From a virus, in IMG/VR virus record IMGVR_UViG_3300033144_006416, positions 1-40,288 of that record: DNA of 40,288 nucleotides; one strand, 5' to 3'. The notes below the pieces were generated by a model that was given only the letters and a program-made list of their open reading frames with translations, was not told the origin of the DNA and searched no databases. Below are positions 1 through 40,288 of the stretch, piece after piece. Each line of letters begins with the position of its first letter. Position 1 is the first letter of the stretch. The translations under genes were made by a program, and so were the position numbers.

Positions 1-105
1 GAGGTACGGAGAGGTCAGGGATGGTCAGGATTCTTGCATCATGTACCAGCAACGCCGTAACCTATGATGAATGGAATAGAGAGGTACGGAGAGGTCAGGG
101 ATGGT
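1..105. repeat. Left copy of 105-bp direct terminal repeat
   Basis: Bases 1-105 are identical to bases 40184-40288. This is what a circular or terminally redundant molecule looks like when written linearly, and joining the ends gives about 40,183 bp. The join lies between the small terminase gene at the right end and the large terminase gene at the left end, as expected in a phage map. Either an assembly overlap or real short terminal repeats would explain it; the sequence alone cannot decide. Confidence 0.95.
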
Positions 106-114
106 CAGGATTCT
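1..114. repeat. Two arrays of 10-bp helically phased repeats, 80 bp apart
   Basis: A 43-bp unit occurs twice in the circular map with an 80-bp period: once ending at base 34 (its start wraps to 40175) and once at 72-114. Inside each unit three 10-bp blocks follow one another: GGTACGGAGA, GGTCAGGGAT and GGTCAGGATT (3-32 and 83-112). Ten-base spacing puts the blocks on one face of the helix and 80 bp is close to eight turns. The position between terS and terL suggests a small-terminase binding (pac or cosB-like) site. Origin iterons are the alternative. Confidence 0.75.
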
Positions 115-143
115 GACACCAACGTTAGATCAGCGTGGGATCG

Positions 144-337
144 GCGCTGAAGGTTTGCAGGATCACGCTTCGACGCCTGAGAACGTTTATTGAAGCGCAT
201 CGAGAGCGCTGAAGGTTTGCAGGATCACGCTTCGACACCTGAGAACGTTTATTGAAGCGCATCGAGAGCGCTGAAGGTTTGCAGGATCACGCTTCGACGC
301 CTGAGAACGTTTATTGAAGCGCATCGAGAGCGCTGAA
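144..337. repeat. Three tandem 62-bp repeats upstream of terL
   Basis: Three nearly identical 62-bp units start at 144, 206 and 268, followed by an 8-base partial copy at 330-337. The middle copy has one base change (GACACC for GACGCC). Each unit contains an imperfect inverted repeat, CGCTTC with GAAGCG, around a roughly 18-base loop, and each junction is the palindrome AGCGCT. No spacers are present, so this is not a CRISPR array. A role in packaging initiation or replication is inferred only from position and periodicity (62 bp is about six helical turns). Confidence 0.85.
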
Positions 338-439
338 ACCGAGACCCGGGGGCCCGAAACGGCCTATGAAATAAAATCGACCGCAACTGTCGCGAGCGGT
401 GCTCTTATACGCGCATAAAAAAGTCAGGGTACCCTACGG
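338..439. other. Leader between the repeats and terL
   Basis: This 102-base gap has no open frame and no convincing sigma70 promoter. It carries a GC-rich stretch near 345-355 and the motif AGTCAGGGTACC (422-433). A near copy, AGTCAGGGGTACC, lies at 39081-39093 before the nuclease gene at the other end of the map. The terL start at 440 has no good Shine-Dalgarno sequence; a palindrome, GGGTACCC, occupies its place. Confidence 0.4.
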
Positions 440-2029
440 ATGTCAGACACTGCGAAGCCCAAAAATTCCCTAGAACCCGATGAGGTAGCATACATATCTC
501 AGCCCTCGGGTTGGTTGCACGCGTGCTCGTTGGATCCTTTATTTTTTTATTCTACCCAGAAAGTCTGGATTGACGGCAGATCGAACAAGGTCTTCGAGCT
601 GACGAAGAAGAGCCGACGGGTAGGGTACACGTTTTCCAAATCGAATCGAGCCATCGCTCGTGCTCATATCAAACCTGGATCCACAACAATTTTTACCTCG
701 ATGAATCTGCAGGAAAGCCATGACAAGATTGAAGTCTGCCGGCAAACGTACTACAACATCCATCCGAAGATGCGCAAGCCTCTGGTAACCGATACCAAGA
801 CCATGCTTGAGTTCGCGCATGATGCGAAGACCGTATCCCGTATTATCTGCATGTTCAAGCCCCGTGGCCAGAAGGGCCGGGATATTGACATCAACATCGA
901 TGAGTTCGACCACATACAGGACCAGGAAGCTGTACTGACTGCAGCGATCCCCAACATCACCCACGGAGGGCGCTTGTCGATCGGGACCTCGGTACACGGA
1001 GGTCGGCGTTTTTTCGACGAGATGTGGAACGGGGCGTTCAGGGATGAGATGAGCCAGGAGCTCGTTGATCTGCTGAACGACGCGATGGTGAAGGTTGAGA
1101 TCCCCTGGTGGTTGTGTCCTTACCTACTTGACGCAAGGTGGCATTCGAAGATTGCGTACGTCGCATCAGAAGCTCCGAAGATGAGCACTGAGGCGAGGGT
1201 CCTTACGTTCGGGAGCACGCGCCTCAAGTACATTTACGCGATGTCGTACGAGGAGCACTTTCTGCAGGAGTACGAACTGATCCCGATCGCGGATGGCTCG
1301 GCTGTTATCCCGTGGGAGACGATCCTCGGTTGCACACCTACGGGGGAGAATGCAAGATCGCCGTTCCCCTCGTTCGATCAAGCGCTTGCCTTCGCCGAGA
1401 ACGTAGGGTCCCGGCTCTTCCTAGGGTACGATGTCGGTAGGCGAAAGAACGCGAGTGAGCTGAGTGCGTTCGTTTGGAACCAGACCGCTGACAAACTTGA
1501 AGAGGTGTACTACGAGACGAGCAAGGACACCCCGTTCGACGATCAGAAGAAGATCCTGAAAGCCTACCTCGGTAGGAACAAGCGGATCATCCTCAGCATA
1601 GATGCTACAGGCATGGGTGAGGATATGTCCGAGAGCCTGCAGCGTGAGTGCCCGAGGCAGGTGATCCCCGTTCAGTTTCAGAATTACAGTAAGCTTCTCA
1701 TGTTCGACCTTCTGCTCGCTCGCATGCAGCGGAGGGGTATAGAGTTCTGCGCGGATCGTATGCGAATGGATCAACTTTTCAGCTTAAAAAGACGTGTGAG
1801 TGAGGCTGGAAATGTCATATACTACGTACCGAGAAAGGAACGGCACCACGCCGACAAGGCGGTTTCAATTGCACTAGCCTCGTTTGGGTTGGACGGAGAG
1901 CAGATGTCGTTCTCAACACACCGCGTTAGAGTCGGTGGACGAAGGGGGGCTGGACGTGCAGAGCGATCGAAAGAACTCATCCCACAGAAAAGAGCGTTCC
2001 ATGACGATGTCTCGTCGGTCACGAATTAG
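440..2029 (+). CDS. terL: Large terminase subunit (packaging ATPase-nuclease)
   Basis: This is the motor that pumps DNA into the procapsid and cuts the concatemer. Around residues 57-66 the sequence KSRRVGYTFS fits the KSR(R/Q)xG version of the Walker A region seen in Mu gp28-like terminases. Walker B is INIDEFD (about 151-157). The C-terminal RNase H-like nuclease keeps its acidic residues: D331 in GYDVG, D388 in IDATGMG and D472 in HHADKAVS. The 529-residue length is normal. It is the first gene after the repeat region and overlaps the portal start by 29 bases, which suggests coupled translation. The ATG at 440 has a weak ribosome site. Confidence 0.93.
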   Translation: MSDTAKPKNSLEPDEVAYISQPSGWLHACSLDPLFFYSTQKVWIDGRSNKVFELTKKSRRVGYTFSKSNRAIARAHIKPGSTTIFTSMNLQESHDKIEVCRQTYYNIHPKMRKPLVTDTKTMLEFAHDAKTVSRIICMFKPRGQKGRDIDINIDEFDHIQDQEAVLTAAIPNITHGGRLSIGTSVHGGRRFFDEMWNGAFRDEMSQELVDLLNDAMVKVEIPWWLCPYLLDARWHSKIAYVASEAPKMSTEARVLTFGSTRLKYIYAMSYEEHFLQEYELIPIADGSAVIPWETILGCTPTGENARSPFPSFDQALAFAENVGSRLFLGYDVGRRKNASELSAFVWNQTADKLEEVYYETSKDTPFDDQKKILKAYLGRNKRIILSIDATGMGEDMSESLQRECPRQVIPVQFQNYSKLLMFDLLLARMQRRGIEFCADRMRMDQLFSLKRRVSEAGNVIYYVPRKERHHADKAVSIALASFGLDGEQMSFSTHRVRVGGRRGAGRAERSKELIPQKRAFHDDVSSVTN

Positions 2030-4391
2030 CAAGGTCTTCCAAGGTGTCGCTAACATCATCGATGCGGCATCGAAGGACCAAGTCATCGAGCAGCTTCAAA
2101 CGACTCCCACTCCCACGCATTCACGTGAGGTGTCCATGGGTGGAGCGGTTGGAGGCGTGTTTGAGGAGATGAGCAGGAACCCGGACGACTTGGTCACTTC
2201 CAAAGGTGGGCTGGAGATATACGACGAGATGCGCAGGGATGATGGGATCGGGGCGTTCATGCAGCTTAGGAAGCTAGCTCGCCTGGCTTCGGGCTGGGAG
2301 ATACTTCCAGCTGAGGACACGAACGAAGCAAAGCAGCATGCGGCGTTTGTACAGCATGCTTTGGAACGGGGTATGGAACCCACTCTGCGAGCGTTTATAC
2401 TCGGGATGATGAGTGCTTACGATTACGGTTTTGCCCTCGCCGAGAAAGTCTGGCAGAGGGTTCCCGATGGAGAATGGAAGGGCAAGTGGGGGTTCGCGAA
2501 GCTCGCGCCCAAGAAGCCTCACGCGTTCAACTTTGCAGTAGATCCGCTCGGCAATTTGAAACCGAACGGTATACTCAACCTTCGCGGCTTCGAATATGTT
2601 CCCATGGCTGTGGAGGACTTTGTACACTACGCTTATTCGGCGGAGTGGAACAACCCCTACGGCTCTTCCGACCTCAGACGTACTTACACCTGGTACATTA
2701 TCAAGAAGCATTTGATCAGGTATGAAGCTGTTTACTACGAGAAGCTCGCTGGCGGTTTCACCGATGTGACGTACGATCCGAACAAGGTCGATGAGACCGA
2801 GCTGGATTCTATGGAAGACGCGCTCGAGACCCTGTCGATCCAGACCAACATCATGCACAGCGATGGGTTTGTGCTTAAGGTCTTCGAGTCTTCCGGGCGA
2901 GGTGCTATTGCCTACGACAAAGCGATCCAGACGATGAACTCGTACATGGCAAGGACTATTCTTATACCAGACCTTATCGGTATATCCAACAAGCCGACGG
3001 GTGGTAGTTATGCTATGGCTGCAAAGCACCACGACACGTTCTTGTGGGTGCTTGATGCGATGGCTTACGATCTATGCATACAGGTTTTCGAGCGGCAGAT
3101 AATTGAACCGCTCATGCGTTTGAACTTCGGCCCGCAGTACAAGCTTCCGAAGTTCGTGTTCAAGCCTCTTTCGAAGGAGGATAAGATCAATGTCCTTACC
3201 TCCTTCTACGCTGCTACTGAGAAAGGCATCGTCAACCCGACCGAGGAGGACGCTAAGTGGGTCAGGTCGATCTTGGAAGCACCGCCGGACGATGGGGACC
3301 CCAAGGAGAAAGTACCACAGGTCCCAGGGTTCGACCCTGATGAGGAGATCCCTCCAGGCGAGGAACCTGAGGAGGAGCCGGTAGACGAGCCTGCGATTAG
3401 GGACATCTCGTACGAGGCGATCGAGTACCACACGATGAGCAGGAAGCTGAAGAGTTTCGAGATGATGACCGACTTCGCGTTGATCGAGAAGACGCTCGAT
3501 GCCTTTGATGAGAGCCTGATCGCCGGTTGGCGTGATCTTGCTATTCAGCAGCGCGATAACCTGATCAAGACCGTCAGGTCTCGCAAGCTCGTTGAGCGCC
3601 AGGACTACAGCTCGGTAGATGATATTCAACTTCGTAAGGTCGGGGATGTGCAGCGTCTTCTGCGCGATCACCTGACGACCGGGTTCGCGAACGCCAAGTA
3701 CCAGGCGGATAAGGAGCTCAGGGATAAGCAGCAGAACTTCAGGTTTGAGTTGGAGCGTTACGCCGAGGAACTAGTCTTAGATCCGGTACCTCCCACTGAA
3801 GCGGTCAACATCTTCAAGAAGAAGGGGCTCCGGATCTCGCCCGCTGATCTCAAGCCCTACGACCGCATGGCATTCCAGATCGCCGGCGCTGAGTGCTCTA
3901 AATTGCTCGCGCAGTCTAAATCGATCATCACGCGCGGGATCAAGAAAGGCGACAGGCTTTGGATCGAGGCGCAGCTCAAGAAACTGTTCGATGGGTTCGT
4001 GCAGTCAGGAGTGCAGAAAGGTGGCTCGATCTCGAGCGCTTGGAGGATAGAAAATATTGCACGGACGAACATGAGTGAGGCGTACAACTACGGGCGCTTG
4101 TCCGCGTACCACGATCCCGCGTTCGTCGATGAGGTCGAAGGGTACTGGTACTCAGCCGTCCTTGATGATGCTACAACCGACTACTGCTTCCAGATGGACG
4201 CGAACAGCCCGTACACGAAGGAGGAATTCGAGAACGTCGGACCTCCTCCAGCGCATTATCAGTGCCGTTCAACGTTTGGAGCGCTGCTGAGAGGTGAGAC
4301 TTGGGAACCGAACTCACTGCCGACAGGAGTAGTGAGGCAGGAGGGATTCGTACACGTACATGTAGGAGGATGCAGTCATGCCGTTGCCTGA
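2001..4391 (+). CDS. Portal protein fused to a MuF-type minor head domain
   Basis: The product is a 796-residue fusion. The N-terminal half (about 30-445) resembles the DUF935/Mu gp29 portal family, which forms the dodecameric ring at the head vertex. An acidic, proline-rich linker follows (about 450-475). The C-terminal end (about 690-790) carries a Mu gpF / SPP1 gp7 signature: ARTNMSEAYNYGR, then AVLDDATTDYC, then PPAHYQCRS. Portal and MuF proteins are usually separate neighbouring genes. The open frame extends upstream to a TTG at 1884, but the ATG at 2001 after AGAAAAGAG is the better start and overlaps terL by only 29 bases. The stop overlaps the protease start. Confidence 0.88.
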   Translation: MTMSRRSRISKVFQGVANIIDAASKDQVIEQLQTTPTPTHSREVSMGGAVGGVFEEMSRNPDDLVTSKGGLEIYDEMRRDDGIGAFMQLRKLARLASGWEILPAEDTNEAKQHAAFVQHALERGMEPTLRAFILGMMSAYDYGFALAEKVWQRVPDGEWKGKWGFAKLAPKKPHAFNFAVDPLGNLKPNGILNLRGFEYVPMAVEDFVHYAYSAEWNNPYGSSDLRRTYTWYIIKKHLIRYEAVYYEKLAGGFTDVTYDPNKVDETELDSMEDALETLSIQTNIMHSDGFVLKVFESSGRGAIAYDKAIQTMNSYMARTILIPDLIGISNKPTGGSYAMAAKHHDTFLWVLDAMAYDLCIQVFERQIIEPLMRLNFGPQYKLPKFVFKPLSKEDKINVLTSFYAATEKGIVNPTEEDAKWVRSILEAPPDDGDPKEKVPQVPGFDPDEEIPPGEEPEEEPVDEPAIRDISYEAIEYHTMSRKLKSFEMMTDFALIEKTLDAFDESLIAGWRDLAIQQRDNLIKTVRSRKLVERQDYSSVDDIQLRKVGDVQRLLRDHLTTGFANAKYQADKELRDKQQNFRFELERYAEELVLDPVPPTEAVNIFKKKGLRISPADLKPYDRMAFQIAGAECSKLLAQSKSIITRGIKKGDRLWIEAQLKKLFDGFVQSGVQKGGSISSAWRIENIARTNMSEAYNYGRLSAYHDPAFVDEVEGYWYSAVLDDATTDYCFQMDANSPYTKEEFENVGPPPAHYQCRSTFGALLRGETWEPNSLPTGVVRQEGFVHVHVGGCSHAVA

Positions 4392-5634
4392 AAAGAGGAC
4401 CGATGAAACTACGCCCGCATTCGTGGCTAGGTGTATGGGCGATGCGATCATGAGCCGTGAGTACCCGGACCAGAAGCAAAGGTATGCGGTATGCGTGAGG
4501 TTGTCAGGCGACAATTCGTACTCAACGCAGTACGAGCAATTTGCTGATCTCGAGACCGTCGACGTCGGCGAGATCGATATCATGGGTGTCGGCAACTGGA
4601 AGGGCATCAACTTCACGGAGAACGATCTCAGGGAGATCGCCAACAACTTCGATGCTCTCAAGGACCGGGTCAAGCCTTGGCTTGTTCTTGGCCACTCCGG
4701 GCGCATGGGCACGGAGAGGCGCTCGGGTATGCCTGCAGTCGGGTGGTGGCAGAAGATGTGGTACGATGCGAAGAGCAGGGTTCTTCGCGGGCACCTGGTA
4801 GACGTTCCCAAGAAGCTCGCGGAGCTGATCAAGGCGAAAGCGTACAACACGGTCTCGGCTGAGTACATTCGCAACTTTGTTGATGATGTCAGTGGGAAGA
4901 CCTACAACCGCGTGGCGGTAGGCGTTGCTCTGCTTGGCGCGGAGCTTCCGGCCGTTACGACAAATAGGACTATCGATCAGACGCGTGCTCTGTATTCTGA
5001 TTCCGATTACGAGCACGAGATCGTAGAGTGGAAGTGGAAGTTTACAAACAATTCGTCAACGGAGGGAGGTGTAAACGTGGACGAGATAACTATGCTCAAG
5101 GATAAGGTCACCGCCAAGGAGAAAGCGCTTCAGGGAGCTGAGGACTTCATCGCGAAGGTTTGCGAGAAGTTCACATGCTCGCGTGATGAACTGCTCGCTA
5201 AGGTGGGTGAGATCTTCTCCGAGCGCGACGGTCTTAAGAAGTCCGCTGATGACGCGATGACAGCTCAGAGGACCTCACAGATCGATGCGCTGTTCAGCGA
5301 CTCAGAGGTATCCGGTAAGCTCCTGCCTACGGAGGAGGAGACGTACCGGACGGTCCTCGAAGCGATCGAACCTGACAAGCTTGCAGGAAAGATCGAGGAG
5401 TTCAAAGCTCTGTTCGTCGAGCGCACGGCTATAGGTAAGCAGGAAGAGAAAGCCGAGCATGACACAACCAGCAAGGAGAACTTCTCGAAGAAGAAGGAGA
5501 CCAAGAGCGACGAGGCGTTCGATGCCTCCGGGTTCGTGGATGATATCGATGCTGAGCTCCACAAGAAGGGGCTTGACGGTATCACCAAGGAAGCAAGAGA
5601 GGAGTTCGTCGGCAAGGAGAAAGTTGAAGACTGA
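4378..5634 (+). CDS. Mu I-like prohead protease with C-terminal scaffold
   Basis: This 418-residue protein starts at an ATG after TAGGAGGATGCAGTC and overlaps the portal gene by 14 bases. Residues 1-45 carry a short cysteine module (RCMGDAIM..EYPDQKQRYAVC) found in assorted phage head proteins. Residues 60-200 resemble Mu gpI prohead proteases, with GHS, PAVGWWQ, NTVSAEYI (probable active-site serine) and a VALLGAELPAV ending. The rest is charged and probably coiled coil, as expected of an assembly scaffold. It cleaves and clears the scaffold during head maturation by analogy with Mu. An internal start yields the scaffold alone. Confidence 0.82.
   Translation: MPLPEKRTDETTPAFVARCMGDAIMSREYPDQKQRYAVCVRLSGDNSYSTQYEQFADLETVDVGEIDIMGVGNWKGINFTENDLREIANNFDALKDRVKPWLVLGHSGRMGTERRSGMPAVGWWQKMWYDAKSRVLRGHLVDVPKKLAELIKAKAYNTVSAEYIRNFVDDVSGKTYNRVAVGVALLGAELPAVTTNRTIDQTRALYSDSDYEHEIVEWKWKFTNNSSTEGGVNVDEITMLKDKVTAKEKALQGAEDFIAKVCEKFTCSRDELLAKVGEIFSERDGLKKSADDAMTAQRTSQIDALFSDSEVSGKLLPTEEETYRTVLEAIEPDKLAGKIEEFKALFVERTAIGKQEEKAEHDTTSKENFSKKKETKSDEAFDASGFVDDIDAELHKKGLDGITKEAREEFVGKEKVED
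5077..5634 (+). CDS. Nested in-frame scaffold protein (Mu Z / lambda Nu3-like)
   Basis: Inside the protease gene, an excellent ribosome site (GGAGGGAGGT, 5061-5070) lies six bases before an in-frame GTG at 5077. Translation from there gives a 185-residue charged protein that begins MDEITMLKDKVTAKEKAL and ends with the protease. It contains only the coiled-coil scaffold half. Mu (I/Z) and lambda (C/Nu3) make their scaffolds by exactly this kind of internal initiation. The site and frame are seen directly; the function is inferred from those parallels. Confidence 0.8.
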   Translation: MDEITMLKDKVTAKEKALQGAEDFIAKVCEKFTCSRDELLAKVGEIFSERDGLKKSADDAMTAQRTSQIDALFSDSEVSGKLLPTEEETYRTVLEAIEPDKLAGKIEEFKALFVERTAIGKQEEKAEHDTTSKENFSKKKETKSDEAFDASGFVDDIDAELHKKGLDGITKEAREEFVGKEKVED

Positions 5635-5684
5635 TCCAGTCATCAAGGCGAACAGGCAATAACTGTTGAGAGGAGGTGACGATT

Positions 5685-6080
5685 TTGAGCACCCCTATAA
5701 GGAAACTGAACATCACGTCGTGGCTCACGGGCGCTGCTATCACAGATGCGACCATCTGTGTATGCAACGCAGTCGGCGTCGTGGTCAAGGGCGCTGGGGC
5801 GAATGATGCTAACGTCGTTGGCGTCAGCATCCAAGCGGCTGGTTCAGGTGAGCCGATCGAACTTGCCGGTATCGGCGATATCGTTTGGTTGACTGCTGGA
5901 GCAGCTATCACCCACGGCGCAAGAATAGTCTGCGGGGATTCGAGTGGGCGAGGGATCGATTGCGCTGAAACTGCCGCTACCACGTACAACGTGGTCGGGT
6001 TCGCTTTGGACGCGGTCTCAAACGCCGATGAGCTGTTCCCGTGTCTTATCAACATCTTCACGCACACGGTCGAGACCTAA
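5685..6080 (+). CDS. Capsid decoration-like protein (DUF2190-like)
   Basis: A 131-residue small beta-rich protein, full of Gly, Ala and Val, lies between scaffold and major capsid genes, where head decoration or stabilisation proteins are usually found. The pattern of repeating short strands, such as LTAGAAITHGARIVCGDSSG, resembles DUF2190 proteins. The start chosen is TTG at 5685, eight bases after AGGAGG (5671-5676). A GTG at 5676 overlaps that ribosome site and is rejected. The role is inferred from position and fold pattern. Confidence 0.65.
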   Translation: MSTPIRKLNITSWLTGAAITDATICVCNAVGVVVKGAGANDANVVGVSIQAAGSGEPIELAGIGDIVWLTAGAAITHGARIVCGDSSGRGIDCAETAATTYNVVGFALDAVSNADELFPCLINIFTHTVET

Positions 6081-6112
6081 GCGTGATAACAGCATGAGGG
6101 GAGGTGTATGTA

Positions 6113-7027
6113 ATGCCTCGTGCAGCCGATGTAAGAGTCAGCATCCCGCTGACAAAATGGGCGCGTGATGCGAAGTGGAACGAGGGTCTTCCCTGGCTTC
6201 TTCCCGTCGTCGCGCCGTACGAACCTGTTGCTTCTGAGCAGGGAACGTACAAGTACTACGGGACCGAGATGCTTCTCGTCGACGTCCAGGACGTCAAGGC
6301 CGAGAAAGGTGAGACCAACGAGATCGGGTACGACATCAGTGAAGACGAGTTCACGACATACGAAAGAGCGTTCAAGACGTTCGTATCGTACAAGGAAATT
6401 CGTCAGTGGCAGCATCCAGAGACAGCGAAGAAGAGAGCCGTCAGGTTCCTTCAGAACCGCCTGCTTCTCAAAGCAGAGCGAAGGCTGGTTGCTCTAGCTG
6501 CAGCTGCAGCTGGAACGTCGACACCATCGAACGACTGGGACCATGCCGACGCCACACCCGTTGATGATATAGCCGCTGGCAAAGCAGCTTTCAAAACTGC
6601 TTGCGGTCAAGCCGCAACGGATATCGTCGTTCCTGAACACGTGATGGAGGAGCTCGCGGTCGCTGATCAGATCCAGGATCTGCAGAAGTACCAGAACTTT
6701 TTCAACATGATGCACATCACCGGCGCCAACTTCGCCAAGCAGAGTCCCTTCGGACTTCGCTGGCATGTTGCCGACAAGCAGTACATTTCGTCCGTCAGAG
6801 GAGCGACTGTAGCCACAGCCGCTGTCTGGGGTGATGATGCGTATCTGTTCCGCGTTTCTAACGACTCTCTCGACGCGCCTTACGCGAAGACCTTCAGGTT
6901 CAGCGCATGGCTCGTATTTGAGTGGGAGGACAAGGATCGCGGTGGGTTCTATGTCAAGTGTACCAGCGATTATATCACGAAGGTGGTAAACGCTGCAGCA
7001 GTGCATCGATTCATCGATGTGACCTAA
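6113..7027 (+). CDS. Major capsid protein
   Basis: This 304-residue protein follows protease, scaffold and decoration genes, the standard position of the major head subunit, and its length matches Mu T (about 305). The sequence has an N-terminal arm, a long amphipathic helix near 95-135 and a beta-rich C-terminal half, consistent with an HK97 fold. The strong ribosome site GGGGAGGTG (6098-6106) is correctly spaced for ATG 6113. A GTG inside that site (6104) is rejected. A hairpin-rich gap separates it from the connector genes. Confidence 0.85.
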   Translation: MPRAADVRVSIPLTKWARDAKWNEGLPWLLPVVAPYEPVASEQGTYKYYGTEMLLVDVQDVKAEKGETNEIGYDISEDEFTTYERAFKTFVSYKEIRQWQHPETAKKRAVRFLQNRLLLKAERRLVALAAAAAGTSTPSNDWDHADATPVDDIAAGKAAFKTACGQAATDIVVPEHVMEELAVADQIQDLQKYQNFFNMMHITGANFAKQSPFGLRWHVADKQYISSVRGATVATAAVWGDDAYLFRVSNDSLDAPYAKTFRFSAWLVFEWEDKDRGGFYVKCTSDYITKVVNAAAVHRFIDVT

Positions 7028-7031
7028 GAAC

Positions 7032-7112
7032 GATCAAGGACGCTTGATCTGTTAGGTCTCAAAAATATTGCTAGGCGCTGGGTGGTCTGGTATCCAGCGC
7101 TGAGCGCCTAGC
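7032..7112 (+). promoter_or_regulatory. Two hairpins after the capsid gene
   Basis: GATCAAG pairs with CTTGATC across a four-base loop (7032-7049). A second hairpin pairs GCTAGGCGCT (7070-7079) with AGCGCCTAGC (7103-7112), with an alternative inner pairing GCGCTGG/CCAGCGC. Neither is followed by a U-run, so these are not classical terminators. They could stabilise the 3' end of abundant capsid mRNA or cause partial termination before the less-needed connector genes. Confidence 0.6.
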
Positions 7113-7131
7113 CTAAATAAGGAGAATGTTG

Positions 7132-7404
7132 ATGCAGTACAGAGTCACGAGTTTAATATCGTTACCGGAGAAGAAGCTTGCGCTCAACGATATCGTTGAC
7201 AGCGATCTATTCACTGAGTACCAGCTTGATCGGCTGGTAGGTAACGGGGCACTCGTTCCTGTAGTCGATGAGGACACCGCTGAGGATCTCGCGGAGCACC
7301 TCATCGAAGAGGGGAATGGCGAGGAAAGTTCAACTGAGTACTCGGACCCCGACCCAGATTTTGATCCTGATGCTGACGATAGTAAGGAGATCGGAGACGA
7401 CTGA
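7132..7404 (+). CDS. Small acidic protein between capsid and connector genes
   Basis: This 90-residue protein starts MQYRVTSLISLPEKKLALND and ends in a strongly acidic tail rich in Asp, Glu, Pro and Ser (about 60-90). AAGGAG (7119-7124) is best spaced for ATG 7132; ATG 7126 is too close. The stop overlaps the next start in TGATG. The N-terminal part, with a FTEYQLDRLVGNGALVPV segment, is similar in layout to small proteins found after capsid genes in many phages. I do not recognise a family; a head-completion role is only positional. Confidence 0.7.
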   Translation: MQYRVTSLISLPEKKLALNDIVDSDLFTEYQLDRLVGNGALVPVVDEDTAEDLAEHLIEEGNGEESSTEYSDPDPDFDPDADDSKEIGDD

Positions 7405-7853
7405 TGGGGTACATTGAAGCATCTGATGTGCGCACGAAGATATGGCAAGTGACCGAGACGCAGGTGAGCAACGATGTTGTGAACACCGCGATCAACATGG
7501 CTGCTGCGGATATCGATTCTGCACTAGCAATGCAGTACAATGTTCCGTTCGAGGAAACGTACCCGGAGATCATCGTTGCGATCAACAACGCGTTGGTCAG
7601 GTACTACGGCCAGGTGTTAACCGGGCATTCGTTCCACAACCTTAACGAGCCGGATCAGGAAGCGTTCAAATGGGCGCAGGCGAAGCTGCTCGCTTTGAAG
7701 TCGGGAACGGAGACGATTCCAGGCGTAAGTCGCAGAGGTGCTCGAGTTAGGTGCAATACAAAGGACTACTCACCGACATTCAACCTCGACAACCCGCTCG
7801 ATTGGGGAGTAGACGACGATCGCCTGGACGATATAGCAACCGGTAGGGAGTAA
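7404..7853 (+). CDS. Head-tail adaptor, Mu gp36-like (DUF1320)
   Basis: A 149-residue, largely helical protein beginning MGYIEASDVRTKIWQVTETQV resembles the Mu gp36 / DUF1320 connector family: an N-terminal YI.. DV helix, then DIDSALAMQYNVPFEE (about 36-51) and a helix pair through 52-97. Such proteins bind below the portal and close the head. Translation is coupled to the preceding acidic gene by a TGATG overlap. The position between capsid and gpG-like genes supports the call. Confidence 0.75.
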   Translation: MGYIEASDVRTKIWQVTETQVSNDVVNTAINMAAADIDSALAMQYNVPFEETYPEIIVAINNALVRYYGQVLTGHSFHNLNEPDQEAFKWAQAKLLALKSGTETIPGVSRRGARVRCNTKDYSPTFNLDNPLDWGVDDDRLDDIATGRE

Positions 7854-7854
7854 G

Positions 7855-8433
7855 ATGCCGATACCAGTAGGGTATAAATTGAATCCTACAAATCAAGCTC
7901 GCGTTGAAGCAGCGCTTCGGAAGGTTGCGCGGCATGGCGCGGATCTTACTCTGCCGTTCAACCGATTCGGCACTAAATTCGTCAGGAGGACGGTGCAGTC
8001 TTTTAACCGCGGAGGTAGGCTTGGCAACTGGCCTCCGTATTCCGACTTCACTCTCGCGCTCCGCAAGGCGCGTGGTAAGAAGACCTCACCTCGCGGGATG
8101 CTGAAAGATCGTGGAGTATTGCAGAACAGTATCAAGCACAATCCAGGACCGAAGGAACTGGTCGTCGGCACTACTGTTCCGTACGCTCCGCTGCAGCAAA
8201 AGGGAGGATACGGAACCTTGAAACTTGCAGCAACGACTATATACCCGCGCGCGGCGAAGGCATTGGCGTTCACGACTAAGGATGGCAAACAGATCATCTG
8301 CTCGCGCGTGAGTATGCCTGCTCGTACGATACGCACGAAGATACCGGCAAGACCGTTTCTCGTAGTACTTCCAGCAGATGAGCTCGATCTTCTGCATGAA
8401 GTGGAAAGGCATATCGCGAAGGTGGTCAGATGA
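7855..8433 (+). CDS. Mu gpG-like virion morphogenesis / tail completion protein
   Basis: This 192-residue protein matches the Phage_tail_S / Mu gpG pattern: a basic N-terminal region, RLGNWPPYSDFTLALRKARG (about 55-75), a GMLKDRGVLQNSI segment, VGTTVPYAPLQQKGGYG (about 103-119) and IPARPFL near the C-terminus. Members act at the neck, joining head and tail. It begins two bases after the adaptor gene stop and overlaps the next gene by four bases (ATGA). Confidence 0.82.
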   Translation: MPIPVGYKLNPTNQARVEAALRKVARHGADLTLPFNRFGTKFVRRTVQSFNRGGRLGNWPPYSDFTLALRKARGKKTSPRGMLKDRGVLQNSIKHNPGPKELVVGTTVPYAPLQQKGGYGTLKLAATTIYPRAAKALAFTTKDGKQIICSRVSMPARTIRTKIPARPFLVVLPADELDLLHEVERHIAKVVR

Positions 8434-9881
8434 CTTTCACGCCATCGATAACTATGAAGAGTGTGCTTGAGGCAATCAAGACAGAGCTTGTTGCTAACGC
8501 TTCTGCTGAGGTGCATGTGGAGATCGCTCCGGGTGGTATTCTTCCAGTGCAGTACGCGAAGATCAGGTATCAGATCGAGCCTGTTAACGTGCGTCGTACA
8601 TACCCGGGAGCGACGGACGGACAGGATAGTCTTGTACTACCGGAGATCGAGGTCAGGGTATGGGTATCAACGACTCTGACCGGAGGTGAGGATGGCTCTT
8701 ACGAGTACCTGATCGTTGGCGATGGTGAGGAGACAGGACTGGTTGAAGCACTTGAAACGGCTGAGGGACTCCTGCACGACTACTTCATGGCTGATGAGGA
8801 TGTTCAGTCGTTCGCGATCATATACGACGAACCGACGTTCGGTCCTGTTATGCTGGCAGATAATAACATTGCGTTCGCCGGTAGTTTCCGCATTCAGGTC
8901 AAGGGCACGATGTCCCCATCTCCTAGCACTCCGATAATGTTCTCTACGCGTTTGACCGCAGTGCCTCCGCTGCTCACCAGTGTGGAGGTGTCTGTCGACG
9001 GTATGTCTTCTGCAACGGTCACGTGGACGACTAACTTCCTTGCGACATCGCAGGTGAAATGGGCTGAAGGTACCGGCAACACGTTGAGTAACCTTACTGA
9101 TGAGGATACCACTGAGAGGACGTCGCATTCTGTGCAGATTACCGAGCTATCTCCTGGCACATTGCATGAATGTCAACCGCGTAGCCGGGATCTGAAGAGT
9201 AACCGTATCGGGCACTCGCACTACCGATACCCGTTCACTACCGATCCGGGTGTCCCGGAGATACTAACCGGGCCGACGGCGGAGGACATCGGATCGACTT
9301 CTGCTTCGATCGAGTGGACGACTGACGTTCCCGCTTACCATAGGGTGCAGTACAAAAAAGATGGAGGATCCTGGACGACAACGCCTTGGTCAGAGTCTCC
9401 TTCGACTAACGCGTCTGTCGATCTTTCAGGGTTGGATTCGGAATATAGCAAGTACTACTGGAACGTTCAGAGCGGTACGGATACAGGAAACCCCGCGACG
9501 TACTGCGAGTGGGATGACGGCGATGAGGCTGAGACGTACAGCTTCAACACGACTTGTCTCGCTGTTGGGGAGATGTGGGGTTGGGATACATACATCGGAG
9601 GCGGAGGAAAACTTGAATATCTTGTCTTGAAGTGGAGAACGAATGAATCGGGGCTTTGGAGAGCACAGATCGATGGCAGTGTGTCCGGCCTTGATTATGG
9701 ACCGTGGACATCTGGCACGACAACGCACATTCATACTTATGAGAGCTTCCCGCTAAATAACGGGACGTACTACTGGCGAACACGGCATCAAAATTATTGC
9801 AGTGATTACTGCGTATACAGCGCTTGGAAACAGTTTAGAATCGGTGGAAGGGCTGGAAGCAAATATACCATTGATGTTTAA
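8430..9881 (+). CDS. Tail terminator-like protein with C-terminal fibronectin-III-like domains
   Basis: The first 150 residues of this 483-residue protein look like a tail terminator or minor tail subunit (alpha/beta, with YEYLIVGDGEETGLVEALET), in the expected place after gpG. The remainder is at least two, probably three, Ig/fibronectin-III-like repeats: SSATVTWTTNFLATSQVKW (about 190-210), STSASIEWTTDVPAYHRVQY (about 288-307), each with a Leu-Ser-Pro or Leu-Ser-Gly turn, and a Trp/Tyr/Cys-rich last domain from about 375. Such domains usually bind surface sugars weakly. Their attachment to a terminator-position protein is unusual. Confidence 0.65.
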   Translation: MTFTPSITMKSVLEAIKTELVANASAEVHVEIAPGGILPVQYAKIRYQIEPVNVRRTYPGATDGQDSLVLPEIEVRVWVSTTLTGGEDGSYEYLIVGDGEETGLVEALETAEGLLHDYFMADEDVQSFAIIYDEPTFGPVMLADNNIAFAGSFRIQVKGTMSPSPSTPIMFSTRLTAVPPLLTSVEVSVDGMSSATVTWTTNFLATSQVKWAEGTGNTLSNLTDEDTTERTSHSVQITELSPGTLHECQPRSRDLKSNRIGHSHYRYPFTTDPGVPEILTGPTAEDIGSTSASIEWTTDVPAYHRVQYKKDGGSWTTTPWSESPSTNASVDLSGLDSEYSKYYWNVQSGTDTGNPATYCEWDDGDEAETYSFNTTCLAVGEMWGWDTYIGGGGKLEYLVLKWRTNESGLWRAQIDGSVSGLDYGPWTSGTTTHIHTYESFPLNNGTYYWRTRHQNYCSDYCVYSAWKQFRIGGRAGSKYTIDV

Positions 9882-9890
9882 GGTGATAGC

Positions 9891-10361
9891 ATGAGTGAAA
9901 AGTGGGAAAGAAACTATACTGAAATTACGGCCGATGCGGGCGTAACTCCCAGACCAAGCAGCACGTGGCGAGAACTGCTTCCGGTCATGCGTTCGAAGTG
10001 GGATCTTAAAAATATTGCTACGGATAAGACCGCAGCATTCAAAGTGCATGAGAAGAGTGCTGGAGACACACCGGGTCAAGTGCCGTATATGCTTGATCAC
10101 GAGAACTGTGCATTCTGCCAGAAGGCATCAGAGGGAGTAATAAAGCCGAGTTACGGGCTTGCTGGCCTTTCCTGTAAGGCTTGCGTCCTGGAGTGTAAGT
10201 GCTACGATACCGCATGGGTTGTGCCGAAGATATACTTCGCTATGCTCGCAGAGGACTGGAAGCTCTTCGATATTCTTGTAGCACAGGGGCTTAACGATAT
10301 TGCAAAGATCGTCACAGAAAAAGAAAAAGAAGATGACCACGATATTATAGATCCGAAATAG
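9891..10361 (+). CDS. Cysteine-rich protein in the tail cluster
   Basis: This 156-residue protein has AAGGTGATAGC before its ATG. A central cysteine cluster, with CAFC (about 72-75) and CKAC..CKC (about 97-106), could bind zinc or an Fe-S centre. The C-terminal 20 residues are acidic and lysine-rich. It sits between the terminator-like and tube genes. I do not recognise a family. A structural or chaperone role in tail assembly is possible but unproven. Confidence 0.65.
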   Translation: MSEKWERNYTEITADAGVTPRPSSTWRELLPVMRSKWDLKNIATDKTAAFKVHEKSAGDTPGQVPYMLDHENCAFCQKASEGVIKPSYGLAGLSCKACVLECKCYDTAWVVPKIYFAMLAEDWKLFDILVAQGLNDIAKIVTEKEKEDDHDIIDPK

Positions 10362-10396
10362 TAAGCATCTTTTACTTTGAAAGGAGGTGATACGAA

Positions 10397-10894
10397 ATGG
10401 GTGACTCAACTAACATCATCATAGGTGGAGCGACTCTGCTTGTTGACGACGTCAACCTCGGCTACATCGTTGACGGAGTGCGCATGACCGTTGAAGCGGA
10501 CATGTGGTACGGTAAGGTCGAGGGTGTCCCGGTAGACATCGTAGCCAGACGCCCGAGAGTGTCGTACAAGTTCCAAGCAACACTGGTCGAGCCGACGCTC
10601 GCTAACCTGAAGATCGCGTACGATTGGAGCAACACGCAGGATGCAGGTCCTCCGATCACGCTCGACTTTGGTGGTGAGAATTTCATCCCGACCTCGCTTG
10701 AAGTAGCGATCTACGGCTACGTTCCGGGAGGAGACCTCTTCACGAGGATGCTGACGATCGACGTCGCAGTCGTCGAGCCGGGAGGCGAGATGGTTCATAC
10801 CGATGAGGATATGACCAAGATTCCCGTGGTCTTCAAGGGGCTGTGGGATGAGGCTACTTCGCGCGTCGGAGAACTGTCTGATGCTGCGGCGTAA
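10397..10894 (+). CDS. Major tail tube protein (probable)
   Basis: A 165-residue beta-rich protein starts after a very strong ribosome site (AAAGGAGGTGATACGAA), as expected for an abundant virion protein. It begins MGDSTNIIIGGATLLVDDVN and contains TLDFGGENFIPTSLEVAIYG. Its place just upstream of the frameshifted chaperone and tape measure is where tail tube proteins are found. Length fits the family. No signature motif is decisive, so the call rests on position, length and expression signal. Confidence 0.72.
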   Translation: MGDSTNIIIGGATLLVDDVNLGYIVDGVRMTVEADMWYGKVEGVPVDIVARRPRVSYKFQATLVEPTLANLKIAYDWSNTQDAGPPITLDFGGENFIPTSLEVAIYGYVPGGDLFTRMLTIDVAVVEPGGEMVHTDEDMTKIPVVFKGLWDEATSRVGELSDAAA

Positions 10895-11348
10895 GCAGGA
10901 CGGAAAGATACAGAAAGAGATGGTACCAGATATGCACGGGCTAGGAAACAGACAGCACTTTCAGTCGGCAAGAAACAAGATCTTCCAAGTGGACGGAGGA
11001 GGTGTCGCGTGCGAGGACATCAACATTGCAACAGCGTTGGTCTGTAGAGCCGGACGGTGGAGTGCGGAGAAGCAGAACATCGTTAGGAATTTCAAACCAG
11101 CGATGTTTGACGGAGTTAAGATCGGCAAACTTACTCAGACGAAGGAAACGGTTTTTCTATTCTACCTTGTAGGGGATCCTGTTGAATTGAAGTTCAGGCG
11201 CATGCTGTTTTTCAAAGGTGCTCACTTCACAGACAGCAACGAGTTCAGGACTAACCGTTCCCGGTTGCTTGATGCTTTGAAGGAGACGCAGAGGCGTGCG
11301 GAGAAGGGGGAGTACGTTCATATAATAAACCCAGGGAACGGAGGTTAG
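10881..11348 (+). CDS. Unrecognised protein in tail cluster
   Basis: This 155-residue frame begins at ATG 10881, overlapping the tube gene by 14 bases, with GGAGA about ten bases upstream. An in-frame start at 10848 is less likely because it lies deeper in the tube gene. It is basic, with FDGVKIGKLTQTKETVFLFY and a VELKFRRMLFFKGAHF stretch, then a helical EFRTNRSRLLDALKETQRRA tail. The composition looks like genuine coding sequence. I do not know its role. Confidence 0.65.
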   Translation: MLRRKQDGKIQKEMVPDMHGLGNRQHFQSARNKIFQVDGGGVACEDINIATALVCRAGRWSAEKQNIVRNFKPAMFDGVKIGKLTQTKETVFLFYLVGDPVELKFRRMLFFKGAHFTDSNEFRTNRSRLLDALKETQRRAEKGEYVHIINPGNGG

Positions 11349-11350
11349 GT

Positions 11351-11617
11351 ATGCGGGTGCTAGTCAAAAAGGCGTTTACCCAACTAGGAAAGTACTACAA
11401 TCCTAGTAGCGAGCCGATTGAAGTCAAGCCAACTCTTCGCTGGGTAAGCGATCGGTTGGAATCGGGCCATTTAGTACAGGAGGACGGAAGCGATGAAGCT
11501 GGAAGAAGCGCTACGACAGACGACAGTGGAAGTGACGCTGTCACGGAAGGGGCAGACGAGGACACTGCTTCTAGCGGAACCAGCGCTGCTGGATCTGATC
11601 CCGTGGTTAAGGCGTAA
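11351..11617 (+). CDS. Small protein whose low-complexity tail overlaps the tail chaperone
   Basis: This 88-residue frame starts at ATG 11351 after GGAGGTTAGGT. Residues 1-45 (MRVLVKKAFTQLGKYYNPSS...) look like an ordinary folded region. Residues 46-88 are Ser, Thr, Asp, Glu and Ala rich. The last 125 bases also encode the N-terminus of the next protein in another frame, so the tail may be tolerated overprinting with little sequence constraint. Function unknown. Confidence 0.65.
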   Translation: MRVLVKKAFTQLGKYYNPSSEPIEVKPTLRWVSDRLESGHLVQEDGSDEAGRSATTDDSGSDAVTEGADEDTASSGTSAAGSDPVVKA

Positions 11618-11972
11618 CGCCGCAGCAGTAATTGAATTTTACGCTGGAAATGTGCAGATCTTCGATGATCTGACGTCAGGCCGGATTGATACGATTATGG
11701 ACCTTGTTGTGCGTGAAGGGGTGATCAACGAAGTCTGCGAGTACATCGAGCTGATGGATAGCAAACCGACGCATCAAGAGCAGATACCAGTTGCGGAGCT
11801 GATGACGTTAGGCCAGTTCGCCAAGGTCCTTCCGGATGTCGTGCGTTTATCCGATCTGAAGGGGATGCGTTCAAATTTTTCGGAGATGCTGGAGATAGCC
11901 GGGGTGAAGATGGAAGTAACCCCGATCGAGGACGAGGAAGAGACTACGCCGGAGATTTCGAGCAAGGACTAG
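11493..11972 (+). CDS. Tail assembly chaperone, short form (G-like)
   Basis: A 159-residue protein begins at ATG 11493 after ACAGGAGGACGGAAGCG. It lies between tube and tape measure genes, has an acidic end, and is mainly helical (LLLAEPALLDLIPWLRRNAA and later helices). These traits match the short product of the paired tail chaperones (lambda gpG type) that coat the tape measure during assembly. A perfect slippery heptamer inside it allows the longer -1 product. Confidence 0.82.
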   Translation: MKLEEALRQTTVEVTLSRKGQTRTLLLAEPALLDLIPWLRRNAAAVIEFYAGNVQIFDDLTSGRIDTIMDLVVREGVINEVCEYIELMDSKPTHQEQIPVAELMTLGQFAKVLPDVVRLSDLKGMRSNFSEMLEIAGVKMEVTPIEDEEETTPEISSKD

Positions 11973-12301
11973 ACCAACTGGTCTACGGTCTTATCGATCT
12001 TCAGCATGCTTTTCCAAACTTGGACGTGCATAGGATCACGTTCAGCCAGTTTGTGATGTATTGTAGCAGACTGGTTCTGCTAACGCTTCAGCAGAGGTAC
12101 TCCGCAGCAGAAGCCGCTCGAGCGGGTATGCTATCGAGGAAAGGATGGAAGGCGTACACGGATGAATTGCAGAAACAGATCGACCGTTTTCTTGAGCCGA
12201 AGGGTCCGGCTGAAGCGGAAGAAACGTGGGAGAAACGCGCGATGGCTGAGTGCTCGAAGGATGTTCCAAACAAGGTGGAGATAGAATGGCCCAGCGAGTA
12301 G
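11493..12301 (+). CDS. Tail assembly chaperone, -1 frameshift fusion (GT-like)
   Basis: Ribosomes that slip back one base at 11873-11879 leave the short-form frame and continue without a stop to 12301, giving a fusion of about 269 residues. The second frame carries convincing protein from about 11945 (DYAGDFEQGLDQLVYGLIDL, then HAFPNLDVHRITFSQFVMYC) and has no ribosome site of its own; its first start codon (TTG 12020) lies well inside the coding-like part. This is the lambda G/GT arrangement. The T-like part ends 16 bases inside the tape measure gene, the protein it is expected to bind. Confidence 0.85.
11873..11879 (+). promoter_or_regulatory. -1 ribosomal frameshift site A AAT TTT
   Basis: The heptamer fits X XXY YYZ in the zero frame of the short chaperone (codons TCA AAT TTT). 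After slipping, AAT and TTT become AAA and TTT, so repairing is good. It lies 31 codons before the short-form stop, and the -1 frame is open from here to 12301. Confidence 0.85.
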
Positions 12302-14244
12302 AAGTCCGGTTCGTTGGAGTAACTACACAACTGAAGCAGGGTGTTGATCGAGGTATCGCTCAACTTCGGCGCTTGTCCAACTTCGCTAAAAAGCATGAAA
12401 ACAGTATCAAGAAGGCACGCATGCAAGCGGGTGTGGCGTTAGGTGCTCAGATCCTTCTTGTTAGAAACCTTATCCAAGCATACGAGAAACAGGAACAAGC
12501 AGACGCCATGCTTCTTCAGTCCATGAAGACGCGAGGTATTTATACTGATGAGGCGTACGAAAAGACGAAGCGTTTCGCTAATGAGATGCAACGCCTTACA
12601 AAGTACGGTAACGAAGAAGTCGAGATGGCGCAGTCGTTGCTCATCGCAGTAGGTCAACTTTCGGATGAGGGTTTGGAAGCTGCAACACGCGCGACTCTCG
12701 ATCTTGCTGCTGCTAAGGCGATGGATCTTAAAGCTGCAGCGGATCTCGTTTCAAAGAGCATCGGGTCCACTACAAACGCTCTCGGTAGGTACGGCATAAC
12801 GATACAAGAAGGAGTCGTTGAGCCTACCGAACGTGCAAAACTAATAACGGTTGAGATCGCGAAGATGTTTGGTGGACAGGCGATGGCAGCAGCAAACACA
12901 TACACAGGGCAGTTGAAGCAGATGGGCAATGTCATAGGTGATCTTAAAGAGGACCTGGGCAAGGCCTTCCTGCCGATCCTTCTGGATCTGACGCGTGACC
13001 TGCGTGAGGCCTTGCCCGTTGTACGGGCTTGGGTCAAAGCACATGCCGAGATGATCGGCGTGCTTATGGGTGGTGGTATGTTTGGAGCTGGTTTGCTTGT
13101 AGCCTTGAGCCAGTTCGCTCTCGTATTTTCTAACCCAGCGACCGGTTGGATCGCCGGTATCGGTTTTGCCGCTCTTGCAATCGGCATGCTGGTTGTTAAG
13201 TTGAGACTTCTCAGCTCTGCTTTTACGGAGATACCTCGATCTGTTAAAGGAATAGATAAGGCGATATCAGGAGCGAACTCACAGCTCGTAGAGTTACAGG
13301 ATCAGCTTGATCAGATGTCAAGTAAAGATGCCAGCTTGATGGACTTCGTTTTAGGTAAACCAAGCCGTCTTAACGAACTAAGTAAGATTGAAAAGATGAA
13401 GAAGGACATCGCAAAACTGATCGTGTATATAGCCGAACTTAATGAAGCACGGGCGTCTTTAATAACAGACGAAGCGAAGTTTACGCAACCTGCTGAGATT
13501 GGAGGGGAACCCACTCCAATCATACCAGGCCTTCCGACTGAGGAGGACGTGCTGGTAGCTGAGGATCTTTTCGCGCGACTGACTACGATCCAGGAAGAGT
13601 ACTACGACAAGCTTGAGAAGATGGGCAAGGATGAACTCAAGCGGATAAATGATGTTGAAAAAGCTAAAGCTGCAGCGCAGTTGTCTAAAGCCATAGACAT
13701 TACAAAATCGATCGCCTACATTTACGATGATGCTTTCTCAAGCATTTTTCAGATGCGCCTTCGGTTCGATAAGGCGATGGTCCTCTCACTCGCGCGATCC
13801 TTAGCATCTATGTTTAGCATGCTTATCGATGCTGCGATAGATGAAGTGATGCTGGCGAAGATCGTGTGGACTGCGAAGCTTCTAATGAAGGGAGCATTCG
13901 ACTGGACGGCATTAGCGCAGATTGCTGGTGTTTACGCCGCTGCTGGAGCGGCAAAAAGTGCTATCAACGCACTGGCTGGATCTGCTGCTGGTAAGCTTGG
14001 AGGAGGACGGTACAAGTATGGAGGAGTCCTACCAGCGGATGGGTGGTACTACGGCGAGAAGGGCGAGAAGGTATCCAACCCGAACGAGCCGCTTGAAAGT
14101 GCTGCTAACACGGGTGACATCCCGCCGATACAGTGGAACCAAATAGGTCCGATACGAGATCGTGCCATGATTGACGAGGCGTTAGCTGCGTTCAGAGATG
14201 AACTTGTGTATGGATCGATCGGCAGGAGGGTGGCAACAATATGA
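12286..14244 (+). CDS. Tape measure protein
   Basis: The 652-residue protein starts at ATG 12286 behind AAGGTGGAG, overlapping the chaperone fusion by 16 bases; an in-frame ATG at 12250 has no such site. Helical, low-aromatic sequence with long Ala/Lys/Glu-rich stretches (about 20-230) is followed by hydrophobic segments (about 258-310) that could form the membrane-inserting part, a coiled-coil region, and a Gly-rich C-terminal end. At roughly 0.15 nm per residue the tail would be near 100 nm. Position after the frameshifted chaperone is diagnostic. Confidence 0.9.
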   Translation: MAQRVEVRFVGVTTQLKQGVDRGIAQLRRLSNFAKKHENSIKKARMQAGVALGAQILLVRNLIQAYEKQEQADAMLLQSMKTRGIYTDEAYEKTKRFANEMQRLTKYGNEEVEMAQSLLIAVGQLSDEGLEAATRATLDLAAAKAMDLKAAADLVSKSIGSTTNALGRYGITIQEGVVEPTERAKLITVEIAKMFGGQAMAAANTYTGQLKQMGNVIGDLKEDLGKAFLPILLDLTRDLREALPVVRAWVKAHAEMIGVLMGGGMFGAGLLVALSQFALVFSNPATGWIAGIGFAALAIGMLVVKLRLLSSAFTEIPRSVKGIDKAISGANSQLVELQDQLDQMSSKDASLMDFVLGKPSRLNELSKIEKMKKDIAKLIVYIAELNEARASLITDEAKFTQPAEIGGEPTPIIPGLPTEEDVLVAEDLFARLTTIQEEYYDKLEKMGKDELKRINDVEKAKAAAQLSKAIDITKSIAYIYDDAFSSIFQMRLRFDKAMVLSLARSLASMFSMLIDAAIDEVMLAKIVWTAKLLMKGAFDWTALAQIAGVYAAAGAAKSAINALAGSAAGKLGGGRYKYGGVLPADGWYYGEKGEKVSNPNEPLESAANTGDIPPIQWNQIGPIRDRAMIDEALAAFRDELVYGSIGRRVATI

Positions 14245-15104
14245 CCGTCTCCGCAACTAAGCAGTACGAAATAACGATAAATAATGCCGATGGTGATCTG
14301 ACTGCGTACGCCGCACTTCTTGCGAGTTACGGCTTATGGTCTCCGCAGATATTCAACACCCGCCGGCGAGCGGGTATGGCGAATGTCCCGTTATCGCATA
14401 TTGCAGCGTTGACCGGAGACCTCTGCCGAAAACCGCTGTCGTTCGTCGTCTACTGTTTAACAGCTAATATTGAAGCTGCTGTTAATACGGGTAGGCTTGA
14501 CCAGTTACCTCGATTTTTTTCTGCATACGATGATTATTTTATTGACCTTGAGACGTGGTACAGCGGAGGATCTCTAACCCGCCGGATGTATGTGGAGTTC
14601 ACAGGCACCGATGCTTCTCCGGTTAAAGGAACGCAGTACACCGCAGCACTACCTCGTATATATGGCATTGCACGCGATCCGTTTTGGTACGAGACCAGCG
14701 CGACCGAAACAATCATAACGGTTTCCGCAGGGTATACGAATAATGGAGCTGTTGCAGGAGCGACGTACTACTGGACGCAACGGATGACGACTAAGATAGA
14801 AGTCAACATCAACGGGCAAGAGATAAAGGATCCAACCATCGAGTTCGGTACATCCGATGGTCTCATCGAGATCACTGGTTCACTAACCGACATCGGAGAC
14901 TACTGGCTTGTTGATCATCTCAACGGTACGATTATAGAGCACGATGCTAGTGCGGGAACTAGTACAAATGCTATTGCTAAGTTGACCGATGGGGGGTTCC
15001 CTTCGCTTGCTCCAGGAGGAGAGACCGTGACCGTTACGTTAGATGCTGGTGGAGACAGTGATGCAAAGGTAACGTTCAGCGTCCACAAAAGGTATGCCTC
15101 ATGA
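14241..15104 (+). CDS. Distal tail protein (Dit-like)
   Basis: A 287-residue, beta-rich protein follows the tape measure with a four-base overlap (ATGA). Its content, an N-terminal MTVSATKQYEITINNADGD strand region, a central Tyr/Trp-rich part (RIYGIARDPFWYETSATET) and a galectin-like C-terminal region of strands, fits the Dit family, the hexameric ring that joins the tube to the hub. The call rests on order and fold pattern. Confidence 0.68.
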   Translation: MTVSATKQYEITINNADGDLTAYAALLASYGLWSPQIFNTRRRAGMANVPLSHIAALTGDLCRKPLSFVVYCLTANIEAAVNTGRLDQLPRFFSAYDDYFIDLETWYSGGSLTRRMYVEFTGTDASPVKGTQYTAALPRIYGIARDPFWYETSATETIITVSAGYTNNGAVAGATYYWTQRMTTKIEVNINGQEIKDPTIEFGTSDGLIEITGSLTDIGDYWLVDHLNGTIIEHDASAGTSTNAIAKLTDGGFPSLAPGGETVTVTLDAGGDSDAKVTFSVHKRYAS

Positions 15105-16342
15105 AAGGATTCGTTACAGCGAATATTCTCGCTGCTTCTACGGGGGCTAAAACAGCAGTCATCTCTTCACTGTTTGACCGTACTTCCAAACTGCTTTCAG
15201 CTTCAGTGGAACTTACAAATGCGGGTGGATGTGGACGTGCTAAGATATTAGCAACGCGCGCACTTTCAACAGGGCATTCAGTATCCGCTGGAAACCTGAT
15301 AGATGTGTACGTTCAATTCGTTCGTGAGAATGGCACGATTGATGTTTCAAATACTCGCATCTATAGAGGAATAATCCTCGACATTACCGAGGAATACGGA
15401 ACAAGCAGCACTATGACTATCGAGGCGGTTGGGTTGTTCCATCAGTTCACAACGATTCCGGTTGTACTCTTCGATGAGGCGAACGACGTGGACAACATTG
15501 TATCCGACCTGTTCACTAACCAGATATACTTAAAGACATGGTGCTTAGGTACAACATCTCAAATTTCTATAGCCTCACCTGAAGCGATCGGGGATGTGGA
15601 GTTCACATTCACTCCAGCCGATGAAGCAATACGTAAGCTCGCAAGTGTGCAAGGAGACGTTGCATTTGGCGTCGATGAGCAGGCGCGTTTCTTCTTCAAG
15701 GATCAAGTTACTACACAGCAAGCAGTATTCCAGATCGGGCTCAACGCGTTCGATGTAAAGAAGACTATTCGCAGCCGGGATCTTGTCAACGCACTGTTCA
15801 TAAGAATGAACCATGTTATCAGCTCAGGATCACTTATCCGTTTCGTACAGGATGCAACCTCGGTTGCAGCATACAAGCAGCGAGCCAAAGTAGTTACCGC
15901 TCCGGAGTTCAAGGATCCGGATGACGTTGAAACCTGGGCGGATAACGTGCTCGCGCAAACGAAGGATCCGATCGAGGTATGGGAGTTCGAAGCACGGCAC
16001 GGTCTATCGACTATACAGAAGGCTGAAGGCACTGCTCGCCTGGTAGACGCAGACGGTGCTACTACTCTTGCGGACACGCAGGTCTTAGGAGTGACGTACG
16101 AGTTCGACGGTTCCGATGTGTATCTGTCTTACACGTTAGCCGATCGGTATTCGTCAGGCGGTATAGGATCAGAGATTGCAGACATGAAGCGAAAAATGAT
16201 ATTCATAGAAAACGCGGAACTGTCGAACGCTAGAATCGAGCATACCGGTTACGAGGAGTTCAAGCAGTACGTTCAGGAGAATGCTATGACTGCGGGTAAG
16301 TACAACTTCATGATGACCGAGTTTGAGGAGGACGCAGTATGA
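15101..16342 (+). CDS. Tail hub / baseplate hub protein (Tal- or gp27-like)
   Basis: This 413-residue protein overlaps the Dit-like gene by four bases. It has a beta-rich first half (VDVYVQFVRENG-type strands, YRGIILDITEEYG near 88-100), a LASVQGDVAFGVDEQARFFF segment (about 180-199), then a mixed region and a helical end (EIADMKRKMIFIENAELSNA). This layout is common in tail hub proteins that sit below Dit and receive the fibres. No peptidoglycan hydrolase motif is visible. Confidence 0.68.
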   Translation: MKGFVTANILAASTGAKTAVISSLFDRTSKLLSASVELTNAGGCGRAKILATRALSTGHSVSAGNLIDVYVQFVRENGTIDVSNTRIYRGIILDITEEYGTSSTMTIEAVGLFHQFTTIPVVLFDEANDVDNIVSDLFTNQIYLKTWCLGTTSQISIASPEAIGDVEFTFTPADEAIRKLASVQGDVAFGVDEQARFFFKDQVTTQQAVFQIGLNAFDVKKTIRSRDLVNALFIRMNHVISSGSLIRFVQDATSVAAYKQRAKVVTAPEFKDPDDVETWADNVLAQTKDPIEVWEFEARHGLSTIQKAEGTARLVDADGATTLADTQVLGVTYEFDGSDVYLSYTLADRYSSGGIGSEIADMKRKMIFIENAELSNARIEHTGYEEFKQYVQENAMTAGKYNFMMTEFEEDAV

Positions 16343-17418
16343 CGACCCGGCGCTGGTTGAATAGGCAGGTAGGTGGATCTTCAATGCATAGGCGTTTCGC
16401 CCAGCGTGCTATTCAAGCAGGTGTCCCGATAACCGAACCCGACGAACCTACTATCGTGCAAACAATCCCCATTCCTATAGGTGATTCAGTTGACAGCGTG
16501 CGCTTGTACGGATGGCATGATATATACGGCACGTTGCGGTTTATGTCCGCTGACGATCTAGCAGATTTTTACTCCGAGACCGGCGATCCGATGCGGGTGG
16601 AAACGGATTCGCTTTACGGTAATATGATTTCGAAACCTGGAAGCGGCACACTTGGCGATATCTGGTACAGACCGACAAACCTTCCTGAGGGTGAGCTGAA
16701 CTGGAACCAGCCGCGTAATAATACAGCTGTTTCCGTCTGGACTAATGGTTTCGAGGTCCTTACTGAAAGCGCTAGTATGCAGTTGCTTACGGTTAGGTTC
16801 AACCACGGCGGTGACAAAGGTGGAGGCGCGAATTATGCGGAGCTGTCGATAGTTCCTGATCCAACTACAGGATCACCGAACCAGAATAGGCTTGATGCGA
16901 ACCTTCGGTACGTTAATTACGGAGTGACGCAGGACACTGATACCGTAAAGATATACAGGAACTACCCGACGTATGCGGACAACATAGCAGCATACGAGAT
17001 ACGTTTTGAGATCGATGGGGATAACGATAATGCGGTTGCAAAAATATTAAGGCAGGGAGGATCCTGGCAGACGCTGACGGTGTCATCTCCTCCGGGTACT
17101 GACTACTGTGATAATAGTCACTGGGTGATCTTCAACATGTGGTCTGATCCTGATTCTGTAAGTGGAGGCATAACTGCATTATCATACTTCAGGATCAGGA
17201 AAGGGGACGATGAGTCGGCTAGTAGGATTACATACAAGGTCAGCCGTGATGGTGGGAGTAACTGGGCATCTGTCAACGGTGAAGCGCAATCGACATCAGG
17301 GTACTGGTACACGGACGTAGATCTCAGCGGTCAGGGAGCGGGTAGTGAGGTCCTAATCAGGGTGGAGTTAACTTGGCCTGCGTACATCAGAGGAATAGGT
17401 TTAGCTTGGGAGGCATAA
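16339..17418 (+). CDS. Putative tail fibre / receptor-binding protein
   Basis: A 359-residue protein overlaps the hub gene by four bases. After a basic N-terminal 30 residues it is rich in Gly, Asp, Asn, Tyr and Thr and reads as successive beta-sandwich segments (RFEIDGDNDNAVAKILRQGG, YKVSRDGGSNWASVNGE). It is the last large structural gene before the lysis cluster, the usual place for host-recognition proteins. Specificity cannot be predicted. Confidence 0.6.
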   Translation: MTTRRWLNRQVGGSSMHRRFAQRAIQAGVPITEPDEPTIVQTIPIPIGDSVDSVRLYGWHDIYGTLRFMSADDLADFYSETGDPMRVETDSLYGNMISKPGSGTLGDIWYRPTNLPEGELNWNQPRNNTAVSVWTNGFEVLTESASMQLLTVRFNHGGDKGGGANYAELSIVPDPTTGSPNQNRLDANLRYVNYGVTQDTDTVKIYRNYPTYADNIAAYEIRFEIDGDNDNAVAKILRQGGSWQTLTVSSPPGTDYCDNSHWVIFNMWSDPDSVSGGITALSYFRIRKGDDESASRITYKVSRDGGSNWASVNGEAQSTSGYWYTDVDLSGQGAGSEVLIRVELTWPAYIRGIGLAWEA

Positions 17419-17424
17419 CAAAGC

Positions 17425-17691
17425 ATGGCCTCTGAACCGAACAACGGACGGATAGAATCGTTGCAGAAGTTGTATGACCAACTGCGCCAGGATACTCGTG
17501 AGGATATCAAACAGATATTTGATAAGATCGACGAGTTCAAGGATGTTTGTGCGGATACCCGAGTATGCATGGCGAAGAAGACGAGCAGGCATGGGACGTA
17601 CATCAAACTTCTTTGGGGCCTGATGGTTGTCACATGGGCGGGGATTCTTGGAACCGCCTGGTTCGTTATAGAGAATGGTCTAAGCAAGTAG
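17425..17691 (+). CDS. XhlA-like membrane protein (holin-associated)
   Basis: The 88-residue protein has an N-terminal coiled-coil helix (RIESLQKLYDQLRQDTREDI..), two cysteines in VCADTRVC, a basic stretch, and one C-terminal membrane segment (LLWGLMVVTWAGILGTAWFV, about 63-82). This is the layout of haemolysin XhlA-type proteins that work with holins. It lies upstream of the amidase gene, consistent with lysis. A weak ribosome site precedes the ATG. Confidence 0.7.
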   Translation: MASEPNNGRIESLQKLYDQLRQDTREDIKQIFDKIDEFKDVCADTRVCMAKKTSRHGTYIKLLWGLMVVTWAGILGTAWFVIENGLSK

Positions 17692-17705
17692 AAAGGAGAT
17701 CACCC

Positions 17706-18161
17706 ATGACTTTTTTGAGAGCTGACGAGAGGTGCGGCAAGGGGTACTTAGTCGCTGACTACGATAATGTGGTTACTCTTAGCGGTACTTCCGGTACGGT
17801 GCAGACCTTGATCGAGATCGATAACAGGTTTGCTCGGGCTATGCATCACACAGCAGGGCTTGAGGTCGATGTGACTGCTAACGGAGATGGCGCTGCAATT
17901 GTAATCTACCTAAAAGGCAGCTTCGACAAAGTTAACTGGATTGCCTTGTACGTTGTCGAACACGCCGCTCTTGCTTCTGGAGCAGGCAGTGTATTAGTCA
18001 CTTCAACCACCTCAACTGAGACTACGGCTGTAAGTTCGTGCGTAGGAGACGACGGTGCTTTCAGTGCTGGAGCACTCTACCCGTACCTCAAATGGGAGGT
18101 CGGTGAAATCGGGCAGGATAATGCTGCAGGTACCATCGGTGTTGCTGTGATGGGGAGGTAA
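17706..18161 (+). CDS. Small beta-rich virion or cell-surface protein
   Basis: AAAGGAGATCACCC places the start at ATG 17706, giving 151 residues; longer in-frame starts would run into the membrane protein gene. The sequence is beta-rich with many Thr, Ser, Val and Gly (VVTLSGTSGTVQTLIEIDNR, IVIYLKGSFDKVNWIALYVV) and resembles small jelly-roll structural proteins. It lies between two lysis genes. No family is recognised with certainty. Confidence 0.7.
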   Translation: MTFLRADERCGKGYLVADYDNVVTLSGTSGTVQTLIEIDNRFARAMHHTAGLEVDVTANGDGAAIVIYLKGSFDKVNWIALYVVEHAALASGAGSVLVTSTTSTETTAVSSCVGDDGAFSAGALYPYLKWEVGEIGQDNAAGTIGVAVMGR

Positions 18162-18164
18162 CTT

Positions 18165-18650
18165 ATGGGTAAGTGGAACAACCTGATACTTCACCATTCC
18201 GCCTCGTCTTACGGGACAGCTCGCTTGATCAACAAGTGGCACCGCGAGCGAGGATGGTCCGGTATCGGATACCACTTCGTAATCCTCAACGGGAGGCTTA
18301 CGCAGGAGGACTTTCTTGAGCAGCGACGATGTGACGCCATGATAGGGCAGATAGCAACGGGCAGAGAGTTTGATCTAGACCAGTGGGTCGAGGCCAACGA
18401 GGTCGGAGCGCACGCGCTCGGGTTCAACAGGGATTCGGTCGGGGTGTGCATGATACATAGAAACGGTCCGATACCAGTAGCAGTCCTCTCGTCCACGGTC
18501 AGACTCGTTGCGGACCTCACGCGACGGTTGGAGATACCGATCGATAAGGTTCTAGGGCACGGTGAGATAGACTCAAAGAAGGAGCACTGTCCTGGAACGG
18601 ATATGGACCGCTTCAGATGGGATGTAAGATGGATGAGAACCGCTTTGTAG
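18165..18650 (+). CDS. Endolysin: N-acetylmuramoyl-L-alanine amidase (Amidase_2)
   Basis: This 161-residue enzyme cuts the bond between N-acetylmuramic acid and the first peptide residue of peptidoglycan. Expected zinc ligands are H10 in LILHHSA, H132 in VLGHGE and C142 in EHCPG; GIGYHFVI (about 33-40) is the conserved tyrosine region of the T7 lysozyme/PGRP fold. It has no cell-wall-binding domain and no signal peptide, so it should need a holin. GGGGAGG precedes ATG 18165. It shows that the host has peptidoglycan. Confidence 0.92.
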   Translation: MGKWNNLILHHSASSYGTARLINKWHRERGWSGIGYHFVILNGRLTQEDFLEQRRCDAMIGQIATGREFDLDQWVEANEVGAHALGFNRDSVGVCMIHRNGPIPVAVLSSTVRLVADLTRRLEIPIDKVLGHGEIDSKKEHCPGTDMDRFRWDVRWMRTAL

Positions 18651-19195
18651 CCGAACTTGCGGCTGAAGTCAGCAGCAAGGTTAACGTGATCGGGATCGCA
18701 TCGAACCTCATACGGCTTGATCTCGATAATATGGATCCGCAGAGGCGCAAGAACTTTCAAAGGCAGGGATGTTCCGTGTCGTGGAAGGGTTGGAAACGTG
18801 ATGACATCCAGCGCCGAGTTCTTGCAAACTTGCTTGATATAGAACGGGCTACTGCCTCGAAGCACAAACTGCTCGCAGCACAGGGTAAATCTACCGGGAC
18901 AGCGATCGTTGCGTCGGCCGGGAAGAGGGTCCTCAGAACAGGGCTCTCGATACTCGGCGGTGGAGGCGTGGGTCTCGCAGTGCTGTCACCGTTTCTTCCA
19001 CCCTTATGGGCTGGGATAGGTGCCGCACTTTTAGCGAGTGGAGCAGCGGGTGCGGAGAAGGCAGTTCGAGAAGTGAAGAAGGCGAAGGCTGGTGGAGCGA
19101 CGTTGAGTGATCTCCTCAGTGAGATCTGGGACGTTGTTATAGTAGCCTTCAAACTTGTAAAGCAGAAAAAGGAGGACCCCGATGGCGAAGCTTAA
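18617..19195 (+). CDS. Membrane protein, possible holin partner
   Basis: This frame overlaps the amidase end by 34 bases. ATG 18617 gives 192 residues; ATG 18629 (188) is nearly as likely and neither has a strong ribosome site. Residues 1-95 are charged and helical. A Gly/Ala-rich hydrophobic stretch (about 108-145, LSILGGGGVGLAVLSPFLPP then LWAGIGAALLASGAAG) can form one or two membrane helices, followed by a basic region and IWDVVIVAFKLV. Its place suggests a holin or lysis-control function, but no family is recognised. Confidence 0.65.
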   Translation: MGCKMDENRFVAELAAEVSSKVNVIGIASNLIRLDLDNMDPQRRKNFQRQGCSVSWKGWKRDDIQRRVLANLLDIERATASKHKLLAAQGKSTGTAIVASAGKRVLRTGLSILGGGGVGLAVLSPFLPPLWAGIGAALLASGAAGAEKAVREVKKAKAGGATLSDLLSEIWDVVIVAFKLVKQKKEDPDGEA

Positions 19196-19502
19196 AATAT
19201 CAGAAGCACTGCGCGTCGGCAAAGAAGTGAGTGACGTCCCTCAGTCGTTCGTCGACCCAAGCAAGACAGCAAGCAAGTTTCAGGAAGCGCGTGAAGCCGG
19301 ATCCGCGGCAGCGGGCTTGATGGACGATATCGAGGCGATCCAGGCAAACCCTGTCGCGTTCGGTATCGCTACAGCTATCGGAGCTCAGATCGAAACGCTG
19401 CGCGAGTACGCAGGTGCTACGATCGACTTCGATCTGTATGATAGGGATGGAAACCAGATCTTCCCCCAGGCTCCGGAAGCCGTGGAAGAGCCGGTCGGAT
19501 AG
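19182..19502 (+). CDS. Small protein ending the late operon
   Basis: A 106-residue protein starts after AAAAAGGAGGACCCCG and overlaps the preceding gene by 14 bases. It has helical, Ala-rich sequence (KFQEAREAGSAAAGLMDDIE) and an acidic proline-containing end. It is the last rightward gene before the terminator. Function is not recognised. Confidence 0.7.
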   Translation: MAKLKISEALRVGKEVSDVPQSFVDPSKTASKFQEAREAGSAAAGLMDDIEAIQANPVAFGIATAIGAQIETLREYAGATIDFDLYDRDGNQIFPQAPEAVEEPVG

Positions 19503-19534
19503 CCGTCGACCTCCGTCCGTCGTCGGCGTGCAGG

Positions 19535-19576
19535 CGGGTGGGAAGCAAGGCCCGAGCTTTCCCACCCGTTCTTCTT
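19535..19576 (+). terminator. Rho-independent terminator of the late operon
   Basis: CGGGTGGGAA (19535-19544) pairs perfectly with TTCCCACCCG (19559-19568), with further AAGC/GCTT pairing in the loop, and TTCTTCTT follows. It lies 33 bases after the last rightward stop and separates the late genes from the converging leftward polymerase gene. No comparable U-run occurs in the leftward direction. Confidence 0.88.
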
Positions 19577-19663
19577 ATCCACACAGTCGCGATCTAGGAC
19601 CCTTCATTCCGCAGTGCGTTACACCACAGAGTACCCCGTGTCACTAACCACGCTCTACCGATG

Positions 19664-21526
19664 TCATTCCTCCAGCGTCCAGGGTTCCGCCTCAGACCAG
19701 TTCGTTGTGGTGCTTTTCGCTTCAGCACGAACGGGAACGCGGAGCTCCATCAGTTCAACCAACGGCTTCAGTAACGTTTCAAGATCTGTGAAATGTTCCG
19801 GCATGGAGATCACGACCTCATCGTGTATGAACAGTCTGAACGGGGAGTCGAACAGATCTCGCTCAGGCCAGATGACATCGGCCAACGCGACCAGACCAGC
19901 TTTGAAGAAGTCCGATGTTGAGCCCTGGATCAAACTGTTTGTAGCCTTCCAATCGTTGTCCCCATCGTACCTCCGCCTCCTGCCGAACAGGGTTCTTACG
20001 TACCCGCGTCTCCGCATCGTTTGAGCCGCTAAGCGGGTGAACTTCTGCACTGCTGGCAAGGACCTGTGGTACCGTCCGTACAAAGCTTTTGCTTGGTCGT
20101 AGGTTAGCAGGTACTTCTTGCTGTACGTCTTCGCGCCCATCCCGTACAGCATTGCGAAGTTGAGCGTCTTCCCAGTATCCCTGTCCTCGGCGTGTAGCAT
20201 ATCGGTCACGGTCTGGTGGATGTCGAAGGCGGGATCATCGTTGTACGCCTTGATCAAGCGTTCATCCTGGCAATAGTGGACGAACATGCGGTACTCGAAC
20301 TGGCTGTAGTCGATGAATATCATACGCTCATTCGTGTCAACGAGGAACGCTCGCCGGACATCGGGACCGCGCGGTACGTTCTGCATGTTGGGTGCGGAAG
20401 CGGACATCCTACCTGTGACAGTTCCGTTCTGGAAGAACTGCGGGTGCAAACGTCCATCCTTATCGATGAACTTAAGCAGGCCTTCGAAGTACGTCCCCGT
20501 CAACTTCGCGTACTTGCGGTACTTCAGGATGTGCTCCACGAGTGGGTGATCTATTGATCTCAGTGTTTCAGCATCGTACGTTGGGGTCATCACGTACCCC
20601 TTGCCCTTGTGGTACCGCTCAGCGTACTTGCGTTCAAGGCCGAGCTCGAAGGCCCAGAGCTTATCAATCTCCTGCTCAGAAGCAAGGTTGACGGGATGTC
20701 CGGCGATCTCCTCGACCGCATCGAGAGCCTCCTGCATTTTTGTATGCCCTTCTGCTGCTTGCTCTGCCATGTACTCCGTATCGATCTTGGTCCCCATCAG
20801 CTCGGCCGAGGTGATGATGGGCATGAGCTTCATCTCTACCTCGTAGATCGAGATCAACTTCTCATCCCATATCCTCGTGATGTACTGCTTGTACAGCAGC
20901 AACGTTCGGTGAGTATCCCCAGCAGCGTAAGGGCACATGAGGTCGGGTGGGATGTTCAGGTAATTGTCTGTTCTCGCTGCTTTGAGCCACGCCTTAATTC
21001 TGTCCTGCTCCGCGGGTGGCATGTTGAGATCCTTCTTCGCTCGCAGTTTCAGGCTGTGAACACCACGCTTGTCGTTAAGCAGCTGGCTCATGATCATCGT
21101 GTCGTGGACCTGAGAGCATACCTTCCAAACATCGAACGGGCACGTTGGATCTGTGGCGAACATCTCGCCATCGTACTTAGCGTTGTGCATCACAACAGCC
21201 TTTCCCGTGAGCGCTGTTCGCAAGCACCTGAGCACCGCGCCAGGATCCTGGTTCATGTAGTGCCCCTCGGCGAACTCGTACTTCGGCCTCTTCTTTCCCT
21301 GAGGTATCTCAGTTGCTGTGCGGTGCCTGATCGGGATGTACACTCCAACATGAGCGTCGCTGCTCAATGCGATACCACCTATGACGACATCCGGGTCCCA
21401 CGTGTTCAGACCGCTGGTCTCAGTGTCAACCGCAACGATCTCAGCATCGCACACGGACTCGATCAGGACCAACGCCTCATCGAGCGTGTGTGGCATCGCG
21501 TACTTACCTACAGCTTCAGCCACCAT
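19664..21526 (-). CDS. Family A DNA polymerase with 3'-5' exonuclease
   Basis: This 620-residue replicative polymerase starts at ATG 21526 after AAGGAGAATATACG; the longer frame lacks such a site. Proofreading motifs are intact: DTE (D34, E36), HNAKYD (N115, D119) and YAAGD (Y200, D204). Polymerase motif A is DYSQFEYR (D406), motif B is R449-K453-F457-Y461 in RDTGKTLNFAMLYG, and motif C is HDE (568-570). The residue equivalent to E. coli Phe762 is Phe. There is no 5'-nuclease domain. It is the last gene of the leftward replication operon and overlaps the upstream gene by 11 bases. Confidence 0.95.
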   Translation of the reverse strand: MVAEAVGKYAMPHTLDEALVLIESVCDAEIVAVDTETSGLNTWDPDVVIGGIALSSDAHVGVYIPIRHRTATEIPQGKKRPKYEFAEGHYMNQDPGAVLRCLRTALTGKAVVMHNAKYDGEMFATDPTCPFDVWKVCSQVHDTMIMSQLLNDKRGVHSLKLRAKKDLNMPPAEQDRIKAWLKAARTDNYLNIPPDLMCPYAAGDTHRTLLLYKQYITRIWDEKLISIYEVEMKLMPIITSAELMGTKIDTEYMAEQAAEGHTKMQEALDAVEEIAGHPVNLASEQEIDKLWAFELGLERKYAERYHKGKGYVMTPTYDAETLRSIDHPLVEHILKYRKYAKLTGTYFEGLLKFIDKDGRLHPQFFQNGTVTGRMSASAPNMQNVPRGPDVRRAFLVDTNERMIFIDYSQFEYRMFVHYCQDERLIKAYNDDPAFDIHQTVTDMLHAEDRDTGKTLNFAMLYGMGAKTYSKKYLLTYDQAKALYGRYHRSLPAVQKFTRLAAQTMRRRGYVRTLFGRRRRYDGDNDWKATNSLIQGSTSDFFKAGLVALADVIWPERDLFDSPFRLFIHDEVVISMPEHFTDLETLLKPLVELMELRVPVRAEAKSTTTNWSEAEPWTLEE

Positions 21527-22466
21527 CGTATATTCTCCTTCTCTTAATGTCGTTGTACTTACCGACCCATCGAAGCATTGTCTGCAAGTACGAGCAGAGT
21601 TTGACACCTCTAAGCCGTTCCGGAACTGGAGCTAGTTTACTGGCATCAATAGGAGAAGCGTTCGTGTAGCAGTTCGCTCTGAACAGTGATTCAAGGTGCC
21701 AGAACAGGTCGAGCTGTTCGTACGTCTCAGCGATGCTCAACGGACCATCCCACTGCGGAGGGGTTTTTTGAACCGCCTGGGGTGGACTGTTTATCGTCTC
21801 ATGCAACCGCTCAACATCCCCCTCGTAGAGGTGGAGCGATCCAGCGATGTGCGTGTACGTTCCCAGTCCGACATCACACCAGTTCGCCATCACCTGAAGC
21901 AGGAAGCAGAATTGCTCAACATCGTACGTGGTGCCGAGGTACAGATCGTTCGACCTCATGTACGAGATCAGATGCATCTTAGCATCCCTAACCATGAACT
22001 GCAGTAGCACTGTGCATGGGATGTTCGCTTCCTTATCATCCAAACGGGCCTGATCGTTCGGGTTGTAGATCGTCGCTGTTGCTCTGCGTGTTGCTAGATC
22101 CCGGTTGATGTGCTCCGCGATACGGACGAGCTGCGGAGCAAGGCGGGGACCGTAAGCTCCCTCATCGTACCCGTGCCCGTCGAACGTCACGAACGGAGAG
22201 TACCTGCTGTTGTAATGTAGAATTACTTGAGCATTCGCGCCGTGACCGCTGAGGTAGTTCAGCCGCTCGATCGCTGAGAATACTTTGTTGTTGTTGCGAG
22301 CAGTCAGTGTGATTGTTGCGGCAAGCGGGTTCTCGATGGTAAACTTAGCGCCTAGGATCTCCACGTACTTCATCCCGCGAGACGTGATCCAGTCATCATC
22401 GTTTGCTTTGTTGACCAGCTTCATTCCGATGTTAACCATCGCCTCGTTCAATGTTCCGGCTATCAT
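21516..22466 (-). CDS. Thymidylate-synthase-fold enzyme, candidate dCMP hydroxymethylase
   Basis: The 316-residue protein has the thymidylate synthase layout: AIERLNYLSG (E67 as the catalytic Glu), GAYGPRL (about 103-109), catalytic C151 in IPCTVLLQF, RSND (171-174) for phosphate binding, LGTTYD and HIAGSLHLY (H212, Y214). At the place of E. coli Asn177, which selects dUMP, it has Asp182. T4 dCMP hydroxymethylase has Asp at this position. It may therefore make hydroxymethyl-dCMP for modified DNA; a divergent synthase is the alternative. PCT replaces the usual PCH. GGGAGGAGAGC precedes ATG 22466. Confidence 0.78.
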   Translation of the reverse strand: MIAGTLNEAMVNIGMKLVNKANDDDWITSRGMKYVEILGAKFTIENPLAATITLTARNNNKVFSAIERLNYLSGHGANAQVILHYNSRYSPFVTFDGHGYDEGAYGPRLAPQLVRIAEHINRDLATRRATATIYNPNDQARLDDKEANIPCTVLLQFMVRDAKMHLISYMRSNDLYLGTTYDVEQFCFLLQVMANWCDVGLGTYTHIAGSLHLYEGDVERLHETINSPPQAVQKTPPQWDGPLSIAETYEQLDLFWHLESLFRANCYTNASPIDASKLAPVPERLRGVKLCSYLQTMLRWVGKYNDIKRRRIYDGG

Positions 22467-22842
22467 GCTCTCCTCCCTTCATCCTCTTCCGCAGCGTGTG
22501 GATCGCTGCGAGGAACCTTATGTAGTTGATTGTATCCGCGCATTTGCTGATGAACGTGTCCGGGTTATCGCCGGACTCTCCGAAGTCCTCCTGCTCGCAC
22601 ATGGACATCAGCCGCAGAGTGTTCTTCCAGACCTCGTGTAGGTACGACCTCTCCCCGTACAGAGCGTACTGGTATATCGCGATGCCTCCGTCGTTGTACT
22701 GTTCACCTCTGCTACTGAGCAGACGCTGTGCCTCATTTATGACATCATCACAGACTTCCATGAACAGCGCTTCCGCTGTCTCCCGATCGATCGCACTCAG
22801 CCACGTCAGAGCAGCGAGTTCACTCTCCCTCTTTGCTGTCAT
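22432..22842 (-). CDS. Small helical protein, DUF6378/MazG-like pattern
   Basis: The 136-residue, all-helical protein starts at ATG 22842, six bases after AGGAGG; ATG 22848 directly abuts that site and is rejected. Its second half (SSRGEQYNDGGIAIY, then a W..TLRL helix, then DTFISKCADTINYIRFLAAI) resembles phage DUF6378 proteins, relatives of all-alpha NTP pyrophosphatases. The metal-binding acidic motif is not fully evident. It overlaps both neighbours, between nucleotide-metabolism genes, so a role in nucleotide pool handling is plausible. Confidence 0.65.
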   Translation of the reverse strand: MTAKRESELAALTWLSAIDRETAEALFMEVCDDVINEAQRLLSSRGEQYNDGGIAIYQYALYGERSYLHEVWKNTLRLMSMCEQEDFGESGDNPDTFISKCADTINYIRFLAAIHTLRKRMKGGEHDSRNIERGDG

Positions 22843-23290
22843 ATCCATCCTCCTGTCTCTTAATGTTCACCGCCATCTTCTCACCGTAGATCCTGCGCAT
22901 ATCGCAAGGGCTTATTCCCCACAGAAGCATGAGCGCAACCAGGAAATGAAGCAGATCGATGACCTCGTACTGGATCTCCTTCACGCGTTCGTTGCCGTTA
23001 TCTACATACCCCAGGTCCTTGACCATCTGCCGGGTGTACTTCTTCCAGTGCTTCCAAGGTAGGTGTTCCCTGATCTCCTCGACCTCGTTGCTGATGCATG
23101 CAAGCAATTCCTGCGTCATCCTCGTTCTCCTGCACCCAGCGATGAGTGGTGCTTTTATAATACCAAGCTGTCGCCAGTCAGGCCATGTTAGATGTTCCAG
23201 CCTTTCCTGCAGCAGGAATAGATGCTCCATATCAACCACGTCTATCGGCTCTACCCCATCGACTTCTCGGCATACGTCCTTGTTCTTCAT
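22820..23290 (-). CDS. All-alpha NTP pyrophosphatase (dimeric dUTPase/dCTPase-like)
   Basis: This 156-residue protein carries the two metal-binding signatures of the dimeric dUTPase / MazG group: NEVEEIRE (E69, E72, 68-75) and YEVIDLLHFLVAL (E109, D112), followed by a helix ending MRRIYGEKMAVNIKRQEDGY. Family members hydrolyse dUTP or dCTP to the monophosphate. Next to the TS-fold enzyme it would supply dUMP or dCMP; T4 gp56 is a dCTPase-dUTPase paired with dCMP hydroxymethylase. Its ATG follows the previous stop directly (TAAATG). Confidence 0.82.
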   Translation of the reverse strand: MKNKDVCREVDGVEPIDVVDMEHLFLLQERLEHLTWPDWRQLGIIKAPLIAGCRRTRMTQELLACISNEVEEIREHLPWKHWKKYTRQMVKDLGYVDNGNERVKEIQYEVIDLLHFLVALMLLWGISPCDMRRIYGEKMAVNIKRQEDGYDSKEGE

Positions 23291-26125
23291 TTAGAATTCT
23301 CCTTCCTCATCGTCCTTCTCAAGTACCGTTAGATCCTGCTGTATCCTACGCAGCAAGGTGATCAGCTTCGGCGTCTTCCTGTACGCGTTCTTGAACTGCG
23401 TGATGTACTGCTTGGCGATCAACGCTCCGATGAACTCCTTCGCATCCCGGAACTCGAGACCTGTAGCCGATTCTAACGTCCCGGCGGGGATGAAGTTCGA
23501 TACCATCACGACCGAGATGAAGTCCTCAGGAGCTGTCAATGTCTTCAAATCATCAATCACCGCTTGATCGTCGTCCTTCGTAGACGACAGTGCCTTCTTC
23601 CGCTCCTCAGACCATTTGTCGAACGCGAAATTCTCGTTCGTGTACAGGCGCAGTAGAATGTCCACCGCTACGTCAACATGGTGTGTGGCTAGGGCTACAG
23701 ACGAAAAGTCCTCCGTGAACGATCCAACCCGCGCGGCTACGGCAAGGGATATCCGGGCTATCTTTAACCGCGCGTCCGCAGGCTCAAGCAGAGGGATGTC
23801 CACGGAGAACTGTCCTGAAAGTTCTGATGCTCGATCTACGATGTAATCTTTGATCTCCTTCGGTATGATGTTGTGCGTTCTCGACCACGTGACTCGCAGC
23901 AATCTACGGCATGCGTCTCGGGTGTAACGGTGCTCGATCTGCGGAGGGTTCTTGATGGCATCATCGATGAACGCCTGTGGGACCTCGCCGGTAGCAACTA
24001 CCATCGCAGCATCGAACCTTCTAACGTCCTCCTGCGAGCCGATAAGATCCACGACTGAGGACACTCCGTACCCGTACTCTGCAACGCGCATCTTGCTCCT
24101 TGGGTTACTGACCCAGAAGTACCGCACCCGAGCTGATGCTCTCCTTGCTCCTCCGACGCGTGTGACTACCGCTAACCCGGACGATCTTACATCGGTCAAC
24201 TGCGCGATGAGTTCAGTATGCATTCCCTTCACCTCATCGAGGATCACCGCGCCAAGATCGTTCTGGGGTATCCTTCCCCAGACCATGTACCTCCTGTTGC
24301 CGAGGTCATCGAGACCTCCGATCAGACCCGCGTACGTTGCGGACTTGCAATCCAGCTTCTCACCGCGCCCGTAGTGGTTGCGTATGGATTCAAGAACCTC
24401 CGTCTTGCCCTGCCCAGAATCGCCGATAATGAGCATCTCCGTCTGGCCTTTGTAAAGCTTATCAAGCTGATCTCCCCATGAGAAGGCGAGAGTGGAATGG
24501 TACCCGAGATCAATGATGGCATGCAGATCCTCACGCCCAAAAATTCGGGTGACATTTGTTGAGAGATCAGCGTAGATCTCGCCAAGCTTCTCGTGGATAC
24601 CATCAGCCGTTTCCTCCTTAGGTTTGAACAACTCGATTGCTACCTTGTCCTCGTCCGTCACTTCAACGTCAAGGATGCCGTCGGTATCCGGTTCCAGGTG
24701 GGTGATGACGTACAGGACCTCGTTGGTCTTCGGGTCACTGACGACTTTCGCATCCATGCTGTAGATGTTATTCGAAAGTACGTCATGGCCGAGGTACAAG
24801 CAGCGCCTCGTGACGTCTATCTCCTCAGTCGTTACGATGCTTTGGAACGTTCCTGTGACGATGACCTCCTGGACGTTCATCACTTCAAGCACCGTCGCTA
24901 TGCAGTACCGGCAGTTCGATGGGACCTGCTTCAGGCTCCGCAGGATCTTTCCTGTTGAGGCTCGGCTTGCTCCAACGAACTCCGTGATCCGGTCATCCGT
25001 CGCTTCGATCTCGATGAACGGATCGTCCACAACCGGGCAAGCGCCGCAGAGCTTGTGACCCTGTGCGCATGTGATCGATGCTTTGCGTGGTACTAGGAAC
25101 GGGTGTATGCCTTTGGCGATGACCATCGCTTTGAACCGTACATGCTTACCCCAGTACTGTGCTCGGCTCGCTTGCCCGACAACTGTATCGTATACCGGTT
25201 CTTCTACCTCTTCATCTTCAACGGTCGCTGCTCGTGATTCAGTCAGCAGGTTTTCGAAGTCCTGCTGCTTGTACCCTTCTCTGACGAAGTAATCGGTTAC
25301 ATCCCCGACCGGGTATACCTGCGGATCGAGCGGCAGTGCGACCAGATACGTCGCGGGTCCTTTGATCCTCTTCTTCAGCCTCTTCGCGGCTTCACGACCG
25401 ACACGATCGACGTCCAAGCAGATGAAGATCTCCGGGTGCTGTAATACGGCATCAACGAGGTCAGTACTTTTATGGATCGACTGCGCTCCGCTCGTAGACG
25501 TGTACGCCTGGAAACCCAACGTTCGCAGGACGATCGCATCTAGCTCACCTTCTGAGATCACCGCCGGCTTGGAGTGATCGTTATCCAAGTGCATCGGGTA
25601 GCAGTAACTCGCTCCGTACGAAGCAGCATGCAGGTCCTTTGGTTGAACCCCCGGCTCGATCGCGTGGTACTTGATATCAACAATCCACCAGCCGTCCGTG
25701 TATATCGGGATCGCGATACGATCCTCATGCAGACCGAGGCGAAGAGATCTGATCCAGTCTACAGGGATACCACGCATTTCAGTAAGGTGCTTCAACACCG
25801 CTCGGTTGGACATCAACGTTTGGTGATGGTCCTCAACCGTCTGCGGGTGGATAAGGTTATCCGGCCCCGTGATCTGCGGGTAGAGCTTCCGCGCCTTGCC
25901 GATCGAGATACCTTTCAAGCGAGCAACGAATGAGACCAAGTTACCGCTCGCGCCACAACCCTTGCAATGGTATACTCCTTTTTCAACGTTCACGTGGAGC
26001 GATGGATCTTTGTCACTGTGGAACGGGCACAGCGCTTTGTACTCAGATCCTCCCTTCAGCTGCAAGTTAATGAACTCTTTGAACGCTGCAAGATAGTCTA
26101 CTTCAGCTCGAGCACCCTTAGCCAC
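23291..26125 (-). CDS. DnaG-type primase fused to MCM-like AAA+ helicase
   Basis: About 944 residues. The N-terminal region has a primase zinc ribbon (C33, H36, C54, C57; CPFHSDKDPSLH..CKGCGASGN), then a TOPRIM domain (ISEGELDAIV near 190-200, CLDVDRVG near 236-243). A middle region with two Cys pairs (CAQGHKLCGAC, CRYC) resembles the zinc-bearing OB part of MCM. The AAA+ part reads IFGREDLHAIIDLG, Walker A GDSGQGKT (about 568-575), Walker B AVILDE, then SARVRYFWVSNPRS and RRFDAAMVV, an MCM pattern rather than RecA-type DnaB. It should prime and unwind at the fork. Start: GTG 26125, eight bases after GGAGG; TTG 26128 and GTG 26134 are alternatives. Confidence 0.85.
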   Translation of the reverse strand: MAKGARAEVDYLAAFKEFINLQLKGGSEYKALCPFHSDKDPSLHVNVEKGVYHCKGCGASGNLVSFVARLKGISIGKARKLYPQITGPDNLIHPQTVEDHHQTLMSNRAVLKHLTEMRGIPVDWIRSLRLGLHEDRIAIPIYTDGWWIVDIKYHAIEPGVQPKDLHAASYGASYCYPMHLDNDHSKPAVISEGELDAIVLRTLGFQAYTSTSGAQSIHKSTDLVDAVLQHPEIFICLDVDRVGREAAKRLKKRIKGPATYLVALPLDPQVYPVGDVTDYFVREGYKQQDFENLLTESRAATVEDEEVEEPVYDTVVGQASRAQYWGKHVRFKAMVIAKGIHPFLVPRKASITCAQGHKLCGACPVVDDPFIEIEATDDRITEFVGASRASTGKILRSLKQVPSNCRYCIATVLEVMNVQEVIVTGTFQSIVTTEEIDVTRRCLYLGHDVLSNNIYSMDAKVVSDPKTNEVLYVITHLEPDTDGILDVEVTDEDKVAIELFKPKEETADGIHEKLGEIYADLSTNVTRIFGREDLHAIIDLGYHSTLAFSWGDQLDKLYKGQTEMLIIGDSGQGKTEVLESIRNHYGRGEKLDCKSATYAGLIGGLDDLGNRRYMVWGRIPQNDLGAVILDEVKGMHTELIAQLTDVRSSGLAVVTRVGGARRASARVRYFWVSNPRSKMRVAEYGYGVSSVVDLIGSQEDVRRFDAAMVVATGEVPQAFIDDAIKNPPQIEHRYTRDACRRLLRVTWSRTHNIIPKEIKDYIVDRASELSGQFSVDIPLLEPADARLKIARISLAVAARVGSFTEDFSSVALATHHVDVAVDILLRLYTNENFAFDKWSEERKKALSSTKDDDQAVIDDLKTLTAPEDFISVVMVSNFIPAGTLESATGLEFRDAKEFIGALIAKQYITQFKNAYRKTPKLITLLRRIQQDLTVLEKDDEEGEF

Positions 26126-26140
26126 CAACGACACCTCCCT

Positions 26141-26368
26141 CTATCGCATGTTTGCTGCGTGTATGATCGCCTTGCCCCAAATCGAGATACGACCGCGTTC
26201 ACCACGCCTGAAGATCGGCTCGATCTCCTTGTTCTCAACCATGCGGTAGATGGTAGTCAGGGAGCGATCAAGTATGTCTGCCGCTTCCTGCACTGAGTAC
26301 GCTTCGCTAGGTACCACAGTGAAGCCGTTGATGATGATGCCCTTCTTTTCAGAACTCTCCGTTGTCAT
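26141..26368 (-). CDS. Small helix-turn-helix protein (excisionase/AlpA-like)
   Basis: The 75-residue protein contains a winged helix-turn-helix of the MerR/excisionase type: SVQEAADILDRSLTTIYRMV (about 25-44), then a turn with IFRRGERGRISI. Such proteins bind DNA as regulators or accessory factors. With no integrase visible, an excisionase function is unlikely; control of the replication operon or origin binding fits better. GAGG precedes ATG 26368 and the start overlaps the SSB-like gene by 20 bases. Confidence 0.82.
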   Translation of the reverse strand: MTTESSEKKGIIINGFTVVPSEAYSVQEAADILDRSLTTIYRMVENKEIEPIFRRGERGRISIWGKAIIHAANMR

Positions 26369-27173
26369 CCGTGTCCTCCCCGGGCTGTTCCGGCTGGTAG
26401 TCCTGTACGGACATCTCCGCTAGGACCGGAGCGATGTCCTCTTCGATCTTCACGAACAGTTCGGCTGGAACGTATCCTGCCCAGTCGATGGACTTGAACG
26501 TCCACCATTTGTAGGGATCGCGCTGGATGAACTCGGGTTCGATGCTGAAGACGCCGGTATACATCTTCAGACCGGCGCGCAGGATATGCGTGTTCAACTT
26601 GCGCGCAGCTTTGAGCTTCGTCATGTAGCACGACATGACCACCGCACCTCGCTCCTTCGACAAAGCAACCGCGTCAGGGATGCTAACGAGAGTCTCACCC
26701 TTCTTGATTGCTACTTCACTCGCCTTGAAGACGAGCGACATGTAGTCGAAGTAGAACATGCATTCGGGTGGCTTTCCTTTCGCCCCGAACTCCTTGAACT
26801 TGCACTTCATGCATTCACCGTAGTACGACCCGTAGTTGCCATCGAGTGAGATGCATTCGATCCCACCGCCGTCGTCGAAATCGACCCACTTGATCCTCTT
26901 CTTCTTCTGTACGACTGGGATGACGAAGATCCTCTTGCCGAGGTTCTCACCCGTAGACGTGACGATGAACTCCCCAGCCGAGCCGAGTGGTTCTTCGAGC
27001 TGGACCTCTGTTGAGTTGCTTTGCAGCAATTTCAACAGTGGCAGGAGAGCGTCATCGGCGCTGATGTCTCCAGCTTCAAGAGCTGCTTTCTGCAGGTACT
27101 CAGGCACCTTGTCCATGGCAGTGGTACCCTTCTTCTTCACCACTGCTTTTCCTTTTTCGTTCTTTGCTGGCAT
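26349..27173 (-). CDS. Probable single-stranded DNA-binding protein
   Basis: The 274-residue protein begins at ATG 27173 after AGGAGGAGACAC. It has a basic N-terminus (KNEKGKAVVKKKG), a cysteine pattern GECMKCKF..PPECMFYFDY that could bind zinc as in T4 gp32, and an acidic tail ending in a terminal Phe (GEDTDDNGEF). An acidic tail with a terminal aromatic residue is the hallmark by which T7 gp2.5 and bacterial SSB recruit replication partners. It is embedded among replication genes. The fold is not recognised with certainty. Confidence 0.7.
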   Translation of the reverse strand: MPAKNEKGKAVVKKKGTTAMDKVPEYLQKAALEAGDISADDALLPLLKLLQSNSTEVQLEEPLGSAGEFIVTSTGENLGKRIFVIPVVQKKKRIKWVDFDDGGGIECISLDGNYGSYYGECMKCKFKEFGAKGKPPECMFYFDYMSLVFKASEVAIKKGETLVSIPDAVALSKERGAVVMSCYMTKLKAARKLNTHILRAGLKMYTGVFSIEPEFIQRDPYKWWTFKSIDWAGYVPAELFVKIEEDIAPVLAEMSVQDYQPEQPGEDTDDNGEF

Positions 27174-27193
27174 GTGTCTCCTCCTAGAAAGAT

Positions 27194-27230
27194 ATGGAGG
27201 GTGTTGCAACGATCACAATCAACCCTCCAT
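27194..27230 (-). promoter_or_regulatory. Hairpin upstream of the SSB-like gene
   Basis: ATGGAGGG (27194-27201) pairs with CCCTCCAT (27223-27230), extended by TTG/CAA with a small bulge. It ends about ten bases before the ribosome site of the SSB-like gene on the minus strand and lacks a U-run. Processing, stabilisation or binding of the SSB to its own leader are possible. Confidence 0.55.
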
Positions 27231-27245
27231 GCTTAATTCTGGCAC

Positions 27246-27791
27246 TCACTTTTGCTTGAGTCTAACGTCGGTCCAGGCGTTGATGTCCAACCCCGGCACA
27301 CGGACCTCGGTTAGATCTACACCTTTCGCATAAGCTACCTCCTTAAGGTACGATTGCATCCGTGCCCACGGGCACTTCAAAGTCACGTCACCGTCTGACA
27401 GCTCGCCGGCATTCCCGCCGATATACTCCTCGACCACCTCTCTCAGGTGCCCGGCGAACTCGACCCCGACGAGAGCGAGAGCATTCTCCTCGCCGAGGTA
27501 ATTCCACAGCGCCTTCCAGTCCGTGATCTTCGCACGCGCAGCATCATGCGTCGTTATCCGGACACCGGAAGCGGTTGTTGCTTCGATCAGCATGTTCTCA
27601 GACAGCAGCGTCTGAATGATACTTTTCTGCTTGTTGATCTCCTCCTTGGCCTTCTTAACCTCACCCTCGTGGTAGGAGACATCGGCCTCAAGATCGAGGA
27701 TCTCCTTCGCCAGTCTATCGAGCTGTGTGATCACCGCCGTTGATGCTTGCGGTTCTTCGACTGCTGCGTCTTTCAGGTAATCCGGTTTCAT
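27246..27791 (-). CDS. Coiled-coil protein of the replication operon
   Basis: The 181-residue protein starts after AAGGAGGACT. Residues 20-70 form a long coiled coil (LAKEILDLEADVSYHEGEVK, KAKEEINKQKSIIQTLLSEN). The rest has a beta segment (ATTASGVRITTHDAARAKIT) and helices ending LDINAWTDVRLKQK. Many phages carry a protein of this layout beside SSB or helicase genes. I do not recognise a defined function. Confidence 0.72.
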   Translation of the reverse strand: MKPDYLKDAAVEEPQASTAVITQLDRLAKEILDLEADVSYHEGEVKKAKEEINKQKSIIQTLLSENMLIEATTASGVRITTHDAARAKITDWKALWNYLGEENALALVGVEFAGHLREVVEEYIGGNAGELSDGDVTLKCPWARMQSYLKEVAYAKGVDLTEVRVPGLDINAWTDVRLKQK

Positions 27792-27863
27792 AGTCCTCCT
27801 TCCGTCGTCTGTTACAACATACTATTCCAGCGATCAGAGGTACACGAACATTCGATGCCATCA

Positions 27864-29690
27864 CTAAATCTGATGAGACGTGAGAGCGGAGAAAAGATCA
27901 CCCATGCTCATAACAGTATCGAGCAGGGTCTTCTTCTGCCTCACGCACGTTAGCATGACTTCGTCAATCGTTCCCCTGCATATCAGATCGTGGTACACTA
28001 CCGTTCCGGTCTGACCGATGCGGTGGATTCTTGCTTCGGATTGGTACCGTGTTTCGAGCGAATAGTCGTGGCTGTAGTAGACCATGTGCCTGATGGCGGT
28101 AAGCGTCAACCCGAACCCGAACGTCTTAGGCGTTCCAACCAGGAAGCGGATCTTACCCGCTTGCACATCACGGACATGCTGCTGGCGTTCATCCATCGGA
28201 GTGCCTCCCATGATGATCGCAGTCCTACCCTCGTACTTCTTCAGTGCCTCGACTATTCTGGCGACATCCCACCTGAAGCGGCAAGCGATCAGGATCTGCT
28301 CGGTCGGCGGAAGGCTATCGACGATGTCCAGTAGCGCCGTGATCTTCGGAGGTTCATCGGTCACGGGTATGACGTTGGTTCGGATCTTATCTCCTACAGG
28401 CTCCTGCTCCGTAACGAAGCCGCTTGTGATCTGTGACAGCTTCAGAAGCTTCGTTAGTATTGTGCTGCTTTCGACCGTCTTGCCCGTTGCATCTACCATG
28501 CGCCGGACAATATTGGGTTTACCGTCATCATCAAGACCGACGATCTCCTCAAGCACCTGTGTTCCTTCAAATGATACGACTAGATCCCTCGCCATCTTGT
28601 TGTAGATCTTCCTGATCTGCGGCTCCATCTCGATCGCGTGTACTTCATACGTCTTAGGTGGAAGGTCTATGCAGTCAGCAAGTTTTCGCCGGATGCTGTG
28701 ACCAGCAAGTTTGTTCTTGAGTATGTTGATATTCTTGTACCCGACGATCTGCCTTCCCTCCCAGCCTCCGAACACGACGTGTGTGGCTTTGAACGCGGTC
28801 AGCGATCTAGTACCCAGGATGGTCGGATCGACGAAGTAGAACTGGCTGAAGGCATCGATCCACGAGTTGGTCAGCGGGGTTCCTGTCAGCACGTAACGGC
28901 GCTTTGCTACCTGACCGACTTTGACTATCGCTTTTGTACGCTTCGCCGTATGCGTCTTGATGTATGTGCTTTCGTCCACCCCCATGAAGTCCCATTCGAT
29001 CGTCATCAGATCGTCTACCAGCGCCTTGTTCCGGAAGGCATCATGGTTCACGAGTACATAGATACGATCGGATTCGAGGTTCTCGACCCAGAACTCCTCG
29101 AGCGCGGCTCTCCGCTGTGTGGTCGAGGGATACAATGTAAGATCAAGAATCTTCGCTACTGGATCGTCCTTCTCCGCATCCTCCACCCACGCAATTGAGC
29201 TCGATTTCTGCACAGCAATCAAAACAGTTTCGAGCTTCTTGATGCGGCAGTAGTCTAGAACTATCTTCGTCTTACCAAGACCCATCTCTAAGAAGAGCGC
29301 TCCTCCGAGCTGCTGAGCTTCTTCTGTAAGATGCATGAAACGCAGAGCATCGAACTGATGCGCGAACGGCGTTCGGTAGAACTCCGCACCGTCGATCTCA
29401 GGGACAGGATCCCCAGCAGCGATCGTCTGAGCGATCTCCGCGATGCGGTCTTGGCTGAAAGAATGCTGCATCCTCCAGCGTTTGAACCCGTCCGTTGGTT
29501 TGAGTTGCACGTCAAGCTCTCTGAGGCTTGAGATGGTCACATCGGTTGCTGGTAGGAACCATGCCTTCTCGCGCGCGTTCCACCTCCGGCCTGGGACCGT
29601 CTTGATCATCGCCACAAGGTTGAAGTCGTACTGGAAATGCGCGGTAATCTCTCCACGCTTAGCGTCGTAATCGATCTGAACAGTCTGCAT
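27864..29690 (-). CDS. SNF2-family helicase with N-terminal HARP-like domain
   Basis: A 608-residue DNA translocase. The first 65 residues (VPGRRWNAREKAWFLP) resemble the HARP domain of annealing helicases. The motor has EMGLGKTK (about 135-142, motif I), VDEST (238-242, motif II), LTGTPLTNS (motif III), VGTPKTFGFGLTL (motif V) and QSEARIHRIGQTG (motif VI), the last typical of SNF2 proteins. It probably remodels forks or recombination intermediates or strips proteins from DNA. GGGGGAG precedes ATG 29690. Confidence 0.93.
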   Translation of the reverse strand: MQTVQIDYDAKRGEITAHFQYDFNLVAMIKTVPGRRWNAREKAWFLPATDVTISSLRELDVQLKPTDGFKRWRMQHSFSQDRIAEIAQTIAAGDPVPEIDGAEFYRTPFAHQFDALRFMHLTEEAQQLGGALFLEMGLGKTKIVLDYCRIKKLETVLIAVQKSSSIAWVEDAEKDDPVAKILDLTLYPSTTQRRAALEEFWVENLESDRIYVLVNHDAFRNKALVDDLMTIEWDFMGVDESTYIKTHTAKRTKAIVKVGQVAKRRYVLTGTPLTNSWIDAFSQFYFVDPTILGTRSLTAFKATHVVFGGWEGRQIVGYKNINILKNKLAGHSIRRKLADCIDLPPKTYEVHAIEMEPQIRKIYNKMARDLVVSFEGTQVLEEIVGLDDDGKPNIVRRMVDATGKTVESSTILTKLLKLSQITSGFVTEQEPVGDKIRTNVIPVTDEPPKITALLDIVDSLPPTEQILIACRFRWDVARIVEALKKYEGRTAIIMGGTPMDERQQHVRDVQAGKIRFLVGTPKTFGFGLTLTAIRHMVYYSHDYSLETRYQSEARIHRIGQTGTVVYHDLICRGTIDEVMLTCVRQKKTLLDTVMSMGDLFSALTSHQI

Positions 29691-29713
29691 GGAATATCTC
29701 CCCCTTACACTAC

Positions 29714-29745
29714 CCGACCCCGCCTGCTTTCGCCGACGGGGTCGG
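29714..29745 (-). promoter_or_regulatory. Hairpin between SprT-like and SNF2 genes
   Basis: CCGACCCCG (29714-29722) pairs with CGGGGTCGG (29737-29745). The gap is 82 bases and no U-run follows in the minus direction, so it may stabilise or slow transcription rather than terminate it. Confidence 0.6.
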
Positions 29746-29772
29746 TTGTGATCGGTTGCTGCTCAGCCGACC

Positions 29773-30588
29773 TTACTTCTTGTTCTTCTTACTTTTCTTA
29801 GCCTTTGCTTTCGCTTTGGCCTTGGCCTTGGCGTTGCTCTTCGATATGGTCTTCGCCTTAGCTCTTGCCTTCTTCTCCTTCGCTCTTGCGTTGGTCTTCT
29901 CCTTCTTCTCAGCAGCTTTCACCTTGCGCGCATCGACGCGTTCGGCCTTCTTCGCGTCGCGCTCCTTGTCCTTCTTGTCGCGCTCCGCCTGCTTGAGTGC
30001 CGCACGGGCTTTGCGCGCTTCATCGCGCTCGATCTGCTTCTGCTTGTGGTACTCGTCCGGACCGAGCTCCTCCATCTTCCCGCCGCATGCGTTGCATGTG
30101 ATGTCGAGATCGTGCTCGAAGGTTCTGAACGAGTTGCATTCGCACATGTATGTGCTGCGAACGTCGATCGGCTTCGGCGTCTTGACCATCTTCGAGAGAT
30201 CGCCGACCTTGAGGGTATCGAGCATTGAGACGTACCGATCGTCGATCACGACCTTGCCGTGTGTCACGTGCATCCACATGCGCGCGACGCATTCTTTGAA
30301 GACATGCAGCATGGTTGCGGCTTCGTTGATCTCGTACATCCGCGAGTTGATGATGATCTGATGAGGAGCCTTGTAGTTCGTCGATGGAACGTACCGGCTT
30401 ACGAGGTTCGACCTCATCGATTTGATCTCGATGATAGGCTGAGGAAGCTTGCTGGCGAAGTGCTTCTTGTTGATAGCATCGAACGCAGCATACAGATCCT
30501 TGACCTGTTCATCCGCGTACTCGGTGAAGCTCCTGTAACCCTTCTTGAACTGGCTGCTTTTGGCGGTATACTCTTTCTGGTCTGACAT
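29773..30588 (-). CDS. SprT-like protein with degenerate active site and Lys/Ala-rich tail
   Basis: ATG 30588 follows GGAGGAAACGAA, giving 271 residues; the frame is open further upstream but without a better site. Residues 15-110 resemble SprT/Spartan proteins (LYAAFDAINKKHFASKLPQP, later IIINSRMYEIN and TMLHVFKECVARMW). The HExxH zinc protease motif expected in the last segment is absent. A zinc ribbon follows (CEC..CNACGG, about 148-170). The final 100 residues are Lys, Ala, Arg and Glu repeats ending in KAKAKAKAKKSKKNKK, like a histone H1 tail. It may bind DNA without proteolysis. Transcribed from its own promoter. Confidence 0.78.
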   Translation of the reverse strand: MSDQKEYTAKSSQFKKGYRSFTEYADEQVKDLYAAFDAINKKHFASKLPQPIIEIKSMRSNLVSRYVPSTNYKAPHQIIINSRMYEINEAATMLHVFKECVARMWMHVTHGKVVIDDRYVSMLDTLKVGDLSKMVKTPKPIDVRSTYMCECNSFRTFEHDLDITCNACGGKMEELGPDEYHKQKQIERDEARKARAALKQAERDKKDKERDAKKAERVDARKVKAAEKKEKTNARAKEKKARAKAKTISKSNAKAKAKAKAKAKKSKKNKK

Positions 30589-30680
30589 TTCGTTTCCTCC
30601 GTATTCAAAGTCTGCGTGCAGTTTCTTCTTCATCCCCCACCCACGATCCTCAATCCATACCCGGCCCTCCTTTCTAAGAT

Positions 30681-30709
30681 ATATTATCATCTTTCATCGA
30701 TTTTGTCAA
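30681..30709 (-). promoter_or_regulatory. Leftward sigma70-type promoter for the replication operon
   Basis: On the minus strand TTGACA (forward 30704-30709) is followed after 17 bases by TAATAT (forward 30681-30686). The spacer contains the 12-mer GATGAAAGATGA, which recurs exactly at 32761-32772. The transcript would begin near 30675, about 85 bases before the SprT-like start. Confidence 0.75.
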
Positions 30710-30867
30710 CCGCTTTTGGTGCCGATTCCGCGAACGACTTCCTCAACCTCGTACGAGACGTTGTTGCCTTCCTCGCCCACCTTCATTTCTTTCGCCATAA
30801 GCAGCATTTCTTCCTCGTCGAGCGAGGTGCAGACGATCTCCTTGCGAACTAGTGCGTACTCAGTCAT
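30706..30867 (-). CDS. 53-residue acidic protein
   Basis: ATG 30867 follows GGAGGTAGTC. The protein starts MTEYALVRKEIVCTSLDEEE and is acidic and helical. It follows the 20-codon frame after the first ribozyme, whose stop lies within its ribosome site, so the two could be coupled. It ends just inside the next promoter. Function unknown. Confidence 0.7.
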   Translation of the reverse strand: MTEYALVRKEIVCTSLDEEEMLLMAKEMKVGEEGNNVSYEVEEVVRGIGTKSG

Positions 30868-30869
30868 GA

Positions 30870-30932
30870 CTACCTCCAAGTCCTCTGCCACGTGATTGCT
30901 GCTCTCCATATCCATTCGAACCTTCTCATCAT
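30870..30932 (-). CDS. 20-codon Trp/Arg-rich micro-ORF after ribozyme 1
   Basis: After ribozyme 1 the minus strand reads AAGGAGTAGAATGATG, the same ribozyme-ribosome site-start layout seen after the other three ribozymes. The frame codes for a 20-residue basic peptide with four Trp and five Arg, starting MMRRFEWIWRAAI. Its stop (TAG) lies in the ribosome site of the next gene. It could be a coupling leader peptide or a real micro-protein. Confidence 0.5.
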   Translation of the reverse strand: MMRRFEWIWRAAITWQRTWR

Positions 30933-30947
30933 TCTACTCCTTCTCAA

Positions 30948-31004
30948 AGCCTCATCAGTACCGGTATCTCCGGCAGACGCCCTCGCGATGAGGGCGTTTC
31001 GGCT
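30948..31004 (-). ncRNA. Hammerhead ribozyme 1 (stem II open)
   Basis: On the minus strand the order is AGCC (stem II), GAA, stem III ACGCCCTC/GAGGGCGT with loop ATCGC, C17, stem I TGCCGG/CCGGTA with loop AGATA, CTGATGA, GGCT (stem II). All invariant core bases are present. Predicted cleavage lies between forward bases 30976 and 30975. Stem I contains one G-U pair and one compensating change relative to the other copies. The stop codon of the upstream PC4-like gene (TAG) shares two bases with stem II. Confidence 0.92.
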
Positions 31005-31269
31005 ACTTCACGCTCGACATCGCGTCCTCGATATCTCCCATCTTGGCGTTGAGTGTCTGCAGAAGTTCCCAACCGATCGCTGGGCGCTTTCCCGGCTTCC
31101 AGACGTCCTCGTCCTTCTTCCGGTACCACGTCTGTACGTTGAGAACGGGATCCTTCTTGTAGACGACGATGGTGATCGCAGTCGCGTTGCGCTCGTCGTG
31201 CTCGATGACATCGATCGTCGCGATGTGCTTTCCATAAGCATCATCTAACGGCAGGTTGATCTTTCCCAT
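31003..31269 (-). CDS. PC4-like single-stranded DNA-binding protein (probable)
   Basis: ATG 31269 lies behind GGAGGAGGGAC, directly after ribozyme 2, and gives 88 residues; longer frames run back through the ribozyme. The C-terminal half (VLNVQTWYRKKDEDVWKPGK, then helix ELLQTLNAKMGDIEDAM) matches the PC4/YdbC pattern of strands ending in a WKPGK turn and one helix. Such proteins bind single-stranded DNA and affect transcription or replication. Its TAG stop runs into ribozyme 1. Confidence 0.72.
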   Translation of the reverse strand: MGKINLPLDDAYGKHIATIDVIEHDERNATAITIVVYKKDPVLNVQTWYRKKDEDVWKPGKRPAIGWELLQTLNAKMGDIEDAMSSVK

Positions 31270-31288
31270 GTCCCTCCTCCTTCTCTGA

Positions 31289-31344
31289 AGCCTCATCAGT
31301 GCTGGTATCTCCAGCAGACGCTCCCATGCGGGAGCGTTTCGGCT
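31289..31344 (-). ncRNA. Hammerhead ribozyme 2 (stem II open)
   Basis: Minus-strand order: AGCC, GAA, stem III ACGCTCCC/GGGAGCGT with loop GCAT, C17, stem I TGCTGG/CCAGCA with loop AGATA, CTGATGA, GGCT. Cleavage is predicted between forward bases 31317 and 31316. The upstream zinc-ribbon gene stop (TAG, 31343-31345) shares its A and G with stem II. The downstream ATG lies 19 bases beyond the ribozyme. Confidence 0.93.
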
Positions 31345-31579
31345 ATGCTTTGAAGTCTTCCTCAGGATCAGCAATGTGCAGAGGGATATCCACTCCGCAA
31401 TTCGGGCACGTGACGACGATCGCGATCGCTGCGACAACAGGATAATCACGCCAAATGACGATCCTCTTGCCGATAGGGGAATTGAACTCCGCACGATAGT
31501 CACATGACATACACTCAGCCTCGTAGTTACCGAAGATCTCCATGTTCAGATCGTCTCTGATCTCGCTTACGTCCGCCAT
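31343..31579 (-). CDS. Small zinc-ribbon protein
   Basis: The 78-residue protein starts after GAAGGAGGAATC, directly behind ribozyme 3. Two Cys pairs, CMSC (about 23-26) and CPNC (about 58-61), form a zinc ribbon with beta strands between them (IGKRIVIWRDYPVVAAIAIV). Such proteins often mediate nucleic acid or protein contacts. Function unknown. The stop overlaps ribozyme 2. Confidence 0.78.
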   Translation of the reverse strand: MADVSEIRDDLNMEIFGNYEAECMSCDYRAEFNSPIGKRIVIWRDYPVVAAIAIVVTCPNCGVDIPLHIADPEEDFKA

Positions 31580-31596
31580 GATTCCTCCTTCTCTGA

Positions 31597-31652
31597 AGCC
31601 TCATCAGTGCTGGTATCTCCAGCAGACGCCCTCACACGAGGGCGTTTCGGCT
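31597..31652 (-). ncRNA. Hammerhead ribozyme 3 (stem II open)
   Basis: Minus-strand order: AGCC, GAA, stem III ACGCCCTC/GAGGGCGT with loop GTGT, C17, stem I TGCTGG/CCAGCA with loop AGATA, CTGATGA, GGCT. Cleavage is predicted between forward bases 31625 and 31624. The upstream gene stop TGA (31654-31656) is separated from stem II by a single base. Confidence 0.93.
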
Positions 31653-31653
31653 A

Positions 31654-31980
31654 TCAGTCGATGAAACGGATCTCAGTGTGCCTCGCAGGACGTCCATCGT
31701 CGAAACCCCACGTCGCGACGAGTTCCGGCGTATCTGCGCATACGCGAACACGGTACGCGATGCTGTCATCGTAGATCTTCTGCACGCCAACGACTTCATG
31801 CACGAGAGCATGAATAGTTCCATAACAGGATTTGTCAGGATCTACGAACACGCAGTGCCTTCCGATATCGTTGTGGAACGGATGCGCTGGATCTACATCG
31901 AACAACCCTCCTTTGCTAGCAATGATACCCTTGAAATCCGGATGACTCTGATCGTGAATGTCCTTCTGATTCTTATTCAT
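31654..31980 (-). CDS. Unrecognised 108-residue protein between ribozymes 4 and 3
   Basis: ATG 31980 follows AAGGAGGAGCGTGAC behind ribozyme 4. The protein starts MNKNQKDIHDQSHPDFKGII and appears a compact alpha/beta or small beta-barrel type (GRHCVFVDPDKSCYGTIHAL, later DDSIAYRVRVCADTPELVAT). Composition is that of a real folded protein. No family recognised. Confidence 0.75.
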   Translation of the reverse strand: MNKNQKDIHDQSHPDFKGIIASKGGLFDVDPAHPFHNDIGRHCVFVDPDKSCYGTIHALVHEVVGVQKIYDDSIAYRVRVCADTPELVATWGFDDGRPARHTEIRFID

Positions 31981-32000
31981 GTCACGCTCCTCCTTCTTAA

Positions 32001-32054
32001 AGCCTCATCAGTGCTGGTATCTCCAGCAGACGCTCCCGAAGGAGCGTTTCGGCT
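32001..32054 (-). ncRNA. Hammerhead ribozyme 4 (stem II open, UUCG-capped stem III)
   Basis: Minus-strand order: AGCC, GAA, stem III ACGCTCC/GGAGCGT capped by the stable tetraloop TTCG, C17, stem I TGCTGG/CCAGCA with loop AGATA, CTGATGA, GGCT. Cleavage is predicted between forward bases 32029 and 32028. It lies two bases beyond the TAG stop of the upstream gene (32057-32059) and 20 bases before the next ATG. Confidence 0.93.
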
Positions 32055-32056
32055 AT

Positions 32057-32398
32057 CTAGTACTGCGAGTCGTTCTCGATCGCCCAGTCAACGACTGCGG
32101 CTTCTGCCATTGACATGTTGCACGTCTCGTTGTAGCAATCCTCGTAGACCTTGACAGCGATCTTATTCCACGTCGCGAAGATAATATCCTTGTCGCCATC
32201 GATCACGACGTACTGCTTCTTCAGACCGTTCAATCCGTTTCTTACCATCTCGACGGCACAGCGCTTCACACTCTTCTTAGAAAGAGCAGCGCGCATCGCG
32301 TCGCGGTACGGCTCGAGTTCAATGTCAGTGTAGCAATTGTTGCTTACGAAGTCGATGTATGCCTTGCAAGCATCCTTAAGTTCCTGTCCCTTTTTCAT
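32057..32398 (-). CDS. Unrecognised 113-residue protein before ribozyme 4
   Basis: ATG 32398 follows GAGGAGGAGCGAG, a leader nearly identical to that of the gene before it. The protein is mainly helical (MKKGQELKDACKAYIDFVSN, ALSKKSVKRCAVEMVRNGLN) with a central beta stretch (KKQYVVIDGDKDIIFATWNK) and several cysteines. Function unknown. No ribozyme separates it from the preceding gene. Confidence 0.75.
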   Translation of the reverse strand: MKKGQELKDACKAYIDFVSNNCYTDIELEPYRDAMRAALSKKSVKRCAVEMVRNGLNGLKKQYVVIDGDKDIIFATWNKIAVKVYEDCYNETCNMSMAEAAVVDWAIENDSQY

Positions 32399-32427
32399 CT
32401 CGCTCCTCCTCTTTAATAGAAAGGTCG

Positions 32428-32673
32428 TTACACAACGTTAAAGTCTACTGAAAAATACCCACACGCGTGCGAGGGATTGCTGCTGTCGAACTCAACGAAC
32501 TCGATGTTCGTCACTTCGATCTCGATCCCCTCAGTTTCTTTCATCTCGGCTTTCGTGATCTCCTCCGCTTTGTCAAATGCCTCACGGCACACATCAAAAT
32601 CATCATCGAAATCCGCAACGAACAAGCAAACTTCCGTCCACCTTGTCTTGCTCTCTGTCTCCTGCTTCTTCAT
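32428..32673 (-). CDS. First gene of the ribozyme operon, 81 residues
   Basis: ATG 32673 follows GAGGAGGAGCGAG. The acidic protein (MKKQETESKTRWTEVCLFVA, then an acidic helix EAFDKAEEITKAEMKE, then beta strands ending CGYFSVDFNVV) has alpha/beta layout. It is the first gene after the leftward promoter at 32723-32751. Function unknown. Confidence 0.75.
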   Translation of the reverse strand: MKKQETESKTRWTEVCLFVADFDDDFDVCREAFDKAEEITKAEMKETEGIEIEVTNIEFVEFDSSNPSHACGYFSVDFNVV

Positions 32674-32722
32674 CTCGCTCCTCCTCAGTTTGAGTGCCCT
32701 CTCGTATAGCGTAACTATATAT

Positions 32723-32751
32723 AATATATACCTGTTGCACGTTCTTGTACA
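32723..32751 (-). promoter_or_regulatory. Leftward promoter of the ribozyme operon
   Basis: On the minus strand TGTACA (32746-32751) and TATATT (forward AATATA, 32723-32728) are 17 bases apart. Same hexamer and spacing occur at 38637-38665. The spacer holds AGAACGTGCA (32736-32745), related to motifs in the 38.7-39.0 kb control region, and GATGAAAGATGA lies just upstream (32761-32772). The gap between genes here runs 32674-32999. Confidence 0.6.
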
Positions 32752-32825
32752 CCCCTATTTTCATCTTTCATCATTTTTTTTTGATGCGTAACCTATGCAG
32801 CAGTAAAGAGTTAAGTATTGAGCTG

Positions 32826-32859
32826 AAATAAAAATGGCGCCGTGTGTTAAACGGCGCCA
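32826..32859 (-). terminator. Leftward rho-independent terminator after the methyltransferase gene
   Basis: On the minus strand a perfect 9-bp stem, TGGCGCCGT/ACGGCGCCA with a 7-base loop, is followed by TTTTTATTT. It ends the leftward transcript of the 33-38 kb operon just before the promoter of the ribozyme operon. Bases 32860-32999 between it and the methyltransferase stop hold no gene that I can support. Confidence 0.92.
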
Positions 32860-32999
32860 CTGGAGCGCGATCCTGCTGCAAAGATCACGCGAAGGAGGGG
32901 AATCAGAAGGTGATCACTTACAATGTAATAGTACAACGCCCGATCGAATGTGTATACCGAAGACTCCGCTGGTATGCGATCAACACAACATCACTCACT

Positions 33000-33839
33000 T
33001 CAACACGTCACCTTCAGTCTCCACAGGCAGTTCCTGCTTTTGTTAGGATGCAGCGGAGCGAAGATCGTTGCGAGGTAGTTCGAGTCGTAGTACCCACGCA
33101 GGCGATCGAACACGATCCTCTCGGCTTTATCGAACGCGGGCTTGATATCCGTCTGCGAAGCGAACGTGCCAAAGATACCTTCAATAGAGAAACGCTCATC
33201 AAGCGCTTTGCGAAGCTCCTCGTACCTCCACTCGTAGATGTGGTTTCCCGCAGCGGATCCGTTGAAGCACGGCGTCGACAGGAAGCAGATTGGATCGTGG
33301 ACTCCAGTGTCCTTGTACAACCGCATCGCTGAAGCGATGTTGTCGAGCAGCTTAACCCCGTCCGCTTTTGGCATGTGCTCGAGGACTTCGAAGCATGCGA
33401 TCACGTCGAACGCGTACCCAGTCTCGCCGGTCGCACGGCTGAGATCTTCGAAATTTGTGACATCACAATCGTCGATGATCGCCATGAACGTCTTGTCCGG
33501 GACCTTGCCCTCGGCGCGGAGTAGCGCTGTGAGGTCCTTGTACTTCTCCCCATCAGCCGAGATCCGTGTGCCGTGATCACCTTTCTTCGCCAACGTTCGA
33601 ACCTCCAGCCCGACGTAAAGTGCAGGAGCGCACTTGTTCGCGTACAACGCCCACGCGAGCGGAGCACCTTTCCCGCACCCGATGTCGAGCACATTTCCGC
33701 TACCACGTATCTTCACCCAGAACTTCGCGATGTGCGTCCACCTTAGATGGTGAGCGAGAATGTCGCGGTGCAGAATCTGGCGCTCGATGTAGGTCCTCGG
33801 ATCGAGCTGCGTCTTGTTGTGATCTGCTGCTTTCTTCAT
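33000..33839 (-). CDS. Class I SAM-dependent methyltransferase
   Basis: ATG 33839 follows GGAGGTAGAT, giving 279 residues. Motif I is VLDIGCGKG (about 50-58), which binds S-adenosylmethionine, followed by strands YVGLEVR and MAIIDDCDV and by FDVIACFEVLEHM (motif IV region), typical of small-molecule, sugar or nucleic acid methyltransferases. No DNA methyltransferase (N/D)PP(Y/W) or PC motif is seen, so the substrate is open. It ends just before a strong terminator. Confidence 0.85.
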   Translation of the reverse strand: MKKAADHNKTQLDPRTYIERQILHRDILAHHLRWTHIAKFWVKIRGSGNVLDIGCGKGAPLAWALYANKCAPALYVGLEVRTLAKKGDHGTRISADGEKYKDLTALLRAEGKVPDKTFMAIIDDCDVTNFEDLSRATGETGYAFDVIACFEVLEHMPKADGVKLLDNIASAMRLYKDTGVHDPICFLSTPCFNGSAAGNHIYEWRYEELRKALDERFSIEGIFGTFASQTDIKPAFDKAERIVFDRLRGYYDSNYLATIFAPLHPNKSRNCLWRLKVTC

Positions 33840-33861
33840 ATCTACCTCCGTCCAGTTAAAC

Positions 33862-33931
33862 GGCGGGAGGGGGCAATTCCTCCCGCCAACCACAAGGCAT
33901 GGCTCCGCGAAGCCCCACCAGACTCGCGGAG
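33862..33931 (-). promoter_or_regulatory. Two GC-rich hairpins before the methyltransferase gene
   Basis: GGCGGGAGG (33862-33870) pairs with CCTCCCGCC (33879-33887), and CTCCGCGA (33903-33910) pairs with TCGCGGAG (33924-33931). On the minus strand both precede the methyltransferase start. The nearer one is followed by GTTTAACT, a poor U-run, so partial termination or mRNA protection is possible. Confidence 0.6.
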
Positions 33932-33946
33932 ATCAACGGGCTTCGT

Positions 33947-34399
33947 TTAACGTTCGACATCACCTCCTTCAGGAATAATCATCACTGGTGCGATGGTACA
34001 CGATGCCGCTCTGACATGCATACCAAGATACCAGTCCTCACGTGTCACATCAATGTAGAAAATACTGTCAGCATATATTCCAACAACGAAGGGGTCCAGG
34101 CGCCACTCCAGCATCCCGGACCCCCTTGCGTCTACCAACGCTCCACACGAAGGAGGAGAGAAGAGAGATGTGTCGGTCTCGCTGATAGCCGCAGATCTGT
34201 AGCAGTACATCCTGTACGGCATAACACCCGTGTCGACGAAAGTCGTCTCCGGCAGAGGCACGTAGAACACAACGGTATCGTGGACACTCACCCGCTCGAT
34301 AATGTGCCCGGTTATCCCGGCTTCGATGTCCGCAGGGTTCGGCTTGATCACGCAGAAGAACGCCCACAATGCGACTACCACGAATGTGCTAGGTCGCAT
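33947..34399 (-). CDS. Exported or membrane-anchored protein
   Basis: ATG 34399 follows AAGGGAGTTCCCT, giving 150 residues. The N-terminus MRPSTFVVVALWAFFCVIKP is a signal peptide or membrane anchor. The rest is beta-rich (HIIERVSVHDTVVFYVPLPE, GIYADSIFYIDVTREDWYLG). The start overlaps the upstream gene by 11 bases. A role at the envelope, such as superinfection exclusion, is possible; no family is recognised. Confidence 0.7.
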   Translation of the reverse strand: MRPSTFVVVALWAFFCVIKPNPADIEAGITGHIIERVSVHDTVVFYVPLPETTFVDTGVMPYRMYCYRSAAISETDTSLFSPPSCGALVDARGSGMLEWRLDPFVVGIYADSIFYIDVTREDWYLGMHVRAASCTIAPVMIIPEGGDVER

Positions 34400-34688
34400 A
34401 GGGAACTCCCTTGAACTGCGGGAACATGGCGAGAGCAACGTCCTCTCTCAAGCAGTCACCGCTGTCCAAGACCATCTGCGCTTCTTCGCGGTGGTTCCAT
34501 CCGGGGACATCCTTCGCGTATGCTGTCCAGCATCCTTCGATCCTGGTCGTTGCAGCGCATATAGCCCTCATCGACAGAGGGTAGATATGGACTATCGGTC
34601 TCCACGCTGCGAACGCCTCCTTCGTGCTGCCGGGTTCGACGAAATGCTCCTTCGCCCATTCCGGCCATTCTAGTCTGCTCATGGGCAC
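34389..34688 (-). CDS. Small unrecognised protein
   Basis: The 99-residue frame begins at GTG 34688 (GGGAG four bases away) or at ATG 34682 two codons later. It is rich in Trp and Ala (LEWPEWAKEHFVEPGSTKEA, CWTAYAKDVPGWNHREEAQM). It overlaps both neighbours by about ten bases in a tightly packed set of small genes. No function is recognised. Confidence 0.68.
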   Translation of the reverse strand: MPMSRLEWPEWAKEHFVEPGSTKEAFAAWRPIVHIYPLSMRAICAATTRIEGCWTAYAKDVPGWNHREEAQMVLDSGDCLREDVALAMFPQFKGVPYAT

Positions 34689-34984
34689 ACGACTCCCGTC
34701 TCGTGCTGATGCAGCACGGTTGAATCCAGCTCCTCTTCATCCGGTCCTACGAGCGCCTTTCCCGCGCCGTTCCATCTGCGCATCTGCACGTAAACCGTCG
34801 CTGAGTCTACGACCACAACGACCACACACCTCTCGCCCACGATGATCGTGTCTCCAGACGCTATGGTACCGTCGACTACGTACCGCGCCGATGTGGGGTG
34901 CGGTGTGATATACGTCCTTACAGTAGATGTACACGAACTCAAGACCAGGGCCGACGATACCGCCAGTAGGTAGATCTTTCTCAT
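34679..34984 (-). CDS. Small lipoprotein
   Basis: This 101-residue protein starts MRKIYLLAVSSALVLSSCTS: a basic start, hydrophobic core and lipobox LSSC, so lipidation and cleavage before Cys18 are predicted. The mature part is beta-rich (DGTIASGDTIIVGERCVVVV). Phage lipoproteins often block later infection or act as spanins. Its place far from the lysis genes favours exclusion. The start overlaps the upstream stop (ATGA), and GGGAGGGAG lies upstream. Confidence 0.8.
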   Translation of the reverse strand: MRKIYLLAVSSALVLSSCTSTVRTYITPHPTSARYVVDGTIASGDTIIVGERCVVVVVVDSATVYVQMRRWNGAGKALVGPDEEELDSTVLHQHETGVVCP

Positions 34985-35229
34985 ACAAGACTGCTCCCTC
35001 CCGGCAGAAATGCCGTAAAATTTCCGTTCCCGTTGTGCGCGATCTCACCCAACGCACCGTCCGAGTCGTAGTAGAACAGGCGATCGTTCTGCTGCAGGAT
35101 ACCCCGGGTGTGCAGATCGTTTACTACCGCCTCGACGTCGTTCGTAACGGTCATCACCCCAGCGCAATGTCCTGTGTCTTTGATCGTCACACGCCTTTCG
35201 ATGCTGACGACTTGATATTCACTCCGCAT
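34981..35229 (-). CDS. Small unrecognised protein, 82 residues
   Basis: ATG 35229 follows AAGGAGGATTGAT. The sequence is mixed alpha/beta (MRSEYQVVSIERRVTIKDTG, then DVEAVVNDLHTRGILQQNDR, then YYDSDGALGEIAHNGNG). The stop overlaps the lipoprotein start, so they are probably translated together. No family is recognised. Confidence 0.72.
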   Translation of the reverse strand: MRSEYQVVSIERRVTIKDTGHCAGVMTVTNDVEAVVNDLHTRGILQQNDRLFYYDSDGALGEIAHNGNGNFTAFLPGGSSLV

Positions 35230-35230
35230 A

Positions 35231-35557
35231 TCAATCCTCCTTGAACCTGCTGCGCTCCTCGATGGGAACGATCGGTCGTTTGAACGCTCGGCAGTTATGA
35301 TGAACCGGAGGTAGCACGACCCTATCGACGGGGCGGAGCTCGAACGCCTTGCAGTACGGGCAGAATACCGGTTCTATCAGCAGCTCGGTATCGCCAAGCA
35401 TGACTACTACGTTTGAGCAGTTTCCGCACTGCCATGAGAACGTCTTTAGGTTTTTCCGCTTCCCGGGTATCAGGATCCATGCAGCACCGAACCCGACCAC
35501 TCCAGCGCATGCCAGGTATATCAGCAAACTCGTGACGTTCAGGTCTATCGCGCTCAT
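35231..35557 (-). CDS. Membrane-anchored zinc-ribbon protein
   Basis: ATG 35557 follows AGGAGGTCGAGG. Residues 9-30 (TSLLIYLACAGVVGFGAAWI) form one membrane helix; a basic stop-transfer follows (GKRKNLK), and a zinc ribbon is made by CGNC (about 44-47) and CPYC (about 66-69). The zinc ribbon is probably cytoplasmic. Possible roles include exclusion or host membrane take-over; none is established. Confidence 0.75.
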   Translation of the reverse strand: MSAIDLNVTSLLIYLACAGVVGFGAAWILIPGKRKNLKTFSWQCGNCSNVVVMLGDTELLIEPVFCPYCKAFELRPVDRVVLPPVHHNCRAFKRPIVPIEERSRFKED

Positions 35558-35934
35558 CCTCGACCTCCTGGAATTATGTGCAGTTTCGGCTTCTGCACCT
35601 CGCCCCTCGGCTTGATCCTGAAGCAGGTGAAGACCCAGACCCAGATGCCCTCATCATTCTTCGACACCTCGACCGACTCCACCTGCCAGAACGTTGAGAT
35701 CGCTTGACCCGTAGGCGACAGAATGGCGTTCCGCGCCTTCTCCTCGACCACCTGCCCGTAGTGCATCGGGCACACGAACGCGGGAGCAGAATGATGCTCC
35801 TCGTCAACGTTCTGCTCATCCATCCAGACGCCGAAGTTCCCGATGTTCGCGAACACAAGCCGTGCATCGGGTGCCGGAACCGGCTGGATAGGCATGTGCC
35901 TTTTCGTTTCCTTTCTGTTGGTCTTCTTGACCAT
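35554..35934 (-). CDS. Unrecognised 126-residue protein
   Basis: The start is ATG 35934 (MVKKTNRKETKRHMPIQPVP), nine bases after GAGGGG; ATG 35943 abuts that site. The protein has a basic start, then beta strands and a Trp-rich end (STFWQVESVEVSKNDEGIWV, then FTCFRIKPRGE). It overlaps the downstream gene by four bases (ATGA). No function recognised. Confidence 0.68.
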   Translation of the reverse strand: MVKKTNRKETKRHMPIQPVPAPDARLVFANIGNFGVWMDEQNVDEEHHSAPAFVCPMHYGQVVEEKARNAILSPTGQAISTFWQVESVEVSKNDEGIWVWVFTCFRIKPRGEVQKPKLHIIPGGRG

Positions 35935-35936
35935 CA

Positions 35937-36272
35937 CTACCATCCCCTCAACGCTAGCCAGGCGATCATGCAACCAGCCCAGTTCGCTGCTATATCCACG
36001 AACGAGATGCCGTGCACTCCAAGCAGCATCTGAGCGATCTCGAACAGGACACCCCCGGCGAAGACCGCGGTGCAAATGTAGACGATCTTGACGTTCCGCC
36101 TCCGACGCGTCTCACCCTCGAAGCCGTTGTAGCAGCTATACCATACCGCCCTGTGGAAGCGGTTCACAGCCCAGACCAAGCAGCAGATCGCGCAGCACCC
36201 TGCGAGATGAACCCACTTATCGTGCATCTGCGCTTTGCTGAAGATCGAATCCGGCCATACTATCCAGTCCAT
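35937..36272 (-). CDS. VanZ-like membrane protein
   Basis: The 111-residue protein starts after GAGGAGGAGATGAT. It has three or four membrane helices and the VanZ layout: DKWVHLAGC near residue 18, and E-x2-Q in VLFEIAQMLLGVHGISFVDI with D.AAN near 92-97, matching the DK..H and EixQ..(R)..s.xDixaN pattern. VanZ-like proteins are membrane proteins linked to envelope functions, including glycopeptide resistance in some hosts. Its role in a phage is unknown. Confidence 0.72.
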   Translation of the reverse strand: MDWIVWPDSIFSKAQMHDKWVHLAGCCAICCLVWAVNRFHRAVWYSCYNGFEGETRRRRNVKIVYICTAVFAGGVLFEIAQMLLGVHGISFVDIAANWAGCMIAWLALRGW

Positions 36273-36273
36273 A

Positions 36274-36543
36274 TCATCTCCTCCTCATGTGCACGAACGT
36301 CCGCAGCAGAGGATGACGATTCTTCCGCCACTCAGTGACCCTCTTGAACCCGTTGCAGACGCCAGGCGGATTCGTTCGCACCCTGAACTTTGACCACCTG
36401 TGCTCCGCTAACCACCACCTGCCGTAGCAGTCCGTGAACTTGAACACAGGCCTCTTGGACACCTCATCGACGAACGCGAGGTACTTGATCCTCATCGGCC
36501 TTCCGCCAGTGATCCTGTAGAAGGCCTTCTTGAACCGTCTCAA
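36274..36543 (-). CDS. Small basic protein with TTG start
   Basis: The start TTG 36543 lies six bases after AGGAGG, and the upstream stop overlaps it (TTGA), so coupling is likely. The 89-residue protein is very basic (MRRFKKAFYRITGGRPMRIK, RWSKFRVRTNPPGVCNGFKR), with many Arg, Trp and Phe. Nucleic acid binding is possible. No family is recognised. Confidence 0.7.
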   Translation of the reverse strand: MRRFKKAFYRITGGRPMRIKYLAFVDEVSKRPVFKFTDCYGRWWLAEHRWSKFRVRTNPPGVCNGFKRVTEWRKNRHPLLRTFVHMRRR

Positions 36544-36761
36544 CTCCCACCTCCTGTCGTATCCGGCTGAGCCGGGTTCGGTCCTGATCCCTTGAAGAAC
36601 AGGTAGTCGTACACCTTGCTCTGACCGCTCTGCAGATTACCGATATCATCCTTCATCAGATGCTGGTTTACGATGACCGTGATAATACCTCCGATCAGCA
36701 GAACGAGCAAGCCGACTATCGTAGCCCACGCACTCCACTTCTGAAGCCAGCTGTCAGGCAT
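36540..36761 (-). CDS. Small single-span membrane protein
   Basis: The 73-residue protein has one membrane helix (about 11-33, SAWATIVGLLVLLIGGIITV) followed by a soluble part (HLMKDDIGNLQSGQSKVYDY) and a Pro/Gly/Thr tail. GGGAGGG lies upstream of ATG 36761. Size and layout are compatible with a holin-like or inner-membrane spanin-like protein, but it lies far from the lysis cluster. Confidence 0.7.
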   Translation of the reverse strand: MPDSWLQKWSAWATIVGLLVLLIGGIITVIVNQHLMKDDIGNLQSGQSKVYDYLFFKGSGPNPAQPDTTGGGS

Positions 36762-37041
36762 CGAAGATCACCCTCCCCTGCGCCAGAGCCCAGGTGACAT
36801 CGAGTGGTGTTCCGGTCAGACCACACCACCCAAAGACAGCAGTCCGCTCACTCTCCTTGTCTGTAATACTACGCCCCTCAGCAGCGGGTTCCCTGACTGT
36901 CGCGGTCCTCCAGAGTATGCAACGCGTTTCGTCACATATCGCCAAAGCCCGGTTATAATCCTGCAGATCATCATCCCGCTCAAGGGTTACATTCGCATAT
37001 ATTGCCGCAATCTTCAGCAGCGGGCAGTACTTCGGTCCCAT
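36754..37041 (-). CDS. Small cysteine-motif protein
   Basis: ATG 37041 follows GGAGGGAGGTTAGGT. The 95-residue protein has a spaced cysteine pattern: YCPLLKIA near residue 5, CDETRCILW near 36-44 and WCGL near 73. Small phage proteins with a CPL...C....C.W...C pattern are widespread; a metal or Fe-S site is suspected. No function is established. Confidence 0.72.
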   Translation of the reverse strand: MGPKYCPLLKIAAIYANVTLERDDDLQDYNRALAICDETRCILWRTATVREPAAEGRSITDKESERTAVFGWCGLTGTPLDVTWALAQGRVIFDA

Positions 37042-37043
37042 AC

Positions 37044-37421
37044 CTAACCTCCCTCCGGGTCGTGGGTCACAGAACCATCATCCCCATGCAGAGCGGAATC
37101 CTCGGCGGGGTCTTCCGGGTCGTCTGCCTTCTTCACCCGTATGTCGTTGTAACTGCTGTCCACTCCCCAATCGATCCCGCTCTTTTCATCCGGGTCCCGT
37201 TCACCGTAACCCAACTGCGCGAGACGGCACTGCACGGTATTCATAACCCGGTTTGCTGTGCTGTCCTCAGGGTACTGGATCGACATGACCTCCTTGATCT
37301 CGCCGACGGTGAAATCCAAAGCTACATCGACTTCGACCTCCTCATCATCCGGCCTGCTGCCTGGGATGTCGCACGGTCTCACGCCGGGCGGAAGACCCCA
37401 ACCGAACTTGCCTCTACCCAT
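37044..37421 (-). CDS. Unrecognised protein with acidic tail
   Basis: ATG 37421 follows AAGGAGGTTAAG. The 125-residue protein starts MGRGKFGWGLPPGVRPCDIP, has a helical middle (EIKEVMSIQYPEDSTANRVM, then NTVQCRLAQLGYGE) and ends in a Asp/Glu-rich tail. The N-terminal GxGLPPGV..CDIPG motif looks conserved-protein-like, but I do not recognise a family. Confidence 0.7.
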   Translation of the reverse strand: MGRGKFGWGLPPGVRPCDIPGSRPDDEEVEVDVALDFTVGEIKEVMSIQYPEDSTANRVMNTVQCRLAQLGYGERDPDEKSGIDWGVDSSYNDIRVKKADDPEDPAEDSALHGDDGSVTHDPEGG

Positions 37422-37482
37422 CTTAACCTCCTTCGCGCATGCTGCAAAATTGCCCCTCCACAGCGTCTCTCACCTCACTGTC

Positions 37483-37557
37483 CTAGCGTAACCACCAGAA
37501 CAGATCGATGATCAGCTTAACGACAATTACTGCCGTCATGATCTTGACTGGAATCAT
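37483..37557 (-). CDS. 24-residue single-span membrane micro-protein
   Basis: On the minus strand GGAGGAGGTGGTAGT precedes ATG 37557. The frame gives 24 residues beginning MIPVKIMTAVIVVKLIIDLF, almost all one hydrophobic helix, ending in Trp-Trp-Leu-Arg. The strong ribosome site, the position in a 160-base gap and the membrane-like composition support translation. Function unknown. Confidence 0.6.
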   Translation of the reverse strand: MIPVKIMTAVIVVKLIIDLFWWLR

Positions 37558-37581
37558 ACTACCACCTCCTCCCGGTTGAAG

Positions 37582-37767
37582 TCACTTTCGGTTCCTCTTC
37601 CTGCTCGCTCGAGCGATCCTCTTCCTCGCGTCGCGCTTCTTCCGGTACTCTCGGTCTCGTGAGCCCGGTTCGTAGTTGCTGCTGAGGTCCGGGTAATTCT
37701 CGACCCTCGATGACCCGAACAGCGCTGCAGCGGTCAAAATGTGAGCGAGCATCTTGTCGTTCTTCAT
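37582..37767 (-). CDS. Small basic protein
   Basis: ATG 37767 lies behind AGAGGGTTTGAT and overlaps the stop of the longer upstream frame (ATGA). The 61-residue protein has a short hydrophobic helix (MLAHILTAAALFGS) and a highly basic C-terminal half (RKKRDARKRIARASRKRNRK). Nucleic acid binding is plausible. No family is recognised. Confidence 0.65.
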   Translation of the reverse strand: MKNDKMLAHILTAAALFGSSRVENYPDLSSNYEPGSRDREYRKKRDARKRIARASRKRNRK

Positions 37768-38519
37768 ATCAAACCCTCTTCACGCAGCGCATCCATCATA
37801 GATCCTCTAGAACCTGTGCTGCTATCTCCTGCTCTGCCGTCACGCACATCACCTCGAACCCCTTCAGCACCCTGATCATCAGCTTCGCGTCTCCCTGATT
37901 CATCGTCAGCACTACCGACGCTCTCCTCTTCCTCCCCATCCAGTTCGCTGACGCTTCGTCTATCGTCCCGACAGACACCCTCGCCGGCTCGGTCATCGAG
38001 CTCGGGATCGGGGGTCTCGCTTCGATCCTCGAGATCGCTTTCTCCAGAGCTGAAAGCACCTTCATTGCGGTCCTCCGGTTCGGGAACAGCATCTTCCTGC
38101 CCGTGAACCTCTCCAGGTCGCTCTGCTTCATCACCTACACCCTCCTCGCGTTCGCATTGCAACAGAATACCGTAGTACTCACTATCGTAGTACACACAAC
38201 GCCACTGCGTGAACATCCAAAGCGGCAGACGTGCCTTGATCGCATCGGATACATCGAAAAGCAACTCATCGTTGTAGTCGCGATCGTAACCCGTGCCCAT
38301 CGGAACGTTCTCCATCCTCCGGAACACCTCACCACGTTCAAGCATGTCGTTGAGCATCTCCTCAGCGAAGCACTCGTACTCGCGCTCACTCCACCTGTTG
38401 ATAGACGCCTCGTAGGAGATCAACTCACTAAACGTCCTCGGCTTCTTCTTGATCTTCTTAAGAAGGCGTTTTCGCAGCGCAGGGGTCTCGATCCCCGCAG
38501 TGAATTGAACGTGTTTCAT
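37764..38519 (-). CDS. First gene of the left early operon, with charged overprinted tail
   Basis: ATG 38519 follows GGAGGAGGTGATC, giving 251 residues. Residues 1-125 look like a normal folded domain (IETPALRKRLLKKIKKKPRT, helix SEREYECFAEEMLNDMLERG, a winged-helix-like pattern). Residues 126-251 are almost only Glu, Asp, Arg, Gly and Ser and lie over a separate gene in another frame, so this tail may be an overprinting by-product. Its stop overlaps the next start in ATGA, which argues that it is translated to the end. Confidence 0.65.
   Translation of the reverse strand: MKHVQFTAGIETPALRKRLLKKIKKKPRTFSELISYEASINRWSEREYECFAEEMLNDMLERGEVFRRMENVPMGTGYDRDYNDELLFDVSDAIKARLPLWMFTQWRCVYYDSEYYGILLQCEREEGVGDEAERPGEVHGQEDAVPEPEDRNEGAFSSGESDLEDRSETPDPELDDRAGEGVCRDDRRSVSELDGEEEESVGSADDESGRREADDQGAEGVRGDVRDGRAGDSSTGSRGSMMDALREEGLI
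37796..38134 (-). CDS. Protein encoded wholly inside the tail of the preceding gene
   Basis: GAGGAGGGTGTAG precedes GTG 38134 and an ATG one codon later. The 112-residue product has ordinary protein composition (MKQSDLERFTGRKMLFPNRR, helix AMKVLSALEKAISRIE, then ASVVLTMNQGDAKLMIRVLK and a C-terminal helix). The whole gene overlaps the charged tail of the other frame. Of the two readings here this looks the more natural protein. Function unknown. Confidence 0.68.
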   Translation of the reverse strand: MMKQSDLERFTGRKMLFPNRRTAMKVLSALEKAISRIEARPPIPSSMTEPARVSVGTIDEASANWMGRKRRASVVLTMNQGDAKLMIRVLKGFEVMCVTAEQEIAAQVLEDL

Positions 38520-38636
38520 GATCACCTCCTCCGTGCCAGTTGGATTTTGGTCCAAGTACCGTCTCTCATCAGTACTCATCACCCCGGGGTGCAGATGCTA
38601 AGGGACGTGGAGCGGAAACCGGGGTCCGATAATCAA

Positions 38637-38665
38637 ATAATATCATGTGCGTCAAAACGTGTACA
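38637..38665 (-). promoter_or_regulatory. Leftward promoter of the 33-38 kb operon
   Basis: On the minus strand TGTACA (38660-38665) is followed after 17 bases by TATTAT (forward ATAATA, 38637-38642), the same design as the promoter at 32.73 kb. A TGATGAAACTTGA element lies just upstream (38676-38689). The leader to ATG 38519 is about 110 nt and contains the palindrome CACCCCGGGGTG. Confidence 0.6.
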
Positions 38666-38699
38666 CATTTATTTTTCAAGTTTCATCAGCTCTGTACGT

Positions 38700-39047
38700 A
38701 TGGAGTATGAACATGCACGCTCAATGCAAAGTTAACTTACAAGAAGACAACAGGTTAACCTTGAGCCAAAAATGAACGTGCAGGATATTGAACACTACAA
38801 ACGATGCGTTTAGAACCCTTTATATACATATCTCATCAGATTTCATCATTTATCGGAATTTCAATCTTGGTCTCGCATGCGCAATTTATATTTGTGCGTA
38901 CGGGCGGTAGATCTTCCGGACGATCGTGGGAGGTTTGGTGAGAAAAGTCAGTAACGCCTGGTAGTATAAGAGGTTGTAGCATTTTTGAACGTGCATGCTT
39001 AAAACATGTGCCTTGTTAACCCTATGGATTATAATAAGTTAACTTGT
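38700..39047. promoter_or_regulatory. AT-rich control region with inverted GTTAAC modules
   Basis: No gene is visible in this stretch. GTTAAC occurs at 38731, 38754, 39015 and 39038, in two pairs each spaced 23 bases. Read on opposite strands, both pairs follow GTTAACTTA-N13-GGTTAAC, so they are inverted copies. TGAAC(A/G)TGCA occurs at 38708, 38773 and 38986, and on the minus strand with one changed base near 32.74 kb. TATAAT lies at 39030-39035 without a clear -35 box. It looks like an operator array or replication origin between divergent gene sets. Confidence 0.6.
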
Positions 39048-39072
39048 GAATCACCGTGCTAGTTGGTGATTC
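39048..39072 (+). promoter_or_regulatory. Perfect hairpin before the nuclease gene
   Basis: GAATCACC (39048-39055) pairs with GGTGATTC (39065-39072) across a nine-base loop. A smaller hairpin, CCACAG/CTGTGG, follows at 39091-39110 within the leader of the nuclease gene. There is no U-run. It may be a protein binding site or an mRNA leader structure. Confidence 0.55.
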
Positions 39073-39140
39073 CCACCTTTAGTCAGGGGTACCACAGTGG
39101 GGGCGCTGTGGCCAGAGAAATGAAGAGAGGCAAACGCAAG

Positions 39141-39569
39141 ATGAGTGAAAAGCAGCTGATGGATGCAGTATATCAGAGGGCCAAGGATCAGAATAGAGAC
39201 GTGCGGAGATCGGAGCGGATGAAAACAGGAACGCCTGACCTGATGATCGAAACCAACAGAGGGCTATTGCTGGTAGAACTCAAATTCGCCAGTAGCCTAT
39301 CCAAGCGGTTATTCTCACTGCTACAGCAACACACAATACAGAAGCTGAATCTAAGAGGGAATGTTGTCCGAGCATGCGGCTTGATACACCTTCACATTTC
39401 TGATCAAGACACTTATATCATAGATATAGAACATCTATACTGTACAGCTCATGAGTATATAAAACATCCTTCGTTCTTGAGTACATCCTGTTCCAACGGA
39501 GCGATCGGTGGTTTCATCTGTTTCAACGGGTTTGAAGCGGCATTCGATTATTTAGTGCAGCGATTTTAA
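39141..39569 (+). CDS. VRR-NUC-like PD-(D/E)xK nuclease
   Basis: The likely start is ATG 39141 (MSEKQLMDAVYQRAKDQNRD), with AGAGG upstream; ATG 39120 and earlier starts are open. The 142-residue protein has the nuclease core TGTPDLMI (Asp) then LLLVELKF (Glu-x-Lys), followed by a helix with LLQQHTIQKLNLRGN, the VRR-NUC arrangement. Family members cut branched DNA such as Holliday junctions, useful before packaging. It lies directly upstream of the small terminase. Confidence 0.78.
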   Translation: MSEKQLMDAVYQRAKDQNRDVRRSERMKTGTPDLMIETNRGLLLVELKFASSLSKRLFSLLQQHTIQKLNLRGNVVRACGLIHLHISDQDTYIIDIEHLYCTAHEYIKHPSFLSTSCSNGAIGGFICFNGFEAAFDYLVQRF

Positions 39570-39605
39570 CTGTACAGTTTTGCTCTGTATTTGTATCTTA
39601 CGAAT

Positions 39606-40148
39606 ATGACGACCAAGAAGAGCACACGTGAACGCAGAGGGACCTCCCTTACGATGGAAGAGGTCAATGCTATCTTCTCCCTAAGGGCTGAAGGTAAAAG
39701 CGTTTTGGCGATATCGAAGGCAACTGGGCACCACAGGGGTACGGTGTACAAATACCTCCAGAATGAGGTGCCCGGATATCCGCAGACGCCCATCGATGAA
39801 AGGGTCCAGAAACTGCGCACGATGATGACCGATGTGGTCGAGTACGATGCCCGACAGGCGGTACTGGGTGATCTAGTACTCCTGGATGAGTACAGAGATA
39901 AGATGGTGGAGAACGTCGCTGCTGGTCGTGTACCAGGGGTCACGGATGCTGGAGAGCTTAAGAAGATCGTAGATGCTCGTGCGACCATGCTCCGATTGCC
40001 GAAGGAGTTGGGTATGGCTGAGGAGGACATCTACGAGCAGATCAAGCGCCGGATTGCGGGTACTTCGGATGAGGTCGCAGCAACAGACTTCACGATTATA
40101 GAGGAACAGGCTACGGAGGACGCGGTCGAGGATCTGGCTGCAGTCTGA
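39606..40148 (+). CDS. terS: Small terminase subunit (probable)
   Basis: The 180-residue protein has an N-terminal helix-turn-helix (MEEVNAIFSLRAEGKSVLAI then TGHHRGTVYKYLQ, about 17-50) of the resolvase/terminase type, a helical middle suited to ring formation (LVLLDEYRDKMVENVAAGRV) and an acidic C-terminal end. Small terminases bind the packaging site and present it to TerL, the next large gene across the circle. No clear ribosome site is seen; TTG 39591 and ATG 39606 are both possible. Confidence 0.78.
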   Translation: MTTKKSTRERRGTSLTMEEVNAIFSLRAEGKSVLAISKATGHHRGTVYKYLQNEVPGYPQTPIDERVQKLRTMMTDVVEYDARQAVLGDLVLLDEYRDKMVENVAAGRVPGVTDAGELKKIVDARATMLRLPKELGMAEEDIYEQIKRRIAGTSDEVAATDFTIIEEQATEDAVEDLAAV

Positions 40149-40183
40149 TCTGAAGGGGCCTATGTTGTTGATCTTGGAATAGA

Positions 40184-40288
40184 GAGGTACGGAGAGGTCA
40201 GGGATGGTCAGGATTCTTGCATCATGTACCAGCAACGCCGTAACCTATGATGAATGGAATAGAGAGGTACGGAGAGGTCAGGGATGGT
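40184..40288. repeat. Right copy of 105-bp direct terminal repeat
   Basis: Identical to bases 1-105. The repeat begins 36 bases after the terS stop. It contains one full and one truncated set of the 10-bp phased repeats, so the putative packaging site is intact in the closed molecule. Confidence 0.95.

Follow-up and report, generated by a model that had tools for sequence, protein, structure and literature searches.

Four minus-strand type II hammerhead ribozymes stand at successive junctions between small genes in a viral operon, and the best reading of this arrangement, which we consider likely, is that they cut the operon mRNA co-transcriptionally into stabilized single-gene units. The ribozymes (HHR1 to HHR4; Table 1) lie in a 40,288-base virus contig that was analyzed over its whole length and is called the window below. 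The hammerhead motifs, their fit to the known RNA family, their compensatory conservation, their position and their recurrence in many phages are all directly seen. The contig also encodes a terminase, a portal protein, a tape measure protein, an amidase, a DNA polymerase, a primase/helicase and an SNF2 helicase, a gene content that identifies it as a tailed phage.

Four hammerheads in an operon of small genes

The four ribozymes share the layout AGCC-GAAA-stem III hairpin-UC/stem I hairpin-CUGAUGA-GGCU (slash, scissile bond), in which stem II is an open helix of 4 bp (AGCC/GGCU), stem III is closed and is formed by A15.1-U16.1 plus 6–7 more pairs, and stem I is closed and has 6 bp, with C17 and CUGAUGA present in each copy. 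The first-pass annotation had placed four complete hammerheads on this strand, and both motif reading and matching to the Rfam Hammerhead_II model (RF02276) recover all of them at exactly the coordinates it gave, with the elements that it listed (CUGAUGA, GAA, A15.1-U16.1, C17, closed stems I and III, open stem II) seen in four of four. The catalytic core nucleotides (CUGAUGA, GAA(A), U16.1 and C17) are intact in every copy and, judged by core and architecture as read from the letters, HHR1–4 are type II hammerheads. The Rfam comparison that the annotation had proposed as a check turned out positive for HHR1, HHR2 and HHR3, which score above the gathering score of 37 bits, but HHR4 falls just under this cut-off, with E-values of 0.0016 against all Rfam and 3.8e-7 against RF02276 alone.

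Table 1. Features of the ribozyme-bearing operon and its borders, in the direction of transcription. Hammerhead coordinates span from the stem II 5' strand to the stem II 3' strand.
Feature	Position	Strand	Details
Terminator-like hairpin of 11 pairs at the end of the upstream unit	32833–32861	-	intrinsic-terminator-like
Putative operon promoter, TGTACA-17-TATATT, sigma-70-like	32723–32751	-	consensus match only
Gene 1, 81 aa, orphan	32428–32673	-	
Gene 2, 113 aa, orphan	32057–32398	-	
HHR1, type II hammerhead	32001–32054	-	scissile bond C17 32029 / U 32028; RF02276 37.3 bits
Gene 3, 108 aa, orphan, flanked by HHR1 and HHR2	31654–31980	-	
HHR2, type II hammerhead	31597–31652	-	scissile bond 31625/31624; RF02276 38.4 bits
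Gene 4, 78 aa, HHR2–HHR3 interval	31343–31579	-	two CxxC motifs (zinc-ribbon-like, sub-threshold)
HHR3, type II hammerhead	31289–31344	-	scissile bond 31317/31316; RF02276 40.3 bits
Gene 5, 88 aa, HHR3–HHR4 interval	31003–31269	-	PC4-like at E 0.0012 (weak; below cut-off)
HHR4, type II hammerhead	30948–31004	-	scissile bond 30976/30975; RF02276 34.9 bits
20-aa reading frame with its own SD, immediately 3' of HHR4	30870–30932	-	read from sequence
Gene 6, 53 aa, orphan, 3' of HHR4	30706–30867	-	
Promoter-like site, TTGACA-17-TAATAT, sigma-70-like, start of the next unit	30681–30709	-	consensus match only

The operon runs in the order 81 aa, 113 aa, HHR1, 108 aa, HHR2, 78 aa, HHR3, 88 aa, HHR4 and then the 20-aa frame and the 53-aa gene, and each ribozyme is preceded by a stop codon and followed by the Shine-Dalgarno (SD) site of the next gene. 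The annotation's description of hammerheads between consecutive small genes therefore holds for four successive junctions but not for the whole operon, as there is no ribozyme at its first junction, between the 81-aa and 113-aa genes, or between the 20-aa and 53-aa frames. Both promoter-like sites are consensus matches of a kind no commoner in the window than in shuffles. They share a 23-nt sequence (GATGAAAGATGAAAATA-like; 32756–32778 and 30682–30704), which is perhaps a phage promoter element.

Profile matching assigned none of the operon proteins to a family with confidence. No relatives were found in phage records, either by tblastn with four operon proteins or by blastn with the 28–34 kb region of the window, and none were found in IMG/VR for proteins of the operon or for the helicase beside it. 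The operon genes of the window have no similarity to one another, and duplication of a whole gene-ribozyme cassette within it was rejected on this ground.

Some further observations concern the remainder of the contig. A 305-aa protein (29773–30690, minus strand), for which there was no family match, looks SprT-like by eye, with HVFKE instead of HExxH (a degenerate metal motif), a CxC...CxxC region, and a C-terminal tail rich in lysine and alanine. Two other minus-strand proteins match families of the cyanophage Pam3, namely gp34 (26349–27209, above cut-off) and gp33 (27246–27791, weak), which gives a faint hint of the host or lineage. There were no other RNA families or tRNAs of note in the window.

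Chance controls, covariation and predicted folding

A generic descriptor of type II hammerheads, built from the core and the three helices, matched the minus strand of the window four times and the plus strand not at all, and it had no match in 200 dinucleotide-preserving shuffles of the window. Mean column identity among HHR1–4 is 83%. When their pairing is compared, all 68 pair cells are standard and no pair is broken; three pairs have been altered on both sides (two in stem III and one in stem I), and one further pair has changed from G-C to G-U. Covariation of the helices without a broken pair is as predicted by selection on RNA structure.

Folded alone, each ribozyme adopts the three hammerhead helices as its minimum-energy structure. 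When surrounding sequence is added, HHR2 with both flanks is still predicted to fold as a hammerhead; for HHR1, HHR3 and HHR4, predicted alternatives beat the full hammerhead by approximately 0–9 kcal/mol, HHR1 being the worst, in calculations that leave out co-transcriptional order as well as tertiary contacts and stabilization. It is mainly stem II that is lost in the predicted folds of HHR3 and HHR4. The alternative fold of HHR1 (32047–31981, minus strand) pairs the 5' strand of stem III with the SD region and is 7.3 kcal/mol more stable when 30 nt downstream are included. Sequestration of the SD by stem III was rejected as a common rule, being absent from HHR2–4, and is either specific to HHR1 or incidental.

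Loop I of HHR1–4 is short (AGAUA), and none of the four has a pseudoknot of at least 4 bp between loop I and the 3' tail, with at most 2 bp in each. Among the viral type II hammerheads in the matches listed from the survey described below, this pseudoknot occurs in 52 of 70 long-loop members (14.6 expected) and in 12 of 119 short-loop members (4.5 expected), so that it is common in the type but does not define it. Viral type II hammerheads appear to form two subclasses, one with a long loop I and the tail pseudoknot and the other with a loop I of 5–6 nt and mostly without it. Because HHR1–4 lack this contact, their predicted cleavage speed at cellular Mg2+ is uncertain.

Recurrence in viral contigs

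IMG/VR was scanned with three pattern descriptors, after which all helices were checked, and the nonredundant set comprises at least 189 type II hammerheads in at least 136 loci, including a few from four bacterial genome loci and the window's own four. Among the matches listed, 28 of 136 loci carry two or more hammerheads on one strand and 11 of 136 carry three or more, the largest arrays being L106 with eight, L114 with seven, L168 with six, and L116 and L031 with five each. Whole-record searches with RF02276 were concordant with the pattern survey, returning, for example, five in one 41.9-kb record. With a tighter pattern there were matches in 41 viral stretches compared with 4 in a genome collection of 257 billion bases, which indicates that the type II element is concentrated in phages.

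In L106 (890–4792, minus), L168 (128–4229, plus) and L116 (10788–13090, plus), the copies within an array are alike except in variable stems and loops. The genes preceded by ribozymes have no shared functional theme, as no family occurs more than twice among 149 proteins, which include anti-restriction, HNH and HTH proteins.

A model for transcript processing

In the model that we favor, minus-strand transcription of the small orphan genes would start at the putative promoter near 32.75 kb, and four type II hammerheads, one for each of four successive gene junctions, would cut the transcript as it is made. Cutting after the GUC would leave an upstream mRNA whose 3' end, just past the stop codon, is a stable stem III hairpin with a 2',3'-cyclic phosphate, and a downstream mRNA that begins with a 5'-OH and the 6-bp stem I hairpin and carries its SD inside a leader of 43–48 nt; the predicted fragments between cuts are 404, 308 and 341 nt long. 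In bacterial mRNA decay, 5'-OH ends and terminal hairpins protect RNA. The likely effect would be to uncouple the decay and translation of adjacent genes and to produce decay-resistant single-gene mRNAs.

A processing model of this kind, with a 5'-OH hairpin and ribosome site downstream and a stem III hairpin upstream of each cut, had been put forward in the first-pass annotation and fits both the sequence and the literature. The Rfam matches, the shuffle control, the covariation, the isolated folds, the placement of stop codons and SD sites, the promoter- and terminator-like frame, the recurrence in other phages and the cleavage of other clustered phage hammerheads (Perreault et al. 2011; PMC3088659) speak for it; the missing loop I-tail pseudoknot, the alternative folds in context and the junctions without a ribozyme speak against it. 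We infer that HHR1–4 cleave, and likewise the timing of cleavage and its effect on expression. Its four near-identical ribozymes at successive junctions and its defined putative promoter make the operon a clean case for testing what hammerheads do in phages.

Stop codons against stem II

The end of the stop codon of each upstream open reading frame (at least 40 codons) was scored relative to the first base of the stem II 5' strand. Among the matches listed, 111 of 185 nonredundant hammerheads have a stop that ends no more than 2 nt to either side of that base (-2 to +2). The corresponding figures are 2.8% for control NGCC sites, drawn from some of the loci, 8% for non-hammerhead GCCGAAA sites, and 2 of 58 in an opposite-strand control. 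Two exact registers, one with GCC directly behind the stop and one with a UAG that shares its G with GCC, hold 64 of the 185 in these listed matches. Where GCC directly follows a UAG, 10 of 14 cases have C as the partner base after GGC, against 0 of 23 for UAA and UGA; UGA stops never pair with stem II. Within the operon, the upstream stops of HHR3 and HHR4 are UAG codons that enter stem II and share a G with GCC, HHR2 is preceded by a UGA-UAG pair of stops, and the stop upstream of HHR1 ends 2 nt before stem II. Downstream of the viral type II hammerheads among the matches listed, an SD and a start codon usually come next on the same strand as the stop. As the stop abuts stem II and the SD follows, the ribozyme and the SD together often make up practically all of the intergenic region.

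This geometry bears on a refinement of the processing model that is possible but rather unlikely, in which a terminating or initiating ribosome would block folding of the ribozyme, so that only transcripts untranslated at the junction would be cut; in an alternative form, the ribozyme would tune the ratio of neighboring genes to translation. The enrichment over the control sites and the opposite strand, the two exact registers and the preference for a C partner after UAG all favor such a role for the ribosome. However, compact phage genomes alone would put the element right behind a stop codon, and UGA stops occur without any stem II pairing. Compact placement and ribosome blocking of folding could each account for the geometry, and the data do not distinguish between them.

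That intergenic type II hammerheads of phages are built around the upstream stop codon, with the terminating ribosome gating self-cleavage, we regard as unlikely. If true, it would mean that phage operons hold translation-controlled RNA cutting sites, which set which neighboring genes share one mRNA. The recurrent contact of stop codon and stem II (185 cases scored, among the matches listed) points to a specific link between translation and cutting that can be tested. We found no description of this geometry in the literature searched, from which subscription papers were mostly absent, and the main text of Perreault et al. 2011 (PMC3088659) uses neither 'stop codon' nor 'ribosome'.

Other explanations of the array

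It is improbable that the ribozymes serve instead as conserved linkers, meaning repeated border sequences of 55–70 bp for the gain, loss and shuffling of cassettes by homologous recombination, with cutting incidental. Several features agree with such a use: the four copies are alike while the genes between them are unrelated, gene identity differs between arrays (likewise in Perreault et al. 2011; PMC3088659), and the neighboring genes of L106 are paralogous. Nevertheless, the changes between the copies of the window keep base pairing and the catalytic core, and the ribozymes of L031, L050 and L114 diverge strongly within each array yet keep their cores, which pure DNA homology would not need.

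The missing loop I-tail pseudoknot and the alternative folds in context, above all that of HHR1, would suit copies that act as structured spacers or 3'-protective hairpins without substantial cleavage. We consider this still less probable, since no core nucleotide is altered in any of the four, a conservation that is not required of simple hairpins. The ends made by hammerheads are substrates of RtcB-type ligases. That paired cuts free gene-length RNAs (5'-OH, 2',3'-cyclic phosphate), which an RNA ligase then rejoins or circularizes, would suit such ends but is very improbable, given that Perreault et al. sought spliced and circular products and found none (PMC3088659) and that no RNA ligase or polynucleotide kinase is among the scanned proteins of the window.

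Comparison with known systems

The processing model returns us to a known kind of arrangement, namely clustered phage hammerheads. The first-pass annotation took a regular series of alternating genes and ribozymes that serves mRNA processing to be undescribed, but such a series was described in 2011 by Perreault et al. (PMC3088659), who reported clusters of hammerheads around single genes or short gene blocks in prophages, with small or unknown genes between them, and proposed the processing of long phage transcripts into single-gene mRNAs. Their arrays include those of the Agrobacterium tumefaciens ardA region, Azorhizobium caulinodans and Clostridium scindens; cleavage was shown in vitro for three arrays, at every motif, and in E. 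coli for one, and circular or spliced products were not found. The observation was repeated in 2017 in the review of de la Pena et al. (PMC6155905), where the role of hammerheads in phages and bacteria is described as still open, and longer arrays than that of the window are present in IMG/VR.

As in those prophage clusters, several coding-strand hammerheads flank single genes in a phage genome in the window, and the genes between them are small or unknown. The window differs in that four successive junctions are occupied, all by nearly identical ribozymes of type II, in a virus contig that has no known relatives; cleavage has been demonstrated for the prophage clusters, whereas the ribozymes of the window are known from their sequence. 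Compared with Rfam RF02276, the ribozymes agree with the model along its whole length in core, stem order and open stem II, whereas HHR4 is below the cut-off and the short loop I lacks the pseudoknot of long-loop members. The other IMG/VR type II arrays (L106, L168, L116, L031 and L114) resemble that of the window in lying on the gene strand, usually with one gene per interval, and in having the stop against stem II and an SD downstream; their genes and ribozyme sequences differ, and several of them have the loop I-tail pseudoknot. The hammerhead variant of haloviruses HF1 and HF2 (PMC3088659, PMC7230728) is likewise a viral hammerhead just upstream of a start codon, but it is present as a single copy with an altered core.
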